Below are positions 1-64,000 of a stretch of 64,000 bases of DNA, piece after piece. Both the position numbers and the translations under genes were made by a program. Under the pieces are notes generated by a model. It was not told the DNA's origin. It did no database searches and saw only the letters and a list, made by a program, of their open reading frames with translations. Within the stretch, counting starts at the first letter, position 1. Every line of letters starts with the position of its first letter. This DNA comes from Chloroflexota bacterium (GTDB lineage Bacteria > Chloroflexota > Anaerolineae > Anaerolineales > Villigracilaceae): positions 1-64,000 of the forward strand of contig JACRBN010000005.1 of NCBI GenBank assembly GCA_016213105.1. The letters run 5' to 3'.

Positions 1-2
1 CC

Positions 3-122
3 TTTGGTTGGTTGGGTCGCTATCGCCGATTGGCTCGCGATTATGAACATACAACCTTATCCAGTGAAACCATGACCTATATTGCCAGCGTTCGCCGTAT
101 GCTCAAGCTGGTGGCTACCTGA
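3..122 (+). CDS. IS5-type transposase, C-terminal 39 residues only
   Basis: The left edge of the window opens in a reading frame that runs to TGA at 120-122. Its residues include GWLGRYRRLARDYEH, SSETMTYIASVRRMLK and LVAT, which match the usual C-terminal end of IS4/IS5-family DDE transposases (aromatic YRRLxxDYE, then an alanine/serine-rich helix ending in RxMLK). The remainder lies outside the window. The bases just after the stop, 121-138 (gacttttcatacactctc), resemble the outer end of such an element, and TTAG at 139-142 fits the YTAR target of some IS5 relatives. The terminal repeat cannot be verified because the left end of the element is not present. The next gene begins only 28 bases after this stop. 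Confidence 0.65.
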   Translation, partial: FGWLGRYRRLARDYEHTTLSSETMTYIASVRRMLKLVAT

Positions 123-149
123 CTTTTCATACACTCTCTTAGGAGTTCC

Positions 150-989
150 ATGTCTAAAATCTTTACCCGCGCCTTCCGTGTGCGCTGGGGGGAACTGGAT
201 CCCAGCGGCACGGTCAGTCCTGCGAATTACCTGCGTTACCTGATCGAGACCGCCTGGGATTGGGGGGTTGCGGCGGGTATGGATGCGAATTACAGCCAGA
301 GCCCGGATGTGTTCTGGTTGATCCGCGAAACGGAGATTCGATTCCTGCGTCCGCTGCGCCACAACGATGAGTTCGACTTGACCATTTGGATGGTCAACTG
401 GCAGAGGGTGCGCGGCACGCGCTGTTTTGAACTCACGCGCAAGGATGGTGGGGAGGTGGTCGCACAGGGTACGCAGCATATCGTGTATATGGATGCGAAA
501 ACCGGGCGGCCGACGAATTTGCCCGAAGCGGAGATTGAGAAATTTCGACTCGAAGACCCGCGCGTGTTCCCGTTCGAGCGCTTTCCGAAAGTCCTGCCCG
601 CCGAGGCCGTGTACACCATGCAGAGACGCGTGGAATGGATGGACCTGGACTCGTATGAGCATGTCAATAACGTGATCTACGTCAATTATGCCGAGGAGGC
701 CGCCGCGCAGGATTTTTCGGCTCGGGGCTGGAGTCCCGCCCAATTGGCGGAGGCAGGTTTGGGCGTCGCCGCGAAGCGTGTGCATATCCAATACCTGTCG
801 CTGGCGCTGTGGGGTGAAACGCTGAACATTTCCACGCATCCGCTCGAGGTCAACGAGACGGGCGGCTCGCGTTATGTCGGCATGACCCATGCGGATGGTT
901 CCCTGGCGGCCGAGTGCATCCTGGATTGGGAACTGGTCGACCGCCAAAGCGGTGAAGCGCGGCCCCTGCCCGTCGAATTGCGTGGATGA
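150..989 (+). CDS. Acyl-ACP/acyl-CoA thioesterase-like protein with two hotdog folds
   Basis: A 279-residue protein made of two 4-hydroxybenzoyl-CoA-thioesterase-type (hotdog) halves. The first (about 5-130) has VRWGELDPSGTVSPANYLRY, where the D-x-x-G-x-V-x-x-x-x-Y pattern is the usual active-site region. The second (about 150-275) has WMDLDSYEHVNNVIYVNYAEE, the matching D-x-x-x-H-V-N-N pattern. Double-hotdog proteins of this length are typical of acyl-ACP thioesterase-like enzymes that hydrolyse acyl thioesters in the cytoplasm; the substrate cannot be told from sequence. The start is fixed by AGGAG at 141-145. The ribosome site lies directly at the end of an upstream insertion sequence, so transcription may come from the element. 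No operon partner follows; a 212-base gap separates it from the threonine synthase gene. Confidence 0.85.
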   Translation: MSKIFTRAFRVRWGELDPSGTVSPANYLRYLIETAWDWGVAAGMDANYSQSPDVFWLIRETEIRFLRPLRHNDEFDLTIWMVNWQRVRGTRCFELTRKDGGEVVAQGTQHIVYMDAKTGRPTNLPEAEIEKFRLEDPRVFPFERFPKVLPAEAVYTMQRRVEWMDLDSYEHVNNVIYVNYAEEAAAQDFSARGWSPAQLAEAGLGVAAKRVHIQYLSLALWGETLNISTHPLEVNETGGSRYVGMTHADGSLAAECILDWELVDRQSGEARPLPVELRG

Positions 990-1049
990 TTTCGAGAGTC
1001 TGGGTGGCGCCACAATCAATCGTGGAGACATCCTTTCGGAAAGGAATCA

Positions 1050-1118
1050 GCCACGGATTTCACGGATATCCACGGATTGGAACAAAAAAATCGGTGAAAA
1101 TCTGTGCCAATCCGTGGC
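1050..1118. repeat. CCACGGATT-type intergenic inverted repeat
   Basis: In the gap between the thioesterase and threonine synthase genes, GCCACGGATT (1050-1059) is the exact inverse of AATCCGTGGC (1109-1118), with further copies of CACGGAT between them. Similar words (CCGCGTACATCCGCG) occur at about 7500-7530. Words of this sort are common as dispersed noncoding repeats in environmental genomes; nothing suggests coding. Confidence 0.6.
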
Positions 1119-1207
1119 AGAAACCCCACCACCCTTAAGTGCGGTGACACCAGAATCTTTTTCAGGTCTGCATATCGGGTAAAATCAAGCAAACATAAAG
1201 GATGACA

Positions 1208-2476
1208 ATGAATAAATTCACTGGCTATCGTTGTTCGATTTGCGGCCGCGAGTACCTGCCCGGTCAGGTGACCTACACCTGCCCGCAGGATGGCGGCAAC
1301 CTGGATGTCGTGCTCGATTTCGATGCCCTGCGCGCCAAGTATCAGCCCGAGGATATCACCTCCCGCACCGACCCCTCGCTGTGGAGATACCTCCCGCTTC
1401 TGCCCGTCCCCGAGCCTCCGGGCGAGGCGACCCCGCTCCACGCCGCCGGCTGGACGCCCGTCTTTGCCCTGCCGCGCCTGGCGGAGAGCCTCGGCCTCAA
1501 GCACCTGTGGCTCAAGGATGAGTCCCGCAACCCCTCTGCCTCCTTCAAGGATCGCGCCTCGGCCATTTTGGTGGCGCGTGCCCGCGAGATCAAGGCCGAG
1601 GTGGTGGTGACCGCCTCGACCGGCAATGCCGGCGCAGCGCTGGCCTGCATGGCTGCCGCCGTGGGTCAGAAAGCCATCATCTTCGCGCCCAAATCCGCGC
1701 CGCCCGCCAAGGTCGCGCAATTGCTGGTCTTCGGCGCGAAGGTCATCCTGGTGGATGGCACCTACGACGATGCCTTCGACCTGACGGTCAAGGCTTCGCA
1801 GGAATTCGGCTGGTACTGCCGCAACACGGGCTACAATCCCTTCACCGCCGAAGGCAAGAAGACCGCCGCCTACGAGATCTGGGAATGGTGGGAAGGCGTA
1901 CACCGCGCCTGGCACGAAAAGACTGGCCCCGATTCGGATCACGCCCCGCTGACGGTCTTCGTCTCGGTGGGGGATGGCAACATCATCTCGGGCATCCACA
2001 AGGGCTTCAAAGACCTGTACACCCTGGGCTGGATTCCGCGCGTGCCGCGCATCATCGGCGTGCAGGCCGAAGGCTCCGCCGCCATCGCCAACGCCTTCCG
2101 CGCCGGGACCGAGATCATCACCCCCGTCTCCGCCACCACCCTGGCCGACAGTATCTCCGTCGACCTGCCGCGGGATGGCGTGCGCGCCGTGCGCGCCGCG
2201 CGGGATACGGGCGGCTCCTACGTCACGGTCAAGGATGAGAACATCCTGCAAGGCATTGCCGACCTGGGGAAGATGGGCATCTTTGCCGAGCCTGCCGGGG
2301 CGACCGCCTATGCGGGCCTGGTCCAGGCTGCGCGCACGGGGCTGGTCGGCAGCGACGATCCCATCCTGGTGTTGAACACGGGCAGCGGCCTCAAGGATGT
2401 GCGCGCCGCCATGCAGGTCGTGCCCCAGGCGCCGATCATCGAGCCGACCCTCGCAGCCGTCAAGAAAGTGTTATGA
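1208..2476 (+). CDS. thrC: Threonine synthase, zinc-ribbon type
   Basis: PLP-dependent threonine synthase, converting O-phosphohomoserine to threonine in the cytoplasm. The N-terminus has two CxxC-type pairs (CSICGREY, then YTCPQDGG), as in the longer bacterial/archaeal thrC form. The PLP lysine lies in NPSASFKDRAS, the phosphate-binding loop in STGNAGAALA, and NTGSGLKD lies near the C-terminus. Length (about 422 residues) is normal. Two ATGs are possible, at 1202 and 1208. AAAGG at 1197-1201 abuts the first but is correctly spaced for the second, so 1208 is preferred. A -10-like TAAAAT lies near 1180. The stop codon overlaps the next start (ATGA at 2473-2476), so it is the first gene of a co-transcribed run with the permease and glycosyltransferase, although these have no obvious link to threonine synthesis. 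Confidence 0.93.
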   Translation: MNKFTGYRCSICGREYLPGQVTYTCPQDGGNLDVVLDFDALRAKYQPEDITSRTDPSLWRYLPLLPVPEPPGEATPLHAAGWTPVFALPRLAESLGLKHLWLKDESRNPSASFKDRASAILVARAREIKAEVVVTASTGNAGAALACMAAAVGQKAIIFAPKSAPPAKVAQLLVFGAKVILVDGTYDDAFDLTVKASQEFGWYCRNTGYNPFTAEGKKTAAYEIWEWWEGVHRAWHEKTGPDSDHAPLTVFVSVGDGNIISGIHKGFKDLYTLGWIPRVPRIIGVQAEGSAAIANAFRAGTEIITPVSATTLADSISVDLPRDGVRAVRAARDTGGSYVTVKDENILQGIADLGKMGIFAEPAGATAYAGLVQAARTGLVGSDDPILVLNTGSGLKDVRAAMQVVPQAPIIEPTLAAVKKVL

Positions 2477-3642
2477 GTCAATCCCAAAATTCCTGGAGCC
2501 TTCCCTTTCGTTACGTCAGCGGGCTGCTCCTGCTGGCCGGTTTAATTGCGTTCATGATCTATGCCCGCGACGCTGTGCGGGCATTGATCATCGCCGGCTT
2601 TGTGGCCTACCTGATCAACCCTGCGGTGATTTTCCTTACCAGCCGGACGAAGCTGTCGCGGGCCGCCGCGGTGAATATCGTTTATTTTTCGTCGCTGATC
2701 CTGATGGTGGGAATTCCCGCCACCCTGACGCCGATCTTCTTCGATGAGCTGCAATTCGTTGTCCGTGACGTGCTCGATCTCAACGAACAGTTCAGCGAGA
2801 CCCTCTCACAGCCCCTGAGCTTTGGCGGCATGGAATTCCATTTGGAACGCCTGGCCTCCACCTTTGCCCACCTCCAGGATGTGGTGCTCAGCCCGCTGCC
2901 GGAGCAGGTCTTTGCCTGGCTGGAGACCACCTCCGTGGGGGTGCTGTGGCTGCTGGTCATCATCGTCAGCATCTATATTTTCATGACCGAGTGGCCGCGG
3001 ATGCGAGATTGGCTGATCGAACTGGCTCCGCCCGCCTACCAGGATGACATGCAGGAGTTGTATCGGCGGGTGCGCCGCATCTGGATGGCCTACCTGCGCG
3101 GGCAGATCGTGCTTATGTTGATCGTCGGCGTGGTATTTACGATTGCCTGGCTGATCCTGGGAATTCCCGGGGCGCTGGTGCTGGGCGTGGTGGCCGGACT
3201 GTTCACCCTCGTCCCGGATGTCGGACCGTTCCTGGCAGCCGTGATCGCCATTGCCGTGGCCCTGCTGGAAGGCTCGAACTGGATCGACCTGCCCAATATC
3301 GGGGTGGCGGGAATTGCCCTGCTGGTCTACCTGGTCCTGATCAACTTGAAAAATTTCTTCCTGCGACCCATCGTGATGGGACGCAGTGTCCATATGAACG
3401 AGGCGCTGGTTTTCATCGCCATCATGATCGCCACCATCCTGGAAGGCATCATGGGCGCGCTGCTGGTGGTGCCTGTCCTGGCCTCCGCCATCGTGATCAT
3501 GGAATATTTGCGCCGCCGCGTGTTGGATCAGCCGCCCTTCGCCGACGATGGTGAAAAACAGTTCGTCGCACCGCAGGAGGAAGTATCCCGCAGGCGCAGT
3601 TTTGGAAGGAAATCCTCGAAAAAACAGGAAGAGACTTCATGA
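2473..3642 (+). CDS. AI-2E family (PerM-like) membrane permease
   Basis: A 389-residue integral membrane protein of the AI-2E/PerM family (UPF0118). About eight hydrophobic segments are visible: two near the N-terminus (residues 15-55), one around 70-90, one around 155-175, then a dense C-terminal group (210-355). The C-terminal cluster contains the usual [10 protein letters not shown] and [13 protein letters not shown] stretches; the family typically has PxxG then LxNxxxxPxxxG there. The C-terminal 35 residues are charged ([15 protein letters not shown]) and cytosolic by the positive-inside rule. Members include AI-2 exporters and sodium/proton antiporters, so the substrate is not predictable. 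It overlaps the upstream thrC stop and the downstream glycosyltransferase start by four bases each, implying translational coupling. Confidence 0.88.
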
Positions 3643-4568
3643 GCGTTACCTATTCGATTGTTGCCCCGATCTATAACGAAATCGACAACCTGCCCCTGCT
3701 CTATCGCCGCCTGACCGATGTGATGGAATCCAGCGGGGAGCCTTGGGAACTTATTCTCGTGGACGACGGCTCGACCGACGGCTCCACGGAAAAAATCCGC
3801 GAGCTGGCGGCGGACGATGCCCGCATCCGCCCGGTCATCTTTGCGCGCAACTTCGGACACCAGATCGCCATCACCGCCGGCTGGGATTATGCGCGCGGCG
3901 ATGCGGTCGTCATCATCGACGCCGACCTGCAGGACCCGCCCGAGGTCATCCTCGAACTGGCTAAAAAATGGAAGGAAGGCTACGAGGTGGTCTACGCCGT
4001 GCGCGCCGAACGCGAGGGCGAAACCTGGTTCAAGAAGTTCACCGCCTCCATGTTCTACCGCATCATCTACCGCATCACCGACGTGAAGATCCCCGTGGAT
4101 ACGGGCGATTTCCGCCTGATGGACCGCAAGGTGGTGGATGTGCTCAAGCAGATGAAGGAACGTCATCGTTTTCCGCGCGGCATGTCGGCCTGGGTGGGCT
4201 TCAAACAGATCGGCGTGGAGTATAAGCGCGCCGCCCGTCACGCCGGCGTGACCAAATATCCGTTCAAAAAGATGCTGCGCCTGGCCTTGAATGCCATCAC
4301 GGGATTTTCCTATTTCCCCCTGCAGGTGGCCACCTTCTTTGGCTTTATCTCGGCGGGCGTCTCCATCCTGGCCATCCCGGTGGTGGCGATCCTGCGCCTG
4401 GCCGGGTCGCATTTCTTCGAGGGACAGACCACCACGCTTGTCTCGGTCCTTTTCCTCGGCGGCGTGCAGTTGATCTCGCTCGGCATCCTGGGCGAGTACA
4501 TTGGCCGCCTGTACGATGAGGCCAAGGGCCGTCCGCTCTATATTGTCCGCGACGCGCCCAGGGATTGA
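3639..4568 (+). CDS. GT2 polyprenyl-phosphate glycosyltransferase (GtrB/DPM1-like)
   Basis: A family 2 glycosyltransferase of 309 residues. The N-terminal GT-A domain shows YNEIDNL near the start, VDDGSTDGS as the nucleotide-binding motif and DADLQDPPE as the DxD metal site. The C-terminal third has two long hydrophobic segments (about residues 228-255 and 265-290), as in GtrB, DPM1-like and ArnC-type enzymes that move a sugar from a nucleotide donor to polyprenyl phosphate at the inner face of the membrane. The sugar is unknown. It overlaps the upstream permease by ATGA and is followed six bases later by a histidine phosphatase, so the three are probably one transcript. A GT39-type enzyme, which typically uses such lipid-linked sugars, is encoded at 7577-9256. 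Confidence 0.9.
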
Positions 4569-4574
4569 TTCAAA

Positions 4575-5258
4575 ATGACTGAACAGAAAACGACCCGCAT
4601 TTTCATGGTCCGCCACGGCGCGACCCAACTCAGCGCCGAGGATCGCTTCGCCGGCGCGGTGGACGTCGAGCTTTCCGAGGAAGGCAAGTTCCAGGCGGCG
4701 CAACTGGCGCAGCGCCTGGCCGACGACGCCATCACGGCCGTCTATTGCAGTCCCATGCGGCGCACGATCCAGACCGCCACCATCCTGGCCAAACCGCGCG
4801 AACTGCCCGTCATTCATCGGGAGGGGCTGCGCGAGATCCATCACGGGCACTGGGAAGGCATGCGCCGCCCCGATGTCGAGACGCAGTTCCCGGATGAGTT
4901 CGCCGCCTGGGAGCAGGATCCGTTCACCTTCGCCCCGCAGGGAGGGGAGGCGGGCGTCAACGTGATTGCCCGCGCCCTGCCCGTCATCCGCGAGATCGTC
5001 CTGGAGCATCGCGGAGAGAACGTGCTGGTCGTCTCGCACAAGGCCACCCTGCGCCTGCTCATCAGCAGCCTGCTTGGCTTCGACGCGCGCGGCTACCGCG
5101 ACCGTCTCGACCAGTCTCCCGCCTGCCTCAACGTGCTCGACTTCAAAGACCCGGTGCGCGCGCGCCTGATGCTGTTCAACGACGTCTCGCACTACATCGA
5201 CCAGCCCAAACGCTCCGACGGGCGCCTGTCCAAGTGGTGGGACGCGGAACAGTCCTGA
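4575..5258 (+). CDS. Histidine phosphatase family protein (phosphoglycerate mutase-like)
   Basis: A 227-residue member of the histidine phosphatase superfamily. The catalytic RHG is in MVRHGATQLSAEDRFAG, the second arginine in CSPMRRTIQTA, the acid donor region in LREIHHGHWEGM, and the second catalytic histidine in VVSHKATLRLL. This set is typical of GpmB/CobC-type phosphatases. The substrate could be a sugar phosphate, alpha-ribazole phosphate or another small phosphoester; no cobalamin genes lie nearby to favour CobC. It follows the glycosyltransferase by six bases and ends before a strong intrinsic terminator, so it closes the operon that begins with thrC. Confidence 0.88.
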   Translation: MTEQKTTRIFMVRHGATQLSAEDRFAGAVDVELSEEGKFQAAQLAQRLADDAITAVYCSPMRRTIQTATILAKPRELPVIHREGLREIHHGHWEGMRRPDVETQFPDEFAAWEQDPFTFAPQGGEAGVNVIARALPVIREIVLEHRGENVLVVSHKATLRLLISSLLGFDARGYRDRLDQSPACLNVLDFKDPVRARLMLFNDVSHYIDQPKRSDGRLSKWWDAEQS

Positions 5259-5286
5259 CCCGATCCGCCTGCCGCGTGATGAACGA

Positions 5287-5311
5287 GACCCCGGAGTCCC
5301 CGGGGTCTTTT
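5287..5311 (+). terminator. Intrinsic terminator after the thrC-phosphatase operon
   Basis: GACCCCGG (5287-5294) pairs with CCGGGGTC (5300-5307) around a five-base loop, followed by TTTT. It lies 28 bases after the phosphatase stop. Confidence 0.85.
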
Positions 5312-5313
5312 GA

Positions 5314-5319
5314 TACAAT
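5314..5319 (+). promoter_or_regulatory. -10 box of a probably leaderless MATE gene
   Basis: TACAAT ends nine bases before the ATG at 5329, and no Shine-Dalgarno sequence lies in between. Transcription would start about where translation does. No clear -35 is visible; the upstream bases form the preceding terminator. Confidence 0.5.
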
Positions 5320-5328
5320 GAGAGCCTT

Positions 5329-6678
5329 ATGAACAATTCCTCCTTTATTCGCACCATGTTGTCCATCGCCGTGCCTGTGGCCTTCCAGCAATTGATCAGC
5401 GCCCTGCTCAACATGGTGGACGTGCTCATGGTCGGCCAGTTGGGCGAAACCGCCATCGCCGCGTTGGGGCTGGCCAACCAGGTATTCTTCCTCTTTATCC
5501 TGTTCCTGTTCGGCGTGACGAGCGGCATGGCCATCTTCACCGCCCAATACTGGGGCAAGGGCGACGTGGCGAGCATCCGCCTCGTGCTGGGAATTTCGTT
5601 GACCATCTCGGTGCTGGTCAGCGGCCTGTTTACCGTGGCGGCCCTGGTTTTCCCCGAAACCATCATGGGCTTCTACACCCAGGACCGCGAGGTGATCGAA
5701 CTCGGCGCAAGCTACCTGCGCATCGTGGGAATCAGCTACGTGATGGTGGCCATCGTCACCTCGTACATTGCCATCCTGCGCAGTGTGACGCTGGTCGCGC
5801 TGGCGGCCTTCGTGACCGTCGTGGCCCTGGTTCTGAAGACGGGACTGGGCTACATGCTCATCTTTGGGCTGGGCGGATTCCCCGCGATGGGCGTGCGCGG
5901 CGCGGCCACCGCCACCGCCCTCGGCTGGACCTTCGAGCTGGTCCTGCTCCTCGTCCTGGTCTACACCCAGAAGACGCCCCTGGCCGCCAACCCGCTGACC
6001 TTTTTCCGCTTCGACCGCGTCTTCCTGTTCAAGGTTTTGAAGACCTCCATGCCTGCCGCGATCAACGAGGTGTTCTGGTCGTTTGGCATTACGGTCTATA
6101 ACGCGGTCTATGCCCACATCGGCACGGATGCGATTGCGGCCATCAACATCAATGCCACCATCGAGGAGTTGTTCTTCGTGTTGTTCATCGGCATGGGCAA
6201 CGCCTGCTCGGTGATGGTCGGCAACAAAATCGGCGCAGGCGAGAAGGAAGTGTCCTACGAGTACGGCCGCCGCTTTCTGAACATGGGCGTCCTGGGGGCG
6301 CTCATCGCGGGCGGAGTGGTGGTACTGATCCGTGAGCCCTACATCGCCCTGTATGACATTTCAACGTCCGCCGCCGACAACGTGCGCATGTTGATGCTGT
6401 TCTTTTCCATGAGTCTGTGGCTGCGCGTGCATAACTTCATGTTGTTCATCGGCGCGCTGCGCGCAGGCGGGGACACGCGCTATACCATGTTCATGGAAAT
6501 ATTCTCCATCTGGGTTGTGGGTGTGCCGATGGCCCTGCTCGGCGGATTCGTTTTCCACCTGCCCGTGTACTGGGTCTACGTCATGGTGCTGGCTGAGGAG
6601 GCGGTCAAGGCGGTCGTCATCCAGTTCCGCTTCCGCTCGCGCAAATGGATCCATGACCTGGTCAATGTCGAGGCATAA
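5329..6678 (+). CDS. MATE family multidrug/sodium antiporter
   Basis: A 449-residue membrane protein with about twelve hydrophobic segments in two similar halves. Typical MATE features are PVAFQQLISALLNMVDVLMVG near residue 15-35, GVTSGMAIFTAQYWGKGD in the first half, and GNACSVMVGNKIGAGE and RAGGDTRYTMFMEI in the second half. Such proteins export cationic drugs or metabolites in exchange for H+ or Na+. It is transcribed alone between a terminator at 5287-5311 and a hairpin at 6684-6712. A TACAAT box nine bases before ATG with no ribosome site suggests a leaderless mRNA. Confidence 0.92.
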   Translation: MNNSSFIRTMLSIAVPVAFQQLISALLNMVDVLMVGQLGETAIAALGLANQVFFLFILFLFGVTSGMAIFTAQYWGKGDVASIRLVLGISLTISVLVSGLFTVAALVFPETIMGFYTQDREVIELGASYLRIVGISYVMVAIVTSYIAILRSVTLVALAAFVTVVALVLKTGLGYMLIFGLGGFPAMGVRGAATATALGWTFELVLLLVLVYTQKTPLAANPLTFFRFDRVFLFKVLKTSMPAAINEVFWSFGITVYNAVYAHIGTDAIAAININATIEELFFVLFIGMGNACSVMVGNKIGAGEKEVSYEYGRRFLNMGVLGALIAGGVVVLIREPYIALYDISTSAADNVRMLMLFFSMSLWLRVHNFMLFIGALRAGGDTRYTMFMEIFSIWVVGVPMALLGGFVFHLPVYWVYVMVLAEEAVKAVVIQFRFRSRKWIHDLVNVEA

Positions 6679-6683
6679 AACAT

Positions 6684-6712
6684 GCGGGGCCGTCCAAAAG
6701 GAACGGCCCCGC
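6684..6712. terminator. Hairpin downstream of the MATE gene
   Basis: GCGGGGCCGT (6684-6693) pairs with ACGGCCCCGC (6703-6712). It is long and GC-rich but lacks a T tract, so it is a weaker terminator candidate than those elsewhere in the window. Confidence 0.55.
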
Positions 6713-6734
6713 ACTGTCACCAGATGAAGTTGTA

Positions 6735-6775
6735 GCGCAATTTGCTAAATTGCGCTGGCAAATTGCCAATTTGCC
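6735..6775. repeat. Paired short palindromes (REP-like)
   Basis: Two adjacent perfect hairpins: GCGCAATTTgctAAATTGCGC (6735-6755), then GGCAAATTG-C-CAATTTGCC (6757-6775). The layout matches the other short intergenic palindromes in the window (for example 31748-31787 and 37728-37780). They sit between converging genes and code for nothing. Confidence 0.65.
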
Positions 6776-6785
6776 TGCATCGCCC

Positions 6786-7268
6786 TCAGTTCGCCGCTTT
6801 CTTTACGAGTGCAATTATTTTTGCCTCTTCGGCGGCGGTCAACTTGTTCAAAGCAAAGCTGGTCGGCCACAGGTTGCCATCGTCCAGATTCGCATCCGGC
6901 TGGAAACCGAACGTCGCATACCTCACGTTGAACTTGCTCGCAGCCTGGAAGAAACAAATCACCTTCCCATCCGTGTTGGCATAAGCAGGCATTCCATACC
7001 AGGTCTTTGGCATAAGATTTGGCGCGCTGCCTTTAATGATCACATGCAACCGTCCCGCCATGCTGCGATCCGGTTCCGGCATTGCAGCAATTGCCGCGAG
7101 CACGGCGCTTTCGCCGGCCGCCTTGTCCCTGTTCGCGCGCGCCTCCGCCTTCAATTCCTGGGTGCGGGCCTTCATCGCGGCGCGTTCCTCGTCCGTGAAT
7201 CCACCGGACGTCTTGCTGGTCGCGCCGGCGCTCCTGGCGGACGCTTGCGTATCCTTCTTTGGGCTCAT
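6786..7268 (-). CDS. DUF1801-domain protein (YdhG-like)
   Basis: A 160-residue protein with a low-complexity Ser/Ala/Lys-rich head (residues 1-25), a charged helical region containing [20 protein letters not shown], and a C-terminal DUF1801/YdhG-like fold containing [20 protein letters not shown] and NVRYATFGF. The family's core is a YdhG/YjdI-like fold with a W-x-x-P-x-Y type signature; its biochemical role is unknown. The start is supported by AAGGAG seven bases upstream of the ATG. It is a single gene. A second DUF1801 protein is carried as an integron cassette at 12402-12746. Confidence 0.8.
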
Positions 7269-7434
7269 GGAAATCTCCTTGAATCGTGTTCGATTGTCGG
7301 TGAAATAAAGTCATCACCCACGCAGGATGGGTGGCGACTACATTCTAGAACGTTTATTCTGGGCAGTCAAGAGCAAATTTGTCCGAATTGGCGGTGGTAT
7401 GCCTTGCCAAGGTTTCCCAAGTTCGCCCATGATT

Positions 7435-7555
7435 TTCTACCGTACATTTTGGAAATAGGACGCGGACGAGCGCCGAAAACGCGGAGAAAACCCCCTGAAA
7501 ATCCGCGTACATCCGCGTTAATCCGCTTCCCATGTAGGTTTTGTACGGTAGAGAA
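7435..7555. repeat. Small element with terminal inverted repeats
   Basis: TTCTACCGTACA (7435-7446) is matched in inverse by TGTACGGTAGAGAA (7542-7555), enclosing about 95 bases with CCGCGTACATCCGCG-type words. There is no credible coding. It looks like a MITE or a long imperfect cruciform. The 308-base gap 7269-7576 holds this and otherwise nothing recognisable. Confidence 0.45.
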
Positions 7556-7576
7556 GCCCATGAGTGGAAATCAGGC

Positions 7577-9256
7577 TCAGGGAGCTTCATACAATTGAAC
7601 CTGCCCGCCATAAAAATCGCGCGTGCGGATTAATTTCATCTGTGATGCGAGCGTGCGCGGGATCAATCCCATTGGATCCGTGTAGTCGTTATGACTGTAC
7701 ACCAGCCAGACTCTGGCATGCCCGCGCAGCAATGCGATCAACCTGGGGATATCGTTCTCCGTCATCCTGGGTTCCAGGACGCCGTCGTCGAACAAGTCCA
7801 GAGGCAGCCCTTGTTTCACCACCTGGATGGAATACAGGTCTTCATAGGTCCTAAAATAATAGTCGAACGGAATGACCACAAAGTTGGAGTTGAAAAGAAC
7901 CAGATCATCCTTTTGAGCGTAATTCGCGACATAACCGGCGGCCGTGCTCCAATCCTCCTTTTGCACGAAACGAAAATAATCGCTGTCTGAAAAAATGTAG
8001 TTCATCCCCAGGATTCCCAGCGCCGCGATCATCAGAAAGCGAAATCTTAATTGAGCGATGCCAGCCGCCAGCACCAGGAGCAATGGGATTGTTGTCCAGA
8101 TCAGGGTTTTATCGAAAAAAATGGGACGGCGGATGCTCACGATCAGCTCCCCCAGGAAGGGGACCGCAAACAGAGCCGCCAGAAATAAGATTACCGAAAG
8201 CTTTTTGCGGAAATACACCAGCCCGAGACAAAGCACCGCGCACAGGATCCACGTCATGATCTGGCTGGCTTGAGTTGGCGCAGATGCATTTAATAAGGCC
8301 CGCAGCGTCCAGGTAACCGCGTCCCAGTCTGGTTTCGGAAGCCAAAACTCCCGGTCGACGCGGGCGGCCTGTCTGATAAAAACCAACAGCCAGGGACTCC
8401 ATAACAGGAAGATGCCAACCTGGGACTTTATCCAGTTTCCAAAAGAGGGAGCTTGAAAAGCGGGTATCGATTCCGATTTCCTGATCCTTTGAGAAAGCAT
8501 CAAACCCAGAACGTAGAGATTGGCGGCTACAGGGAAAAAGACCGCCGTATTGTGGGTAAGCAGGGTCGCAGCCGAAAATACGATAAATGCAACCCAGGCC
8601 AGGTCGGTCTCGATGGTCTGGATGGGCGGCCAACGATGGCGGGATATCCAGGCTCTCCAGCCGCTTTGGTTGCGGGGGGCAACGTGATAGAGGAGATCCC
8701 CTTCGATGTCTGGTTCGAGCGGCCCAGGCGTGCGCCAGGATTGCAGATATTCCCGAAATTGGCTGCCAATCGGCCTGACGGAGCGCGGATCGGTCAGCAG
8801 TCTGACCAACGCATAGATCGCCACGGCTGCATTGAAGGTCAGGAGGGTGTACATGCGCGTTTCCTGGGCGAAGTAGACGTTGAACAGTGAAAAAGCCAGG
8901 AACACGGCCGCCGCCAATCCCACCACCGCGCCAGAGATGCGTTTGCCGATCAGGTACATGACCGGGATGGTGGCGGTGCCGAATAACGCGGAAAGCAGGC
9001 GGACATAATAGGGTGAATCCCCGTAGTGCCTTATCCAGTAATGGAGCAGAAGATAATAAAGGGGAGGATGTTGGTCGATCCTGACGATCCATTGCAGCAT
9101 GTCAGGGACGCTTTGGTTTGCCATCCACACGCTGAACGCTTCATCCAGCCACATGCCTTTGGCGTCGAGCAGTAAAACCCGCAGAAAACCGCCCGCCAGG
9201 GCGATGACGATCACCAACCAGGGCGCCCAATCTTCAATATCGATTTCTTCGCTCAT
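7577..9256 (-). CDS. GT39/ArnT-like membrane glycosyltransferase
   Basis: A 559-residue polytopic membrane protein of the GT-C class (family 39, PMT_2). The first periplasmic loop begins straight after TM1 with GMWLDEAFSVWMANQ, where the acidic pair (DE) is the catalytic region of these enzymes. HPPLYYLLLHYWIRHYG follows, the usual H-P-P-L-Y motif. About ten more hydrophobic segments follow, and a soluble C-terminal stretch of about 120 residues. These enzymes transfer a sugar from a polyprenyl-phosphate donor to an extracytoplasmic acceptor. The GT2 enzyme at 3639-4568 would make such a donor, but the pairing is inference. The start is preceded by GAGAAG. It is convergent with nothing and stands alone. 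Confidence 0.86.
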   Translation of the reverse strand: MSEEIDIEDWAPWLVIVIALAGGFLRVLLLDAKGMWLDEAFSVWMANQSVPDMLQWIVRIDQHPPLYYLLLHYWIRHYGDSPYYVRLLSALFGTATIPVMYLIGKRISGAVVGLAAAVFLAFSLFNVYFAQETRMYTLLTFNAAVAIYALVRLLTDPRSVRPIGSQFREYLQSWRTPGPLEPDIEGDLLYHVAPRNQSGWRAWISRHRWPPIQTIETDLAWVAFIVFSAATLLTHNTAVFFPVAANLYVLGLMLSQRIRKSESIPAFQAPSFGNWIKSQVGIFLLWSPWLLVFIRQAARVDREFWLPKPDWDAVTWTLRALLNASAPTQASQIMTWILCAVLCLGLVYFRKKLSVILFLAALFAVPFLGELIVSIRRPIFFDKTLIWTTIPLLLVLAAGIAQLRFRFLMIAALGILGMNYIFSDSDYFRFVQKEDWSTAAGYVANYAQKDDLVLFNSNFVVIPFDYYFRTYEDLYSIQVVKQGLPLDLFDDGVLEPRMTENDIPRLIALLRGHARVWLVYSHNDYTDPMGLIPRTLASQMKLIRTRDFYGGQVQLYEAP

Positions 9257-9510
9257 TGTCTTCTCGAATCCTGCAGTGCGATTTGCGATTTGAACAGTTT
9301 TTCAAGGATTGAAAGTCCATCCTCCGTAGGTGGTGGCAAATCGGCCTTTTTGGAATTCATCCTCAGACGGAGATTATACTCATTTGCGGGAAATGGAACC
9401 TGGTATTTTGTGGGATTTTATGGAACTGGGAACCCAATATACCCAGGGAGGGAAACGCCGACTGATCATTGATTACCCGCTTCCGGGAAGGAACTCTGTC
9501 AATAGCCGGA

Positions 9511-9879
9511 CTAAAATAAGAACGCTGCAATCGCAGAGATCAGTATTAGCAGTATCCCACTCAGCACGCCAAGCAGTACCAGATGCAGCGGACTGTTTTC
9601 GTTAACGATATGATTTATCCGTTGGCTGCTGCTCATTTCACGAAAACTTTCCGCATTGAGCAATTGATATTCATTCCAATCCTGACTTGCAGCATAGCGG
9701 GACGACGTTCCGGCGATGATCAATAAGCATCCAGCCACGAAAAACGCATTGCTATATGCAATCGGCGAATTCCACTCTTTGACATAGCCAATAATGCCGA
9801 TTACGACTCCAATAATCGTGGTGATCGCAAAGGATTTCGCGCACAATTTGGTGATTTCCTTGATGACCGGGCTTTTCAT
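9511..9879 (-). CDS. Small membrane protein of unknown function
   Basis: About 122 residues with two or three hydrophobic segments (near residues 15-35, 45-62 and 100-120) separated by a polar stretch containing RYAASQDWNEYQLLNAE. ATG at 9879 is chosen because AAAGGAG precedes it by about 14 bases; a GTG at 9975 extends the frame but has no ribosome site. It lies just beyond the distal end of the cassette array, on the same strand as the cassettes, but has no attC-like palindrome after it, so it is either chromosomal or a cassette that lost its site. I do not recognise the family. The 254 bases between it and the GT39 gene contain no gene. Confidence 0.6.
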   Translation of the reverse strand: MKSPVIKEITKLCAKSFAITTIIGVVIGIIGYVKEWNSPIAYSNAFFVAGCLLIIAGTSSRYAASQDWNEYQLLNAESFREMSSSQRINHIVNENSPLHLVLLGVLSGILLILISAIAAFLF

Positions 9880-10056
9880 GTAGGCTTTCTTAGCTCCTTT
9901 CGAACGAATTTCAGACAGCTTCAACGAGACTGTCGAAAAACTCCTGGTTCGAAAAAAGTTCAAAAAAACTCCCACAACAGGCTAAAAAACAGCCAAAATA
10001 TTGCCAAAATGTTGTGCGGAACACAAAAAAACAGCTGCTTTTCAGCGTTTCTCTCC

Positions 10057-10085
10057 CACTTTTCAAAAATAATTTTTGAAAAGTG
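10057..10085. repeat. Perfect 13-base inverted repeat at the array end
   Basis: CACTTTTCAAAAA (10057-10069) and TTTTTGAAAAGTG (10073-10085) flank TAA. It could terminate transcription leaving the cassette array, though it is symmetrical. It lies 16 bases beyond the R' core of the last attC site. Confidence 0.6.
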
Positions 10086-10100
10086 ACTTATTCGACAGTT

Positions 10101-10228
10101 TCAACGGTTTGCGTTACCCGCAAGTGGGCGGGCGACGGAACGCCGTCCGACTGGGAAAATGCTGAGGCGTAGAAAAAGGCTTGGAATCGCGCCAGACTCC
10201 CCAGCGTCGGGTGCACGCTTTGTTGGGC
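10101..10228 (-). repeat. attC site 1 (distal end of the array)
   Basis: R'' GCCCAAC lies at 10222-10228 and L'' GCGTGCAC at 10211-10218. L' GTAACGC and a core GTTGA (10105-10101) lie at the other end. The R' core reads GTTGAAA rather than GTTGGGC, as expected where the last cassette meets foreign sequence. The middle is nearly the same as in sites 3 and 6. Confidence 0.78.
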
Positions 10229-10332
10229 AACCTGCCTACCAGAACGATGGCAGAAAAAAGACACCACCGCAAACACGACAAGATTTTACACGCAACTTTG
10301 GTTTTTGACTAAAACCAGAGGAGACCAATTGG

Positions 10333-10695
10333 CTATGGACTAACCCCAAAATAATCTCTAGGACAAAATCCTTCTTCACCAACTTCACTGCCAAAACTTG
10401 GGAGACAAGCAGCAAGAGTTTCACCAATACCCTCAACAGCCCAAAAAGTTCCAATCCCAATCGCGTAGCATGTTAAGTCGTTATACCCATCATTAAAAAC
10501 TACCCACGACTTAAAGACCAATTGAATGGTGCGCTCGTATTTCCAGATTGCATAACCTTTTCTAGTCGCTACCACTTTACGACATTCGCCATATGCAGAA
10601 TATTGATTAGTCTTTACTAATCCAAAAAATATTGTTGTTATGATAATAACTGCAAGAAAAAGTAGTGGTATTTTAATTATCCATTTTCGTGACAT
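10333..10695 (-). CDS. Cassette gene: membrane-anchored protein, 120 residues, unknown
   Basis: The N-terminus KWIIKIPLLFLAVIIITTIFF forms one membrane anchor or signal anchor, followed by about 95 extracytoplasmic residues with four cysteines (GECRKVV, LTCYAIG, LAACLPS, EGFCPRD), which could form disulfides. I do not recognise the family. It is the only gene of the distal cassette; attC site 1 begins about 105 bases after its stop. Ribosome-site sequence is weak (gagataaagtaa before the ATG). The AT-rich composition differs from the chromosomal genes outside the array. Confidence 0.65.
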   Translation of the reverse strand: MSRKWIIKIPLLFLAVIIITTIFFGLVKTNQYSAYGECRKVVATRKGYAIWKYERTIQLVFKSWVVFNDGYNDLTCYAIGIGTFWAVEGIGETLAACLPSFGSEVGEEGFCPRDYFGVSP

Positions 10696-10833
10696 TTACT
10701 TTATCTCATAGTATGGAGTAGTTTAAGTATATGCGTAGAGAGTTTCAATTGGAAAGTCATTTAATTTTTAGAATTCAAAGTTGAGCAAAAGGCAAAGTGT
10801 TTGATTAAAAGGATTTTGGTTTTGCTCTGGGTT

Positions 10834-10961
10834 GCCCAACGGTTTGCGTTATTGGCGGGTGGGACGCGCTGATTCGCTCGACAGGCAGAAAAAACTTGAA
10901 GCGAGAAAAATGCTCGAAAAGCCGCACCGTACCCACCCGTCCAGTGCACGCTTTGTTGGGC
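10834..10961 (-). repeat. attC site 2
   Basis: R'' GCCCAAC (10955-10961) and R' GTTGGGC (10834-10840) on the minus strand are exact inverses, with L'' GCGTGCAC and L' ATAACGC inside. The middle loop diverges from sites 1, 3 and 6, as expected for variable terminal structure. It ends five bases from the stop of the WD40-like gene. Confidence 0.82.
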
Positions 10962-10965
10962 AGTT

Positions 10966-12129
10966 TTATGGAAAGTTCAAATTATTCCATATTGCTACCA
11001 GCCCTGGTCGTTCAGAGCCTCCGCCTGCTGCTAATTGTTTACCATCAGGACTAAACTCTAAGACTTCTGCCGAAAAGCCAGATAACAAATACCAAAACTG
11101 TCCTTTATTTGTATATATGGTTGTGTAACCCCTGTTACCTATTGCAGCATATTTTCCACTTGGGTGATAAGCGATTAATTCTCCACTATATAAACCTAAG
11201 TTTTTTGAACCTATGAAATTGAATAGTTCTGTGGCACTATCAGAATGCACAATATTGACACCCCCACCTATAGGCGTAAATGTATTTCCATCTGGACTAA
11301 AAGAAAAGCCAAAAAAATCTCCTGTAAATGTCTTTGTAAGTTTCCAAGTATTTGTGTCCCATCTCAGAAATTTTGGTTCTTTGGTATTTTCTACGATAGA
11401 GTACCTTGTAAAAAGTAGGTTTTTAGCAGGATTAAAGAACAAGCCTGAAGTCAAAAAATTAGTATCGCTCGTAAATAACACTTTAATTTGATTCCCACTT
11501 GCAAAATCCCATAAAGTTATTTGCTTACCGCTATTCAATATAAATGTCTTTCCATCAGGAGCAAAAATTCCTTCGCCGCGATAAACTATATGAGTATTTC
11601 CCCTAACAATAATAGGGGGTTTTTCAACTTTGATAGTTGAAATTGTTTCACCCGTTTCTAAATTGATAAAACGAACTGATGCACTGTCCCCAATGCCCGC
11701 AGAAATGGCTGCCAGAGTTTTTTTATCGGGACTTACTGTAACAGATGTGACCCACAAATTTACGGGGTGTATAGTTGCTTTTTGGCTTTGTGTATCATAA
11801 TAAACCAGATAGTTTTGTTGGGATGCGATAATTAATGTTTTCCCGTCTCCTGACCAAGCGAGAGAATTCACATGGTCTACAAAACCTTCAAGATAAGTAA
11901 AATATGTCCCTCCTTCCCCTTTGAGACTTACTTTTATTTCGGGATATTCTGCGGTTGGAGTTGCAGTAGGAATTATTGTGGATACAGGTATGACGGTTAA
12001 AGTTGCAAGAGCAGTTGCTGTTGCAATTATCGGTTTATATGTTGTAGGCGTTGACACAGGCATTGATTGGGAAGTAATACACCCTGTAAGTAGGAAGCCT
12101 AGTAGAAACAGTTTGAATGTTAGTCGCAT
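10966..12129 (-). CDS. Cassette gene: WD40-like repeat lipoprotein
   Basis: A 387-residue exported lipoprotein. The N-terminus has a short charged head, a hydrophobic run and the lipobox LLTGC (Cys at about 17), followed by a Pro/Thr/Ala-rich linker (about 20-60). The rest is a beta-propeller with recurring SPDGK-type turns (SGDGKTLIIAS, SPDKKTLAAIS, APDGKTFILNS, SPDGNTFTPIG, SPDGKQLAAGG). Such proteins usually act as surface scaffolds; the partner is unknown. It fills the largest cassette. Its stop lies five bases before attC site 2, a very tight gene/attC fit. The coding bases are much more AT-rich than the chromosomal TolB-like propeller gene at 23217. Confidence 0.8.
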   Translation of the reverse strand: MRLTFKLFLLGFLLTGCITSQSMPVSTPTTYKPIIATATALATLTVIPVSTIIPTATPTAEYPEIKVSLKGEGGTYFTYLEGFVDHVNSLAWSGDGKTLIIASQQNYLVYYDTQSQKATIHPVNLWVTSVTVSPDKKTLAAISAGIGDSASVRFINLETGETISTIKVEKPPIIVRGNTHIVYRGEGIFAPDGKTFILNSGKQITLWDFASGNQIKVLFTSDTNFLTSGLFFNPAKNLLFTRYSIVENTKEPKFLRWDTNTWKLTKTFTGDFFGFSFSPDGNTFTPIGGGVNIVHSDSATELFNFIGSKNLGLYSGELIAYHPSGKYAAIGNRGYTTIYTNKGQFWYLLSGFSAEVLEFSPDGKQLAAGGGSERPGLVAIWNNLNFP

Positions 12130-12180
12130 ATTACATCATTGCCTTTGTTTTTAATAACCGATTATTGATTGCAAAGAACT

Positions 12181-12310
12181 GCCCAGCGGTTTGCGTTACC
12201 TGCGCTGGGGCGGGGACGGCGAAGCCGTCCAGCCAGAAAAATGAAAAGGCGTAGAAAACTGCTTGAGATTTGCGCAGACTCCCCAGCGTCAGGTGCACGC
12301 TTTGTTGGGC
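12181..12310 (-). repeat. attC site 3, with altered R' core
   Basis: R'' GCCCAAC (12304-12310), L'' GCGTGCAC (12294-12301) and L' GTAACGC are intact. The R' core reads GCTGGGC (12187-12181) instead of GTTGGGC, altering the GTT triplet where integrases cut. The middle strongly resembles sites 1 and 6. Confidence 0.78.
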
Positions 12311-12401
12311 GGCTTTTGATTTGAAGACTCTTTGAATAAAAAACGGAAACCATATTACAGACTCTAATCAGTAGAGTGGCTTGGCATTTTTTATTCTTGA
12401 G

Positions 12402-12746
12402 TTAAGTATTGCAGGCTTCTTCAATTAGTTGCTTAATCTCTAGTTGTTTCAATTCTTCTAGAGTTTTAATATTAATATGTCGCATTTCTTTTCCCGTCCC
12501 CTTTAGAATTTTACTTGGATCTTTAAGTGATGCACCTTTTTCGAAACCTAATGTGACGTGGTTTTTCGTTATATTGAGGTAACAAAAAAGTCTACCGTTG
12601 TTCGAATAGCATGGGCGACTCCATTTAATTTCCTCTACAACCTTATTGCTTTGAGACATTATTATTCTTCTGAGTGTATCAAGAATTACCTTTTTATCAT
12701 CTGGAGCCGAATCAAACCATTCTTGAACATTGTTACTTGTCACCAT
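12402..12746 (-). CDS. Cassette gene: DUF1801-domain protein
   Basis: A 114-residue single-domain DUF1801 protein. VQEWFDSAPDDKKVILDTLR near the N-terminus, VEEIKWSRPCYSNNGRLFCY and HVTLGFEKG match the family pattern (helical start, W-x-x-P-x-Y-like core, then a beta strand with GF). Function is unknown. The start at 12746 is supported by AAAGGAGA upstream; a longer frame to 12791 begins inside attC site 4 and is less likely. It is the sole gene of its cassette, followed by attC site 3 about 90 bases downstream. DUF1801 proteins recur as cassette cargo in my general knowledge of integrons, but this cannot be checked here. Confidence 0.82.
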   Translation of the reverse strand: MVTSNNVQEWFDSAPDDKKVILDTLRRIIMSQSNKVVEEIKWSRPCYSNNGRLFCYLNITKNHVTLGFEKGASLKDPSKILKGTGKEMRHINIKTLEELKQLEIKQLIEEACNT

Positions 12747-12782
12747 ATGGGTCTCCTTTATATTTGCATTACGCGACCTGCC

Positions 12783-12910
12783 GCCCAACATTCGGCTTCA
12801 GCGGCAGCGGCGGGGCGGGCGGCGGAAGAAAGCCAACTAGAGAGATTGCTGGCGAAGCATGCATCCCCTGAGCGGCGGGAGCCGCTGTCCGCTGCAAGCC
12901 GGGGTTAGGC
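12783..12910 (-). repeat. attC site 4, divergent type
   Basis: R'' GCCTAAC (12904-12910) and R' GTTGGGC (12783-12789) on the minus strand frame a palindrome with arms such as CAGCGG..CCGCTG. L''/L' and the loop share no close similarity with sites 1, 3 and 6, so the cassette has a different origin. Confidence 0.72.
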
Positions 12911-13026
12911 AGGTTCTGGTAAGAAGACGATTCGGTATTGGTATGCAATTCATCGGTGGGCGGCCAATCTTGAGTAGTTTGAGCCAAACTGCCAAGGAGC
13001 AACAAAGCGGATCATCATCTTGCTCA

Positions 13027-13725
13027 TTACTCCCTCCAATACACCCTAAACTTCCACCGTATGGTTGTTTTGCTTTCTCGCTTCAAATACTCAATCACTT
13101 TCTTTCCAAAAATAAATCCGTATGTGCTCACAATATGCTCGACTGTCCCATATGCCTGGTTCGAGAAGATATCCTGAAACGCAAATTGGAACTCTTCGAT
13201 GAAAATATGGTCCACCTCGTCATCTACCTTCTCTACACCCTCGATTACGTCATACAGATCACCCCCATACCAACCAGGTGAGATGCCTATATAGATCAGC
13301 GAACCCTTCGCCACGCGCAGACCTTCACGGATAAAATCGCGGTACTGTTTTGGTGGATACAGCGCTAATGTAATGCCAGTGACCAGATCCACTGAGTTGT
13401 CCGCTAGAGGTAGTGTGAGGGCATCGCCACTCAGAAAGGTGACCCGACGTACCCCATCTCCTTGCACCTTTTCCTGTGCTTGTCGCAGCATGGCTGCCTC
13501 GCGCTCAATGCCAATCACCTTCCCCGCATACTGTGCCAGCGCAAGGCTTGAGCTGCCTGTTCCCGCCCCCACATCTGCGATAGACTTGCCGCGCAGGTCG
13601 ATTATGCCTGACAGTTGCTCGTAGACTGTCGGGTGATAGGGCGTGTTCGAAAACGCTTCGTACACTTCCGGGTAATCGCGGTAAAGAATATCCCAACGGT
13701 TCTCAATGGACTCAGGTCGTGACAT
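13027..13725 (-). CDS. Cassette gene: class I SAM-dependent methyltransferase
   Basis: A 232-residue methyltransferase. Motif I is IADVGAGTGSSSLALAQYAG (about residues 50-70), the acidic end of strand 2 is VIGIERE, and the later ALTLPLADNSVDLVTGI is the usual post-motif region of class I enzymes. The substrate is not apparent. AAGGATGAG lies just before the ATG. It occupies its own cassette; attC site 4 lies about 115 bases downstream. The protein is distinct from the two chromosomal methyltransferases at 17072 and 17942. Confidence 0.82.
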   Translation of the reverse strand: MSRPESIENRWDILYRDYPEVYEAFSNTPYHPTVYEQLSGIIDLRGKSIADVGAGTGSSSLALAQYAGKVIGIEREAAMLRQAQEKVQGDGVRRVTFLSGDALTLPLADNSVDLVTGITLALYPPKQYRDFIREGLRVAKGSLIYIGISPGWYGGDLYDVIEGVEKVDDEVDHIFIEEFQFAFQDIFSNQAYGTVEHIVSTYGFIFGKKVIEYLKRESKTTIRWKFRVYWRE

Positions 13726-13766
13726 AACTCATCCTTGGGTAATAATCGAATACCTCTTGGCTAGCT

Positions 13767-13901
13767 GCCTAACGGCAGGCGTTACCGGCAATGGCGGGAC
13801 TTGGCGGACAAACCCACCAGACGCCGAATCCGCCGTTTGGGGCCGCTTCCCTGAAAGTGCGGCCGACGGCCCGCACTTGTCCGGTGCACGCGGTGTTAGC
13901 C
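13767..13901 (-). repeat. attC site 5, divergent type
   Basis: On the minus strand the site runs from GGCTAAC (13895-13901) through CGTGCACC to GGTAACGC and GTTAGGC (13767-13773). A long internal arm (GGCCGTCGGCCGCAC and its partner) gives a larger variable structure than in other sites. The R'' core is GGCTAAC rather than the consensus RYYYAAC. Confidence 0.7.
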
Positions 13902-13932
13902 AGCGGATCGATAAACTACACTTCGCAAATTA

Positions 13933-14613
13933 CTAAATATATTCAACACGCCCATCTTTCTCCAGTTGTAAGAAATCTTTCAACCTGTCGATCGTTCCGT
14001 AGGTCATGGAATTAGTGATCTTCATGTTTAGTGTATCTACGTTTCTGGATAAGACATACACGGTTTTCATATTTTCTATTTTTTCAGGTGACGTTCCCGC
14101 CAGGACATCATTATCACCTGAAGCAGCCACTATTTCACCCAACACAAGCACGCCAGCGTCATCTTGTCCACGGCGATGAGTCTCCTTGTACCAGCACAAC
14201 CTGCACTCAAAATGAGTCTTGCATTCTTCTATGCGCGGCACTTTCACTGCGATGGATGGAATAGCGGTCAACCCAGAAGCAGCAATCTCATCTACTCCGC
14301 GGGGATAATGCTCGACGGTTCTCATGGCTTGGGAAACTTGGTCTTCAGAAGGGATGTTTATAACGAACTCTTTGGTGGTGATGATGTTTTGTATCGTGTG
14401 ATGAGATGCCCAATCGTAAAAGACAAAGAACTGGGCGAACTTATCTCCAAAGGGCAATCCCCAAGTATTTGGCTGAGCATTAGGTATGCCGTGCTCATCA
14501 ACCGTAGTGATAATGTATAGAGGGCATGGAATTAGGATGTTGCTATGAAACCAGCCAACAAAATCGGGAAACCCAATTTCTTCGGGGGGAGTGAGAGGAA
14601 TATCAACTTTCAT
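13933..14613 (-). CDS. Cassette gene: flavin reductase-like (FMN-binding split barrel)
   Basis: A 226-residue protein of the flavin reductase-like/DIM6-NTAB family. Visible features are CPLYIITTVDEHGIPNAQPN near residue 30, the FMN-contacting strands around FVFYDWASHHTIQNI and KEFVINIPSE, and a middle loop with ECKTHFECRLCWYKE. These split-barrel proteins bind FMN and reduce flavins, or act on aromatic or quinone substrates; the true substrate is unknown. ATG at 14613 is chosen (a TTG precedes it directly), with AGGAGT eight bases upstream. attC site 5 begins 32 bases after the stop. Confidence 0.82.
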   Translation of the reverse strand: MKVDIPLTPPEEIGFPDFVGWFHSNILIPCPLYIITTVDEHGIPNAQPNTWGLPFGDKFAQFFVFYDWASHHTIQNIITTKEFVINIPSEDQVSQAMRTVEHYPRGVDEIAASGLTAIPSIAVKVPRIEECKTHFECRLCWYKETHRRGQDDAGVLVLGEIVAASGDNDVLAGTSPEKIENMKTVYVLSRNVDTLNMKITNSMTYGTIDRLKDFLQLEKDGRVEYI

Positions 14614-14681
14614 CAACAGTTACTCCTATTCTGATAGAGTTGTCATAGCTGCTACCGTCTGGTGAAAACTTCGATATCGCT

Positions 14682-14811
14682 GGCTAACGGTTTGCGTTAC
14701 CCGCGCTGGGGCGGGCGGCGGAACGCTGTCCGACTGGAAAAATGCTGAGGCGTAGAAAAATGCTTGGAATCGCGCCAGAATCCCCAACGTCGGGTGCACG
14801 CTTTGTTAGCC
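14682..14811 (-). repeat. attC site 6
   Basis: Minus-strand order: GGCTAAC (14805-14811), AAA, GCGTGCAC, a middle closely similar to sites 1 and 3, GTAACGC, AAACC and GTTAGCC (14682-14688). The core uses TAGC rather than TGGG, so its R' and R'' pair with each other exactly. Confidence 0.8.
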
Positions 14812-14818
14812 TGCGGTT

Positions 14819-15493
14819 TTATGGGGTAAAAGGGTCGAATAGCTCACCAGTTTTTGCGCTTAGATAATAGGATTTGAAACTATCCTTTTCAGGGCAACTT
14901 AAGATGGTAAGCTCCCAAGCAGGATATTCTGTATGGACTTTGTTCAAGGATAATTCGATACTCGCTTTGGGCGAATTAAAACATAAACTGACTTCTTGGT
15001 CTTTGGCAAAAATATCTAGAGCGTCTTGACTATCTATAGACCATTCTCCTTGATAGATCGGTTTTTCTGCTGAACTGCCAATACTTACCGTAATTTCGTC
15101 TGACTGCGGCTCTGTTGTTTGCCCAGGCATCATATCGATTGGACGATTCACTACCTTTCCAGAATTAGTAACTCCAACGAAGAGCATTTCATCACTTGGC
15201 ACATGCGAAGAATGAAATTCAGCACCTATTTTAAATGCAGATGAGTCTATTATCTCTCTGGTGAGATAAAAACTTACGTTTGTAAGATATGCATCATCTT
15301 GCCAATCACGAGCACTGTTTTCCAATAATGTCCAGGTTTCTTTGAGTGAAACAACTTGTCGAACATTGTTTTTTTCGGGCTTGAAGAATACCCAACCTGC
15401 ACCTAAAAGAACCATCAAGCATACTAAAACAACAAGCGTAGTTCTTTTTTGTTGCTTGACGTGAAGTCCATTTGCTATTTTCTTATGTTTCAT
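14819..15493 (-). CDS. Cassette gene: single-pass membrane protein, possible PepSY-like end
   Basis: A 224-residue protein with a basic head (MKHKKIANGLHVKQQKR), one transmembrane anchor (TTLVVLVCLMVLLGAGWVFF, about 18-37) and about 185 extracytoplasmic residues. The C-terminus, with PAWELTILSCPEKD and YYLSAKTGELFDPF, resembles the end of PepSY-type domains (W-x-hydrophobic strand, then A-x-T-G-x). This match is by eye and weak. No ribosome site is clear. It is the first cassette counted from the start of the array. attC site 6 begins seven bases after the stop. Confidence 0.65.
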   Translation of the reverse strand: MKHKKIANGLHVKQQKRTTLVVLVCLMVLLGAGWVFFKPEKNNVRQVVSLKETWTLLENSARDWQDDAYLTNVSFYLTREIIDSSAFKIGAEFHSSHVPSDEMLFVGVTNSGKVVNRPIDMMPGQTTEPQSDEITVSIGSSAEKPIYQGEWSIDSQDALDIFAKDQEVSLCFNSPKASIELSLNKVHTEYPAWELTILSCPEKDSFKSYYLSAKTGELFDPFTP

Positions 15494-15532
15494 TTTTTAT
15501 TTGCGCCTATGAGGGGTGTATTGTTTGTAGCA

Positions 15533-15539
15533 GGCTAAC
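15533..15539 (-). promoter_or_regulatory. Lone integron core site at the array start (attI-like boundary)
   Basis: GTTAGCC on the minus strand, just upstream of the first cassette gene, matches the R' cores of the array, but no attC palindrome extends beyond it. It is the expected look of a cassette/attI junction. No integrase or known attI is recognisable upstream. Confidence 0.5.
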
Positions 15540-15952
15540 AACGGATGGGCTGCGGCGAATATAATTCCTTTTGGACTTTACAAAAACCCGCAATCTAACC
15601 CCCCAAATTAATGTAGGAATTAGGCTGCAAGCGCTGGTACAATTTACCCATACCGATAGTATAGCATCTCGTTTTCTTGTTGGAAAGGGAATCCGACACA
15701 GGGCAATCGCATCATGGACAAATGTTCCAAAACATCTGCGCTTTTCAACCCGTTGAAGCGCATTTTTGGCAAAAACGTTCTTGTGTGGAGTAAAGACACT
15801 CCCCTGCTGGATTGAAAGTCGATTTTGAACGTTCATTTTTTACCTCTGAGCCGCGTTTCCTGCTGTTACCAATTTTGATGTGATTACCCTGACATCCCCG
15901 CGTGAAAAAGCATCTCCTTCGTCGTCTTCGACGAGATCGGAATTCGTACCCC
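15540..15952. other. Gene-poor flank of the cassette array
   Basis: These 413 bases contain no convincing gene. A minus-strand frame of 109 codons (15507-15836) has no ribosome site and no recognisable domain. No complete palindrome of the attC kind is present. If an integrase once adjoined the array it should have been here. Confidence 0.5.
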
Positions 15953-16219
15953 ATGGCCAAACTTATCCCCGCCGCCGAACGCATCCTGCGCGCCCGCGCC
16001 CTGATCCAGCAGGCGCGCGAACTGCCCGTCCCCGCCGACCTGGGCCGCAACGACATCCATTACATCGCCCTGGTCAAGGACTTTTTCCGCCAGGCGAAGG
16101 ATCTGGTCAAGTTCATCTCCATGACCCCCACCGCCACGGCGGAGATGAAGGCCGAGGTCAAGGCGATCTACGCCGAGATCGAGCAGGCTGACCGCGAAAT
16201 TCTGCACCCTTCACTTTGA
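15953..16219 (+). CDS. Small helical protein, unknown
   Basis: An 88-residue, highly helical, charged protein (residues include LIPAAERILRARALIQQARE, then NDIHYIALVKDFFRQAKDL and AEMKAEVKAIYAEIEQA). It has no membrane segment and no cysteines. The ATG at 15953 is chosen because the homogeneous helical composition begins there; GTG at 15902 would extend it with a basic tail. No clear ribosome site is visible for either. It precedes a DUF4404 protein by about 60 bases on the same strand. I do not recognise a family. Confidence 0.55.
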   Translation: MAKLIPAAERILRARALIQQARELPVPADLGRNDIHYIALVKDFFRQAKDLVKFISMTPTATAEMKAEVKAIYAEIEQADREILHPSL

Positions 16220-16277
16220 CCAGCCGTTTAAGATACAATGAGTTTGCAAGACGACTTCCACTTTGAGGAGGCTTTCC

Positions 16278-16544
16278 ATGAACGACCAGGCGCTTCGACA
16301 ATTGCTTGAACAACTCCAGGGTGAGTTGAAAAACGCGGGGAGTGTGGACGACCAGGGGCGCGAATTGCTGCGCGGCCTGGAAAAGGAGATCCATGCCTTC
16401 CTCGACCGCTCCGAAGATGAGCAGGCCGAACCCTCCTTCCTGGGTGGATTGGAGGACACGATCACGCATTTCGAGGTTACGCATCCCGATCTCACCCGCA
16501 TCCTGTCCGATATGCTGACCACCCTCAGCAACGCGGGCATTTGA
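16278..16544 (+). CDS. DUF4404 family protein
   Basis: An 88-residue acidic helical protein (residues include NDQALRQLLEQLQGELKNA, then LLRGLEKEIHAFLDRSED and LEDTITHFEVTHPDLTRILS). Length and the H-P-x-L-x-x-x-L-x-x-x-L-x-x-x-G-I end match the DUF4404 family, whose role is unknown. The ATG at 16278 is preceded by GAGGAGG with proper spacing. A -10-like TACAAT lies at 16233-16238. A strong terminator follows 27 bases after the stop. Confidence 0.75.
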   Translation: MNDQALRQLLEQLQGELKNAGSVDDQGRELLRGLEKEIHAFLDRSEDEQAEPSFLGGLEDTITHFEVTHPDLTRILSDMLTTLSNAGI

Positions 16545-16570
16545 CCCTGTCCGTTTCTGCGAACAAAAAA

Positions 16571-16592
16571 GGCCTCCGTACCAACGGAGGCC
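16571..16592. terminator. Bidirectional intrinsic terminator
   Basis: GGCCTCCGT (16571-16579) pairs with ACGGAGGCC (16584-16592), with A6 before and TTT after. It lies between the plus-strand DUF4404 gene and the minus-strand pair ending at 16603, serving both. Confidence 0.88.
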
Positions 16593-16602
16593 TTTGAATT
16601 TG

Positions 16603-16827
16603 TCAGGCTGGGGCTGCGATCTTTTGAATGTTCCTCGGGTTGAAGACCGAGATGTGCTTGACGCCCAGGATGGCCTGCGCCTCCGCATCGAGTTCCACCC
16701 AGTGGAAACTACGGTGCGCCGAGTACGGGTCGATCTTGAAGACCGTGCCTTCGTACCAGCCCGCCCTTTGCCCGTACCTGGCATCCAAATGGACGCGCAC
16801 GCGGTCGCCGATGCGGAGGTCGGTCAT
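16603..16827 (-). CDS. Small KOW-like/SH3-like protein
   Basis: A 74-residue protein. It begins TDLRIGDRVRVHLDARYGQR and continues AGWYEGTVFKIDPYS and FHWVELD, a small beta-barrel pattern (G-D-R-V then W-x-G-x-V) like KOW/SH3-type or agenet-like domains. The function is unknown; such folds bind nucleic acid or peptide. Its ATG overlaps the stop of the upstream membrane-protein gene (ATGA at 16824-16827), so translation is coupled. The start is confirmed by the overlap, although the frame is open further upstream. Confidence 0.7.
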   Translation of the reverse strand: MTDLRIGDRVRVHLDARYGQRAGWYEGTVFKIDPYSAHRSFHWVELDAEAQAILGVKHISVFNPRNIQKIAAPA

Positions 16828-17012
16828 TTGGCCTGCCTGCGTCGGCCCCACCAGAAGGCCGCGGCGCCGACGAGCATGCTGATCCCGCCGTTGACGGCCC
16901 ACTGCGAACTTCCCGACATAAAGCTGCCAGGCAGGATATTGATCCCTTGCAGGAACCAGACCGCGCCCGCAAGAAAAAGAAGGATACCGATAATTCGAGC
17001 GGCTAATTTCAT
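16824..17012 (-). CDS. Small two-helix membrane protein
   Basis: A 62-residue protein with two hydrophobic segments: LAARIIGILLFLAGAVWFLQ (about 3-22) and GGISMLVGAAAFWWG (about 43-57), ending in a basic tail RRRQAK. GGAG lies ten bases before the ATG. It forms a two-gene operon with the KOW-like gene it overlaps. It resembles widespread small uncharacterised membrane proteins in overall form, with no assigned role. Confidence 0.68.
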   Translation of the reverse strand: MKLAARIIGILLFLAGAVWFLQGINILPGSFMSGSSQWAVNGGISMLVGAAAFWWGRRRQAK

Positions 17013-17044
17013 TTTGATTTCTCCATGGATCCAATAAAGGGGAA

Positions 17045-17062
17045 TGCGGACTTAAGTCCGCA
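17045..17062. repeat. Palindrome TGCGGACTTAAGTCCGCA
   Basis: A perfect 18-base palindrome between the small membrane protein gene and the methyltransferase gene. The 16-base core recurs exactly at 21645-21660 and with one or two changes at 21606-21621 and 41249-41264. Confidence 0.75.
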
Positions 17063-17071
17063 CTCCAAATG

Positions 17072-17836
17072 TCATGGCTGCTTCGCGACCAGGATCCAAT
17101 CCCAGGGGTAGGGATCGCCCATCCATTCGGGGACGTGATCATCTTCCATCTCGGTCGCCCAGTCATATTCCATTTTCAGCACGTCGAGCACGTCCAGCCC
17201 CATCTCCTGCTGGCCCAGCACGATCAATTCCTCGCGCAGGTAATGCTTGGTCGGCTCGGTGCCGCGGATAAAGATACCCTGCGCCGTCTTGTCGGGCTGG
17301 ATGATGTAGCTGGCATCCACCAGCGCCTCGGCCTCGCGCGGCGGGTTGCCCAGTTTGCGCCACCATTCCGTTTCGCGGAAGTAGCTGTAGAGCAGGGACT
17401 CCACCGACGGCACGTTTAGGATCAGGTGCCCGCCGGGCTTCAGGCGCGAAGCCATCCCGCGCAGGAAATTCATCCGCATTTCGGGATCAGGCATCAGCAC
17501 GGCGTTGAGGGACACGATCAGGTCCACCATCGGCAGGTGATCCACAGGCAGGGTCAGGTCCGCCTGGGCAATGTGGACATTCTTCAGGTTCTCGCAGCGT
17601 TTGTGCGCGGATTCAAGCAGTTTGTCCGAGAAATCGAAGCCGTACACACTGCGGAATTTTTCCGACAGGTAGGGCAGCATCTTGCCAGGTCCGCAGCCGA
17701 AATCGGCCACGTCCTTTTCGGGCGAAGCAAAGCGTTTCACCTGCTGTCCGACCGTTTTCGAGCGGCCGTAGGTGAAGGCGTCGATGACATGATCGTCATA
17801 TTCGTGCGCGAATTCGTTCCAGTAGTTTACGTCCAT
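17072..17836 (-). CDS. Class I SAM-dependent methyltransferase
   Basis: A 254-residue methyltransferase. Motif I is KDVADFGCGPGKMLPYLSEK (about 38-57), the acidic strand-2 end is VYGFDFSDKLLESA, motif II-like is VDLIVSLNAVLMPDPEMR, and motif III is LKPGGHLILNVPSVE. This profile suits small-molecule methyltransferases; the substrate is unknown. Translation probably starts at the ATG at 17836, with GGG nearby. It lies beside a second, unrelated methyltransferase gene on the same strand (17942), separated by about 100 bases, so they may share a transcript. Confidence 0.85.
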   Translation of the reverse strand: MDVNYWNEFAHEYDDHVIDAFTYGRSKTVGQQVKRFASPEKDVADFGCGPGKMLPYLSEKFRSVYGFDFSDKLLESAHKRCENLKNVHIAQADLTLPVDHLPMVDLIVSLNAVLMPDPEMRMNFLRGMASRLKPGGHLILNVPSVESLLYSYFRETEWWRKLGNPPREAEALVDASYIIQPDKTAQGIFIRGTEPTKHYLREELIVLGQQEMGLDVLDVLKMEYDWATEMEDDHVPEWMGDPYPWDWILVAKQP

Positions 17837-17941
17837 GCCCTTTTGTGTTTCCTTCTGTTTTAAGACCCCAAAGATTCGGCGCCTTCAGGGTCTGTGGTAT
17901 TTTTTCTATCTTACATCTGGACGCGGGAAACGACAAGGATT

Positions 17942-18703
17942 TTACAACTTGACGGCGCGGGTGGCCAGGTAAGTGGGGATGTGCCGGCTGAGGACGAGGT
18001 CCGCGTGATGGTCTTCGTACACGCCGACGATGGCCAGCCCTGCCTCGGTCTGCCCTGCGAGTTGGTCGCTGAGCGAATGGCCGAACTCGGCGGGACGGTC
18101 CTCCGCCCGAAGTTTTTCCTCGCCGTAAACCTCGATGTCCGAGTAGGGGATGGTGTGCCTGACCAGGAAGTTGCCCTTGTCCAACTCCTCGAAGTCGAAG
18201 ATGTACACGATGGGCTGCATGAAGCCTGCCAGCAGCGCGCCGCCCTGACGCAGAACGCGCGCGGCCTCCCGCCACACGGGGCGGATCTCGTGGATGAACA
18301 GGTTCGAGACGGGATGAAAGACCAGGTCGAAGGACTCGTCTGCAAAGGCGGAGAGGTCGCGCATGTCGCCCTCCACGGTGCGGATGTCCAGCCCCTCGCG
18401 CGCGGCCACCTCGCGGTCGCGCGCCAGTTGGGCGGGCGAGTTGTCGAAGATCGTTACCTGCGCGCCCGCCGCCGCGAAGATCGGACCCTGCTGCCCGCCG
18501 CCGCAGGCCAGGCCGAGGATGCGCAATCCGCGCATGGGCGGGAACCACTCGCGCGGCACGGGCACGTTCTCGGTCAACAGCACGGACCAGTCGTCGGCGC
18601 GGGCGCGCGCGATGCTCTCGGGGCCGACGGGCACTGTCCACTGATTGCCCCCTTGTACCTGGCGGTCCCAGGCGTCGCGATTGAAGGCTCGAATGTCGGT
18701 CAT
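17942..18703 (-). CDS. Class I SAM-dependent methyltransferase
   Basis: A 253-residue methyltransferase starting MTDIRAFNRDAWDRQV, a head common to a group that includes SmtA/UbiE-like proteins. Motif I is modified: LRILGLACGGGQQGPIFAAA, with C-G-G-G replacing G-x-G-x-G. DNSPAQLARDREVA ends strand 2, and ARVLRQGGALLAGF is motif III. The start at 18703 is fixed by AGAGGAGA four bases upstream; the frame extends to 18727 without a better site. Substrate unknown. Confidence 0.85.
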   Translation of the reverse strand: MTDIRAFNRDAWDRQVQGGNQWTVPVGPESIARARADDWSVLLTENVPVPREWFPPMRGLRILGLACGGGQQGPIFAAAGAQVTIFDNSPAQLARDREVAAREGLDIRTVEGDMRDLSAFADESFDLVFHPVSNLFIHEIRPVWREAARVLRQGGALLAGFMQPIVYIFDFEELDKGNFLVRHTIPYSDIEVYGEEKLRAEDRPAEFGHSLSDQLAGQTEAGLAIVGVYEDHHADLVLSRHIPTYLATRAVKL

Positions 18704-18774
18704 GGGTTCTCCTCTTGCTTGTCGCAAAAATTCAGCCGCATGTCGATGCGGCTGGAAGGCCTGATTGTACTGCT

Positions 18775-19239
18775 TTATTGATTTTCCACGATGAGTTTAT
18801 GTACGTCCCCGGCGTGTTCCTCTTCGTGCGGGCCGAAGATGTTGATGATATCTTCGAGCGTGCCCTCGCCGCCCCAGGGCAGGGTGAAAGGCTGCGTTAT
18901 CTTCTCTTCGGGCATCGCGCGGATCAACTCCAGCAGGACGCGGCGCGTCTCGATGTACTCGCGGTAGATGTGATCGTAGCTCAAGCCTTCGCGGGTGGAA
19001 ACGGTTTCCGCATTGTACACGTTGGGACCGCGCGCGGCGGGCGTGGCGGGCTGGCCGCCCGAAACCAGCGCCTTGATGAAGGCAATGGTGGCATCGTCCC
19101 AGCCCGAGAGATGGGCGATGATCTCGCGGATCGTCCACAGGGGATAGATCTTGCGGTTTTTGTCAATTTCTTCAAGGTGCGCGATCATCTGCGCGCGGGA
19201 TGTTTCGAGTCGTTCGATCAGGGCCTGGCGTTTGTCCAT
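18775..19239 (-). CDS. DinB family protein
   Basis: A 154-residue four-helix DinB/YfiT-like protein. The metal-binding histidine positions are visible: EIIAHLSGWDD in helix 2 and IFGPHEEEHAGDVHKLI in helix 4. The family includes putative metal-dependent thiol transferases and DNA-damage-induced proteins without defined substrate. The ATG at 19239 follows GGAAGAG; an upstream TTG is less likely. It precedes the methyltransferase at 17942 by about 70 bases on the same strand, so it may be the first gene of that transcript. Confidence 0.85.
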   Translation of the reverse strand: MDKRQALIERLETSRAQMIAHLEEIDKNRKIYPLWTIREIIAHLSGWDDATIAFIKALVSGGQPATPAARGPNVYNAETVSTREGLSYDHIYREYIETRRVLLELIRAMPEEKITQPFTLPWGGEGTLEDIINIFGPHEEEHAGDVHKLIVENQ

Positions 19240-19351
19240 GAGAGTCTCTTCCAAGGTTTGTTTCTTTTCAGACGCGTTTTCTTACCGTGATTTTACATGG
19301 GGATCATATCCCCGTAAACAATTTCAATTAAATTGTAAGCAAGGAGCCAGT

Positions 19352-20266
19352 ATGAAATCGATGCGTTTGTTTCTCCCGTTTCTGATCGTGACCCTTGCCT
19401 GTTCATTTTCGAACACGCTGGCGACGCCGACCCTGTCCGCGCCGACTCTTGCCGATCCCGCAGTGGATTCCGTTTCCCCCGCGCCGACGGCGGTCCCTGT
19501 TTCGAGCGGCCCGCTGCTGTACATCTCGGGCACCAGCCATATCGAATCCGCGCCCAAATCCTGGCCTGACCACGATGCCTTCCTGGCCTTCCTCCAGCAG
19601 GTGACGGATTTGGGCCTGCGCTGGTCCGTGGGTGCGGACGTGGGCTGGCTTGAGGGCGAGCCGCGTGCGGCGGAGATCATCCAGAAATCCGAGGCGCTGG
19701 GCGTGCAGTGGGACGTGCATACGCATGACACGGCCGACCGCGCGAAGGCGGCCTGGCTCGTTACGCAGCTCGGCGGGCATCCCAACTCGGTCGTCTCGGG
19801 CATGCTGGTCACGGAGCTGGACGCCATGCGCCAGCCATTGACCTACCAGGGTTACACGTGGACTCCGCAGATATTGTGGGGCGGCACAAACTGCCCGGGA
19901 CACCGTCCAGGCTGCGATGACCTGGCGGCGGGCCTGTGGAGTCCGCTCAGCAGCGACCAGTACCAGGTCCACGACCCGAACGGGACGCTGATCCGCGTGG
20001 GCGGCGGCACGCACCAACTGGCCGATGCCCTGGCGCTAGCGCGATCCATTTCGGCGGGGGCATATGACCATCCCGTCATCAGTTTTACGATCATGGTCGT
20101 GCCGTCCACGTTGAGGATCGTCGAGAGCGCAGACGGCATCGAGCAGATCGCGGACTTCGCACGGCAGATGAACGCCTATCCCTTCGTGCGCTGGGCGACC
20201 ATCGAAGAGATAGCCCAGGCCTGGGTGCAGGCGGGCAGGATTCCCAGCCGCATCGAGATGCCTTAA
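19352..20266 (+). CDS. Exported lipoprotein, possible deacetylase-fold protein
   Basis: A 304-residue lipoprotein. The signal peptide ends in LIVTLAC (Cys at about 14) followed by a Pro/Thr/Ala linker to about 50. The mature domain begins PLLYISGTSHIESAP, and later contains LGVQWDVHTHDTADRAKAA and PQILWGGTNCPGHRPGCDD. The D-x-H-x-H-D element suggests a metal-dependent polysaccharide-deacetylase-like or (beta/alpha)-barrel fold, but I cannot place it in a named family. The start is given by AAGGAG 19340-19345. It is monocistronic and ends at a bidirectional terminator. Confidence 0.7.
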   Translation: MKSMRLFLPFLIVTLACSFSNTLATPTLSAPTLADPAVDSVSPAPTAVPVSSGPLLYISGTSHIESAPKSWPDHDAFLAFLQQVTDLGLRWSVGADVGWLEGEPRAAEIIQKSEALGVQWDVHTHDTADRAKAAWLVTQLGGHPNSVVSGMLVTELDAMRQPLTYQGYTWTPQILWGGTNCPGHRPGCDDLAAGLWSPLSSDQYQVHDPNGTLIRVGGGTHQLADALALARSISAGAYDHPVISFTIMVVPSTLRIVESADGIEQIADFARQMNAYPFVRWATIEEIAQAWVQAGRIPSRIEMP

Positions 20267-20270
20267 ATGC

Positions 20271-20301
20271 GTTGGGCCGACGGCGTAAACGTCGGCCCAA
20301 C
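20271..20301. terminator. Bidirectional intrinsic terminator
   Basis: GTTGGGCCGACG (20271-20282) pairs perfectly with CGTCGGCCCAAC (20290-20301), followed by AAAAAT on the plus strand. It separates the converging lipoprotein and MFS genes. Confidence 0.85.
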
Positions 20302-20324
20302 AAAAATGAGGAGAATACTCTTGT

Positions 20325-21575
20325 CTAATCCGCCGCGGCGGGTTCGGGCAAAGCCGCGGGGGCGGGGGAGTGGTGCAACTTGTGCAGCAGCAGGTAGCCC
20401 AGCGTGGACACGGTCCCAATGATGCCACAAGCCAGCCACAGCAGGTTCGGGTTGAAGTTGTCGAGCACGATGCCCGCCAGCAGCGGGCCGACCGCGAAGG
20501 CCAGTCCCCAGGCCAGGCCCGAGACGGCCATGTAGCGTCCGCGCATTTCCTCGGGGGCGAAGCTGGCCACCAGGGTCTGCCCGAAGGGCGAGACGATCAT
20601 CTCGCCGATGGTGATGATGACCATCGCCGTGACGAACATTGCCATACCCGCGACAAATCCGTACATCGCGAAGCCCAGGGCGTAGAGCGCCGTGCCGACC
20701 GCCATCATGATCATCGGTTTCTGTTTTTCGAGCTTGCGCGTCAACCAGAACTGGAACACGACCACCATGGCGGCATTCAGGCTGAGCAGCCAGCCGTAAC
20801 TCGACTCGGGCACGCCGTGATGGTCGCGCAGATAGACTCCCAGGGTGGTGTTCATGTTGATGTAGACGATCACCTGCAGGAAGGTCACCACTAGGAAGGC
20901 CAGGAAGACCGTATCGCGGAAGACCTTTCCGTAGCCCGCGAAGGTTTGCAGCATGCTCTCGTGCCGGGCGTCGGGATGCGGGGCGGGCTTGGTCTCGGGC
21001 ATGTACAGGTACACGATCAGGGCGGCGATAATGCTAATGACCGCGTCGGTGATAAAGAGTGCCAGGTACGAGCGCGTGGCCAGGAAGCCGCCGATGGCAG
21101 GCCCGATCACCACCGCCAGGTTGAAGATCACGCGGATGATGCCGTAGCCCTGCGGGCGCTTCTCGGCAGGCAGCACGTCGGCCACGATGGCCTCGTGCGC
21201 GGGTCCGCCGATGGAGCCGAGGATGCCGACGAAGACCGAGATGGCCATGAAGACCATCAGGTCGTTCACCAGGCCCATGACCAGCGCGCTGAGCGAGGAC
21301 ATGACCAGGCTGAAGATCAGCATGGATTTGCGTCCCATGCGGTCGGTCAGCGCGCCGCCGATGGCGCTGCCGATGAAGCCCGAGACCGAAAAGAGGGCGA
21401 ACAATCCGCCCACCTGCGCCATGTTGATGCCGAATTTCTGCGTCAGGTACAGGGCGTAGAACGGGAAGAGCAGCGAGCCTCCCAGGCGGTCGATGAAGAC
21501 GACCGCCGAGTACACCCAGAAGGAGTGCGGGAACTCGTTGTAAATGTTCTTCAACTTGCCGAGTTGTTTTTGCAT
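20325..21575 (-). CDS. Major facilitator superfamily transporter
   Basis: A 416-residue, twelve-helix MFS protein. Motif A of the superfamily is GGALTDRMGRKSMLIFS between helices 2 and 3, and the first helix begins SFWVYSAVVFIDRLGGSLLFPF. The class looks like drug:H+ antiporters (MDR type). ATG at 21575 has GGAGAAGA directly upstream; the longer frame to 21638 begins in a palindromic repeat and is rejected. It lies downstream of the ArsR-type regulator gene (21899-23005) and a 75-residue gene, on the same strand, so it may be its target. Confidence 0.9.
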   Translation of the reverse strand: MQKQLGKLKNIYNEFPHSFWVYSAVVFIDRLGGSLLFPFYALYLTQKFGINMAQVGGLFALFSVSGFIGSAIGGALTDRMGRKSMLIFSLVMSSLSALVMGLVNDLMVFMAISVFVGILGSIGGPAHEAIVADVLPAEKRPQGYGIIRVIFNLAVVIGPAIGGFLATRSYLALFITDAVISIIAALIVYLYMPETKPAPHPDARHESMLQTFAGYGKVFRDTVFLAFLVVTFLQVIVYINMNTTLGVYLRDHHGVPESSYGWLLSLNAAMVVVFQFWLTRKLEKQKPMIMMAVGTALYALGFAMYGFVAGMAMFVTAMVIITIGEMIVSPFGQTLVASFAPEEMRGRYMAVSGLAWGLAFAVGPLLAGIVLDNFNPNLLWLACGIIGTVSTLGYLLLHKLHHSPAPAALPEPAAAD

Positions 21576-21605
21576 TCTTCTCCAATAAAAAGCGAACAGG
21601 TGCGG

Positions 21606-21660
21606 GCGGACTGAAATCCGCGCTCCGTTTTGCAGCAAGGGAACGCGGACTTAAGTCCGC
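21606..21660. repeat. Two GCGGAC..GTCCGC palindromes
   Basis: GCGGACTGAAATCCGC (21606-21621) and GCGGACTTAAGTCCGC (21645-21660). The second is identical to the core at 17046-17061. The second copy overlaps the end of the 75-residue gene and supplies its stop codon. Confidence 0.75.
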
Positions 21661-21878
21661 ATTCCGTGTCCTATGTGGGCGAAACTGCTGCGGGCAGCGG
21701 CGGGGATCTCGTAGCGGCGGCGCAATTGCTTGCCCGTGGCGATCATCCAGTTGGCCAGGTCGACCATCGCGCGGGTGAACAGGCTGGGGTGGATGCCCGT
21801 CCGTTGCGCCTGTTCGGCTTCCCTGAGGATCTCCCTGCGGTGCAATTCAACGACATATTCGAAATTCGGCTGATACAT
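21651..21878 (-). CDS. Small protein of unknown function, 75 residues
   Basis: Contains MYQPNFEYVVELHRREILRE and LFTRAMVDLANWMIATGKQL, a soluble helical protein with a basic tail LRRRYEIPAAARSSF. AAAGGAG lies ahead of the ATG. The last codons (GHGMRT-stop) lie inside a copy of the dispersed palindrome GCGGACTTAAGTCCGC, whose TTAA centre provides the TAA. The gene sits between the ArsR-type regulator gene and the MFS gene, all on one strand with short gaps, suggesting an operon. Family not recognised. Confidence 0.7.
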   Translation of the reverse strand: MYQPNFEYVVELHRREILREAEQAQRTGIHPSLFTRAMVDLANWMIATGKQLRRRYEIPAAARSSFAHIGHGMRT

Positions 21879-21898
21879 GGCAAACTCCTTTGGTCACA

Positions 21899-23005
21899 CT
21901 ACGAACGGCCCAGCAAAAAGGCGGAGACCGCCTTCAAGGTTTTCTCGATGCGCTCACGATTCAGGTTGTACACTTTTGCGCCGTTGATTCTCCTTTCCTG
22001 TAGGTATCCAGCCGCTGTCAATTGGATCAGATAACGCGAGACGCTGGGCTGGCTCAGACCGGTCGCGTCGATGACCTCGGGGGCGCGCATTTCGCCGCGC
22101 TCCGCGATCATTTGCAGGATGTTGAGGCGGGTATCGTCGGCCAGGGCCGAGAGGCGGGCGACGATCTCGGCCCGATCCAGTTCGGGGATGCGCTTCTCCG
22201 CGCTTTCAGGCTGGCGCGCGCCGAAGTAGATCAGCAGCCAGTTGCCGCTGTGCGCGCGCTGCAGGTAGGGGCCAATATGCGCGTTGGGAATGAACAGCAG
22301 TGTCTCGGATTTTTCGAAGGCCTTGGCCCATTGGGCTTCGTCCAGTTCCTGGCCTGTGATGAAGCGCGCCGCCTCGATGCGCGACATGCCGCTCATGTCC
22401 GCTTTGCGGAAGGCCTTGGCCGACTCTTCCAGCATGGGCTGGATGCGTTTCCACTCGGGTTCGAGGTGATTCTTCCAGGCCCAGCGCAGGTGACTGACGA
22501 TCATCTGCTTCATGGCGGCGGGGTCGAGCACGTACTCGTAGGCGCGCGTTTCCAGTTCCACATCGACGTTTTCTTCGCCGAAACGGCTTGCCAGGAAGGC
22601 GATGTAGTTCGATACAGAGGAGAGCACTTCGTCCCAGTCCACAGCGATGGCATCCTCTTCGGTCAGCGAATCTGTTTTATGGATGCCCGCATAGGAGTTC
22701 AGCAGTCGCTCGCGCAGCACGGAGGGGGACTGGCGGTCCAGGTAATCGATGTAATCGAGGAAGGAATCATGGCGTTTCTCGGGAACGACTGCGTAGAAGA
22801 AACCGATCATCACCAGCTTGTGGCGCATGAACTCTTCGCTCGAAATGGCCGCGTGGAAGCGATTGATCCATTCGTGGATGCCCGGGTCCTGATCGTGTTT
22901 GGCGGCCAGCAGCAGGCTCATGAACCCATTCGAAGCGGGCTCCACGGAAACAAGGATCTCGGCCTGCGGGGCGGTTTTTTCAAGTTTGAGCGCGAAGGGT
23001 GCCAT
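21899..23005 (-). CDS. ArsR-type winged-helix regulator with large N-terminal domain
   Basis: A 368-residue regulator. The N-terminal ~270 residues form an effector domain without membrane segments. The C-terminal 90 residues are an ArsR-type winged helix: DTRLNILQMIAERGEMRAPE, then VIDATGLSQPSVSRYLIQLT (recognition helix) and RRINGAKVYNLNRER (wing). No metal-binding CxC motif is visible in the helix-turn-helix region, so the signal is probably not a metal. Long ArsR-like regulators of this type are common in Chloroflexota. GGAG lies about eight bases before the ATG. It may control the downstream MFS exporter. Confidence 0.85.
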   Translation of the reverse strand: MAPFALKLEKTAPQAEILVSVEPASNGFMSLLLAAKHDQDPGIHEWINRFHAAISSEEFMRHKLVMIGFFYAVVPEKRHDSFLDYIDYLDRQSPSVLRERLLNSYAGIHKTDSLTEEDAIAVDWDEVLSSVSNYIAFLASRFGEENVDVELETRAYEYVLDPAAMKQMIVSHLRWAWKNHLEPEWKRIQPMLEESAKAFRKADMSGMSRIEAARFITGQELDEAQWAKAFEKSETLLFIPNAHIGPYLQRAHSGNWLLIYFGARQPESAEKRIPELDRAEIVARLSALADDTRLNILQMIAERGEMRAPEVIDATGLSQPSVSRYLIQLTAAGYLQERRINGAKVYNLNRERIEKTLKAVSAFLLGRS

Positions 23006-23166
23006 GTTTTTTACTCCGTTTATTTACTTATTCACAATATTGAATAATGCACATATTTTAATCAGATTGGGAATTTTGTCAAGAGGGAAATGGCTTATGG
23101 AATGGAGCTTCTTCGGTCGCTTCCTCAGAAGGATACGCCAAAGATGCGGATGCCAGGGAAATGAAA

Positions 23167-23187
23167 ACCCGCTGTTTTTCAGCGGGT
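23167..23187 (-). terminator. Intrinsic terminator after the NicO-TolB fusion gene
   Basis: On the minus strand ACCCGCT (23187-23181) pairs with AGCGGGT (23173-23167), followed by TTTTC. It lies 30 bases beyond the stop of the 847-residue gene. Confidence 0.8.
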
Positions 23188-23216
23188 CGATGCGAATCAC
23201 GTGATGACATTTTGTG

Positions 23217-25760
23217 TTACGGCCATAGCCAGGCGGGCGACATGCCTTCGCCCGATTCCGTCACCTGGCCCGAATCCGTATCGATCAGGATCAGGCGCGG
23301 CTCGGAGAGCGGTTCGTTTAGCAGGAACTCGTGGGCCAGGAGGAAGCGTCCATCGGGCGACCAGGCCAGGCCGTCGTGGATGACGGCGGGGGTATCCGTC
23401 AGGGCGGAGGCGCTGCTGCCGTCGGCGTTCATCTGCCAAATCTGGTCGCCCAGCGTCCCATCCAGCCGCCGGCGGATGACGGCGATCCTCGTCCCATCGG
23501 GGGAGAAGGCCGCCAGGCCATCCTCAAGGCCCGCCTCGTTCGGGAGGGCTTGTGATTTCCCCGTGGCCAGATCGAAGAAGAATAAGCGCGTCACGAATAA
23601 ATCGCCTTGCGCGTAGCCATCATTGCAGAGCAGGCCATTGCTGCCGGGTGACCAGAACGCGCCGCCGCTCATCAGGCTGGGGATCAGCAGGGTTTCGCCC
23701 ATGCCCAGGTTTTGCAAATGGATGCCGCCGCTGGGCACGCTGTAACTCAGCCATTGGCCGTCGGGCGACCAGCGCGGGTTGTAGCCAGGCAACTGCACAT
23801 CCTGGAAGACCGCCGCTGTTTCGCCCGTGGTCACGTCCACCCAGGCCAGTGTCGTCCACTGATTCGTGTCGGCGCCGCCGCTCAGGCGCAGGGTCTCGTA
23901 GATCACCTGCCTGCCATCCGGCGACCAACTGGCGCGGCTGCACAACGCGCCGTCGCAGTTCACCAGCTCGCGGGTGGTTTCAGTTTTCAGATCCAACAGC
24001 CACAGGTCGGTACCTGGGCCGGGGCGATAGGTCACGTACACCACCTGCGCGCCGTCGGGCGAGAGCGCAAAACTGCCCACGCCGTTCGGGGCCTCGGTCA
24101 AGGTGCGGATTTCGCCGCCCGTCACATGTTGGAGGACGACCTGCCTGACCTTGGTGCCGTTCTTGGAAAGGAACAGTATTCGCGCCTGGTCCAGCTCGAA
24201 CGGCGACAAAACCAGCGCGGAGCCTGGGCCTGATTCCGTTCTCGCGGCCTGACTCTCCGCCCGTACCTTGCCCACCGCGCCGACGGTCAGTGCCAGTCCG
24301 AGGATCACCACCACCAGCGCGCTGACGATGGGCATGGCGGGCGCCAGGCGGCTGAAGGCATCCATGCGGTCGAACAGCCGGCGTCCATGCACCATCAGCA
24401 GGCCGATGACGATCAACACCGCGGCCAACCCGAGGCTGAAGGCCACGATCAGCGCCAGCCCCAGCAGGATGCGGTTGATGGCAATTGCCACCAGCAGGAT
24501 CGCCACTGCGTCGGGGCAGGGCACCAGGCCGCCGCTCACGCCCAGGGTGATGAGCGAACGCCAGGTCAGTTGATCGGGCACCTCATGTGTGTGCGGACCT
24601 CCGCCGTGGTCGTGGGTGTGTCCATGCTCGTGCGGATGCTCATGCTCGTGATGATGATCGTGCTCATGCTCGTGGTCATGCTCATGATTATGCTTGTGCG
24701 GCGTCCCGCCCTTGCGCCAATCGCGGATGCGCTGCATCAACAGGCCAAAGCCGAGCAGGAGGATCAGCGCGCCCGAGAGCACTTCCAAAATGGGGATCAA
24801 TCGCGTGGGCAGGAAGTAGCGTGAGGCCAGCAGCGTGACCAATCCCAGCAGGAAGACCGAGCCGGTATGCGTCAACGTGACGATGCTGCCCAGCGCCACG
24901 GCATGACGGGTCGTGCCGCGCGAGCCGACCAGGTAGGCCGCCACCACGGTCTTGCCGTGACCGGGCGTCATCGCGTGCAGCGCGCCCAGCGCCAGCGAAA
25001 TTCCCAGCGCCAGCAGGTAGAACGGAATGGACAGGTTCTGCTGGTGAACCAGGTTCGTGAGGATGTCCTGCGGCGTGCTGGTCTGCAGTTCGGGGATGAC
25101 CTGTTCCACCGCGCGGGTAATGGAATCCTTTTCCTGGCCTGCGGGCAGGGACGGCTTGCCGCTGTCCCAATTGGTCAGCAGGCTCGACTCATTGGAAGCC
25201 CCCTCGCGATTCTTCACAATATTGACCGTCAGGTCGCCGCCGTTCTGAACAGGCGGCTGAAAGGCGGCCTCTCCCAGCGCGGACAGATAAAACCAGTTAA
25301 TCGAGGTCTGCCGCTCGAAGTCGTTGAACAGGGCCAGGTGGAGGGTGTCGTTTTGGGAGGAGGGCCAGCCCGCGCTCAGGGCCAGCGTGATGAATTCGCG
25401 TCCGCCCTGCAGATCGTCGATGCTGGCAGGGAAGCTGGCCTGGTCGAGCCGCAGGGTCAGCGGCGTTCCGTCCGCGCGGACGGAGAGGTGTGCAGCGGTG
25501 GCCTGTCCCCAGGCTTCGGCTTCGTCAGCCTCGATGCTCCCGTTTTGATTCGCGTCGTTGTTGTCCCAAATGTAACGCGCCAGCAGCGGTCCCGGGCGGA
25601 TGACCCAGCCAATCGCAATGCCCTCCGTAGTCAGGGTCAGGTCGAAGGTTTGGAAGTACATGTCTGCGGGGTGGGCGGCGGCGCGCGTCACGGGCTGGAC
25701 GGCCAGCCAAAGCGCGATTAAAAGCAAAGCCAGGCGCTTGAATCGTCTCATGGTTTTCAC
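23217..25760 (-). CDS. NicO-type nickel/cobalt permease fused to a TolB-like beta-propeller
   Basis: An 847-residue multidomain protein. A signal peptide (about 1-28) is followed by an exported domain to about 245 carrying a calcium-loop-like DNNDANQNGSIEADEAE. A six-helix RcnA/NicO-type permease (about 250-510) follows, with ALHAMTPGHGKTVVAAYLVG and SGGLVPCPDAVAILL, the family's H-x(4)-D/P-G-H and P-C-P motifs. The first permease half ends in a cytosolic His-rich loop (alternating HEH/HDH, about 350-390), typical of metal binding. The last ~310 residues, after one transmembrane segment, are TolB/WD-like repeats (SPDGAQVVYV, SPDGRQVIYE, SPDGQWLSYS, SPDGTRIAVI, SPDGRFLLAH). The permease would export or import Ni/Co; the propeller lies outside the cytoplasm. 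GTG at 25760 or ATG at 25751 could be the start. Confidence 0.82.
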   Translation of the reverse strand: MKTMRRFKRLALLLIALWLAVQPVTRAAAHPADMYFQTFDLTLTTEGIAIGWVIRPGPLLARYIWDNNDANQNGSIEADEAEAWGQATAAHLSVRADGTPLTLRLDQASFPASIDDLQGGREFITLALSAGWPSSQNDTLHLALFNDFERQTSINWFYLSALGEAAFQPPVQNGGDLTVNIVKNREGASNESSLLTNWDSGKPSLPAGQEKDSITRAVEQVIPELQTSTPQDILTNLVHQQNLSIPFYLLALGISLALGALHAMTPGHGKTVVAAYLVGSRGTTRHAVALGSIVTLTHTGSVFLLGLVTLLASRYFLPTRLIPILEVLSGALILLLGFGLLMQRIRDWRKGGTPHKHNHEHDHEHEHDHHHEHEHPHEHGHTHDHGGGPHTHEVPDQLTWRSLITLGVSGGLVPCPDAVAILLVAIAINRILLGLALIVAFSLGLAAVLIVIGLLMVHGRRLFDRMDAFSRLAPAMPIVSALVVVILGLALTVGAVGKVRAESQAARTESGPGSALVLSPFELDQARILFLSKNGTKVRQVVLQHVTGGEIRTLTEAPNGVGSFALSPDGAQVVYVTYRPGPGTDLWLLDLKTETTRELVNCDGALCSRASWSPDGRQVIYETLRLSGGADTNQWTTLAWVDVTTGETAAVFQDVQLPGYNPRWSPDGQWLSYSVPSGGIHLQNLGMGETLLIPSLMSGGAFWSPGSNGLLCNDGYAQGDLFVTRLFFFDLATGKSQALPNEAGLEDGLAAFSPDGTRIAVIRRRLDGTLGDQIWQMNADGSSASALTDTPAVIHDGLAWSPDGRFLLAHEFLLNEPLSEPRLILIDTDSGQVTESGEGMSPAWLWP

Positions 25761-25811
25761 CTATCCTTCCGTGAAACGATGTGCGCCTGGCATGTTTGAA
25801 TTCGAGCGGGC

Positions 25812-26975
25812 TTACTGTGAGGGTGTGCCTTCGACGGCCACCCCAACCCAGGAGAAGACCCATTTCTCGCTGGCCGCGCCTGAAGGTGTGTAGATCGGCT
25901 GGCCTTGTTCATCGGTGCCGGTCTGGCGCACGGGCACGACCCACCAGCGCAGCACGTGGGCCACGTTGTCCTTCGGGCGGAAGGAGGTGGGCACGATGTA
26001 CTTGGTGTCGGTCACGTAATCCGTAATGCGGTCGCCCTGGTTGCCGGTCACATCCATGATGACCACCTGGTAGGCTTCGCCTTCGCGCAGGGTGCCGACG
26101 GAGGCCCATTGCAGGGTCACGACATCGTTCGCCAGGGTGAAGGCGCCGCCGTCCGCAGGCAGGAGCAGGTTCGGCGCGGGATAGGGCGGCGGGATGGTGG
26201 CCGTGGGCGAAGGTCCAGCCGTGGCGGCGCGCGCGCACAGCGGGATGGTCAACGTCTGGCCGACGAAGACGTTATCGGTCGAGAGGCCGTTGTAATCCTT
26301 GATGGCCTGCATCGACACGCCGTAGTTGAGGGCGATGCTGGAGAGGGTGTCGTTTTCCTGCACGGTCACGTTCACGCGCTCACAGGCCAGCATGGTCTGT
26401 GTGGCAGGCAGGGGCGTGTTGGTGGGCAGCGGCGCGGGGGTGGCGGTCGGGAAGGGGATCTTCATCACCTGGCCCACCACCAAGTCGGTGCATTGGCTGG
26501 ACAGGTTGTTTAGAACGATGATCGACTGCGGCGAGACGCCGAAGGCGAACGCGATCCCGTTACAGGTATCGCCCGATTTGACGGTGTAATCGAAGGGCGG
26601 CTGGATCGTGATCGTCGGGATCGGCGAAGGGATGAGCGTTTCGGTCGCTGTGGCGCTGGCCGTGGGGCTGTAGGTGGGGCTGGGAATCTCCGTGGGCGGC
26701 GTCACCTGTCCGGTGGTTTTGAGGGCAAAGAAAACCACCAGCGCGCCGACGACGAGCAGCAGCACCAGCAATCCCAACGCAAGCGGCAGGCTGAGGGTGA
26801 TCTCGGGCATGCGCGAGGCCTGGACAGCCTGTTCGGCCTTTTTGGCGGCCTTGGGCTCGGGCCTGGCGGCCAGGTCCGTACCGCAAACCAGGCAGCGCGT
26901 GGCATTTTCGCTCAGGCGCGTGCCGCAGGTTGGGCAAATTTTCGTTTTTGGTTGTGCGACGTTTTCAGGGCTCAT
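25812..26975 (-). CDS. Zinc-ribbon, single-pass membrane protein with two LysM domains
   Basis: A 387-residue protein. An N-terminal zinc ribbon has CPTCGTRL then CLVCGTDL (about 14-35). A charged linker is followed by one transmembrane helix (LSLPLALGLLVLLLVVGALVVFF, spanning about 62-85) and a Thr/Pro-rich linker. Two LysM domains follow: YTVKSGDTCNGIAFAFGV (about 130-175) and VTVQENDTLSSIALNYGV (about 200-245). The C-terminal ~130 residues are a beta-sandwich-like domain with WASVGTLREGEAYQVVIMDV. LysM domains bind peptidoglycan-type glycans; the ribbon stays cytoplasmic. This zinc-ribbon/TM/LysM layout is common in Anaerolineae. A TATAAT box lies ten bases before the ATG. Confidence 0.82.
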   Translation of the reverse strand: MSPENVAQPKTKICPTCGTRLSENATRCLVCGTDLAARPEPKAAKKAEQAVQASRMPEITLSLPLALGLLVLLLVVGALVVFFALKTTGQVTPPTEIPSPTYSPTASATATETLIPSPIPTITIQPPFDYTVKSGDTCNGIAFAFGVSPQSIIVLNNLSSQCTDLVVGQVMKIPFPTATPAPLPTNTPLPATQTMLACERVNVTVQENDTLSSIALNYGVSMQAIKDYNGLSTDNVFVGQTLTIPLCARAATAGPSPTATIPPPYPAPNLLLPADGGAFTLANDVVTLQWASVGTLREGEAYQVVIMDVTGNQGDRITDYVTDTKYIVPTSFRPKDNVAHVLRWWVVPVRQTGTDEQGQPIYTPSGAASEKWVFSWVGVAVEGTPSQ

Positions 26976-26985
26976 ACGGGCGGGG

Positions 26986-26991
26986 ATTATA
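26986..26991 (-). promoter_or_regulatory. -10 box of a probably leaderless LysM-protein gene
   Basis: TATAAT on the minus strand ends ten bases before the ATG at 26975; no Shine-Dalgarno lies between (ccccgcccgt). Confidence 0.5.
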
Positions 26992-27081
26992 CCATTGAAC
27001 TTGGGGATGGATTTTCAACCGGGCGCTGCCGCTCTTCCGATACTGAAAACCTGTTTCGCACGGTTGGGAGGGCATCCCGCA

Positions 27082-28395
27082 TCATTTCGTTCCTTCGGAT
27101 TCGGGGGGTGTGGGGGTGCGATTCGCCAGCGTGGACACCAGCACCTTGTCCACGCGGTTGCCGTCCATGTCCATGACTTCGAAATTCAGGGTGTTCCACT
27201 CGAAGCGATCGGCCGCCTGCGGGATGCGGCCCAGCGAGGTCATGACGTAGCCGCTCAGGGTCTCATACTCGGACTCGTGCGGCATGGTACGCAGGTTGAA
27301 GATTTCCTTGAAGTCGTCGATGGGCAGCATGCCGTCCAGCAGCCAGGAGCCGTCCTGCCGCTGGGTGGCCTGCGGCTCCAGCTCGAAGTCGCCGACGATC
27401 TCCTCGATGATGTCGTTCAGGGTCAGCAGGCCCTGCAGGCTGCCGAACTCGTCCACCACCAGCATTAACTCGCGTTTCTGTTCCTTGAAGATTTCCAGCG
27501 CGCGCGAGGCGAAGCTGGTCTCGGGGATGTACAGCGCAGGGCGCAGTTTGTCCTTGAGGTTGATCGGTTCGCCCGCCAGGCTGGGCACGAGCAGGTCGCG
27601 CGCCTTGACGATGCCCAATACCTTGTCCAGGCTGATATCGCAGACGGGGAAGCGCGAATATTCGCTCTCCGAGATCTTCCGCAGGATTTCGTGCTGCGAG
27701 TCATTGATGTCCAGCCAGACGACATCCGTGCGCGGCGTCATCAGCGAGTACACGCGCTGATCGCCCAGGCTGAACACGCCTTCCACCATGTCCTGCTCGG
27801 ACTCTTCGAATACGCCCGCCTGCGTGCCCTGGTCGATCAATACCTGTAATTCCTCTTCCGTGATCGGCGGTTCCAGCGATGGCCGGATGCCGATCAACCG
27901 CAGGATCAGGTCGGTTGCGGCACTCAGTAAGTTGATGATGGGCGAAAACAGCTTTGAGATAAGCAGCATCGGTCCGGCCACTACCCGCGCAATCTGCTCC
28001 GGGCTGTGCAGTCCCAATCGTTTTGGCACCAACTCCCCGAGCCAAAGCGACAAAATCGTGATGATCAACACCACTGTACCCAGCGCAAGCGGTTCGCTGT
28101 ATTCGTTGATCAATGGGATCTTGGCCAGTTCCACTGCCAGCATCTCGGATAACGTAGCGCCACCTACTGCGCCGGAGAGCACGCCGATTAATGTAATTCC
28201 TATTTGAATCGTTGAAAAAAAGACGTTTGGATTTTCAATCAACTTGATTGCGGTCAGGGAGGCCTTATCTCCTTCGGCGGCGCGGCTTTGCAACCGTGCC
28301 TTGCGGGATGCGACAAGCGCGGCTTCTGACATGGCCAACACACCGTTTATTAGAATTAAAAACGCAATAACTAGCATTTCATTTATGGAATTCAT
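27082..28395 (-). CDS. CorC/HlyC family protein (DUF21-CBS-CBS-CorC domains)
   Basis: A 437-residue membrane protein. The DUF21 domain (about 1-200) has four hydrophobic segments, with ALVASRKARLQSRAAEGDK after TM1 and IQIGITLIGVLSGAVGG before TM2. Two CBS domains follow (about 215-335; VYSLMTPRTDVVWLD and ELMLVVDEFGSLQGLLTLND), then a C-terminal CorC_HlyC domain (RQDGSWLLDGMLPIDDF and RIPQAADRFEWNTLNFEVMD). The family mediates Mg2+ (or other divalent ion) efflux or homeostasis. Its ATG overlaps the stop of a truncated paralogue upstream (TGA/ATG overlap at 28392-28395). Confidence 0.92.
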   Translation of the reverse strand: MNSINEMLVIAFLILINGVLAMSEAALVASRKARLQSRAAEGDKASLTAIKLIENPNVFFSTIQIGITLIGVLSGAVGGATLSEMLAVELAKIPLINEYSEPLALGTVVLIITILSLWLGELVPKRLGLHSPEQIARVVAGPMLLISKLFSPIINLLSAATDLILRLIGIRPSLEPPITEEELQVLIDQGTQAGVFEESEQDMVEGVFSLGDQRVYSLMTPRTDVVWLDINDSQHEILRKISESEYSRFPVCDISLDKVLGIVKARDLLVPSLAGEPINLKDKLRPALYIPETSFASRALEIFKEQKRELMLVVDEFGSLQGLLTLNDIIEEIVGDFELEPQATQRQDGSWLLDGMLPIDDFKEIFNLRTMPHESEYETLSGYVMTSLGRIPQAADRFEWNTLNFEVMDMDGNRVDKVLVSTLANRTPTPPESEGTK

Positions 28396-28712
28396 CTTAG
28401 CACTCTATGGTTGATTCGATCATCTGTTATCACGGTCTCACTATTCCACACAATAAAGGCCCAGCTCAATGGTGGGAGTGGACTGACATACCAACGATGA
28501 AAATAACCCAGTGGGAGGGCTGTTTGTTTTTTGTCCAATTTAAGGATCGACCCTGTGTGCGGCTCCCCCTGGTTGCTCAGATTTTGCAGGCGGGCCCTGC
28601 GCGCCGAAAGCAGCGCCGTCTCCGCCATCGCCAGGACACTGTTCAAAAGAAGCAGGATTGCTATGGACGCCAGGCCGGTCTTGAAGTCGATGGTAAGCGA
28701 GATTTCTGACAT
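28392..28712 (-). pseudogene. Truncated CorC/HlyC paralogue
   Basis: The frame begins like the next gene: after MSEISLTIDFKTG comes a transmembrane segment then LAMAETALLSARRARLQNL, matching DUF21 starts (S-E-A-A-L-x-S-x-R-x-x-R-L). From about residue 55 the similarity is lost, and the protein ends at 106 residues without TM2-TM4, CBS or CorC domains. This looks like a deletion or decay in a tandem paralogue. The stop overlaps the start of the intact CorC gene, so it may still act as a translated leader. Confidence 0.65.
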
Positions 28713-28858
28713 GAGCGGTTTCGGCAGGACTCCTTTCCCTGCCAGGGGTATTTTACCTGATAAATAGAAAATGAATTCATAACCTCGAAGGCTACGTGAG
28801 AGCGGATGTTTCCATTTCAATGTGAATCGTTTTGAAAAAACGGGTTATCGCAAGTTTT

Positions 28859-29920
28859 TTATCCAACCTTGATCCCGCTCCCGGCCTGGACGGTTCCCAC
28901 CGCCCAGGCGGGTTGTCCCATTTCGCGCGCGCGCGCCTCGAAGGCGGCCAGCTTGTCGGCGGGGACTCCCAGCAGCAGGCCGCCGCTGGTCTGCGGATCG
29001 TAGAGCAGCATCTGCGCCGGTTCGTCGATGGCAGCGTCGAACCGCACCTTGGGCCCGTAATGTCCCAGGTTGTCGAATGCCCCGCCGGGGAAGGTGCCGC
29101 GTTCGGCGTACTTGCGCGCCCCGCCCACGAGTGGGATCTTGGCAAGCTCGATGTGCAGCGAAACGCCCGAAGCCTCGGCCATTTCCAGGCCGTGGCCGAG
29201 GAAACTGTAGCCCGTGATGTCGGTGGCAGCTTTCAGCCCGAATTCCACCGCCAGTTCTGAAGCGGAGCGGTTCAGGCGCTTCATCCACTCCACGACTTCC
29301 TGGATGTCCTGCGGCTCGGCCTTGCCCTGTTTGAGCGCCGTGGTGGTGACGCCGAAGCCGAGCGGCTTGGTCAAGAGAAGCGCGTCGCCGGGCTTCAGCC
29401 CGCCCTTGGTCAACGCCCTGCCTGGGTCGACGAAGCCGATCACGACCAGGCCGTACTTCGGCTCCTTGTCCTTGACCGTGTGTCCGCCCGCGATGACCAC
29501 GCCCGCCTCGCGCGCCTTCTCCGCGCCGCCGCGCAGGATCTCGGCGGAAATCTCCAACGGCAGGTCGGGGGGCAGGGCGGCGATATTCAACGCCAAAAAC
29601 GGACGCCCGCCCATGGCGTACACGTCCGAGAGGCTGTTGGCCGCGGCGATGGAGCCGTAGTCGTAGGCCTCGTCCACCACGGGCGTGAAGAAGTCCGTGG
29701 TGACGACCAGCGCGCGCGAGTCGTCCAGCCGCCAGATGGCGGCATCATCAGGACCCTCCAGCCCCACCAACAAATCGGGGTAGGCTGTGGGATCGAAAAC
29801 GTCCTGGATGGGGCGCAGAACCTGCGCCAGCGCGTCCGCGCTTAGTTTGGACGCTCAGCCGGCGCAGGCTGAAAGCGAGGTCAGGCGAATCTGCCGCCCG
29901 GAAGGATGGGTCTCGTTCAA
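28859..29920 (-). CDS. selD: Selenophosphate synthase containing selenocysteine
   Basis: Selenide, water dikinase: it makes selenophosphate from selenide and ATP for tRNA-Sec and selenouridine synthesis. The frame runs from TTG 29920 (GGAG upstream) through a single in-frame TGA at 29857-29855 to the stop at 28859. Residues around the TGA are IRLTSLSACAG-U-ASKLSADAL, aligning U22 with the catalytic Cys17 and the following Lys with Lys20 of the E. coli enzyme. Downstream are GPDDAAIWRLD, VVTTDFFTPVVDE, NSLSDVYAMGG and IAGGHTVKD, all standard. A SECIS-like hairpin spans the UGA. Read without recoding, the gene would appear to start at 29773 and lack its active site. A long terminator hairpin lies upstream (29937-29969). 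The partner genes selA, selB and selC are not in the window. Confidence 0.9.
29826..29863 (-). promoter_or_regulatory. SECIS-like hairpin at the selD UGA
   Basis: On the minus strand GCCGGC (29863-29858), the UGA bulge (29857-29855) and GCGUCC (29854-29849) face GGACGC (29837-29832) and GCUGGC (29831-29826), with an 11-base loop. All twelve pairs form, counting one G-U. Position immediately at and after the UGA is as expected for bacterial SECIS elements. Confidence 0.75.
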
Positions 29921-29936
29921 ACGAGTCTCCAGAAGG

Positions 29937-29969
29937 AGACCCTAAGGGTTTGTAAAACCCTTAGGGTCT
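29937..29969 (-). terminator. Terminator between the SPFH gene and selD
   Basis: AGACCCTAAGGGTTT (29937-29951) pairs with AAACCCTTAGGGTCT (29955-29969) across a short loop. It follows the SPFH stop by ten bases, so selD should have its own promoter or depend on read-through. Confidence 0.85.
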
Positions 29970-29979
29970 GGATATGAGA

Positions 29980-30948
29980 TTACTCCGCCGGGATGACCGG
30001 CGTGGTGGGCGTGGGCGTGATGTTCGGCAGCGGCAGGATGAACTGATTGCCGGTCGGGAGGAAGATGGTCTGCACGCCGGGCGCCAGTTTCAGAATGTAC
30101 TGGTATTGCAGCATAAGCGGATTCTTCGCCAGCACGGACGCAATCAACTCCAGCGCCTTGGCTTCCGCCTCCGCTTCGATGATGCGGGCCTGGGCCGCGC
30201 CCTGCGCCGCGATCACGGCCGCATCAGCCTGGCCCTGGGCCACCTGGCGGGCCTGCTCGGCTTCCTGTTTCTTGGACTCGACCACAAACTTGGCTTGCTG
30301 GGCCTGCTGTTCAGCAATCTGCTTCTGTTCGACCGCGGTGGCGTATTCAGGGCTGAAATGAATATCGCGCAACAGGAAGCTATCCAGCACCAGGTCATTT
30401 TTGGATAGGGTGTCAAACAATGTCGCGGTGATCATCTCTTCCATTTCGGCGCGCTTGGTGCTGACGATTTCCTCGACGCCGTATTGCGAGACCGCATCGC
30501 GAATGGCGTTGCGGACGGCGGGGCGGATCAAGTCATTTTCGTAACGGTTTTGCCAGTTGATATGCAGTTCGATCAACTTTGTCGGGTCAATCGAATAGAT
30601 GACCGAAACATCGATGAACACTTCCTGGCCGTCCTTGGTGCGCGCGCGGATCGAGTCATCTCCCTGCACCTGTCCCTCAGCTGCGCTTGCCGACATGGTG
30701 TACGTTTGCCTGGCGATGCTGTACGTTTCAAGATGCTCCGCCAGAGGGATAATGATGTGCAGGCCCGATTGCAGGGGTTCCTGACGATAGCCGCCCGGCG
30801 AGAAAATCGAGATCACAACCGCGCTGGTCTGGGGCGGGATGAAGACAAAGGTCGAGGCCAGCAGCGCGCCGATGGCGATCACTACGGCAATGATGACCAG
30901 GAAGCGGGTATTGGGTCTTCCGCGATTTGCAAAGTTCTGATTAGACAC
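29980..30948 (-). CDS. SPFH/prohibitin family membrane protein
   Basis: A 322-residue SPFH protein. One N-terminal transmembrane anchor (FLVIIAVVIAIGALLASTFVF, about residues 16-37) precedes the SPFH domain (about 38-190; SPGGYRQEPLQSGLHIIIP, VIYSIDPTKLIELHINWQN). A long coiled-coil region rich in Glu/Ala/Gln (about 190-265; EQKQIAEQQAQQAKFVVESK) follows, then a Pro/Thr tail (NITPTPTTPVIPAE). These proteins form membrane microdomain scaffolds and protease-regulating rings (HflC/prohibitin type). GAGGAGA lies before the GTG start at 30948. A second SPFH protein (slipin) is encoded at 36227. Confidence 0.9.
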   Translation of the reverse strand: MSNQNFANRGRPNTRFLVIIAVVIAIGALLASTFVFIPPQTSAVVISIFSPGGYRQEPLQSGLHIIIPLAEHLETYSIARQTYTMSASAAEGQVQGDDSIRARTKDGQEVFIDVSVIYSIDPTKLIELHINWQNRYENDLIRPAVRNAIRDAVSQYGVEEIVSTKRAEMEEMITATLFDTLSKNDLVLDSFLLRDIHFSPEYATAVEQKQIAEQQAQQAKFVVESKKQEAEQARQVAQGQADAAVIAAQGAAQARIIEAEAEAKALELIASVLAKNPLMLQYQYILKLAPGVQTIFLPTGNQFILPLPNITPTPTTPVIPAE

Positions 30949-31020
30949 GTTCTCCTCCGATTTGAAAAAAAATTAGATTGGACCTGATTATACTTGCTTG
31001 TCCCGTTTACCGAAGCATGA

Positions 31021-31026
31021 TAGCAT
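31021..31026 (+). promoter_or_regulatory. -10-like box just before the PyrK-like gene
   Basis: TAGCAT ends six bases before ATG 31033 with no ribosome site; a leaderless start is implied. Confidence 0.35.
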
Positions 31027-31032
31027 CGGCCC

Positions 31033-31707
31033 ATGCATACTGGTGAGGGACAACTGCTCGAACTGTATTACGAGACCGAACGGGCCGCCGCGCGGATTCT
31101 CTGTCCGCCACTGTTGATTCCCGCGCCCGGGCAGTATCTGCTGGCTCACGACGGCTCGGACACGCCCCTGGCGGTTCCCGTTTTCCCGGCCGGACCCGCC
31201 GCTGACGGCTTCCTGGCTGCGTCGTCCCTGCCGCGCGCCTGGACCCCTGGTACTCAACTTCACTTACGTGGTCCGCTGGGACGGGGTTTCTCCCTGCCGA
31301 TCACGGCCCGCCGCGTGGCCCTGCTGGCCTGGGACGATTCGCCTGCGCGCCTGCTGGCACTGCTCCCTGCGGCGTTCAAGCAGGACGCGGCCGTGACCCT
31401 GGTCTGCCAGACGGCCCCGCGCGACCTGCCCCCCGAGGTCGAAGTTCAGCCTTTGCAGGCCCTGGCAGAGACGCTCGCGTGGGCTGACTTCCTGGCCGTG
31501 GATGCGGGGCGCGAGTCCCTGCCCGGGTTGAGGTCAAAACTTGGGGAACGGAATCAGGCCGCGGCGGAGATTCAAGTGCTCGTCCGCACGCAGATGCCTT
31601 GCGGCACGTTGGCCGAGTGCGGTGTCTGCGCTGTCCGCATCCGCGGCGGTTGGAAGATGGCCTGCAAGGATGGCCCCGTGTTCGACTGGCGGGAGCTGAG
31701 AGGATAG
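31033..31707 (+). CDS. Dihydroorotate dehydrogenase electron-transfer subunit-like (PyrK-type)
   Basis: A 224-residue protein resembling PyrK, which passes electrons from PyrD-B to NAD through FAD and a [2Fe-2S] cluster. The N-terminal half is an FAD-binding-like barrel (LLIPAPGQYLLAH, LRGPLGRGFSLP, where G-P-L-G-x-G-F is a recurring PyrK element). The C-terminus holds the cluster cysteines: MPCGTLAECGVCAVRIRGGW then KMACKDGPVF. No pyrD lies next to it; it is alone between a terminator and divergent genes. It could serve another oxidoreductase. Confidence 0.78.
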   Translation: MHTGEGQLLELYYETERAAARILCPPLLIPAPGQYLLAHDGSDTPLAVPVFPAGPAADGFLAASSLPRAWTPGTQLHLRGPLGRGFSLPITARRVALLAWDDSPARLLALLPAAFKQDAAVTLVCQTAPRDLPPEVEVQPLQALAETLAWADFLAVDAGRESLPGLRSKLGERNQAAAEIQVLVRTQMPCGTLAECGVCAVRIRGGWKMACKDGPVFDWRELRG

Positions 31708-31709
31708 GA

Positions 31710-31733
31710 AACGCCGCCCAAACGGGCGGCGTT
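31710..31733 (+). terminator. Intrinsic terminator after the PyrK-like gene
   Basis: AACGCCGCCC (31710-31719) pairs with GGGCGGCGTT (31724-31733), running directly into a TTTTTT tract. Confidence 0.9.
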
Positions 31734-31747
31734 TTTTGAATCAGTGG

Positions 31748-31787
31748 GGCGGAATGGTATTCCGCCGTGTTACGGGATACCATCCCG
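31748..31787. repeat. Two short palindromes, REP-like pair
   Basis: GGCGGAAT-ggt-ATTCCGCC (31748-31766) and CGGGAT-acc-ATCCCG (31773-31787), close together in the gap between converging genes. Confidence 0.7.
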
Positions 31788-31796
31788 CGCCACCCA

Positions 31797-32747
31797 TTAA
31801 TACCAAATGCGGAACGAAGTGCTGGTTGTGCCGGTGTTGCCGTTGAAGGAGCAGGCCGCATCCACGTAGATCACCTCGCCCTGCGGCTGGTTGGTGAAGG
31901 ACAGGGCCACCACCGACAGGCCGTTCTGGTCGGTGAGGGTGGCCGCGCTTTCACTGCGCCCGTCGGGCCAATGGATCGTGGTGATGCATTCGGCACCCAC
32001 AATGGGCTGGGTGCTCTGGTCCTGCACAGCCAGGTAGATGGTCTGCAGGTCGGTGGAGAGGACGACTGCCTTTTCCACGAAGGCGCGCACCTGCAGCGAC
32101 AAAACCAACGGTTCGGTGCCTGCGTTCATCGGCTGGACAGGCGGCAGCAGGCCCACATCCTCGCCCATGCGGTCGAAGTAGATGCGGCCCAGGTCGGTGA
32201 CCACCACACGCTGGCCGTCCTCGCGCATGGGCTGCCATTCGACGCGCGCATTCTCGAAATACTGCACGATCATGTTGTCCTGGAATTCGAAGGGTGAAAC
32301 GGGCGCTCCGAATTGGGCCAGCCCGCCGTAGGCATCGAAGAATTCCAAAAAGGCGAAACAGACCGAATGGCCCGTCTGCTCGAAGGTGCGGCAGGCGAAT
32401 GGATTGGTGAAACTGATCGGCAGGATGGGGGTATAAATCTCGCGGCCAATGGGTGTCAGGGTCACGCGCTGGCCCTCGGGCAGTTCAGGGTGATATTCGA
32501 AACGCGCGCGCTGGAAGTATTGCACCAGCAGCCCATCGCTGCGGATGAACTCCTCGGTAAGCGGGTATCCATACAGCAGGGTTGGATTGGAAACCCTGTA
32601 ATAGAATGTCAGGAACTCGCCGCGTACATTATGGCCCGTCTCGTCGAAAAACTCAAAATCCTGGGATTGCGCACGCGCAAGACCCCAGGAGGAGAGCAGC
32701 AGGCAGACTGCCAAAAGGTACGCAAAAGGCTTTTTCAGCGTTTGCAT
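31797..32747 (-). CDS. Secreted protein, unknown
   Basis: A 316-residue exported protein with a signal peptide (KKPFAYLLAVCLLLSSWGLA, cleavage near ARA-QSQ). The mature part has two similar halves built on phrases such as FDETGHNVRGEFLTFY and FEQTGHSVCFAFLEFFDAYG, followed by YGYPLTEEFIRSDGLLVQYF and FGAPVSPFEFQDNMIVQYFE. They look like an internal duplication of a domain of about 75 residues. A beta-sandwich-like C-terminal domain (about 210-316) contains PIVGAECITTIHWPDG. I know such repeats only as uncharacterised proteins in Chloroflexota. TATAAT seven bases before ATG suggests a leaderless mRNA. Confidence 0.7.
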   Translation of the reverse strand: MQTLKKPFAYLLAVCLLLSSWGLARAQSQDFEFFDETGHNVRGEFLTFYYRVSNPTLLYGYPLTEEFIRSDGLLVQYFQRARFEYHPELPEGQRVTLTPIGREIYTPILPISFTNPFACRTFEQTGHSVCFAFLEFFDAYGGLAQFGAPVSPFEFQDNMIVQYFENARVEWQPMREDGQRVVVTDLGRIYFDRMGEDVGLLPPVQPMNAGTEPLVLSLQVRAFVEKAVVLSTDLQTIYLAVQDQSTQPIVGAECITTIHWPDGRSESAATLTDQNGLSVVALSFTNQPQGEVIYVDAACSFNGNTGTTSTSFRIWY

Positions 32748-32754
32748 TTATTTC

Positions 32755-32760
32755 ATTATA
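32755..32760 (-). promoter_or_regulatory. -10 box of the secreted-protein gene
   Basis: TATAAT on the minus strand, seven bases (gaaataa) before ATG 32747; no Shine-Dalgarno. Leaderless expression likely. Confidence 0.6.
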
Positions 32761-32792
32761 CTCAGAAAGCCTTTGGTTAACATTACAATGCG

Positions 32793-33905
32793 TTAACGGG
32801 AGAACTCCAGCAGTGCGTCCACGATGCGCTTGGCGGCATGACCGTCGCCATACGGGTTGACGGCCCTTGCCATGGAGGCATAGGCAGTTGGATCATCCAG
32901 CAGGCAGGTGGCCTCGCGCAGGATGACCTGGGTATCGGTGCCGACCAGCTTCAACGCGCCCGCATCCACGCCCTCGGGGCGTTCGGTCACGTTGCGCAGC
33001 ACCAGCGCGGGGATGCCGAAGCCCGGCGCCTCCTCCTGGATGCCGCCCGAGTCGGTCAGGATCAGGCTGGCGTGTTTCATCAACTGCACCAGCGGCAGGT
33101 AATCGAGCGGCGGCAGGAGCGTGATGTGCTCCACGCTTCCCAGCAGGCGGTAGACGGGTTCCTGCACGTTCGGGTTGAGATGCACAGGGTAAACGATCTC
33201 CACGTCGCCGCGGGCGGCCAATGCCTTGAGCGCCGCGCAGATGTCCTCGATGGGCTGGCCGAAGTTCTCGCGCCGATGCGCGGTGACCAGGATCAGGCGG
33301 CGGCCGTTGGCTTGTTCGACCAGGGCCTTGATCTCGGCGGGGGCGGGTTGTTCGGCCACCACCTGCAGCGCGTCGATGACCGGGTTGCCCGTCACCTTGA
33401 TGAGTGTCTCGTCCACGCCCTCGCGCAGCAGGTTCTGGCGCGCCCAATCAGTGGGGGCAAAGTGCAGGTCCGCCACCGCGCCCGCCACACGGCGGTTGAT
33501 CTCCTCGGGGAAGGGCGCCCACTTGTCGTAGGTGCGCAGTCCCGCCTCCACGTGCCCAAAGCGGATGCGGCGGTAGTAGGCCAGCAGGCTGGTGATGGCG
33601 ACCGTGGTCGTATCGCCTTGGGCCAGCACCCAGTCGGGTTTGAAGTCGGTCAACACGGGGTCGAGATGGGTGAATATGGCCGCGCTCAACTCGGGCAGCG
33701 ACTGGTTGTCGCGCATCAGGTCGAGGTCATAGTCGGGGTGGATGTCGAACAGTCCCAGCACCTGGTCGAGCATCTGGCGGTGCTGGGCGGTGACACAGAC
33801 GCGCGCTTCGATGCCAGGCGTTTGCGCGAGCAGGCGCACGACGGGCGCCATTTTGACGGCCTCGGGCCGGGTGCCAAAAACGGAGAGAATTTTCATGGTT
33901 CCCAT
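32793..33905 (-). CDS. wecB: UDP-N-acetylglucosamine 2-epimerase
   Basis: A 370-residue non-hydrolysing epimerase that interconverts UDP-GlcNAc and UDP-ManNAc. It starts KILSVFGTRPEAVKMAPVV. Conserved FGHVEAGLRTYDKWAPFPEE, ILVTAHRRENFGQPIE and TDSGGIQEEAPGFGIPALVLR are present. Two ATGs compete (33905 and 33896); neither has a good ribosome site, but the second sits nine bases downstream and begins the conserved K-I-L-S core. It follows the dehydrogenase gene by about ten bases on the same strand, so translational coupling is likely. The two enzymes make UDP-ManNAcA for surface polysaccharide. Confidence 0.93.
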   Translation of the reverse strand: MGTMKILSVFGTRPEAVKMAPVVRLLAQTPGIEARVCVTAQHRQMLDQVLGLFDIHPDYDLDLMRDNQSLPELSAAIFTHLDPVLTDFKPDWVLAQGDTTTVAITSLLAYYRRIRFGHVEAGLRTYDKWAPFPEEINRRVAGAVADLHFAPTDWARQNLLREGVDETLIKVTGNPVIDALQVVAEQPAPAEIKALVEQANGRRLILVTAHRRENFGQPIEDICAALKALAARGDVEIVYPVHLNPNVQEPVYRLLGSVEHITLLPPLDYLPLVQLMKHASLILTDSGGIQEEAPGFGIPALVLRNVTERPEGVDAGALKLVGTDTQVILREATCLLDDPTAYASMARAVNPYGDGHAAKRIVDALLEFSR

Positions 33906-33914
33906 TGGGTGCGA

Positions 33915-35216
33915 TTAGCGCGTCCCTACTCCCAAACGAACAACGTTGAATCCAGCCTTGTCCCAGTCCGCGCCCCAGCCGCCGACCGTGTCGATGACGG
34001 TGCGGGCCGGGGTCAGTTTCAGCATGCGGCCTGGATTCAGTTTGATGAATTCGGTGTGACGCACCAGCAGGATGACTGCGTCCGCGTTTTCCAGGGCAGA
34101 TTCGAGCGTGGGCATGCATTGGATGCCAGGCAGGCCCTCAGGCTTGAACGGCTCGAACGCGCGGACCTGCGCGCCTGCTTCCGTTAAAAGGTGAATTACC
34201 TCGGCTGCGGGCGACTCGCGCAGGTCGTCCACGTCGGGCTTGAAGGCCAGACCCAGGGCGGTGATGCGTTTGCCCGCCAGCGGCCCAAGCGCCGACTTGA
34301 CCTTGTCCAGCACAAAGTGCGGCTGGCCGTCGTTGACCTGACGCGCGTGCAGGATGAGCGGGGTCAACTCGGGCGCGGCCTCGACGAAGAACCACGGGTC
34401 GACGCTGATGCAGTGTCCGCCCACGCCGGGGCCTGGGTTGAGGATCTTCACGCGCGGGTGCAGGTTGGCCAGGCGAATGGCCTCCCACACATCCACGCCG
34501 AAGCGGTCGGCCAGGCGCGAGAACTCGTTGGCGATGGCGATGTTGACGTCGCGGTAGGTGTTCTCCATCAACTTGACCATCTCGGCGGTGGTGGCGTCGG
34601 TCTGGATGATCTGTCCCTTGACGAAGGTGGCGTACAGCGCCGCGCCCGCCTGCGCCGACTCGGAGGTCACGCCGCCGATGACGCGCGCATTTTCGGTCAA
34701 CTCGCGCAGGATCTGGCCCGGCAGCACACGCTCGGGCGAGTAACACAGATGGAAATCGGTGCCAGCCTTCAGTCCGGACTTTTCGAGAATCGGCTGGACC
34801 AGGTCGACGGTGGTGCGGGGCGGGGAGGTGGATTCCAGCACCACAAGGTTCCCCTTGCGCAGATGCGGCACGATGGCTTCGGCGGCCGAGGTCACGGCGC
34901 GCATGTCGGCCAGTTTGTACTTCGCGCCATTGAATTCCCCGAACTGGTTGTCAAGGAACGGGGTTGGCACGGCGATCAGGAAGGCGTCCGCCTCCGCGGG
35001 CTGGGTGGAGACGGTCAGGTTGCCCAACTGGACGGCTTTTGCGACCGTTTCGGGCAATCCAGGTTCGTGGATGTGCAGGCCTCCGCCGCGCAGGGTTTCG
35101 ATGATCTGGGGGTTGACATCCACGCCGAGCACGCGCAGGCCGTGTGTGGCAAAGGTGGAGGCTGTCGGCAGGCCGATATAGCCCAGGCCGAGTATGCAAA
35201 TATTTTGAAAGTTCAC
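33915..35216 (-). CDS. wecC: UDP-N-acetyl-D-mannosamine dehydrogenase
   Basis: A 433-residue nucleotide-sugar dehydrogenase of the UDP-Glc/GDP-Man dehydrogenase family. The N-terminal NAD fold has ICILGLGYIGLPTASTFATH, the active-site region is NPGPGVGGHCISVDPWFF (Cys is catalytic), and ITALGLAFKPDVDDLRESPA lies in the C-terminal domain. With wecB immediately downstream, it oxidises UDP-ManNAc to UDP-ManNAcA with two NAD. Assignment to WecC rather than another member rests mainly on the wecB neighbour and on H-x-x-x-P-x-F motif context. The remaining polysaccharide genes are not in the window. Confidence 0.9.
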   Translation of the reverse strand: MNFQNICILGLGYIGLPTASTFATHGLRVLGVDVNPQIIETLRGGGLHIHEPGLPETVAKAVQLGNLTVSTQPAEADAFLIAVPTPFLDNQFGEFNGAKYKLADMRAVTSAAEAIVPHLRKGNLVVLESTSPPRTTVDLVQPILEKSGLKAGTDFHLCYSPERVLPGQILRELTENARVIGGVTSESAQAGAALYATFVKGQIIQTDATTAEMVKLMENTYRDVNIAIANEFSRLADRFGVDVWEAIRLANLHPRVKILNPGPGVGGHCISVDPWFFVEAAPELTPLILHARQVNDGQPHFVLDKVKSALGPLAGKRITALGLAFKPDVDDLRESPAAEVIHLLTEAGAQVRAFEPFKPEGLPGIQCMPTLESALENADAVILLVRHTEFIKLNPGRMLKLTPARTVIDTVGGWGADWDKAGFNVVRLGVGTR

Positions 35217-35357
35217 TGGAACTCCTTGGTGGAGGGATTTTCCTCTGGCGGGCCTATTATATAATACCCCCGCTCACAAATTACATTTTCCTCCCTTCAA
35301 AAACGCAAATTTTGACCACCTGAGGGTGCGTTCCAGGATTGAGGCAAATAACGGCTC

Positions 35358-35491
35358 CCGCTGGATATGTAATCCAGCGGCCTGAAACACCAAAAGCCCG
35401 TGAATTGTTCTCTTCCAAAGCTGGCGGATTGCAAATCCGTCAGGAGCACATTGGTCTTATGCTCCCGCTGGATTTGCAATCTGACGGGAGC
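35358..35491. repeat. Cluster of three palindromes in a 387-base gap
   Basis: CCGCTGGAT..ATCCAGCGG (35358-35380), CTGGCGGATT..AATCCGTCAG (35421-35443) and GCTCCCG..CGGGAGC (35461-35491, with GGATTTGCAATC inside). They share words such as GCTCCCGCTGGAT, so they look like copies of one dispersed element. The gap 35217-35603 contains no gene. Confidence 0.65.
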
Positions 35492-35603
35492 GCAAATTTA
35501 CACTTCCTCCTTCCCGGGAATATGCCACGGGGATACAACCCACCCGTACCAATTTCGTATATAAAGTCGAGATGGTCTTGTTGTATAATGAATTGGAGGT
35601 AAC

Positions 35604-36194
35604 ATGGAATTCATCCTGGATGCCAACTTTGCCTACTTGATCCTGATCGTCGGGGTATTGTGCAGTCTCCTGGCCGTTCTGACGCCTGGAACGGGACTGC
35701 TCGAAGTGGTGGCGTTTTTCTGCCTGGCCCTCTCGGGCTTTGCGGTCTACAAACTACCTTTCAACTTTTGGGCGCTCCTGTTGATGGGCCTGAGCATGAT
35801 CCCCTTCATCGTGGCGGTGCGGATGCCGAAGCGCGGTTTCCTGCTCGGCCTGTCCATCCTTGGGTTTGTGATCGGGTCGGTTTTCCTGTATGCCCAGTCA
35901 AACGGCCTGCCGGCGGTCAACCCGATCCTGGCAATCGTTGTCTCGGTCATTTTCATCGTCTTCCTGTGGTTTACCGTCGGAAAGTCCATCCAGGCGATGG
36001 CCCAGCGTCCGACGCATGATCTGGGATTGCTCGTGGGGGCGACGGGCCAGGCCCGCACGAGTATTCACGAAGAGGGAAGTGTTCAGATCGGAAGCGAGTT
36101 GTGGTCCGCCCGCAGTGATGCCCCCATCCCGCTGGGCAGCGACGTGCGTGTCGTGCGGCGGGACGGTTTCGTGCTTGTCGTCGAGAAGAAATAA
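35604..36194 (+). CDS. NfeD family membrane protein
   Basis: A 196-residue protein with four hydrophobic segments (about 8-125) and a C-terminal OB-fold domain. LVGATGQARTSIHEEGSVQI and ELWSARSDAPIPLGSDVRVV are the hallmarks of NfeD (G-x-x-G-x-A, then G-x-W-x-A). NfeD proteins act with SPFH partners in membrane domains. GGAGG lies three bases before the ATG and TATAAT slightly upstream. The next gene is a slipin, the standard partner. Confidence 0.9.
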   Translation: MEFILDANFAYLILIVGVLCSLLAVLTPGTGLLEVVAFFCLALSGFAVYKLPFNFWALLLMGLSMIPFIVAVRMPKRGFLLGLSILGFVIGSVFLYAQSNGLPAVNPILAIVVSVIFIVFLWFTVGKSIQAMAQRPTHDLGLLVGATGQARTSIHEEGSVQIGSELWSARSDAPIPLGSDVRVVRRDGFVLVVEKK

Positions 36195-36226
36195 ACCAAC
36201 CTAACTTCAAAAAGGAGAAAGAGCGT

Positions 36227-37138
36227 ATGAATGGCGTCGTTGGTTCAGTAGGTGCCGTATTGGCATGTGGAGTTGTACTATTCCTCCTGTTCATTGCATT
36301 CAATTTTTTCCGCATTGTACCGGAGTACCAGCGCCTGGTGGTCTTCCGCCTCGGCCGCGTGCTGGATAAGCCGAAAGGCCCGGGTCTCGTATTCCTGATC
36401 CCCGGCGTGGACCGTCCCGTCAAGGTCGACCTGCGCGAGCAGGTGCGCGAAGTGCCGCACCAGACCTCGATCACCAAGGACAATGCGCCGATCTCCATCG
36501 ACTTCCTGTGGTACTACAAGGTGCTCGATCCCGCCCAGTCCGTGCTGCAGGTCGGCAACTTCGAGCTTTCCGCGGCCGGCATTGCGGCCACGACCCTGCG
36601 CGCTGTGATCGGCGGTATTCCGCTGGACGACGTGCTTTCCGAACGCGAACACATCAATAACATGCTGCGCACCCGCCTCGATGAAGTGACCGAGCGCTGG
36701 GGCGTCAAGGTGACCAACGTCGAAATCCGCGAGATCATCCCGCCGCGTGACGTTCAGGACGCGATGAACCGCCAGATGTCCGCCGAGCGCATCCGCCGCG
36801 CCGTGGTGACCGAATCCACGGGTACCCGTGAAGCCGCCATCAACGTGGCCGAAGGCGAGAAGCAGTCGAACATCCTGCGCGCGGAAGGTCAGAAGCAGTC
36901 GGCCATCCTCGCCGCTGAAGGTGAAAAGTCGGCCCAGCTCCTGCGCGCGGAAGGCTTTGCCCTGGCGCTGGAGAAAATCTACTCCGCCGCCGGCCAGGTG
37001 GACCAGAAGACGATGACCCTGCAATACTTCGAAACGCTCAAGTCCATCGGCATGGGCGCATCCACCAAGTTTATCTTCCCCATGGAATTTACCAGCATGC
37101 TGGATAACTTCCTTGGCAAGGATGACGGGAAGAAGTAA
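36227..37138 (+). CDS. Slipin (SPFH/stomatin family)
   Basis: A 303-residue slipin. It has one N-terminal transmembrane helix (about residues 5-28), then the SPFH domain starting VPEYQRLVVFRLGRVLDKPK and GPGLVFLIPGVDRPVKVDLR. A coiled-coil part carries repeated AEGEKQSNILRAEGQKQSA units (about 205-245), and the short C-terminal core has IGMGASTKFIFPMEF. It probably forms oligomeric rings at the inner membrane and works with NfeD, whose gene precedes it by 32 bases (AAAGGAGAAAG ribosome site). A strong terminator follows. Confidence 0.93.
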   Translation: MNGVVGSVGAVLACGVVLFLLFIAFNFFRIVPEYQRLVVFRLGRVLDKPKGPGLVFLIPGVDRPVKVDLREQVREVPHQTSITKDNAPISIDFLWYYKVLDPAQSVLQVGNFELSAAGIAATTLRAVIGGIPLDDVLSEREHINNMLRTRLDEVTERWGVKVTNVEIREIIPPRDVQDAMNRQMSAERIRRAVVTESTGTREAAINVAEGEKQSNILRAEGQKQSAILAAEGEKSAQLLRAEGFALALEKIYSAAGQVDQKTMTLQYFETLKSIGMGASTKFIFPMEFTSMLDNFLGKDDGKK

Positions 37139-37161
37139 GCGCAAGTAAAAAGTAACAGACA

Positions 37162-37195
37162 GACCTGACGGGTCTCCAAACCTGTCAGGTCTTTT
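37162..37195 (+). terminator. Intrinsic terminator after nfeD-slipin
   Basis: GACCTGACGGG (37162-37172) pairs with CCTGTCAGGTC (37181-37191), then TTTTT. Confidence 0.9.
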
Positions 37196-37231
37196 TATTT
37201 TGGTCTCCAAATCTTCTGCGAGATTTTTTGA

Positions 37232-37237
37232 TACAAT
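37232..37237 (+). promoter_or_regulatory. -10 box of the GNAT gene
   Basis: TACAAT nine bases before ATG 37247 (spacer caccccgcc), no ribosome site. Leaderless candidate. Confidence 0.5.
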
Positions 37238-37246
37238 CACCCCGCC

Positions 37247-37678
37247 ATGCAAATCATCCCCGCCTCCTTCCGCGACCTGACCGCCCTGCGCAAACTGGAA
37301 CATGCCTGCTTCGATAAAGATGCCTGGTCCTTCCTAGACCTGCTGGCCGTGCTGACCTTCCCTGAAGTGATACGGCTCAAAGCCGTGGAGGATGGCCAGA
37401 TGGTGGGATTCGTGGCGGGCGACCCGCGGCCCTCCGAGGGCTTCGCCTGGATCGCCACCATCGGCGTGGACCCGCACTACCAGCGCCGCGGCATCGGACG
37501 GGCCATGCTGCGCGCCGCCGAGGGGCATCTCAAGACCCCGCGTGTGCGGCTGACGGTGCGCATGTCCAACCAGGGCGCAATCACCCTGTACGAACAGGAA
37601 GGCTATCACACCGTCGACATCTGGAAGGGCTATTACAACGACGGTGAAGATGGGCTGGTGATGGAGAAGATCAAGTAA
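37247..37678 (+). CDS. GNAT family N-acetyltransferase
   Basis: A 143-residue single-domain acetyltransferase. The acetyl-CoA-binding motif A is VDPHYQRRGIGRAMLRAAE (R-x-x-G-x-G/A). MVGFVAGDPRP forms strand 4, and VRMSNQGAITLYEQEGYHTV is the RimI-like end with N-x-x-A-x-x-x-Y-x-x-x-G-F/Y. It resembles RimI-type enzymes, but the acceptor cannot be predicted. Monocistronic, with a probable leaderless start and a cruciform element directly after the stop. Confidence 0.87.
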   Translation: MQIIPASFRDLTALRKLEHACFDKDAWSFLDLLAVLTFPEVIRLKAVEDGQMVGFVAGDPRPSEGFAWIATIGVDPHYQRRGIGRAMLRAAEGHLKTPRVRLTVRMSNQGAITLYEQEGYHTVDIWKGYYNDGEDGLVMEKIK

Positions 37679-37688
37679 TTGGTTGAAG

Positions 37689-37819
37689 CAATACCTTCGC
37701 CAATTTTGAAAAAGTTACAAATTGTGGTGCGGGATGGCATCCCGCAATGCCAGATATGGCAGGCGGATTGCCAATTCGCCCCACAAAATTAGGTCTGTTA
37801 AATTCTGGCGAAGGTATTG
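37689..37819. repeat. 131-base element with 14-base terminal inverted repeats
   Basis: CAATACCTTCGCCA (37689-37702) is the exact inverse of TGGCGAAGGTATTG (37806-37819). Inside are TGCGGGATG-g-CATCCCGCA (37728-37746) and GGCGGATT..AATTCGCC (37762-37780). Non-coding; MITE-like or a nested REP unit. Confidence 0.6.
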
Positions 37820-37834
37820 TTGAAGGCGAAGAAT

Positions 37835-37878
37835 AAAAAAGAGAGACAGCCGCAATGAAAAGGCTGTCTCTCTTTTTT
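37835..37878. terminator. Bidirectional intrinsic terminator
   Basis: AAAAAAGAGAGACAGCC (37835-37851) pairs with GGCTGTCTCTCTTTTTT (37862-37878). On the minus strand it ends the gene at 37888. Confidence 0.9.
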
Positions 37879-37887
37879 ATTTGTGGC

Positions 37888-38520
37888 TCAATTTTGCTGA
37901 AGTTTGCTTCGGATATATTCGAGCAGGTCATTCAGGTTCCACTCGTCTGTTTTCGAGACGGCTTTGTCGTCAAGGATTTCATATACGCCGCCAATGGCAT
38001 TGACGGCAATGTAATCCCCGGGGTTGACAACCTGGGTTGGGCCATCATCTGCGACCAGGAACAACAGGTAAATGCTGCCTACCTTGTACTCGGGTTCGCT
38101 TGAATTTGACCAGCGCACCTGCTCTGTTTCGCCGGTGAACATGCGTACACGTATCGTGGGAGGCAGGCCGCCCCCTTTGATCGTCTCGGTAACGGCGAAG
38201 ATCGAGTCTGTAAACAGGCCCTCTGCCATGAAAATCTCTTCGGCAGTGGCGTCCTGTGGTTTGCCCTGACTTTGATTTATCCACAGGCTTGGCAGCCTTT
38301 CTTCGACCCTGCCCATGATGATGAGTTCAGCTTCCTGAATGAGGTCGTCGATTGTCAATTCTCGCAGGGTGCCACGCGAGCCGAATGTAACAGGTTCGGC
38401 GTTCGGTTCTTTTATCTCACTTTGTTCTCCTGCTTTGGTTTGATACCCATTCCTGCTGAACACGAATCCAAACAAAACCAGCAGGGCCGTAAAAATGATG
38501 ACCGCAATCTTTTTATTCAT
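37888..38520 (-). CDS. Exported protein, unknown
   Basis: A 210-residue protein with a signal anchor (KKIAVIIFTALLVLFGFVF, about 3-21). The mature part starts with a polar linker and contains LTIDDLIQEAELIIMGRVEE, TETIKGGGLPPTIRVRMFTG and YKVGSIYLLFLVADDG. The pattern (E-A-D-x-I-x-x-G-x-V, then strands leading to Y-L-L-F-L) resembles small secreted OB-like or immunoglobulin-like proteins common in Gram-positives and Chloroflexota, without a named function. AAGGAGG gives a strong ribosome site before ATG 38520. Confidence 0.72.
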   Translation of the reverse strand: MNKKIAVIIFTALLVLFGFVFSRNGYQTKAGEQSEIKEPNAEPVTFGSRGTLRELTIDDLIQEAELIIMGRVEERLPSLWINQSQGKPQDATAEEIFMAEGLFTDSIFAVTETIKGGGLPPTIRVRMFTGETEQVRWSNSSEPEYKVGSIYLLFLVADDGPTQVVNPGDYIAVNAIGGVYEILDDKAVSKTDEWNLNDLLEYIRSKLQQN

Positions 38521-38646
38521 TGGATACGTTCCTCCTTATGGTGTGTGACGCCTGGGAATCTGTTTTGGTTCCCCCATAAAGTGCCTTGGAGGAGAAATCT
38601 CTTCCTCTCGAATATTATAGGCCATTCTGACCACGCCCACCTGCGA

Positions 38647-38652
38647 TATAAT
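38647..38652 (+). promoter_or_regulatory. -10 box of the rnd gene
   Basis: TATAAT seven bases (cacggcc) before ATG 38660, with no ribosome site. Confidence 0.6.
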
Positions 38653-38659
38653 CACGGCC

Positions 38660-39787
38660 ATGCCCGTTGAACCCCTCACACCCCCCGTATGGGTGAACAC
38701 ACCGCAGACTCTGGCGCGCATGGCCGAAGACCTGGCCTCCCAGCCGCGCATTGCCGTGGATACCGAGTCGAACAGTTTGCACGCCTATCGCGAGCGCGTC
38801 TGCCTGATCCAGTTTTCCACTCCAAAGACCGATTACCTCCTGGACCCCCTGGCGCTGCGCGACCTGTCCAGGCTGGCCCCCATTTTTTCCAACCCCAACA
38901 TCGAAAAGATTTTCCACGCCGCCGAGTATGACCTGATCTGTCTGCGGCGTGATTTTGGTTTCGCCTTCGAAAACCTGTTCGATACGATGCAGGCCGCGCG
39001 CATCCTCGGCTATTCTGCCGTGGGGCTGGATAAATTGCTTGATGAAAAATTCGGCATCAAGGTGGATAAGCGTCACCAAAAGGCCGACTGGGGCGCGCGT
39101 CCGCTCAAGCCCGACCAGATCCACTATGCGCGCTTCGACACACACTACCTGTGCGCCCTGCGCGACATCATGGAAAAGGAATTGTGTGAGAAGGGCCGCT
39201 GGCCCCTGGCGCAGGAGGATTTTCGCCGCGCCTGCGAGGCGGATGAGCCAAAACCCAAATCCAATGGCGAGGCCTGGGAGCGCTTTGCGGGGCGGCGCGA
39301 CCTCAGCCTGCGCGAGTTGACCATCCTGGGGGAACTGCTCTCCTGCCGCGATGAGTTGGCCGCCCAGCTCGACCGCCCTCCGTTCAAGGTGATCGAGGAC
39401 GACAAATTGATCTCCATCGCCCGCACCGAAGCGTCCACGCGGGAGGAACTGTCGGATGCGGGGATGAGCGAGAAGCAGATCCGCTTGTGGGGCGGGCCGA
39501 TTTTGGCGGCGGTGCTGCGCGGGGTGGACCTCCCGCCCGTGAAACGGAAGCCGACCCATCGTCCCAATGATGCGGTTGCCGTGCGCCTGGATAAACTCAA
39601 GAACTGGCGTAAAATGGTCGGCCAGCAACTGGGCGTCGAATCGGATGTGATCCTGCCCAAATCCTATGTTCAGTTGTTGGCGGAACATGCTCCGCGCACG
39701 ATTCCCGAACTCGAGGCGCTCATGGCGCCGCTTCCCTGGCGATACCAGCAATTTGGCGGACAAATCTTAAAACTACTCGGAGGCTGA
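38660..39787 (+). CDS. rnd: Ribonuclease D
   Basis: A 375-residue 3'-5' exoribonuclease acting on tRNA and other stable RNA ends. The DEDDy exonuclease motifs are present: IAVDTESNSLHAYRE (Exo I), IFHAAEYDLICLRRDFG (Exo II) and YARFDTHYLCALRDIM (Exo III, tyrosine type). An HRDC domain follows (about 220-290; LRELTILGELLSCRDELAAQ), plus a further helical region at the C-terminus. The next gene is a beta-CASP nuclease two bases downstream, so the two RNA-processing enzymes share a transcript. Confidence 0.93.
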   Translation: MPVEPLTPPVWVNTPQTLARMAEDLASQPRIAVDTESNSLHAYRERVCLIQFSTPKTDYLLDPLALRDLSRLAPIFSNPNIEKIFHAAEYDLICLRRDFGFAFENLFDTMQAARILGYSAVGLDKLLDEKFGIKVDKRHQKADWGARPLKPDQIHYARFDTHYLCALRDIMEKELCEKGRWPLAQEDFRRACEADEPKPKSNGEAWERFAGRRDLSLRELTILGELLSCRDELAAQLDRPPFKVIEDDKLISIARTEASTREELSDAGMSEKQIRLWGGPILAAVLRGVDLPPVKRKPTHRPNDAVAVRLDKLKNWRKMVGQQLGVESDVILPKSYVQLLAEHAPRTIPELEALMAPLPWRYQQFGGQILKLLGG

Positions 39788-39788
39788 C

Positions 39789-41183
39789 ATGCGAATACTC
39801 TTTCACGGCGCGGCTCATACGGTGACGGGCAGCCAGCACCTGCTGGAGATCAACGGCTCGCGCCTGCTCCTGGACTGCGGCCTGTATCAGGGTCGACGGG
39901 AGGAGACCTACGCCCGCAATCTGAACTTCCCGTTCGATCCGCGCTCCGTGGATGCGGTCATCCTCTCGCACGCGCACATCGATCATTCGGGCAACCTGCC
40001 CAACCTCCTGCGCCGCGGTTTCGATGGTCCGATTTTCGTGACGAAGGCCACCGCCGACCTGGCCGACGTGATGCTCCAGGACTCGGGCCACATCCAGGAA
40101 TCGGATGCCGAGTTCGTCAACAAGCGCCGCGCCGAACGCCGCCAGCCGCCCATCGAGCCGCTCTACACCGAGGCGGATGCCGCCCACGTGGCCGAGCATT
40201 TCCAGGGTGTGGATTACAACGCGCCGTTCGAGCCTGTGCCCGGGGTGGTGGCGCGCCTGGTCGAAGCGGGGCACATTCTCGGGTCCGCGGCGGTTTCACT
40301 GGAGATCGAGGAAAAGGGGCGCAAGATTCGCCTGTGGTTCTCGGGCGACATCGGCCGCTACAAACTGCCTTTGCTGCGCGACCCCATCCTGCCGACGGCC
40401 GCCGATTACATGATCATGGAATGCACCTACGGCGACAAGCCGCACCGCGATCCGCTCAACGCCTTCGAGGAATTCCGCGGCGTGGTCAAGCGCACGGTGG
40501 AACGCGGCGGCAAGGTCATCATTCCCGCCTTCGCGGTCGGCCGCACCCAGGAACTGGTCTACGACCTGAACCAGATGATGACCGAGGGCGACGTGCCGTC
40601 GGTGCCCGTCTACGTGGACAGTCCGCTGGCGGTCAAGGCTTCGCAGGTCTTCAAGAATCACACCGAGTGTTTCGACGCGGAAACGGCCCAGTTCGTGCGC
40701 GAGGCGCGTCACCCCGCCCTGGATTTCAAGATGCTGACCTACGTGCAGTCGGTGGAGGAGTCCAAACACTTGAACGAAGTGAAGGAACCGATGGTCATCC
40801 TCTCGGCCTCGGGCATGGCTGAAACGGGACGCATCCTGCATCACCTGCGCAACAACATCGAAAACCCGAGGAACACGGTCTGCATCGTCTCCTGGCAGGC
40901 GCCCGATACCCTGGGCCGCCGCCTGGCCGACCGCGAGAAGCAGGTGCGCATCTTCGGCGAACCGTACAACGTGAAAGCGGAAGTTGCCACCATCGGCGGT
41001 CTTTCGGGTCACGCGGGCCAGGATTTGCTCACCCAGTATGCGCTGGGAGTCAAAGGCCAGGTCAGGCAGGTTTTCCTTGTGCACGGCGAAGAAAAATCCG
41101 CGGCGGCGTTCCAGGCCAAGCTCAAAGAGAACAAAATGAATCAAACGCATTATCCAGAACTGCACGAAAGCGTGGAGATTTAA
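39789..41183 (+). CDS. Beta-CASP metallo-beta-lactamase RNA-processing nuclease
   Basis: A 464-residue MBL-fold enzyme of the beta-CASP group (CPSF73/YSH1-like). Metal ligands: VILSHAHIDHSGNLPNL (H-x-H-x-D-H), GHILGSAAVSLEI (motif 3 His) and WFSGDIGR (motif 4 Asp). Beta-CASP motif A is VYVDSPLAVKASQVF and motif C is GLSGHAGQD. These enzymes are RNA endonucleases and 5' exonucleases, also archaeal-type mRNA processing factors. GGAGG lies before the ATG. It is cotranscribed with rnd. Confidence 0.9.
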   Translation: MRILFHGAAHTVTGSQHLLEINGSRLLLDCGLYQGRREETYARNLNFPFDPRSVDAVILSHAHIDHSGNLPNLLRRGFDGPIFVTKATADLADVMLQDSGHIQESDAEFVNKRRAERRQPPIEPLYTEADAAHVAEHFQGVDYNAPFEPVPGVVARLVEAGHILGSAAVSLEIEEKGRKIRLWFSGDIGRYKLPLLRDPILPTAADYMIMECTYGDKPHRDPLNAFEEFRGVVKRTVERGGKVIIPAFAVGRTQELVYDLNQMMTEGDVPSVPVYVDSPLAVKASQVFKNHTECFDAETAQFVREARHPALDFKMLTYVQSVEESKHLNEVKEPMVILSASGMAETGRILHHLRNNIENPRNTVCIVSWQAPDTLGRRLADREKQVRIFGEPYNVKAEVATIGGLSGHAGQDLLTQYALGVKGQVRQVFLVHGEEKSAAAFQAKLKENKMNQTHYPELHESVEI

Positions 41184-41248
41184 GGTATAATCTGCGCCGC
41201 GCAATTGATGGAAACGGAGCGCAGACTTTTGTCGGCTCCCGTGAAAAA

Positions 41249-41264
41249 GCGGACTGAAGTCCGC
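41249..41264. repeat. Palindrome GCGGACTGAAGTCCGC
   Basis: One-base variant of the element at 17046 and 21645, between the nuclease gene and tRNA-Ser. Confidence 0.7.
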
Positions 41265-41293
41265 GGTCCGAAAAAATTGAAAAATGCGCAACT

Positions 41294-41384
41294 GGGAAGG
41301 TGCCAGAGTGGTTGAATGGGACGGTCTCGAAAACCGTTGTGGGCCTCCGGTCCACCGAGGGTTCGAATCCCTCCCTTCCCGCCA
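41294..41384 (+). tRNA. tRNA-Ser(CGA), CCA encoded
   Basis: The acceptor GGGAAGG pairs with CCTTCCC near the 3' end, which continues G-CCA. The anticodon stem ACGGT/ACCGT encloses CTCGAAA, with anticodon CGA at 41328-41330. A long variable arm (TGTGGGCCTCCGGTCCACCG) and the T-loop GGTTCGAATCC fit a class II tRNA. Confidence 0.95.
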
Positions 41385-41470
41385 AAGAGAGTCCGACTAA
41401 CCGTCGGGCTCTTTATTTTCCCCCGCGCGCCCTCATGGAGAGGGTTGTTCGCAAAATAGGTTCGATAAAA

Positions 41471-41503
41471 GACCCGCGGAGCATAAGCCCGCGGGTCTTC
41501 TTT
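41471..41503 (+). terminator. Intrinsic terminator downstream of tRNA-Ser
   Basis: GACCCGCG (41471-41478) pairs with CGCGGGTC (41490-41497), followed by TTCTTT. Confidence 0.8.
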
Positions 41504-41508
41504 GGTGG

Positions 41509-41514
41509 TAAGAT
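41509..41514 (+). promoter_or_regulatory. -10-like box before the glutaminase-type gene
   Basis: TAAGAT ten bases before ATG 41525; no ribosome site between them. Confidence 0.35.
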
Positions 41515-41524
41515 TCCCCCACCT

Positions 41525-42376
41525 ATGAGACTTCAACTTGCCCTTGCCCAAATCAACACCAAACTCGGCGACGTGCAGGCCAATCTCGATAAACACCTTG
41601 GCCTGATCGACAAAGCCAAAAAACAAAAGACCGACCTGCTGGTCTTCCCCGAGCTTTCGCTGACGGGTTACGTCTTGCAGGATCTGGTTTCCTACGTGGC
41701 CCATCGCCCAACGGAGGAGGATCCCGTTTTCAAGCCGCTCCTGGCTGCCAGCCATGACCTGGATCTGGTGGTCGGCTTCGTGGACGAGGACTCCCGTCAT
41801 CGCTTCTTCATCGCCTCCGCCTATCTCTCAGGCGGAAAGGTGCTGCACGTCCACCACAAGGTCTACCTGCCCACCTACGGCCTGTTCGACGAGGGCCGTT
41901 TCTTTGCCTGGGGCGATTCGGTGAAAGCCTTCGACACGCGCTTCGGGCGCATGGGCATGTTGATCTGCGAGGATTTCTGGCACGCCTCGCCGCCCTACCT
42001 GCTCTGGCTGGACGGCGCCGACATCATGCTGTTCTCGTCCGCTTCACCGGGCCGCGGCCTGGGCGACAACGAAAAGCTCGAATCCGCGCGCTGGGTGGAA
42101 CGCATCAACATGGCCTATGCCAGCATGTTCACCTCCTTTGTCGCGCACGCCAACCGTGTCGGTTATGAAGACGGCCTGCACTTCTGGGGCGGGACGACGG
42201 TCTTCGACCCCAATGGGGAGGAGCTGGCCCACGGTCCCTACAACGAGGAGGCGCTCACCTACGCCGAACTGGACCTGAATCAACTGCGCCGCACCCGCGC
42301 GCGTCTGCCGCTGCTGCGCGACGAGCGCACGGGCCTGGTGCGCAGCGAACTGGACAGGATCCTATCCCGTGGCTGA
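41525..42376 (+). CDS. Carbon-nitrogen hydrolase, NAD synthetase glutaminase-type
   Basis: A 283-residue nitrilase-superfamily amidase. The Glu-Lys-Cys triad is visible: TDLLVFPELSLTGYVLQDL (Glu), HHKVYLPTYGLFDEGR (Lys) and GMLICEDFWHASPPYL (Cys). This form, with Y-x-x-x-D-L after the Glu, is that of the glutaminase half of glutamine-dependent NAD synthetase. It overlaps nadE by eight bases, so the two proteins probably form a split enzyme: this subunit releases ammonia for NadE. Confidence 0.9.
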   Translation: MRLQLALAQINTKLGDVQANLDKHLGLIDKAKKQKTDLLVFPELSLTGYVLQDLVSYVAHRPTEEDPVFKPLLAASHDLDLVVGFVDEDSRHRFFIASAYLSGGKVLHVHHKVYLPTYGLFDEGRFFAWGDSVKAFDTRFGRMGMLICEDFWHASPPYLLWLDGADIMLFSSASPGRGLGDNEKLESARWVERINMAYASMFTSFVAHANRVGYEDGLHFWGGTTVFDPNGEELAHGPYNEEALTYAELDLNQLRRTRARLPLLRDERTGLVRSELDRILSRG

Positions 42377-43196
42377 AATCAACCTCACCATCAACACCCA
42401 ACTGGCCCGCGAGATCCTGACGGGTTTCATCCAATCCGAGATCACCCGCGTGGGCTTCTCCCGCGCCGTGGTGGGACTCTCGGGCGGCATCGACTCGGCG
42501 CTCTCGTGCGTCCTGGCCGCCCAGGCGCTTGGCCCCGAGAACGTCCTGGCCGTGCGCATGCCCTACAAAGCCTCCAGCCGCGACTCGCTTGACCACGCCC
42601 AACTGCTGATCGATCAGTTGGGGGTGCAAAGCAAGACCATCGAGGTCACCGACATGGTCGAGCCGCTCATCCAGCTCGACCCCGACATGTCCAAGGTGCG
42701 CAAGGGCAACCTGATGGCGCGCGCCCGCATGATCGTGCTGTACGACCAGTCCGAGGCTTTCAAGGGACTGGTGGTTGGCACCAGCAACAAGACCGAAATC
42801 CTGCTGGGCTACAGCACCATGTTCGGCGACTCGGCCAGCGCCATCAACCCCATCGGCGACCTGTACAAGACCCAGGTGCGCCAGCTCTCGCGGGCTTTGA
42901 ACATTCCCGCGCCCATCGTGGACAAGCCGCCTTCCGCCGACCTGTGGGCGGGTCAGACCGACGAGGACGAGCTGGGCTTCACCTACGAGGAAGCCGACAA
43001 GCTGCTCTACCTGCTGGTCGACCAGCGTTACATGCCGCAGGAAGCCATCGAAGCGGGCTTCGACGAGCGCTTCGTCAATACGGTCGTGGCGCGCGTGCGC
43101 CGCTTCCAGTTCAAACGCATGCTGCCGCCCATTGCCAAGATCAGCAACCGCACCATCGGCTACGATTTCCTCTACCTGCGCGATTGGGGCACCTGA
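42369..43196 (+). CDS. nadE: NAD+ synthase, synthetase subunit
   Basis: A 275-residue N-type ATP pyrophosphatase that amidates nicotinic acid adenine dinucleotide to NAD. The PP-loop VVGLSGGIDSALSCVLAAQA lies at about 34-53, and GTSNKTEILLGYSTMFGDSA and PADLWAGQTDEDELGFTYEE are standard nadE motifs. GTG start at 42369, read in a frame overlapping the end of the glutaminase gene. In many bacteria the two halves are one polypeptide; here they are separate and coupled. Confidence 0.94.
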   Translation: MAEINLTINTQLAREILTGFIQSEITRVGFSRAVVGLSGGIDSALSCVLAAQALGPENVLAVRMPYKASSRDSLDHAQLLIDQLGVQSKTIEVTDMVEPLIQLDPDMSKVRKGNLMARARMIVLYDQSEAFKGLVVGTSNKTEILLGYSTMFGDSASAINPIGDLYKTQVRQLSRALNIPAPIVDKPPSADLWAGQTDEDELGFTYEEADKLLYLLVDQRYMPQEAIEAGFDERFVNTVVARVRRFQFKRMLPPIAKISNRTIGYDFLYLRDWGT

Positions 43197-43278
43197 TGCG
43201 TGTAGGTATTCGAGCAGCACCTGCCAACCGTTTGACCTACGTCCCCTCTACGAAATTGAAAGATGTGACATTTGGGTG

Positions 43279-43307
43279 TTGACGCATCCCCTGAAAGTGG
43301 CTATACT
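43279..43307 (+). promoter_or_regulatory. Strong sigma70-type promoter
   Basis: TTGACG (43279-43284), a 17-base spacer and TATACT (43302-43307). Transcription would start near 43314, more than 110 bases before the next gene. Confidence 0.75.
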
Positions 43308-43313
43308 CACGGC

Positions 43314-43397
43314 TAAGGTAAATTGCTGATATGCGAATGTTTCGCGAAAATTCCCGCTTTTGAAACGAAGGCACGCGGCCTGTCCGTGTGCCTTTTT
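43314..43397 (+). ncRNA. Candidate small RNA or attenuator leader
   Basis: The RNA from the promoter contains the small hairpin GCGAA-tgt-TTCGC (about 43334-43346) and ends at a strong terminator: AGGCACGCGG (about 43369) pairing with CCGTGTGCCT, followed by TTTTT (43392-43396). The terminator lies 33 bases before the SWIM gene, so the RNA is either independent or a conditional leader for that gene. No known RNA family is recognised. Confidence 0.5.
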
Positions 43398-43429
43398 GTT
43401 TACCTTTTCCCCCAAAAGGAGAACACAAG

Positions 43430-43672
43430 ATGGATTATGGACTGATCGGCAAGCTCGAAAAAGCAAAGCGCTACGCGGAAGACCGCCGCCGCTTCCGCTT
43501 CAACCAATTTGATCTCACCTTCCATGGCGACAACAATGACCATCATGTAATGTATGACAATGGTACCTTCACCTGTGATTGTGAGTTCTTCCTGACTCAC
43601 AAGCGTTGTGGTCACACCATGGCCCTCGAGATCCTGCTCAAGGATATGATCGCTGATTCCATCCAGGCATGA
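43430..43672 (+). CDS. Small SWIM-type zinc-finger protein
   Basis: An 80-residue protein ending in a SWIM-like zinc finger: FTCDCEFFLTHKRCGHTMAL gives C-x-C-x8-C-x-H. The N-terminal part is basic (KAKRYAEDRRRFRFNQFD). SWIM fingers usually bind DNA or protein and are normally part of larger proteins (helicases, transposases), but free-standing short forms exist in Chloroflexota. AAAAGGAG precedes the ATG by eight bases. Its leader carries a strong terminator, hinting at regulated read-through. Confidence 0.75.
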   Translation: MDYGLIGKLEKAKRYAEDRRRFRFNQFDLTFHGDNNDHHVMYDNGTFTCDCEFFLTHKRCGHTMALEILLKDMIADSIQA

Positions 43673-43693
43673 CCTGAAAACTGAATAACCCGG

Positions 43694-43723
43694 GACTGCC
43701 CCTCGCAGCGCGAAGGGCAGTTC
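43694..43723 (+). terminator. Terminator-like hairpin after the SWIM gene
   Basis: GACTGCCC (43694-43701) pairs with GGGCAGTT (43715-43722), followed by a weak CTCATTT tract. Confidence 0.55.
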
Positions 43724-43748
43724 TCATTTAACCACGCGTTTTTTCGGG

Positions 43749-43754
43749 TAGAAT
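43749..43754 (+). promoter_or_regulatory. -10 box of the L,D-transpeptidase gene
   Basis: TAGAAT seven bases (aaccgcc) before ATG 43762, no ribosome site. Leaderless candidate. Confidence 0.5.
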
Positions 43755-43761
43755 AACCGCC

Positions 43762-44817
43762 ATGACTTCCAAATTGACACGGCGCGATTTTCTCAAATTC
43801 GGCGGTCTCAGCGCAGCCAGCCTGGCCTTTTCGCCGCTGCTGCCCGTGAGCCTGGGCGGATTCGATGACAGCAACGTCGTGCGCGTAGCCACTACATCTG
43901 TTAGCGTTTACAAACAGCCCTCGGACCAAAGCGTGATCACCGGCACCTGGTATCGCGATGACCTTGTGCATGTCTACGGCGAAGTGACCGCTGAAGAGCC
44001 GGCCTACAATCCCGTTTGGTACCAGGTGTGGGGCGGGTACATGCACCGCGCCCGCCTGCAGCGCGTGCGCACTATCTACAACCTACCGCTGGATTTCATC
44101 CCCGAGGGCGAACGCCGTCTGGTGGATGTCTCGGTCCCGTACACCCAGCCCTATCTCTACACCAAAACCTATGGCTGGAAGCTCATGAATCCCAGACTGT
44201 ACTACGGATCCGTGCATTGGGTGGATGCGGTCATGGATGGCCCCGACGGCACGCCCTACTATCGCATTTTCGATGAACTGACCGGCACCTATTACGCTCC
44301 CGCCATGCACCTGCGTCCCATCCCGCATGAGGAGATCACGCCCATCTCCCCCGACCTGGCCTGGGAGGACAAGCAGATCGAAATCGACCTGACGACCCAG
44401 ATCCTGACCGCCTATGAGAAGGGCAGCGTCGTCTTCCAAACCAATATTGCCTCGGGACTGCCAAATGCGCGCAGGAATCCGAAGGAAATCTCCACGAAGA
44501 CCCCCGAAGGCAAATTCAATATCCAGGAGAAGATGCCCTCCAAGCACATGGGCAACGGCAACCTGCTGGCCGACGCGGACGGCTATGAACTGCCCGGTGT
44601 GCCCTGGACCTGCTTCTTCACCGACGTGGGGCACGCCTTCCACGGCACGTACTGGCACGAAAATTACGGTTCGCCGATGAGCCACGGCTGCATCAACATG
44701 CGCACCGAGGAAGCCAAGTGGATCTTCCGCTGGGCGATGCCGCTCCACACCACGCAGGGGTTGAATACCAAGTATTATTTCCGCGGCTACGGCACGCCGG
44801 TCGAGATACACTACTAA
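43762..44817 (+). CDS. Tat-exported L,D-transpeptidase (YkuD family)
   Basis: A 351-residue protein. The N-terminus SKLTRRDFLKFGGLSAASLA has a twin-arginine motif (R-R-D-F-L-K), implying Tat export. An SH3-like region (about 35-110) is followed by the YkuD domain (about 210-351), with catalytic-site HGTYWHENYGSPMSHGCINM. The Cys in S-H-G-C-I-N-M is the nucleophile. Such enzymes cross-link peptidoglycan or anchor proteins to it. The stop overlaps the next start (TAATG), so the DNA methyltransferase gene is translationally coupled. Confidence 0.92.
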   Translation: MTSKLTRRDFLKFGGLSAASLAFSPLLPVSLGGFDDSNVVRVATTSVSVYKQPSDQSVITGTWYRDDLVHVYGEVTAEEPAYNPVWYQVWGGYMHRARLQRVRTIYNLPLDFIPEGERRLVDVSVPYTQPYLYTKTYGWKLMNPRLYYGSVHWVDAVMDGPDGTPYYRIFDELTGTYYAPAMHLRPIPHEEITPISPDLAWEDKQIEIDLTTQILTAYEKGSVVFQTNIASGLPNARRNPKEISTKTPEGKFNIQEKMPSKHMGNGNLLADADGYELPGVPWTCFFTDVGHAFHGTYWHENYGSPMSHGCINMRTEEAKWIFRWAMPLHTTQGLNTKYYFRGYGTPVEIHY

Positions 44818-46037
44818 TGCCGCAAATCACCTGGCCCGGCAAATGCCTGCGGGAACCCGCTCCTGCCACACTAAACCTTGATTCACTGGTTTATCCGCAG
44901 GGGCAGGGATACCCCGATATCCGCCCTGGGAACCGCCTGTTCCAGGGCGATAATTTTGCCGTCATGTCTGCGCTCCTGCCGCAGTACGAGGGGAAACTCG
45001 ATCTCATCTACGCCGATCCGCCCTTCTTCACCAATCGAAAATATTCCGCCCGCATTGGCCGCGGCGAGGATTCGCGCAAGCCGCAAACCTGGCAATTAAC
45101 TGTCGGCTATCACGATGACTGGAAGAGTCTCGACGAGTACCTGCAATTCCTGTATGAGCGTCTGGCGCTCATGACCCGTTTGCTGGCCCCCAACGGCACG
45201 CTCTACCTGCACCTCGACTGGCACGCCGACGCCTACGCCCGTCTGCTGCTCGACGAATTGCTGGGCGCGGAGCACATGCTCAACGAGATCATCTGGACCT
45301 ATCACGGTCCTTCGCCCATCCGCAGCGCCTTCAATCGCAAGCACGATACCATCCTGGCCTTTGTCAAGGGACAGGAGTACACCTTTAACGCCGATGCCGT
45401 GCGCGAACCGTACAACCCCAACACGGTCACCACCTTCAAGTCCTCGTCCAAGGCTGGCTTTGGAAAGGTCCCCGACCTCGAACGCGGCAAGGTGCCCGAG
45501 GATTGGTGGTATTTTCCCGTGGTGGCGCGCCTGCACAACGAGCGCACGGGCTATCCCACCCAGAAGCCCGAGGCCATGCTCGAACGCATCATCCTGGCCT
45601 CGTCCAACCCTGGCGACCTGGTGGCCGATTTCTTTTGCGGATCGGGGACCACGCCCGTCGTCTCGGCCCGTCATGGACGGCGTTTCCTTGCCTCGGATGC
45701 CGCCCCCCATGCGATCCAAACGACCTGGAACCGCCTGGCCGTTTCGGGGGCGGCCTTCACGCTGGAGCATGACTCCGTTTCCCCCGCCGTGAATGCGAAG
45801 CCGCCCGCCACGAAGGCCAGCCTGACGCCGACCACGGTCGCGCTGGAAACCTCCCTGCAACTGGGCGCCTGGGAGGTGGATCCCGATTGGGACGGGGAAA
45901 CCTTCCGCAGCGCCGCCCAGGCCGTTCGGTCCGCCCGCCGCGACGAGATCCCGCTCGAACTGGAAATAAAAAGCGGACGCAGGGTCTGCATCCGCATGGT
46001 GACTGTCGAAGGGGAACGGTATCAGCTAGACGTCTAG
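44817..46037 (+). CDS. Site-specific DNA-methyltransferase, beta class (Mod/N6-A type)
   Basis: A 406-residue amino-methyltransferase. Motif IV (DPPF in LIYADPPFFTNRKYS, about residue 66) comes before motif I (DFFCGSGTTP, about residue 273), the order of beta-class enzymes such as type III Mod and many orphan methylases. The target region in between includes ERGKVPEDWWYFPVVARLHN and TGYPTQKPEAMLERIILASS (motif-I-proximal). It methylates adenine-N6 or cytosine-N4; the site is unknown. No restriction gene adjoins. It starts on the overlap TAATG with the L,D-transpeptidase stop, and its last 12 bases overlap the end of the convergent regulator gene. Confidence 0.9.
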   Translation: MPQITWPGKCLREPAPATLNLDSLVYPQGQGYPDIRPGNRLFQGDNFAVMSALLPQYEGKLDLIYADPPFFTNRKYSARIGRGEDSRKPQTWQLTVGYHDDWKSLDEYLQFLYERLALMTRLLAPNGTLYLHLDWHADAYARLLLDELLGAEHMLNEIIWTYHGPSPIRSAFNRKHDTILAFVKGQEYTFNADAVREPYNPNTVTTFKSSSKAGFGKVPDLERGKVPEDWWYFPVVARLHNERTGYPTQKPEAMLERIILASSNPGDLVADFFCGSGTTPVVSARHGRRFLASDAAPHAIQTTWNRLAVSGAAFTLEHDSVSPAVNAKPPATKASLTPTTVALETSLQLGAWEVDPDWDGETFRSAAQAVRSARRDEIPLELEIKSGRRVCIRMVTVEGERYQLDV

Positions 46038-46685
46038 GCGGTAGCCGACGCCGCGAATGGTCTTGAGGAATTTGGGGTGTACGGGGTCGAGTTCAATCGC
46101 GCGGCGCAGCCACGAGATGTGCACGTCGAGCGTGCGCGTATCGCCCGTGTAATTGGTTTCCCACACCTGTTTGAAAAGTGATTCACGTTCCACCACCTCG
46201 CCGTGATGTTCCATCAGGATTTGCAGGAGGGTGACCAGGCGCGGCGTGAGTTTGACGCTCTTCCCCAGCGAACGGACACGGCGCTGTTCCACATCCAGGC
46301 GCACAGGCCCGACGTGCAGCACGTTCTTGCCCTCGCCGGGCAGCAGCGGTTTGATGCGGTTGACCAGTTTCTGGACGGTAAAGGGCAGCACCAGGATCGC
46401 ATCCACTGCATCCTTTTCCACGCCGTTTTCCGTCGCGAGGATCAGGATGATGGGCAGTTTGGAGTCCTTCTCGCGCAGGGACTGGCAGATGCGCAGGCCG
46501 GTGCTTCGCAGGGAGGCGGCATTGACCACGACCAGGCTCGGCATGATCTCCTTCAGACGTTCGACCGCCTTGCCCCCGTTCTGAGCGGTTTGTACATCAA
46601 ATCCCTTCTTTTGCAAGTCTGCTGCAAAAGAAGGGATTTCTGCATGTCGGCCTTCGATCACGAGGATGGTTGTTTTTTTTGTCAT
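46026..46685 (-). CDS. OmpR/PhoB-type regulator with degenerate receiver
   Basis: A 219-residue protein: a CheY-like N-terminal domain (about 5-115) and a winged-helix domain (about 125-219; LTPRLVTLLQILMEHHGEVV, TRTLDVHISWLRRAIE and KTIRGVGYRLDV). The receiver lacks the usual phosphorylation residues: the acidic pair is replaced by VIEGRHAE, and the acceptor strand reads LVVVNAASLRSTG, with Asn at the Asp position. The conserved Lys at the end of strand 5 also appears changed. It is probably phosphorylation-independent. No histidine kinase adjoins. ATG 46685 is chosen because the longer frame begins with TTG. Confidence 0.85.
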   Translation of the reverse strand: MTKKTTILVIEGRHAEIPSFAADLQKKGFDVQTAQNGGKAVERLKEIMPSLVVVNAASLRSTGLRICQSLREKDSKLPIILILATENGVEKDAVDAILVLPFTVQKLVNRIKPLLPGEGKNVLHVGPVRLDVEQRRVRSLGKSVKLTPRLVTLLQILMEHHGEVVERESLFKQVWETNYTGDTRTLDVHISWLRRAIELDPVHPKFLKTIRGVGYRLDV

Positions 46686-46925
46686 AATTGAAAGTGGTTG
46701 TCGTAAGCGATAAACGATTATTTCGAAGTGGACGGTTTCCAATGTCCACGCAAAGATTACTCATGGGGCAATCTTTTAAGGTTTGCGTATTATACACTAG
46801 AATTATGCCCGCGACCTTCGTACCAAAGTACTGGTATTTTTTAACATTCCGCCGGCGCCCGAAGCCGCGACGGGGACTGGATCGGAATGGGGAAGGCGGA
46901 ATGAATCAATTGCCTCGAATTCTGC

Positions 46926-46954
46926 TTGACTTGCCTTCCAGCTTATGGTATTAT
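46926..46954 (+). promoter_or_regulatory. Promoter of tRNA-Met
   Basis: TTGACT (46926-46931), 17-base spacer and TATTAT (46949-46954), 21 bases before the tRNA. Confidence 0.75.
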
Positions 46955-46975
46955 CCGCGGGCTAGAAAAACCGAT

Positions 46976-47046
46976 GCGGGGTAGAGCAGAGGCAGCTCGT
47001 CGGGCTCATAACCCGGAGGTCGCAGGTTCGAGTCCTGTCCCCGCTA
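46976..47046 (+). tRNA. tRNA-Met(CAT), CCA not encoded
   Basis: The acceptor GCGGGGT pairs with CCCCGCT near 47045. The anticodon stem TCGGG/CCCGG holds CTCATAA with anticodon CAT, and the T-arm is GCAGG-TTCGAGT-CCTGT. The 3' CCA is not encoded. A tyrosine recombinase gene begins 92 bases further on, so the tRNA end is the probable attachment site of the following element. Confidence 0.93.
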
Positions 47047-47063
47047 CTGAATGCCTATCAACG

Positions 47064-47099
47064 ACCGCCAGGCTCCGTGAAAACGGGTAGCCCGGCGGT
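47064..47099 (+). terminator. Terminator after tRNA-Met
   Basis: ACCGCC..GGCT (about 47064-47074) pairs with AGCCCGGCGGT (about 47089-47099), followed by TTTT. Confidence 0.75.
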
Positions 47100-47137
47100 T
47101 TTTGATTCGAAGAGTCTCCCGAAAAGGAGATTTTTTC

Positions 47138-48136
47138 ATGAACCGTAAACCGCAAGGCTTGGTGATATCGAAAGCAATGGTTGGATTCCTCCAGTACAAA
47201 GGCGCCGAAGGTCTTGCGCCTGTTACGGTCGCCGGCTATGAGCGCGACCTGGAACTTTGGATCGAGCATATGGGGGATATAGATGTTCTCAAAATCACCC
47301 CACAACATGTTTTGTCCTTCATGAATTTCGTGCGTATGGATTACAAGCCGCGTCGCATCGCAGGGGATAACTCGAAACGGCTTGCTCCGAAAACCGTCTA
47401 CAACATCTATATCAGTCTGGCATCCTTCCTGACCTGGGCAAGTACTGAGTTCGAATTTGCCAATCCCATGAAGGGTGTCCCGCGCCCGCGCGTGCCTGAG
47501 GATACGCCCGTACAGCCGTTCAAGAAAGAGGAGGTTGAGCTTCTGATCAAGGCCTGTGATTTCAGCCAGGAATCCGTGACAGATAAACGGCGAAAGTTCA
47601 GCATGGAGAGGTCAACCGGCAAACGCGATAAAGCTATTTTGTTGACCCTTTTGGATACGGGGCTGCGCGCCAGTGAATTGTGCGCATTACGCATTGCGGA
47701 CGTCGATATGAAAGCGGGTAAGGTTGTGATCCGTCCCGGCGAGGCAGGCAAAGCCAAGGGTGGCAAGGGGCGGATTGTGTACCTTGGGCGATCCGCACGG
47801 AGGTTTATCTGGCGTTACCTGGCGGAACGTGACGATGCGGACGATCCGGAAGCGCCACTTTTTCTTGGTAAATTCCGCCGCCCATTAAATCGCGATGCGT
47901 TGCGTCAGCTCATCAAGGGGTTGGGCACCAAGGCTGGCGTGGCGAAGTGTCATCCACACCGTTTCCGACATACATTTGCCATCACCTATTTGCGTTCGGG
48001 CGGCGATATCTTTACGCTTAAATCGCTGCTTGGGCACGGCAGCCTGGACATGGTGCAACATTACGCCCGCGTCGCGGAGGTGGACGTCGAGCAGGCTCAT
48101 CGGAAGGCCAGCCCGGCGGATAATTGGAGGCTTTGA
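47138..48136 (+). CDS. Tyrosine recombinase/integrase 1
   Basis: A 332-residue phage-integrase-family recombinase. The N-terminal SAM-like DNA-binding domain (about 15-115) precedes the catalytic domain. The first Arg is in LLDTGLRASELCALRI, a Lys lies in the beta hairpin region, HPHRFRHTFAITYL gives H-x-x-R, GHGSLDM supplies the second His, and VQHYARV the catalytic Tyr. Located right after tRNA-Met with a strong ribosome site (AAAAGGAG at 47121), it is the likely integrase of the element. A frame from 47102 lacks a ribosome site. Confidence 0.92.
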   Translation: MNRKPQGLVISKAMVGFLQYKGAEGLAPVTVAGYERDLELWIEHMGDIDVLKITPQHVLSFMNFVRMDYKPRRIAGDNSKRLAPKTVYNIYISLASFLTWASTEFEFANPMKGVPRPRVPEDTPVQPFKKEEVELLIKACDFSQESVTDKRRKFSMERSTGKRDKAILLTLLDTGLRASELCALRIADVDMKAGKVVIRPGEAGKAKGGKGRIVYLGRSARRFIWRYLAERDDADDPEAPLFLGKFRRPLNRDALRQLIKGLGTKAGVAKCHPHRFRHTFAITYLRSGGDIFTLKSLLGHGSLDMVQHYARVAEVDVEQAHRKASPADNWRL

Positions 48137-48161
48137 TTTCGGAGCCTTCCTACCGCTTTTC

Positions 48162-49259
48162 CTATCTTTTTACAAGTAGTCCGGCCGCTATGGTGATGGC
48201 GCGGTGCAGATCGTTCCTGTCCAATTTCGTCAGCAGCCCCTGCAAATCATCTTCCGGTGATTGGCATGGATGGTTGGAGATCTGCCCCAGCAATTTTCCC
48301 CTTTCCATCTCCTCCAGATGAACGTAACGCTCATCGGTAATGGCAATGTTGGCATGCATGAGATTACGGGAAAGGGCGTGGTATTGCGCCATTGTCTGGC
48401 AGTGCTGGAGGCCATAGATTGCATATCCATGTCTGTATTTATGGGGTGACTTGTGTGGCAACCCTGCAGCGGAATCGAGGATTTTCAGCCTGCGGTTCAG
48501 TGCCGTGATGCGGTTTTCGCCAGGCTTGAGATTTGAAAGCCGCTGATCCCCCCAATTCTGTTGGATGGGGGCATACCAGGGATACTCTGGCGGACAATTT
48601 TTTCTGACATATTCATCCCACGCATGGATCCCTTCCAATAATTCCGGGATATGGTGCAGAAAGGTGGTGGCGCTCTGTTTGTTTTTGGTGCTGACGCCCA
48701 GGGACGGTTTTTGCTCGATGTTGGGGTACTCAACCTGCAGATGGACTGCCTTGATTGGCAGACTGGTGGCGGCACCCGCCCTGGCGCCACTGAGGAAGAG
48801 CAGGGCGCTCATCGCCTGGTCGCGCCAGAGGGCGAGGTTACTCCTGTCTATTTTCAACCTGGCAATGGCGAGCGCGTTTTCCAGTGTCACGTATTCGAGA
48901 TTGGTCCCGCAGGGCAGCCTGGGCGGGGTCAGATCCTCGATCCAATACGCCGGCAGGCGGGCATAGGGACGGTGGTGATACAGTTTGGCCCATTTGAAGA
49001 AGGAGCGGGTGGTTTCAATGATCTTCTTTTTGCTCTCCGTGGCAAGCTCAAGTTCATTGATGTATTGTACAAAGGGAGGTTTGATCTGGTCGGCGGTTTC
49101 CAAAGAATGCTCCATCGCCCAAAGAAGCACGCGGCGCAGCCAGAAGCGATAACGTTCCACGCTCTTTTTATTTCTGTTTCTCACAGAAAGCAGGTACTCC
49201 AAATATTCCTGGACGATCAGGTAGTTGCTGCGATTGATGAGTCGGTTAAATTCGTTCAT
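48162..49259 (-). CDS. Tyrosine recombinase-like protein 2
   Basis: A 365-residue protein of the same fold. The N-terminal domain has YLEYLLSVRNRNKKSVERYR. The catalytic Arg is in LLFLSGARAGAATSLP, the H-x-x-R box in HKSPHKYRHGYAIYGL (H-K-Y-R-H), and ALSRNLMHANIAITDERYVH gives the downstream His and the nucleophile Tyr. The sequence is far from protein 1 and the third recombinase. It is convergent with protein 1 (26 bases between stops). ATG 49259 has AAGGAG but a 15-base spacer; a GTG at 49346 would overlap the upstream gene. It may direct a different strand-exchange step. Confidence 0.82.
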   Translation of the reverse strand: MNEFNRLINRSNYLIVQEYLEYLLSVRNRNKKSVERYRFWLRRVLLWAMEHSLETADQIKPPFVQYINELELATESKKKIIETTRSFFKWAKLYHHRPYARLPAYWIEDLTPPRLPCGTNLEYVTLENALAIARLKIDRSNLALWRDQAMSALLFLSGARAGAATSLPIKAVHLQVEYPNIEQKPSLGVSTKNKQSATTFLHHIPELLEGIHAWDEYVRKNCPPEYPWYAPIQQNWGDQRLSNLKPGENRITALNRRLKILDSAAGLPHKSPHKYRHGYAIYGLQHCQTMAQYHALSRNLMHANIAITDERYVHLEEMERGKLLGQISNHPCQSPEDDLQGLLTKLDRNDLHRAITIAAGLLVKR

Positions 49260-49278
49260 GGTTTCTGCTGGTGGCTCC

Positions 49279-49704
49279 TTATCGTCCTGGTGCTGGGTTG
49301 GAGGGTATACGCCCGCCGCGATGGATTGGATGTCCGCAATGGGCACAAGTCCCGCGGGTCATGGTCAGTTTTCCACGCATATGCCGTGTGTGGATGTCCA
49401 GCATTTCCACGGTTTTTCTGCAATGCATACAATATCCTTCGTTGTCCTTCATCTTTCTATGTTTCTGGATGGGCCTTCTGGTCTTTGCGACCCACTTTGA
49501 AAAATCCGTTCCCTGGATCCAGATGTGTCCTTTGGCATCCTTCGAATGTGGAGCGCCATTGGCCAGCCAATCACGCAGCGTGCGTTCCACTGCGTCCAGT
49601 TCTTTGGCCAGTTCATGAACGGTATAGAGCATCGGGAGCAGCCCGGAGGCTTTGACAATCACGGAATGCGGCAGTTTGATCACCGACGGCTTCACTGGGA
49701 GCAC
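49279..49704 (-). CDS. HTH plus DUF5679-type zinc-ribbon protein
   Basis: A 141-residue protein. The N-terminal part has LYTVHELAKELDAVERTLRD, a MerR/excisionase-like helix-turn-helix, with a following short wing region (GHIWIQGTDFSKWVAK). The C-terminal part is a zinc ribbon, GYCMHCRKTVEML then TMTRGTCAHCGHPIHRGGRI, which matches the pattern of DUF5679 (C-x-x-C-R, then G-T-C-x-x-C-G). Together with the recombinase at 48162 it forms a minus-strand pair; it may be the directionality (excisionase) factor. It starts with GTG at 49704, or perhaps the internal ATG at 49632. Confidence 0.75.
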   Translation of the reverse strand: MLPVKPSVIKLPHSVIVKASGLLPMLYTVHELAKELDAVERTLRDWLANGAPHSKDAKGHIWIQGTDFSKWVAKTRRPIQKHRKMKDNEGYCMHCRKTVEMLDIHTRHMRGKLTMTRGTCAHCGHPIHRGGRIPSNPAPGR

Positions 49705-49840
49705 TCCATATCGGTTGTATTTCCACCTGGGCGGTGGATGGACGTGAGGGGATAAATAGATTCGTTTGGCATCATGGTATGCGGCAGAATCTATCTGGGT
49801 GGTAAGTGGGGTGGTTAGTTTGTGTCGCTTAAAAGGGATA

Positions 49841-49883
49841 AAAAAACTCCCCAGTCGGTTTGCCTATTGAGGGCTGACTGGGG
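49841..49883 (-). terminator. Intrinsic terminator of the repressor gene
   Basis: On the minus strand CCCCAGTC (49883-49876) pairs with GACTGGGG (49856-49849), followed by A-G-TTTTTT. The 326-base gap 49705-50030 holds this and otherwise nothing recognisable. Confidence 0.8.
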
Positions 49884-50030
49884 CGCTGGGTGGAAGTGGA
49901 TATGGTTTCTAGAAATTGAGAAAGAATTGGGAATTTGATGTGGTGACTGGAAAGGACGGCGTTATGTCCAGGATTTTGGATAACGTGATTGCCGACTGGT
50001 TCCACACCTGCAGATATTGTCTATGCTTTT

Positions 50031-50393
50031 CTATTGTTGGCTTTTTCCAGACTTTTCATTCTCGACCAATGCATCCAGGAGTTTTTTTGCCATCTCTCGA
50101 CGTGTTGGGTCCTTGATCTGTACGATCTTATCGCTCATCTCCTCGACCCATTCATCTGTATCAGGTTCACTGGGTAACAATCCTGCAACGCGAAAAACCG
50201 TGATGGGGGAAAGTTTAAAGGCTCGCGCAATTTGCCGCAAGGATTTTTCGTCGGGAACTCGTCCGGCTATGTAGTTTGCGATAGCCTGACGGGTTAAGCC
50301 CGATTTTCGAGATAAATCAGCCTGCGACCAATCCCGTTCCTTTAGTTGTTGAATCAACCAGGTTTGAAATTTCTTGTCCATAAGTGTTGACAT
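50031..50393 (-). CDS. XRE-family repressor (cI-like)
   Basis: A 120-residue protein. The helix-turn-helix (about 15-75) contains WSQADLSRKSGLTRQAIANY and SLRQIARAFKLSPITVFRVA, typical XRE helices 2-3 and 5. The C-terminal part is acidic and then helical (EWVEEMSDKIVQIKDPTRRE, KLLDALVENEKSG). No peptidase-type cleavage motif is present, so it is not a LexA/cI-type self-cleaving repressor. It is divergent from the Cro-like gene across three operator-like palindromes and would repress both. The mRNA would be nearly leaderless (TSS near 50400, ATG 50393, or 50381). Confidence 0.88.
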   Translation of the reverse strand: MSTLMDKKFQTWLIQQLKERDWSQADLSRKSGLTRQAIANYIAGRVPDEKSLRQIARAFKLSPITVFRVAGLLPSEPDTDEWVEEMSDKIVQIKDPTRREMAKKLLDALVENEKSGKSQQ

Positions 50394-50400
50394 TTTGTCA
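50385..50400. promoter_or_regulatory. Operator O3, at the repressor gene start
   Basis: TGTTGACA-TTTTGTCA (50385-50400): half-site TGTTGACA with an inverted TGTCA. Overlaps the predicted start of the repressor mRNA. Confidence 0.7.
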
Positions 50401-50405
50401 CAAAA

Positions 50406-50435
50406 ACTATAAACGAAAGATAACTTCAATGTCAA
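50406..50435 (-). promoter_or_regulatory. Repressor-gene promoter
   Basis: On the minus strand TTGACA (50435-50430), spacer 17-18, then TTATAG or TATAGT (50412-50406). The -35 lies in operator O1. Confidence 0.75.
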
Positions 50436-50447
50436 CACCTGTTGACA
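50430..50447. promoter_or_regulatory. Operator O1, shared by both promoters
   Basis: TGTCAACACCTGTTGACA is a perfect 8+2+8 palindrome. Each half contains the -35 TTGACA of one divergent promoter. Confidence 0.85.
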
Positions 50448-50469
50448 GATATATATGTGTGGGTATAAT
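50442..50469 (+). promoter_or_regulatory. Rightward promoter (Cro-like operon)
   Basis: TTGACA (50442-50447), 16-base spacer, TATAAT (50464-50469). Both hexamers are consensus. Confidence 0.85.
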
Positions 50470-50474
50470 TTGAT

Positions 50475-50492
50475 TGTCAACGCTTGTTGACA
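50475..50492. promoter_or_regulatory. Operator O2
   Basis: TGTCAACGCTTGTTGACA, 7+ bp arms like O1, at the rightward transcription start. Confidence 0.8.
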
Positions 50493-50518
50493 AAAATACA
50501 ATAAATGTAGGGAGCCTC

Positions 50519-50776
50519 ATGAACGAAAACATTTCAACAACGCTTAAGCGGGGATTGATTCTTTGGGCCCAGAAGCATGGCGTAACCCCGGCTGTTTTCG
50601 CCGAGAAAATGGATTACGCCTATGCCACAGCCTGGGATTTGATCCGGGGAAAGCGACAGTTCACCCAGGAGGCATTTGGGCGATTTGCCATCGCTTATGG
50701 AACAGATGCTGCTGCTGAGTTGCTGGCTTTGGCGGAGATTTCTGTGGATGTAAAAAATGGGGAGGAGGCCAAGTGA
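50519..50776 (+). CDS. Cro-like/plasmid-type small regulator
   Basis: An 85-residue protein with an XRE-like fold: [40 protein letters not shown]. The recognition helix region is Y-x-x-A-W-D-L-I-R-G. The ATG at 50519 is preceded by AGGGAG. It is divergently transcribed from the repressor and is the first gene of the rightward operon, the position of Cro. The GTG of the next gene overlaps its stop (GTGA). Confidence 0.8.
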
Positions 50777-51126
50777 GATTAATCCGATCTCTATCCCTTT
50801 TGTTCCTATCACTGGCGTGTTCACTTACAACCCCGCCGTCAATTTCCCATGATGTGCCGACACAACAGTTGTCCAATAACTATTATTTGGCGACACCAAC
50901 ACAAATCCCTGTTCCCACTCCCCATACAATTCCAGCCACCTGCACAGTATTGGCGCAAGCCCTGCATCTGCGTGAATGCGCAGGTTTGCATTGCACCGTA
51001 CTCACCTGGTTGTCCAAAGGAGATGTTTTGGAAGTTCTGGATGCGGATCAGGATTGGATCAAAGTCACCACCCCTGCCGGACAGAGCGGCTGGGTACATT
51101 CCAAATACTGTGGAGGATCAAAATGA
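50773..51126 (+). CDS. SH3-domain lipoprotein
   Basis: A 117-residue lipoprotein with signal/lipobox FLSLACS (Cys at about 16), a Pro/Thr-rich linker ([16 protein letters not shown]) and a bacterial SH3 domain (about 58-115) with [20 protein letters not shown] and SGWVHSKYC. Bacterial SH3 domains bind peptidoglycan. Starts with GTG at 50773 with GGAGGAGG upstream. It overlaps the next gene (ATGA 51123). It may be a surface protein of the element. Confidence 0.78.
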
Positions 51127-51896
51127 AAGCTTTGCTCAAGTTTGTGGCGCTGGTTGCCTTCTTCGTAATCGGCGGTGGTCTGCTGGCTTATGCCGCCTCC
51201 CGTTCCCTGGACTTCATCCAGTCCACCCTGCCGGCCAATGACCAGGTGCTGGGCTACTTTGCTTTGCTGGCCACCTCCGGTGGCATGATCGGCTGGCTGC
51301 TGGTCTTCCTGTTTCGGGCGGATGGCATCATCCAGCGCGGCACCTCCCTGCTGATGGTCCTGATCGACTTCCTGGGCGAAGCGGCTCTCTTTACGATGGA
51401 CACGCTCTATCGCTCGGGCGAGAACGGCCTGGTTGGCCGAATGACGCCCGACGAAATCCGCACGGTCATCCTGGGCATGTCTGCCCTGATCGCACTGAAC
51501 ATCTTCGCCACCATCGTTTTCGAACTCGGCAGGACGGAAGTGCTGCGCGAGATCGCCGAAGGCGCCGCGCGCGACCTGGTCCTGTTCAAGGCCCTGGCCC
51601 AGATCGAAAAGGACTCTGAAACCGTGGCGGATGAAATGATGGAGGAAATCGTCGGCCAATGGCGCGGCAGTTTCCGTTCTGCGTTCGGGACAGCGGAAAA
51701 ATTGGGCTTGGGCCGCTATGAGATAAAGGATCAAACCCAGCCCAGACGGGCGCCTGGGCGCGGTCTTTCGATCTGGCCCTTCCTGCGCAAGGGAAAGGCT
51801 TCCAATCCCGTCCCAGCACCTGAACCAGAACAGGTGCCCATCGAAGCCCGCAGGAATGGAAACGGGGCCAAGTCTCCCCAGGAAAACCCTACCTGA
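51123..51896 (+). CDS. Membrane protein with cytosolic tail, unknown
   Basis: A 257-residue membrane protein. Hydrophobic segments lie near 4-25, 45-65 and 120-140, and possibly 75-95. The last ~100 residues are cytosolic: helical (KALAQIEKDSETVADEMMEE), then a basic and proline-rich tail (RRAPGRGLSIWPFLRKGK, NPVPAPEPEQVP). GGAGG precedes the ATG. It is coupled to the lipoprotein gene by ATGA. No similarity to conjugation or phage proteins is recognised; the tail could dock DNA or ParA. Confidence 0.75.
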   Translation: MKALLKFVALVAFFVIGGGLLAYAASRSLDFIQSTLPANDQVLGYFALLATSGGMIGWLLVFLFRADGIIQRGTSLLMVLIDFLGEAALFTMDTLYRSGENGLVGRMTPDEIRTVILGMSALIALNIFATIVFELGRTEVLREIAEGAARDLVLFKALAQIEKDSETVADEMMEEIVGQWRGSFRSAFGTAEKLGLGRYEIKDQTQPRRAPGRGLSIWPFLRKGKASNPVPAPEPEQVPIEARRNGNGAKSPQENPT

Positions 51897-51964
51897 GCCG
51901 GTGGGCCGATGGAGACGGCCTCCTGGATGCGGCGCGGCGCATCGTCCCGCCCACAGCCATTCAG

Positions 51965-52186
51965 GTGGTCAAACGGAGCGCCTCCCGCCTGCCCCATTCT
52001 GCTGAGGCGATGGCGCTCACCGTCAGCGCATTGGGCGCGCTGGATCGGCACACCGGCGTTCACACCCTCAACCTGGAACTGGACGGACAGCCTGTGGCGC
52101 TGGCGCTCATCCAAAACGCGACCTTCAAGCAGGATGAACAAGGCGTCACGGAACTTATCAAAGTAGAAGCGAGGAACACGCCATGA
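51965..52186 (+). CDS. Small protein ahead of parA, start uncertain
   Basis: At least 73 residues: HTGVHTLNLELDGQPVALAL and FKQDEQGVTELIKVEARNTP are the C-terminal part. The frame is open from 51824 and contains coding-like residues before 51965 (GKPYLSRWADGDGLLDAARR), so the real start is probably upstream and overlaps the end of the previous gene. No ATG exists there; CTG 51893 with AGGAAAA upstream is one option. Its stop overlaps the parA ATG (ATGA), so it is the first cistron of a tight parA operon. Confidence 0.5.
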   Translation: MVKRSASRLPHSAEAMALTVSALGALDRHTGVHTLNLELDGQPVALALIQNATFKQDEQGVTELIKVEARNTP

Positions 52187-52959
52187 AAACCATTGTTTTT
52201 GCCAACCAAAAAGGCGGCACAGGCAAGACCACTTCTGTCATCAATGTGGGTGATACGCTGGCCCGTTCAGGAAAACGGGTCCTGATTGTCGATCTGGACC
52301 CGCAGGGACACGCCGCTGTCTCCCTGAATTTGGACCCGGACAACAGCGTCACCAGCTGGCTGGTACATCCAATCCTGAAGGACGAACCCATCACGCTCGA
52401 GCTCACCCGCGGCTGGGTGCGCCCGACGCGGGTCGAAAACCTGTCGCTGCTGCCCGGCAATCAAACCACCGCCAAGGCTCAAAAGATGCTGGCGTTCGAG
52501 GAAAAGCCCATCAACTACATCCGCGACTGTCTGCCGCCCCTGCGGCGCATGGGCTTCGATTATCTGCTTTTCGATACCCCGCCTTCCACGGGCGGCCTGC
52601 AGGAGATGGCCGCCTGGGCTGCGGACCTGGTCGTGATCGTCACCAGCCTGGACTACCTGGCCTCGGACGGGGTCATGAGTTTCGTGGAGCTGCTCAAGCT
52701 GCTGACGGCGGAGAAAAAGTGGAGGGGCAAGCTGGCCGGCCTGCTGCCCACCTTCTACGACGAACAGACCCGTACCACGCGTGAGCAGATGGCCAACCTG
52801 CAAGCTGCCTTCCCCGGCCAGATCTTTGCCCCGATCCATCGCGCCACCCTGCTGCGCGAGGCGTCCGCCGAAGGCCTGACCATCTTCGAAAAGGCCCCAA
52901 CCAGCCGGCCGGCCCGCGAATATCAGGAACTCACCCGCCAATTGGCAAAACTGGAATAG
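52183..52959 (+). CDS. parA: ParA-family partition ATPase
   Basis: A 258-residue ParA/Soj-type Walker ATPase. The deviant Walker A is ANQKGGTGKTTSVINVGDTL (residue 10-20 area), A' is VLIVDLDPQGHAAV, and Walker B is YLLFDTPPSTGG. It segregates low-copy replicons by moving on nucleoid DNA with a partner that binds a centromere. Its gene follows a small coupled cistron and precedes a small basic protein. This is a plasmid-type, not chromosomal (no parB, gidB context), partition gene. Confidence 0.93.
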   Translation: MKTIVFANQKGGTGKTTSVINVGDTLARSGKRVLIVDLDPQGHAAVSLNLDPDNSVTSWLVHPILKDEPITLELTRGWVRPTRVENLSLLPGNQTTAKAQKMLAFEEKPINYIRDCLPPLRRMGFDYLLFDTPPSTGGLQEMAAWAADLVVIVTSLDYLASDGVMSFVELLKLLTAEKKWRGKLAGLLPTFYDEQTRTTREQMANLQAAFPGQIFAPIHRATLLREASAEGLTIFEKAPTSRPAREYQELTRQLAKLE

Positions 52960-52968
52960 GAGACCCAC

Positions 52969-53550
52969 ATGTCCGGACGAAATGCATTCGGAACGGCCGT
53001 AACGAGCGGAACGGTAGCGCATGACCTGCCACTTGCGCAGGAGCGCGAACGAACCCGTACCTGGGAGAAGAGTCATCCTGCGCGCCGCTATCTCATCCCG
53101 GTCGAGGTGCGCGATGAAGTCGTGGCGCTGGCCGAGTGCCTGATGGAAAATGTCGACCCGCTGGCCTGCGTGCTGTTCGATTATGCCGACACCTGCCATA
53201 CGCGCGGGACGCTCAAATTCCAGCCACGGCTCAACCCGCAAGGACGAAAGCACACGCTTGCGTGGGAGGAGGCCGACGAGGAGCCGATACAGATAGCGTC
53301 CCGCCGACACAGACCGACCCGCAAGACCGATACGGGTTACCACTCCCTCAAGGGACAGACCGCCGCGTATCGGCTGGGCGGGGAGCGCCACACCCGGCTC
53401 AAGACCATCGCGGAGGCATACAACCTGCGCCTGGCGGACGTTCTCTCCGCCTTTTTTCGTCACAGCCTGCAAGCCTATCAGGCTGGGAAACTTAAGATCC
53501 GCCGCGAGCCGGTCGTGATGAAACTCCAGGTCAAGGGCTGGTCCGAATGA
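52969..53550 (+). CDS. Probable partition partner or DNA-binding protein
   Basis: A 193-residue basic protein. The middle holds HPARRYLIPVEVRDEVVALA and later a 40-residue Arg/Lys-rich segment (SRRHRPTRKTDTGYHSLKGQ). The C-terminal 70 residues are helical (RHTRLKTIAEAYNLRLADVL), perhaps a ribbon-helix-helix. AGGAGA lies before its ATG. A short intergenic hairpin at 53584 follows the gene, possibly its binding site. The position straight after parA argues for a centromere-binding role. No ParB motif is seen. Confidence 0.6.
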   Translation: MSGRNAFGTAVTSGTVAHDLPLAQERERTRTWEKSHPARRYLIPVEVRDEVVALAECLMENVDPLACVLFDYADTCHTRGTLKFQPRLNPQGRKHTLAWEEADEEPIQIASRRHRPTRKTDTGYHSLKGQTAAYRLGGERHTRLKTIAEAYNLRLADVLSAFFRHSLQAYQAGKLKIRREPVVMKLQVKGWSE

Positions 53551-53583
53551 AATCCTCCAAAAACGAACCTGCGAGTTTCTGCG

Positions 53584-53601
53584 AAATATGGAAGCATATT
53601 T
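53584..53601. repeat. Palindrome AAATATGGAAGCATATTT
   Basis: AAATATG (53584-53590), GAAG and CATATTT (53595-53601), between the partition-partner gene and a recombinase gene. It may be a parS-like or dif-like site. The gap 53551-53826 contains nothing else recognisable. Confidence 0.4.
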
Positions 53602-53826
53602 TTCGACAAGAAAGGCAAATAAGCGTCACGCTTACACATCCGTTTCCCTCCTGCTTCCTTTGGCTTACTGCCCTGATTAGCCTGCCGCTTGCCTTCCCGA
53701 CACAAGCAGGCCAGGGAGCCCCCTGAAAGCCGCCCTGCGACTCGCAGCATGGCCGTTGGAGACCGGCCCGTCCACGGGCTTCCTGATCGTTTTCGCGATG
53801 ATTGAAAAACAGAGGACCGCAACCAG

Positions 53827-54741
53827 ATGATGAACCTTTTCGAAGAATTTCAAAAACACCTGGAGGGGCTCGACCTCTCCACCCTCACCGTGCGCGGCTA
53901 CCTGGCCGACTTGCAACATTTCTCGCGCTGGTTCGAGCAGACCAATGGGGAAGGGCTGGCCGTCGAGCGCATCACTCCCACCGACGTAAAAGAGTATAAG
54001 CACTTCCTGGTCGGTGTGGAGAAACGCAAGGCCAGCACGGTCAACCGCCGCCTGGCGGCCCTGGCAGCCCTGGCCAAATGGGCGCGCCTGGCCGGCCGGA
54101 TCCTGAGCGACCCCACCGAGAACATCAAAGGCATTGCCAACGTGGTGCATGCCCCCAAGTGGCTGGATCGACACGAACAGTACGCCCTGTCGCGCGCCAT
54201 CGAAAACGATTTGCAGTTATCGAAGATGAAATATCCCAAACGCTGGGTGACCCGTAGACGGGATGCCTCCCTGGTGCTGTTCCTGCTCCATACCGGCCTG
54301 CGCTTGAGTGAAGCTGTAGGATTGCATCTGAAGGATGTGCAGCTGTCCGAACGCAAAGGCAGCGTGCTGGTGCGGGAGGGGAAGGGCGGGAAGCAAAGGA
54401 TCGTTCCCCTGAACGCCGAGGCGCGTAAGGCTCTGCTGGAATGGCTGGCGGTCCGTCCCGCAGGCGAATTCCTGTGGACAGTGGTCGAAGGTCAACACGA
54501 ACAGGCCCTGAGCGGGCGGGCTGTCCAGCGCATCCTGCATCGCTACGGAAAGGCAGCCAGGATCGAGGAACTGACCCCGCATGTCTGCCGCCATACCTTT
54601 GCCAAGAACCTGGTGGATCATGAGGTTGGATTGGAGAAGGTCGCCGCCCTGCTTGGGCACGCCAACCTGAACACCACTCGTATTTACGTCACTCCCAGCA
54701 CACGCGATCTGGAACAGGCTGTGGAACACCTGGCCCAATAA
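53827..54741 (+). CDS. Tyrosine recombinase 3 (XerC/D-like)
   Basis: A 304-residue XerC/D-type recombinase. The N-terminal SAM-like domain contains LSTLTVRGYLADLQHFSRWF. The catalytic set is LLHTGLRLSEAVGL (Arg), KGGKQRIVPL (Lys hairpin), HVCRHTFAKNLVDH (H-x-x-R), LLGHANLNTTRIYV (His, then Tyr in R-I-Y). Xer-like proteins resolve replicon multimers. Preceded by tandem ATGs at 53827/53830 with AGAGGA upstream. It is encoded between partition and replication genes, as in a plasmid-type resolution module. Confidence 0.9.
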   Translation: MMNLFEEFQKHLEGLDLSTLTVRGYLADLQHFSRWFEQTNGEGLAVERITPTDVKEYKHFLVGVEKRKASTVNRRLAALAALAKWARLAGRILSDPTENIKGIANVVHAPKWLDRHEQYALSRAIENDLQLSKMKYPKRWVTRRRDASLVLFLLHTGLRLSEAVGLHLKDVQLSERKGSVLVREGKGGKQRIVPLNAEARKALLEWLAVRPAGEFLWTVVEGQHEQALSGRAVQRILHRYGKAARIEELTPHVCRHTFAKNLVDHEVGLEKVAALLGHANLNTTRIYVTPSTRDLEQAVEHLAQ

Positions 54742-54756
54742 CATCAAGGAGATCTC

Positions 54757-57700
54757 ATGGACTTAAAAAACAAGGCCGCCGGAGGGAAGCCGGCGGCGTC
54801 ATCAAGGATCTCGACTGTATTCAACAGCCGGGCGCATCATACCATAAAACCCAATTCGTTAAATCTCGCGCTTTTGCTTTCAAGGGTGGATCTGGCTGAA
54901 CTGGCGCAGCAAGCCGGCGGCAAGTTGCAGCCCAACGGACACGAATTGCGCGGCGCGTGCCCCCTGCATAAGGGCGATAACCGCACGGCATTCAGCCTGT
55001 ATAAAGGGGAGGATGGCCAGGATCGCTGGCGTTGTTACACGCGCTGCGATACCGGCGGAGACGCAATCGACTTTGTTCAGCGCTGGCGTTCCCTGGATTT
55101 CATGGGCGCTGTGAAATACCTGGCTGAATTCACCAAATTGAGTCTCGAAGATATCGGCTACACTGGCCATTCCCTCCAGGCGGAAACAGAAGAGCATAAA
55201 CGCTCTGACCTGCTGAATGAGGCAGCCAGCTATTTTGCCTCTCAATTGTGGAGCGAGCTGGGGCAGGCTGCACAAGTCTATCTCTTTCAGCGCGGCCTGA
55301 CCGAAGCCACTCTGCGGAAAGCAGGCTGGGGTTTCAGCAACTCTGATCGTGGATTGTTGCAGCATCTGCAAAAAGCCGGCGCAGACCTTGCCCTCGCAAA
55401 GGAGCTGGGTCTGCTGCGTGCAGATGGTCTGGATTTCACCGCCAATGCCAACGGAAAATCCGCCTCTCCTACTGGGTACGTTCTTTATCCCCATACCTGG
55501 AATGCTCGCACCACCTACTTCTCGGCGCGTGCCCTGCTGCCCCTCGACCCGCATGACAAATCCCGCAACCTACCCGGCGGACGCCAGCTTTATTGGGCGC
55601 TTGTGCCCGGTGATCCTCAGCTCATCCTGGTGGAAGGGCAGGTCGATGCGGAAAGCCTGCGGCAGCTTGGACGTTCGGCTTTGGCGCTGTGCGGAGTGGG
55701 GAACCTGCCTGCCCATGAAATCGAGCGCATCCGAAAGCGCCGCACGCTGTATCTGGCACTGGATAACGATCTGCTCCAATCCGCTCTTCCAGTGGCAGAA
55801 CACGATCAGTTGCGCAGGCACAAGGCAGATATTATCCAGCGTCTGTGCAATTTGCTCGGTCCGCTGACGATGGTGGTCCCGGATCTACCCTGCAAGGATC
55901 CCAACGAATGGCTCCAGCAAGGGATGAACCTGTCCGAACTGGAAGCCCACCTGGCCACCTCCCAGCCCTGGTTGGAGCTCCTGATCGAGCAGGGGCGGGC
56001 CCTCCCGCCTGCGGAACTGGATGAGCATTTACAGTCCATCGCCGCGCATCTGGGGAAGTTGCCAGACGCAATCCAATCCCGTTATTTGGGTCTGATCGAA
56101 AGAAAACTCAACCTTGGCCGACGGGAGATCAAACGGTTGATGAGCCGTCAGCATTCTGGCTCGGATGCGTTGTATTCCGAGATCAAGGAACAGCGCCTGC
56201 ACTTCATGGGCGAACCGCTTGGAAACTTTTGGGCGCGCATCAGCCACGAACTGATGGTGGACGACGGCCTCAACCCGCCCACGGTGCGCTACAGCATCGA
56301 GGGCGGGCTGGCCAGCGGACCATCCCTTCAACCTGTGCAGGTGGAAGCCAAATCTTTTGGAAAACTGGACTGGGTCGCGGACAACTGGGGCATGCGGCCG
56401 ATCATCAGCCTGCCGCCTGGCAAATCCTACCTGGTGGCGCGCGCCATTCAGGAGGTTTCCATGGAGGCCGTCCAGCGCGAGCGGCTGTACACCTTCACGG
56501 GTTGGCACGAATGTGAGGGACAACGCGGCTTTCTGAGCGCCTCGGGCTGGCTGGGTGTGGGCGGTCTGAATGATCAGGTGCGGGTGGATCTGGGTTCCAA
56601 CAATCTGCGGCATTATGCCCTGCCAAAAGAACAGGTTCAGCGTGCATCTGCAGTTCAAGCCACGCTGGATTTCCTGATGCTCGGCCCACGCCAGGTGACT
56701 GCTCCGCTGTGGGCCGCCATGTATGCTGCGCCGCTGACCAGCCTGCGCCCGTTGAATGCGGTGCTTTCCGTGTACGGTACGACCCAAAGCGGCAAATCCA
56801 CCCTGGCCCACCTGGCCTTGACGCATTTCGGAATGGGCTTTATCCAGGGCCGCGATTATCATGCGCCCATCGACTGGACCTCGACCGTGACCGCCATCGA
56901 AGCGGCCATGTTCCTGGCCAGGGATGTACCGTTGGTGATCGATGATTTCGCCCCGCAGTTTTCAAGTGCGGCAGAGGCCCAGAGCATGCACAAGAAGGCA
57001 CATTACGTGGTACGTTCAGTGGGCAACCGTTCCGCACGCGGACGTTCACGCTCGGATCTGTCCCAGCAGAACACGCGCTTTCCGCGCGGGCTGGTGATCA
57101 TGACCGCCGAAAATCCCTTGATTGGACAAAGCATCGTGGGACGCATGTTGTATGTGGGCGTGGAGCCAGGCGACATCCTGCCTGCACCCGGCGCACCGTG
57201 CGGAGACAATCGTCTGACGAGCCTGCAGGAACGGGCCCAACAGGGGCTGCTGGCCGGGGCCATGTCGCTCTACCTGGAATACCTGGCCAGGCATTGGGAG
57301 CGGATTGCCGGCACCTATCCAGAATTAGTGGACAAGGCCTCCCAGACCGCCAGACAGGTCGGCAACCTGCAAAACCGCCTGCCGGACGCCTATGGGGTGC
57401 TGGCCGCCTCCCAGGAACTGGCCTTGCGCTGCTTCGAAGATCTGCGCTTGATCTCGCATGAGGATGCGGAACGGATGGTCTCAGAAAACAATACAGCGCT
57501 TCTGGCGATCATCCAAAATCAAGCCGAACAAGTGGCGGCAGAATCACCGGTGCGCAAATTCTTCACGGCCATTGCCAGCCTGCTGGAACAGCGAAAGGTC
57601 TACCTGGCGCCGCGCATCCAAACCATTGAGTTCATCCCGCCATACAATGCCGACCTGATCGGGTACTTCGAGCCTGGCATTGAGGGAAGCACCCTCTACC

Positions 57701-57951
57701 TGCGCACGGAGGCCTGCCTTGCCAAAGCCAAGGGATTCTGGCGGGAGCTGGGGGAAAACCTGGACATCCAGCCGGATGCCCTGCGCCGACAGTTGAGCCA
57801 GGTACCCGGGCTGCTGTCCAGGGTGGGGGAGGGCCAGGTGGAGGTGAGCAAGTATTGTGCCAGGGTCCACCAGCGGGTGCTGATGGTGGAACCCCGCGAG
57901 GTGGAACGCCTGTACGGGATTGCACTCATCCAATCCGAAAGAGAAGATTGA
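54757..57951 (+). CDS. Primase-helicase replication protein
   Basis: A 1064-residue replication protein. A CHC2-like zinc finger comes first: CPLH (Cys68, His71) and CYTRC (Cys93, Cys97). A Toprim-like domain follows, with LILVEGQVDAESLRQLG (about 288) and LYLALDNDLL (about 331). The C-terminal half is a P-loop ATPase: VLSVYGTTQSGKSTLAHLAL (Walker A about 673), VPLVIDDFAPQF (Walker B) and FPRGLVIMTAENPLIG. This is the architecture of integrative-element/plasmid DNA primases with a DUF927-like helicase. AAGGAG precedes its ATG. The iteron cluster after the gene would be its origin. It follows recombinase 3 by 15 bases, so the module from parA to here may be one operon. Confidence 0.88.
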   Translation: MDLKNKAAGGKPAASSRISTVFNSRAHHTIKPNSLNLALLLSRVDLAELAQQAGGKLQPNGHELRGACPLHKGDNRTAFSLYKGEDGQDRWRCYTRCDTGGDAIDFVQRWRSLDFMGAVKYLAEFTKLSLEDIGYTGHSLQAETEEHKRSDLLNEAASYFASQLWSELGQAAQVYLFQRGLTEATLRKAGWGFSNSDRGLLQHLQKAGADLALAKELGLLRADGLDFTANANGKSASPTGYVLYPHTWNARTTYFSARALLPLDPHDKSRNLPGGRQLYWALVPGDPQLILVEGQVDAESLRQLGRSALALCGVGNLPAHEIERIRKRRTLYLALDNDLLQSALPVAEHDQLRRHKADIIQRLCNLLGPLTMVVPDLPCKDPNEWLQQGMNLSELEAHLATSQPWLELLIEQGRALPPAELDEHLQSIAAHLGKLPDAIQSRYLGLIERKLNLGRREIKRLMSRQHSGSDALYSEIKEQRLHFMGEPLGNFWARISHELMVDDGLNPPTVRYSIEGGLASGPSLQPVQVEAKSFGKLDWVADNWGMRPIISLPPGKSYLVARAIQEVSMEAVQRERLYTFTGWHECEGQRGFLSASGWLGVGGLNDQVRVDLGSNNLRHYALPKEQVQRASAVQATLDFLMLGPRQVTAPLWAAMYAAPLTSLRPLNAVLSVYGTTQSGKSTLAHLALTHFGMGFIQGRDYHAPIDWTSTVTAIEAAMFLARDVPLVIDDFAPQFSSAAEAQSMHKKAHYVVRSVGNRSARGRSRSDLSQQNTRFPRGLVIMTAENPLIGQSIVGRMLYVGVEPGDILPAPGAPCGDNRLTSLQERAQQGLLAGAMSLYLEYLARHWERIAGTYPELVDKASQTARQVGNLQNRLPDAYGVLAASQELALRCFEDLRLISHEDAERMVSENNTALLAIIQNQAEQVAAESPVRKFFTAIASLLEQRKVYLAPRIQTIEFIPPYNADLIGYFEPGIEGSTLYLRTEACLAKAKGFWRELGENLDIQPDALRRQLSQVPGLLSRVGEGQVEVSKYCARVHQRVLMVEPREVERLYGIALIQSERED

Positions 57952-57956
57952 TCGCA

Positions 57957-57988
57957 AAGCCTGGTTTCGAACGAAGCCAGGCTTTTTT
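57957..57988 (+). terminator. Terminator of the replication operon
   Basis: AAGCCTGG (57957-57964) pairs with CCAGGCTT (about 57976-57983), followed by TTTT. Confidence 0.85.
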
Positions 57989-58035
57989 GACGCCTGGTCT
58001 CGGGGGGAATTTAATTAAAAACGGATCAACCCCGG

Positions 58036-58317
58036 CAGTTCACCAGTTCAGTCCCAAAAACAGGCACCCATATATGGGATAAATAAGCAATTAATACTAC
58101 TTTACAACAACATATGGGGGCATTTTGACTGAACTGGTGAGTGAACTGGTATTGAACTGGTCCTGAACTGGGCAGTTCACAGTGAACTGGTTTGACTGGC
58201 AGCAGTTCACTGACCAGTTCACTTAAATACCCGCCAGATATTGGGATGAATCCCAAATATCGGCTTAAAAAATCCATATATGGGGGTAGTTTTAAACGAG
58301 TGAACTGGTGAACTGGT
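58036..58317. other. Candidate replication origin: iteron cluster
   Basis: GAACTG occurs at 58131, 58143, 58154, 58165, 58184, 58302 and 58310; its inverse CAGTTC at 58036, 58044, 58173, 58203 and 58215. The first four are 11-12 bases apart, one helical turn. AT-rich words (ATAAATAAGCAATTAATAC, CCATATATGG) lie among them. It sits between the primase-helicase and a winged-helix gene and codes for nothing. The gap 57952-58452 contains this and the terminator. Confidence 0.7.
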
Positions 58318-58452
58318 GGTTAAGCAGCATTCTGAAATTAATTTAATTTCCCCTCGATTTCCAGGCCGGTTGGGTGATTCAACGAACATTTAGCGACACT
58401 ACTCCGCCACCCCTGGCTGGAAATTACTATCATGCGCTTCAAAAGGAGCACC

Positions 58453-58860
58453 ATGACCACCACTCTTGAATATGAAAAATTAAAGTCCGAACTGAATGCC
58501 GGCGAATTGTCCGTGATTGCAAATGAAATTCTAGAATTGCTGTCGCAGGCGCCCAACGGCCTGAGCCGCAGGGAACTGGTTTGCAAAGTATTCGGCGGAA
58601 AGCCGATCAGCCATCTGGGAAATGACACACGCGACCGAAAGATCCGCAAAGGGATCGAGAGTCTGCGGGACCGGGGCATTCCGATTGTGTCCACTTCGAG
58701 AAAGGCTGGCTACAGGCTTGAAACTGATCCGGAAAGAATAGCGGAAATGCTCGATGAAATGCGGAGCCGCATCGCGCACTTGGAACGAGAAGTGCAGGCG
58801 ATCCAGCGTTTTTCCACTTCAGTGGCGAAACCCGCATCTCGGGGTGAAAATGCCTGTTAG
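58453..58860 (+). CDS. Winged-helix DNA-binding protein with coiled-coil end
   Basis: A 135-residue protein. An N-terminal winged-helix (about 15-95): LLSQAPNGLSRRELVCKVFG and RKIRKGIESLRDRGIPIVST, then a wing SRKAGYRLETD. The last part (about 97-125) is a coiled coil. AAAAGGAG precedes ATG 58453. Directly after the iterons, it may be an origin-binding or copy-control protein. It overlaps the next gene by 11 bases. Confidence 0.75.
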   Translation: MTTTLEYEKLKSELNAGELSVIANEILELLSQAPNGLSRRELVCKVFGGKPISHLGNDTRDRKIRKGIESLRDRGIPIVSTSRKAGYRLETDPERIAEMLDEMRSRIAHLEREVQAIQRFSTSVAKPASRGENAC

Positions 58861-60133
58861 CGCTTCTCTGGATTGCTTATCCCGCCTGGCCCTGGAGTGG
58901 ACACCCATCCATCCGCTCAAGCGCACGGATGTGAAACTGGATGTGTTCAAGCACAGCCTGTCTGCCACGGATGGGTTGCCGCCTTATGCCCAGGCAAGGA
59001 TTATCGACCTCATTTCCAATCAACTGCTAAAGGCGCGACCCCGCCCCTGCCTGTGGGTTTCGGTGGACGCGCCAGGAGCCTGGTATTTTAACGAAATTTT
59101 GCGGTTGGTAAAACGCAGGATCCCAATGGCCATTGTGTCGGCAGAACAAACTCAAATGGATGAGTTGGTTTTCCATCCGTATGCCAGTCCATCCTACATA
59201 GAGGGCTCGATGGCTCCTGCGATGAGGCCGCGTTTCACCCTGGAGGAGAATGGGATCAAGGCCGGCGCTCTGCGCGTCCTGCGCATCCTGGCGCGTCTGA
59301 AGACTGCCCATACTCCTGAGATCCGTTCCCTGGCCGGCGTCAGCGAGACATATGTACGAACTCTTCTGAAGCAGTTACAAGGGGAGAAATTTATTGAGTG
59401 GAAACAGATCGGAAAGTATCAGGGTTGGGGGATTCTGAACAAGGGATTGCGCCTGGCGCATCGCTCCTGGAACCTCCCGAAGGGCGTACACTTCACACAA
59501 TACCGCGGGGAATTCCGATACGCCGGCGAACGGCACCGCCGCGTGGCGCGGATGTGGCGGGCCTGGCTGGAAGCCGCGTATCCCGAGATTGAAATATGGG
59601 AATGCTGGACTGAGGTCCCGCTCCAAAAGGGAATCCCCGATGCGCTGGCGTGGGGAAGATATCGAGGGTGTGAAGCGCTCTTCTGGTTGGAAGTGGATAG
59701 TGGACATAGTTCCAGGCAGATCATGCAACGAAATTATCGGGATCGGGTATGGAATGCCTACCTGCATGCTAAGGAGTGGGGGATACCGATTGTGTTTTGC
59801 ATCATGGGACCGCCCTGGGTAGTGGATGAATTCCCGTTTTGTATTTCCCAAACTTTTTCGAACCTGGCTTTGATCGGACATGACTGGCGGGATTTTGGAA
59901 GTTTGCCAGTTTATGGGATTGGTGAGTGGCACCAGGATCTGGATCACTCTCGATATTGGCGAAGAGTAAATTCATGTGAGCAGTTACCCTTTGATCCGAA
60001 ACAATATCCACCCAAGCCAAGGGAGGATAAGAAGAGTAGAGCATCGAAACCAAAATCGACAAAGCCCCGATTTTCCAAGGGGCGTGAAGATGCCGACAGG
60101 TGGTATCGGAAGCGATCTGAAGGGGAGGAGTGA
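58850..60133 (+). CDS. Replication-relaxation-like protein
   Basis: A 427-residue protein. A helix-turn-helix (about 150-195) contains RILARLKTAHTPEIRSLAGV and SETYVRTLLKQLQGEKF. The C-terminal part (about 245-370) has QKGIPDALAWGRYRGCEALF then WLEVDSGHSSRQIMQRNYR, the P-D-x(n)-L-E-V-D-x-G pattern of replication-relaxation/relaxase-associated and PD-(D/E)XK-like proteins. The tail is highly basic (KPKSTKPRFSKGREDADRW). ATG 58850 overlaps the end of the previous gene. It may help relax or transfer the element DNA. Confidence 0.65.
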   Translation: MPVSASLDCLSRLALEWTPIHPLKRTDVKLDVFKHSLSATDGLPPYAQARIIDLISNQLLKARPRPCLWVSVDAPGAWYFNEILRLVKRRIPMAIVSAEQTQMDELVFHPYASPSYIEGSMAPAMRPRFTLEENGIKAGALRVLRILARLKTAHTPEIRSLAGVSETYVRTLLKQLQGEKFIEWKQIGKYQGWGILNKGLRLAHRSWNLPKGVHFTQYRGEFRYAGERHRRVARMWRAWLEAAYPEIEIWECWTEVPLQKGIPDALAWGRYRGCEALFWLEVDSGHSSRQIMQRNYRDRVWNAYLHAKEWGIPIVFCIMGPPWVVDEFPFCISQTFSNLALIGHDWRDFGSLPVYGIGEWHQDLDHSRYWRRVNSCEQLPFDPKQYPPKPREDKKSRASKPKSTKPRFSKGREDADRWYRKRSEGEE

Positions 60134-60187
60134 TGCACTAATGAAAGTGGCGGGACGGGGGTGCAGTATCTATTGTCGCTTCAGCAA

Positions 60188-63100
60188 TTATTCAATTCGC
60201 TTTTGCAATTCCAGAAGGCCTTCTATCGATGAGCTATGAAGTATTACCAAGCGATACCCTAAAGCATTCAATCGGTTACGCTTACGCTCATCTGCTGCCT
60301 GAACATAATCCTGATGATGTGGCGAACCGTCTACAAAAACCACAATTTTGGGTTCGTAGAAGAAGTCTGCGCTGGCCAGCGGAATGCCATTATCATAGAT
60401 TGTATATTGGGCATTATCAGGCAGGCGCAGGTCGTGATCCTGAATTGCCTGCAAAACCTGGCGTTCCAAGCCAGACTGGCAAAGAGAAAGCAGCCGCTCA
60501 AAGGCATGGGTGTCAATTTCAGGGCGGATACTCAAACCGGTATTCAGCGTTTGCATCCAATTTAGGGCAACGTTATGATCGAGCAAAAAGTGTTCGCGCT
60601 GATTGAAAAAGGAAAGTAAACATTCGTAGCAGGCTTTTTCACAGGCATTTTCAGGGTCGTTGCCATGCAACAGTTCGATGGCGCGATGGATAACCATTTG
60701 CATTCGGTTTGATTCAGCCAGAGAGGCCAGAATACCGCTGCCACCCAAGGCAGTCTCATAAATGATAATGCGCTGTGGCGCATCCGCATCCTTTCCAGGA
60801 GCAAGGAAACCGCCCAGTTCGCTTTCATCGATGTTAAAAGCAATCATCAGAGCGCGTTGCCAGGTGTGAAGCAAGGATGTATAAAAAGTTAGCGAATCGA
60901 CACCTTCGGGTAGAGGGATATCCAGGATGGCCAAATCACTTGAAAGGTTATGTATGAGCCATAGCCCATGTTGCAAATCGGCATCACGCGCACCCTGGTG
61001 ACAATCCCCTTTTCGTTGCGGTGTATTAATGTGATCAGCCGCAGCTTTATCGGTCAATAACCAGTGGTGACACTTTCCACAAAGTGTAAAACTGACTGGC
61101 TCTTCCTGGCCGGGTTTGCGGTTGCCGCGATTGATCAGCAAAATTTTACCGTCGTGCTCAATGGTCAAACCGAATTGTGGCTTTTCATTCAACAGAACAG
61201 CATAGCGGCTGGTGCGACCAGCACTTAGGTAGTGAGGAGTGATTACATAGCCCAAGCGCAGACGTTCTTCCTCGTCGGCGGTGATGCGGGCGCGGCGGCG
61301 GGCAAACATATCGCACATTTTCAAACTGGTGACTGCGTGACGTGTGGTTAAATCCTGCCCGCAATCACACATCGAGCGACGAGTTTCCTGCTCACCCAGA
61401 TACACGCGCTGGCAGGTTGGACAAACCAGCGTCTTTTCAGTATCCAAAGCCATTTCGCGCGTAGCAGGACGAGCATACGCGACTTCGTAACGCTGACCGC
61501 GATAATACACCAGGTTGCCGGGAGCATATTCACTCAGAGCAATGAAGGGATCTCGGCTGAGTTCATCCTCCTGGTCATCGAAGGAAAGATGAATCGCGAT
61601 CGGCGGGAAAGCATATCCCGGCAGGAAGCCCTGCCCCCCCAGATACCGGTACACATACCAATCCTCGCTACCATCGCGCATCTTCTGGCGTTTTTGATCA
61701 ATGACCCATAGCCGGCGATGCAGGGCTGAGTCCACCTGCTCATGCCCAAGTTGATGGTTAATTCGTTCGTGTTCATCGCCCAGGCGTTTGTATTCGGCAC
61801 GCCAAAAATCAAATGCTTCATCGAATCTGGCTAGGAATTGATCCACCGTTTGGGCGGCAAACTCCGCAGTAAACCAGGTGAAGTCGCGCATTTCGGTGGC
61901 AAAGGCATCGGAAACGGCTTGTAGAATTTGGACGCGGTGGCGGGAAACGCCGGTATCAAGCATCAAGCGTACATCCGGGCGTAACGGCATGGTTTCAAGG
62001 GCAGTCAAGTCGAGCAAATTATCAGGGCGGGCTGGGAGTTTCTCGGAACCGTATAATCCCAGAATCTCCAGCACCAGGGCATGGATGTGAGTGGTTAGGA
62101 TCACTTGGTTATCCAACCTGAAGCGCGGAGCGGCAATTGCGCCCGCGATCATCTTTTCAGGGAAACGATAAAAATACTGATCGTGTGGACCGCGTGCTGA
62201 ACCGACGCCTGCAAAAGCCACTACAACTGACGACTGCCCACTGCGCCCTGCACGGCCAGCACGTTGAGCATAATTGCTTGGGCTGGGCGGAATATTGCGC
62301 AATGTGACCGCGCTCAACTGACCAATATCAATTCCCAATTCCATCGTGGGAGTACAGATCAACACGTTGAGTGGGTTATCAGGATTCTTGAAGTTGATTT
62401 CCAGCTCGCGGCGTGCTTGCCCGGAAACTTGACCAGAATGTTCCTCCGCCTGGATTGGAGTAGCCAACTCAAGCGAAAGTGCGTATACACCGCGGAAATA
62501 ATTCTCATGGCTGGGGCGACGCTCCAAACCCGTGCGGCAGGTGGAGTTGGTGCAAACGTTCAGACTGCGGAAGCGGTGAACGGTGAGACAGCGCGGACAA
62601 ATCGTGTGTTCATCAGCAATATCTGCCTGGAACGTGAGTACATCCGGGTTGAGCATCCACAAATCGTAGGGTGTGCGTTGATAGCCCTGATGATGGGTCA
62701 CCTGGCGTTTTTGCAGGAAGGCAAAACGTGGATCGCCCAGTTTTTCTGTCAATTGGGAAATTATTTCCATAGTGGCGGCAGGCTGAACACCCAGGGCGCG
62801 TCGTGTCCAAACACTGAGCTGCGTACTGGATGAACTGGCCAGGCGCACGACCATGTAGCCGCGCGCTTCCGGAGCCTCGTCACTATAGCCGGTTGGCTCG
62901 AAGTAATCCTCATCGTGGATCAGGACTTCATCATTGAGTTTATCCAGCACATCGCTGCGGAACAGACCATAATTGAGCAACGGCTCGAAGGCCACTGCCA
63001 GGCGTTTACGCATCAGATGCAGAAAACCCAGCAGGAAATCATAGCGGACATCCGTTGGAAGAGCAGCAAGCATGGGGATATCTGTCCAATAGGATTCCTT

Positions 63101-64000
63101 GGCGGAAAATTCCTCCAGTCCGGAGTAGCCAACCGCGAGCAGTCCCACATCTTCCAGGTTTTGATGGGTATATCTGTGGGTACCACGAAGTTCGAGTAAT
63201 GCCAGGAAGCGCAGGTATTGACGGTAACGCTCTTCAGCTTGGCGATCACGCCCTATTTCGCGCTGTTCACGGCGGAAGACCGGCAATTGATTATGATTTT
63301 GTAGGGTATCAAAAATCATGCGCCCGATGTCACCCAACTCAGCATACTCACCGCCGGAAACTAAGAACCCATGCTCGGACAGGGTATGAAAGAGCGTGCG
63401 ACGGAAGCTCAGCCGGTGGTGCAGACTATTCATATGCGCCGCCTGCAAGGCAGTATCCTGGCGGTTATCCGAGAAGGCAATTACCTTGCGCTGCTCCACC
63501 GGTAGGGAGCGGATCTGGGCATTGACCAGCACATCTGTGGCAGTGGAACGCCCAACCGACCCAAAACTGAATAGCTTGTTAAATTCACGACTGCGGCGGT
63601 CATGAACGATACCGCAAGCCGGGCAGAAGAGAAATGGCGCCGGCAGAAAGGTAAACTCCACTTTAGGGTGGGTACATGAGCTATTAACCCGGTTGCACTC
63701 CGCACAATAAGCCAATGTCTCTGGCTGGATATCCTGAAAATCTTTTTTGGTTTTGCCGGTGGGTGTGAACCAGTGTTCGGGCAGCGCTTCATTCTCCGCC
63801 AGGTGACGTTTGAGCACATAACCAACCCGCCCGGTAATATCCACAGCATCCAATTCGGCGGCAGAAAGTATGTCACCTTTACCGATTTCTATACTGAGAT
63901 ATTCCTGCCCACAGGCACGGCAAAAGACCATCGGAAAAGTGTTATGCATCTTCCCATTTTCGGCACAAATGGGACAGGTGTTCTCGCCCCGATCATTGAG
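60188..64000 (-). CDS. Large helicase with MrfA-like zinc domain and C-terminal nuclease, partial
   Basis: At least 1270 codons; the frame is open to the right edge, so the N-terminal (DEAD-box) part is outside. Zinc pairs are seen at the edge (CPIC, then CRAC), then CAEC..CPAC. The second RecA domain has LNVLICTPTMELGIDIGQLS and SNYAQRAGRAGRSGQSSVVV (motif VI, 62230-62275). After a long linker comes a DUF1998/MZB-like domain: RIIIYETALGGSGILASLAE and CEKACYECLLSFFNQ. The last 120 residues, with IVVFVDGSPHHQDYVQAADE and RKRNRLNALGYRLVILHS, look like a Vsr/DUF559-type PD-(D/E)XK nuclease. Such DEAH-DUF1998 proteins are linked with DNA repair (MrfA) and with defence (DISARM-like) systems. Confidence 0.85.
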   Translation of the reverse strand, partial: LNDRGENTCPICAENGKMHNTFPMVFCRACGQEYLSIEIGKGDILSAAELDAVDITGRVGYVLKRHLAENEALPEHWFTPTGKTKKDFQDIQPETLAYCAECNRVNSSCTHPKVEFTFLPAPFLFCPACGIVHDRRSREFNKLFSFGSVGRSTATDVLVNAQIRSLPVEQRKVIAFSDNRQDTALQAAHMNSLHHRLSFRRTLFHTLSEHGFLVSGGEYAELGDIGRMIFDTLQNHNQLPVFRREQREIGRDRQAEERYRQYLRFLALLELRGTHRYTHQNLEDVGLLAVGYSGLEEFSAKESYWTDIPMLAALPTDVRYDFLLGFLHLMRKRLAVAFEPLLNYGLFRSDVLDKLNDEVLIHDEDYFEPTGYSDEAPEARGYMVVRLASSSSTQLSVWTRRALGVQPAATMEIISQLTEKLGDPRFAFLQKRQVTHHQGYQRTPYDLWMLNPDVLTFQADIADEHTICPRCLTVHRFRSLNVCTNSTCRTGLERRPSHENYFRGVYALSLELATPIQAEEHSGQVSGQARRELEINFKNPDNPLNVLICTPTMELGIDIGQLSAVTLRNIPPSPSNYAQRAGRAGRSGQSSVVVAFAGVGSARGPHDQYFYRFPEKMIAGAIAAPRFRLDNQVILTTHIHALVLEILGLYGSEKLPARPDNLLDLTALETMPLRPDVRLMLDTGVSRHRVQILQAVSDAFATEMRDFTWFTAEFAAQTVDQFLARFDEAFDFWRAEYKRLGDEHERINHQLGHEQVDSALHRRLWVIDQKRQKMRDGSEDWYVYRYLGGQGFLPGYAFPPIAIHLSFDDQEDELSRDPFIALSEYAPGNLVYYRGQRYEVAYARPATREMALDTEKTLVCPTCQRVYLGEQETRRSMCDCGQDLTTRHAVTSLKMCDMFARRRARITADEEERLRLGYVITPHYLSAGRTSRYAVLLNEKPQFGLTIEHDGKILLINRGNRKPGQEEPVSFTLCGKCHHWLLTDKAAADHINTPQRKGDCHQGARDADLQHGLWLIHNLSSDLAILDIPLPEGVDSLTFYTSLLHTWQRALMIAFNIDESELGGFLAPGKDADAPQRIIIYETALGGSGILASLAESNRMQMVIHRAIELLHGNDPENACEKACYECLLSFFNQREHFLLDHNVALNWMQTLNTGLSIRPEIDTHAFERLLSLCQSGLERQVLQAIQDHDLRLPDNAQYTIYDNGIPLASADFFYEPKIVVFVDGSPHHQDYVQAADERKRNRLNALGYRLVILHSSSIEGLLELQKRIE

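Follow-up and report, generated by a model that had tools for sequence, protein, structure and literature searches.

Probable Chromosomal Integron without Integrase in a Chloroflexota Bacterium and IS1182-Type Elements in attC Sites

Known Integrase-Less Arrays and attC-Associated Elements

A CALIN is a group of two or more attC sites, less than 4 kb from one another, that lacks an integrase gene (intI). Three origins of such clusters are listed: insertion off target, intI loss, and rearrangement (PMC8618304). For Chloroflexota, integrons have been listed before (PMC8618304, PMC9668308). Insertion sequences targeting one end of attC are represented by the IS1111-attC elements ISKpn4 and ISPst6 (Tetu and Holmes 2008, Post and Hall 2009, as cited in PMC11187229), which possess a DEDD transposase, a guide RNA and sub-terminal inverted repeats (PMC11187229). 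MITE-like structures tied to an integron are known from a MITE-flanked class 1 integron (Gillings 2009, as cited in PMC8618304).

The locus considered here lies in the first 64,000 nucleotides of contig JACRBN010000005.1 (assembly GCA_016213105.1); this whole stretch is referred to as the window. The first-pass annotation, made from the letters alone, proposed a Chloroflexota-like host, and this is confirmed: the genome belongs to Chloroflexota and is of the Anaerolineae type, and its same-genus relative is a Chloroflexi MAG. The statement that integrons of this phylum are little described was too broad, since they are already listed and 31 of 61 related genomes contain an intI hit above the family cut-off, which makes integrons common in this little-studied group.

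The array shares with CALIN the presence of same-direction attC sites behind single genes (six sites within 4.7 kb) with no intI nearby, and the earlier assignment to this class is formally correct. However, it differs from a plain off-target CALIN by a promoter-attI block homologous to intI-linked ones, by its Chloroflexota host and by a last attC broken by a MITE. Because a recognisable promoter-attI region is kept, the array is better named an integron that lost intI. The elements found in attC sites resemble the IS1111-attC group in apparently targeting one end of attC, but instead of a DEDD transposase and sub-terminal inverted repeats they have a DDE transposase of the IS1182 type, true terminal inverted repeats (TIRs), a GTT at each flank and MITE derivatives. 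In the class 1 integron the MITEs are flanking, whereas here a MITE lies inside the R' box of attC at G/TT.

Cassettes and attC Sites of the Array

The array is composed of six cassettes:

14688-15538, minus strand: cassette 1, 224 aa membrane-anchored protein with no Pfam match; attC 14682-14811
13773-14687, minus strand: cassette 2, flavin reductase-like protein (PF01613); attC 13767-13901
12789-13772, minus strand: cassette 3, methyltransferase; attC 12783-12910
12187-12788, minus strand: cassette 4, DUF1801 protein; attC 12181-12310
10840-12186, minus strand: cassette 5, WD40-like lipoprotein of 387 aa; attC 10834-10961
10105-10839, minus strand: cassette 6, 120 aa protein with no Pfam match; attC 10103-10228, broken inside R'
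9511-9890, minus strand: membrane protein gene past the MITE, about 123 aa from ATG; flanking chromosome

The last gene is taken as flanking chromosome since no attC follows it. The 5' boundary of the array at 15538/15539 agrees with that drawn earlier; related features reach 9923 and 15690, and a second MITE then extends to 15891. The 3' end, which lay beyond the view of the first-pass annotation, is formed by a MITE that sits within attC. The cargo is unrelated and AT-richer than its surroundings, as had been noticed (GC 0.34-0.51 versus mostly 0.53-0.65 in the window outside the array). From the gene end to attC there are 7, 31, 116, 91, 4 and 104 bases in cassettes 1-6, respectively; the two genes described as ending 5-7 bases from their sites thus have gaps of 4 and 7.

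All six attC sites are in minus-strand orientation, each behind one minus-strand gene, and measure 128-135 nt (about 130 bases in the earlier description). They span 10099-14811, the last one occupying 10099-10228 when its R' box is counted. Simple sites R''/R' of the form RYYYAAC/GTTRRRY bound an imperfect palindrome, as in attC. The claim of exact or near-exact cores holds for the fit to these motifs, except at two places: 12181-12187 reads GCTGGGC (one T to C in R'), and 10099-10105, the R' box of the last attC, where a 177-bp MITE starts, reads GTTGAAA. L'' carries the extra base relative to L' that had been pointed out (GCGTGCAC versus GTAACGC). Folding energy of the single sites as ssDNA hairpins gives z from +0.9 to -3.0, which alone is weak and non-discriminating evidence. 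No Rfam family matches the array or the 177-bp MITE.

The six window sites that serve as array evidence were also the source of a covariance model, which detected 43 sites in the genome, 42 of them with E<0.001, and 36 beyond the six of the window. Ten consecutive same-strand sites found by this model adjoin intI on contig C28. At 51 other intI loci searched with it, each of the 45 attC matches lies on the strand that does not encode intI.

Because cleavage of integron cassettes falls between G and TT, a cassette should carry at its 5' end an R box that pairs with its own R'' and not with the adjoining one. Own-cassette pairing is observed at 41 of 42 positions in the window array and at 70 of 70 in that on C28 (111/112 jointly), versus 36/42 and 59/70 when pairing is counted within the site as it lies. 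The R box pairs perfectly with its own R'' in five of the six window cassettes and in all ten of the array beside intI, as expected from the sequence for cassettes that could be excised as circles. This pairing, together with the covariance matches beside intI, bears out the attC/cassette layout recognised initially.

Putative Promoter-attI Block, and the Integrase Gene on C28

The 5' end of the array is occupied by two features:

15540-15690, minus strand: Pc-attI region with an extended -10 promoter, a hairpin leader and the attI end CCGCAGCCCATCCGTTG followed by TT
15699-15891, strand unassigned: second MITE, unrelated to the 177-bp one, with TIRs CAGGGTAATCACATC / GATGCGATTGCCCTG; repeat copies at C2:318.6 kb and C4:10.7 kb

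The promoter (15686-15658, TTTCCA-17-TATACT with TG before the -10 box) points into the array, and its conserved extended -10 is TGCTATACT. A second copy of the block 15540-15690, 95% identical and likewise without intI, lies on contig C2 of the same genome (about 318.6 kb) and heads another cassette at C2:317.7 kb. Identity of the window block to regions upstream of intI in other Anaerolineae integrons is 83% (L044) and 75% (L066/G008:C98), and the hairpin core is also found just upstream of intI at five further loci. Promoter and attI are recognised at the array 5' end by homology to intI-linked regions only, and on this sequence basis we infer that the block carries attI. It is unrelated to the attI of the intI on C28. 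The second MITE adjoins the block at the position expected for intI.

Two side observations concern this region. The hairpin GCAGCCTAATTCC...GGGGGGTTAGATTGC (window 15580-15645) is conserved between promoter and attI in Anaerolineae integrons, and the same attI-leader hairpin is present in the intI-upstream regions of L042, L044, L049, L050, L051, L056 and L066. The copy of the second MITE at C4:10.7 kb (L103) has a seeming 10-bp duplication, GGTGGAGCGG, on both sides.

A tblastn search with three IntI proteins revealed no intI at or near the window array, its matches in the window being limited to two distant recombinases of the Xer type, at 47.6 and 54.3 kb; an intI adjacent to attI and the array is thus missing at this locus. 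The segment 46975-54690 of the window contains tRNA-Met, then these tyrosine recombinase genes, in a lower-GC stretch, which is possibly an integrated element. The earlier description 'without an integrase' is accurate for the locus and inaccurate for the genome, where the search for intI proposed with it finds one gene, on contig C28, the nearest one detected to the window array (about 418.7-418.9 bits, TIGR02249 cut-off 265).

The C28 IntI passes the family model including the IntI-specific region and aligns across VchIntIA (2a3v). Its gene is divergent from an array of at least 10 cassettes running to the contig end. Apart from an insertion, the protein is 91% identical in alignment to IntI of the same-genus relative. 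The catalytic residues R, H, R, H and Y are all retained, and yet the catalytic domain is not intact: 31 residues replace HLLQN directly after HTFRHSFAT (catalytic HxxR), and they are absent from 24 of 24 aligned relatives. In AlphaFold models, helix 276-289 of the control is shortened to 276-283 in the C28 IntI, with residues 286-348 at pLDDT <50; the control, for which that alignment was used with the same-genus IntI as its first sequence, retains the helix, its own C-terminus being only moderately confident. The C28 IntI is probably impaired by the insertion, a prediction based on one modest comparison of models. With 28 contigs, a completeness of 97.6% and several arrays that stop at contig ends, the assembly could be missing another intI. 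The 31 residues are encoded by a palindromic in-frame insertion, CCTCCCCCAAATTCGA...TCGAATTTGGGGGAGG (L008:8650-8745); it was rejected as a common genomic repeat, the genome containing only one exact copy.

Origin of the Array

The joint explanation, a chromosomal integron without integrase consisting of a promoter, attI, six cassettes and a last attC split by a MITE with the ends of IS1182-type elements, is held with high confidence. At a time when an active integrase was available, excised cassette circles would have entered at the window attI. Subsequently intI would have been lost from the locus, where the second MITE now stands beside the attI block. Cassette movement could now proceed only via an integrase acting in trans, and the sole detected intI is probably damaged.

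A different reading of the sites themselves, as dispersed palindromic repeats of REP or MITE type, can draw on the recurrence of imperfect palindromes across the genome. These palindromes, however, form strictly one-direction arrays beside intI and obey the G/TT boundary logic, and the own-cassette R-box pairing test rules this reading out, leaving it a negligible probability. The first-pass annotation supposed that the cassettes were captured by an integrase encoded elsewhere. In its strict form, this means that such an integrase put them into a non-attI attG site (5'-GWT-3') and that attI was never present. An intI in trans, many scattered arrays in the genome and a 3' flank past the last GTT (GTTGAAGC) that deviates from GTTRRRY, as at attG, are all in line with this. 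Against it, the stretch of 150 bp preceding the first cassette shares homology with the region between intI and attI in intact integrons and includes a conserved promoter, neither of which a random attG would have. Off-site capture is quite unlikely. Since the array starts at its own promoter-attI and the C28 attI is different, the loss of intI is a better explanation than capture by the integrase of C28. The empty site is not readable: in the one relative compared, a same-genus genome, both flanks are on one contig and rearranged.

The 177-bp MITE and IS1182-Type Elements

The last attC (attC1) is interrupted by one further feature:

9926-10102, minus strand: 177-bp MITE with TIRs GAAACTGTCGAATAA / TTTTTCGACAGTCTC, inside R' of attC1

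The MITE splits the R' box after GTT, so that GTT flanks it at 10103-10105 and 9923-9925. Only four of seven R''/R' pairs are left in attC1, which would make it a weaker recombination site. Further copies of this MITE in the same genome adjoin attC sites likewise. It was found in 13 of 301 genomes of the order, a lower bound because two candidates were scored per genome, and also in other Anaerolineae; none was found in a plasmid collection.

The same ends, together with an IS1182-type transposase, are present in a full-length relative in genome G009. In six species-level genomes, every copy of such elements with both ends readable is in attC, at the same point and in the same orientation. Among more than 30 left ends of MITE and IS copies, nearly every readable one follows the left half of an attC, which ends in CGTT. 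On the right, the flanks of the MITE copies start with GTT and mostly fit GTTRRRY, the orientation being constant. Exceptions to the junction pattern are L137, L140 and L142; a few MITE copies (e.g., L137) have GTT flanks with no recognisable attC on the left. A class-wide search of 396 genomes found the exact 17-base end in 7 genomes, with 13 matches in total; 12 are left ends, one is a right end, and all 13 are at attC junctions.

The elements are about 1.7 kb long, TIRs flank the transposase gene, and the protein gives a hit of about 262 bits to the IS1182 model NF033551; in these respects they resemble the IS1182 family. The protein also matches the Pfam families DDE_Tnp_1_6 and DUF772. 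The elements differ from the IS1182 family in that nearly every copy read is in an attC R' box and in the score being just below the NCBI cut-off of 270, which points to a divergent branch of IS1182. Only C-terminal transposase remnants, beside the same TIR, are present in the window's own genome, so the window MITE has no visible helper now. Remnants of full-length IS1182-type elements were noted at L108:9648-9662, L109:7286-7300 and L110:3356-3370, ending in ...GACAGTCTC followed by GTT at a cassette boundary; a C-terminal transposase fragment is kept at L108 and L109.

Distant IS1182 relatives were found in Pseudoalteromonas (33% protein identity) and Catenovulum (42%, over part of the protein). 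At these two loci (L178:1240-1380 and L179 near 3826) the elements seem to start after an attC-like ...GGCGTT. The relatives suggest that the attC habit extends beyond Chloroflexota.

In the proposed mechanism, the IS1182-type transposase would recognise attC, by its sequence or as a folded hairpin, insert next to GTT and duplicate these three bases; insertion of the MITE in attC1 would weaken it as a recombination site. The flanking GTT could be either such a duplication or the result of an integrase G/TT crossover. We regard it as rather probable that this DDE branch of IS1182 and its MITEs use attC as a normal oriented landing site at G/TT in Chloroflexota (on thinner evidence, in marine Gammaproteobacteria), independently of IS1111-attC, and thereby disable single attC sites.

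The ambiguity of GTT gives some ground to the integron integrase itself as the agent: a circle of the MITE or of an IS1182-type element with a G/TT junction would recombine with attC like a cassette, giving the same insertion exactly at the integrase crossover, in one orientation and with GTT on both sides. The element, however, has no attC of its own, a DDE transposase gene and transposon-like terminal inverted repeats are present in its full-length relatives, and the distant Pseudoalteromonas relatives, with divergent TIRs, are also GTT-flanked at attC, which makes integrase capture unlikely. Very improbable is a MITE that forms a functional part of the cassette, such as a shared 5' leader or promoter. 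It does always precede the cassette start in gene orientation, and its RNA folding is strong (z -5.7), but there is no covariation inside it and no promoter match, and full-length IS copies occupy the same position. Moreover, in L105 and L109 the cassette past the MITE has its matching R box on the other side of the element (7/7 pairs in both, versus 4 and 3 for the box to the left of the MITE), which marks the element as an insertion and no part of the cassette. A conserved structured RNA and a promoter carrier were rejected as candidates for the MITE, the former for lack of covariation and the latter for lack of a promoter match.

No report of IS1182-type elements or such MITEs in attC was found in the open-access literature, which does not in itself prove novelty.

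Significance for Integron Biology

It is usually hard to choose between the models for the origin of intI-less clusters. Here, a single genome shows one route, with attI and the promoter kept and intI gone, in a group where integrons look common. To the specialist, the attC-directed IS1182/MITE group is the new part, adding a different kind of transposon to the parasites of integrons. If this reading is true, the folded integron site has become, by convergence, the target of two unrelated types of transposase. The elements would then provide a natural system in which to study the orientation-specific recognition of a palindrome by a DDE transposase, and to ask whether such insertions freeze cassettes in place.
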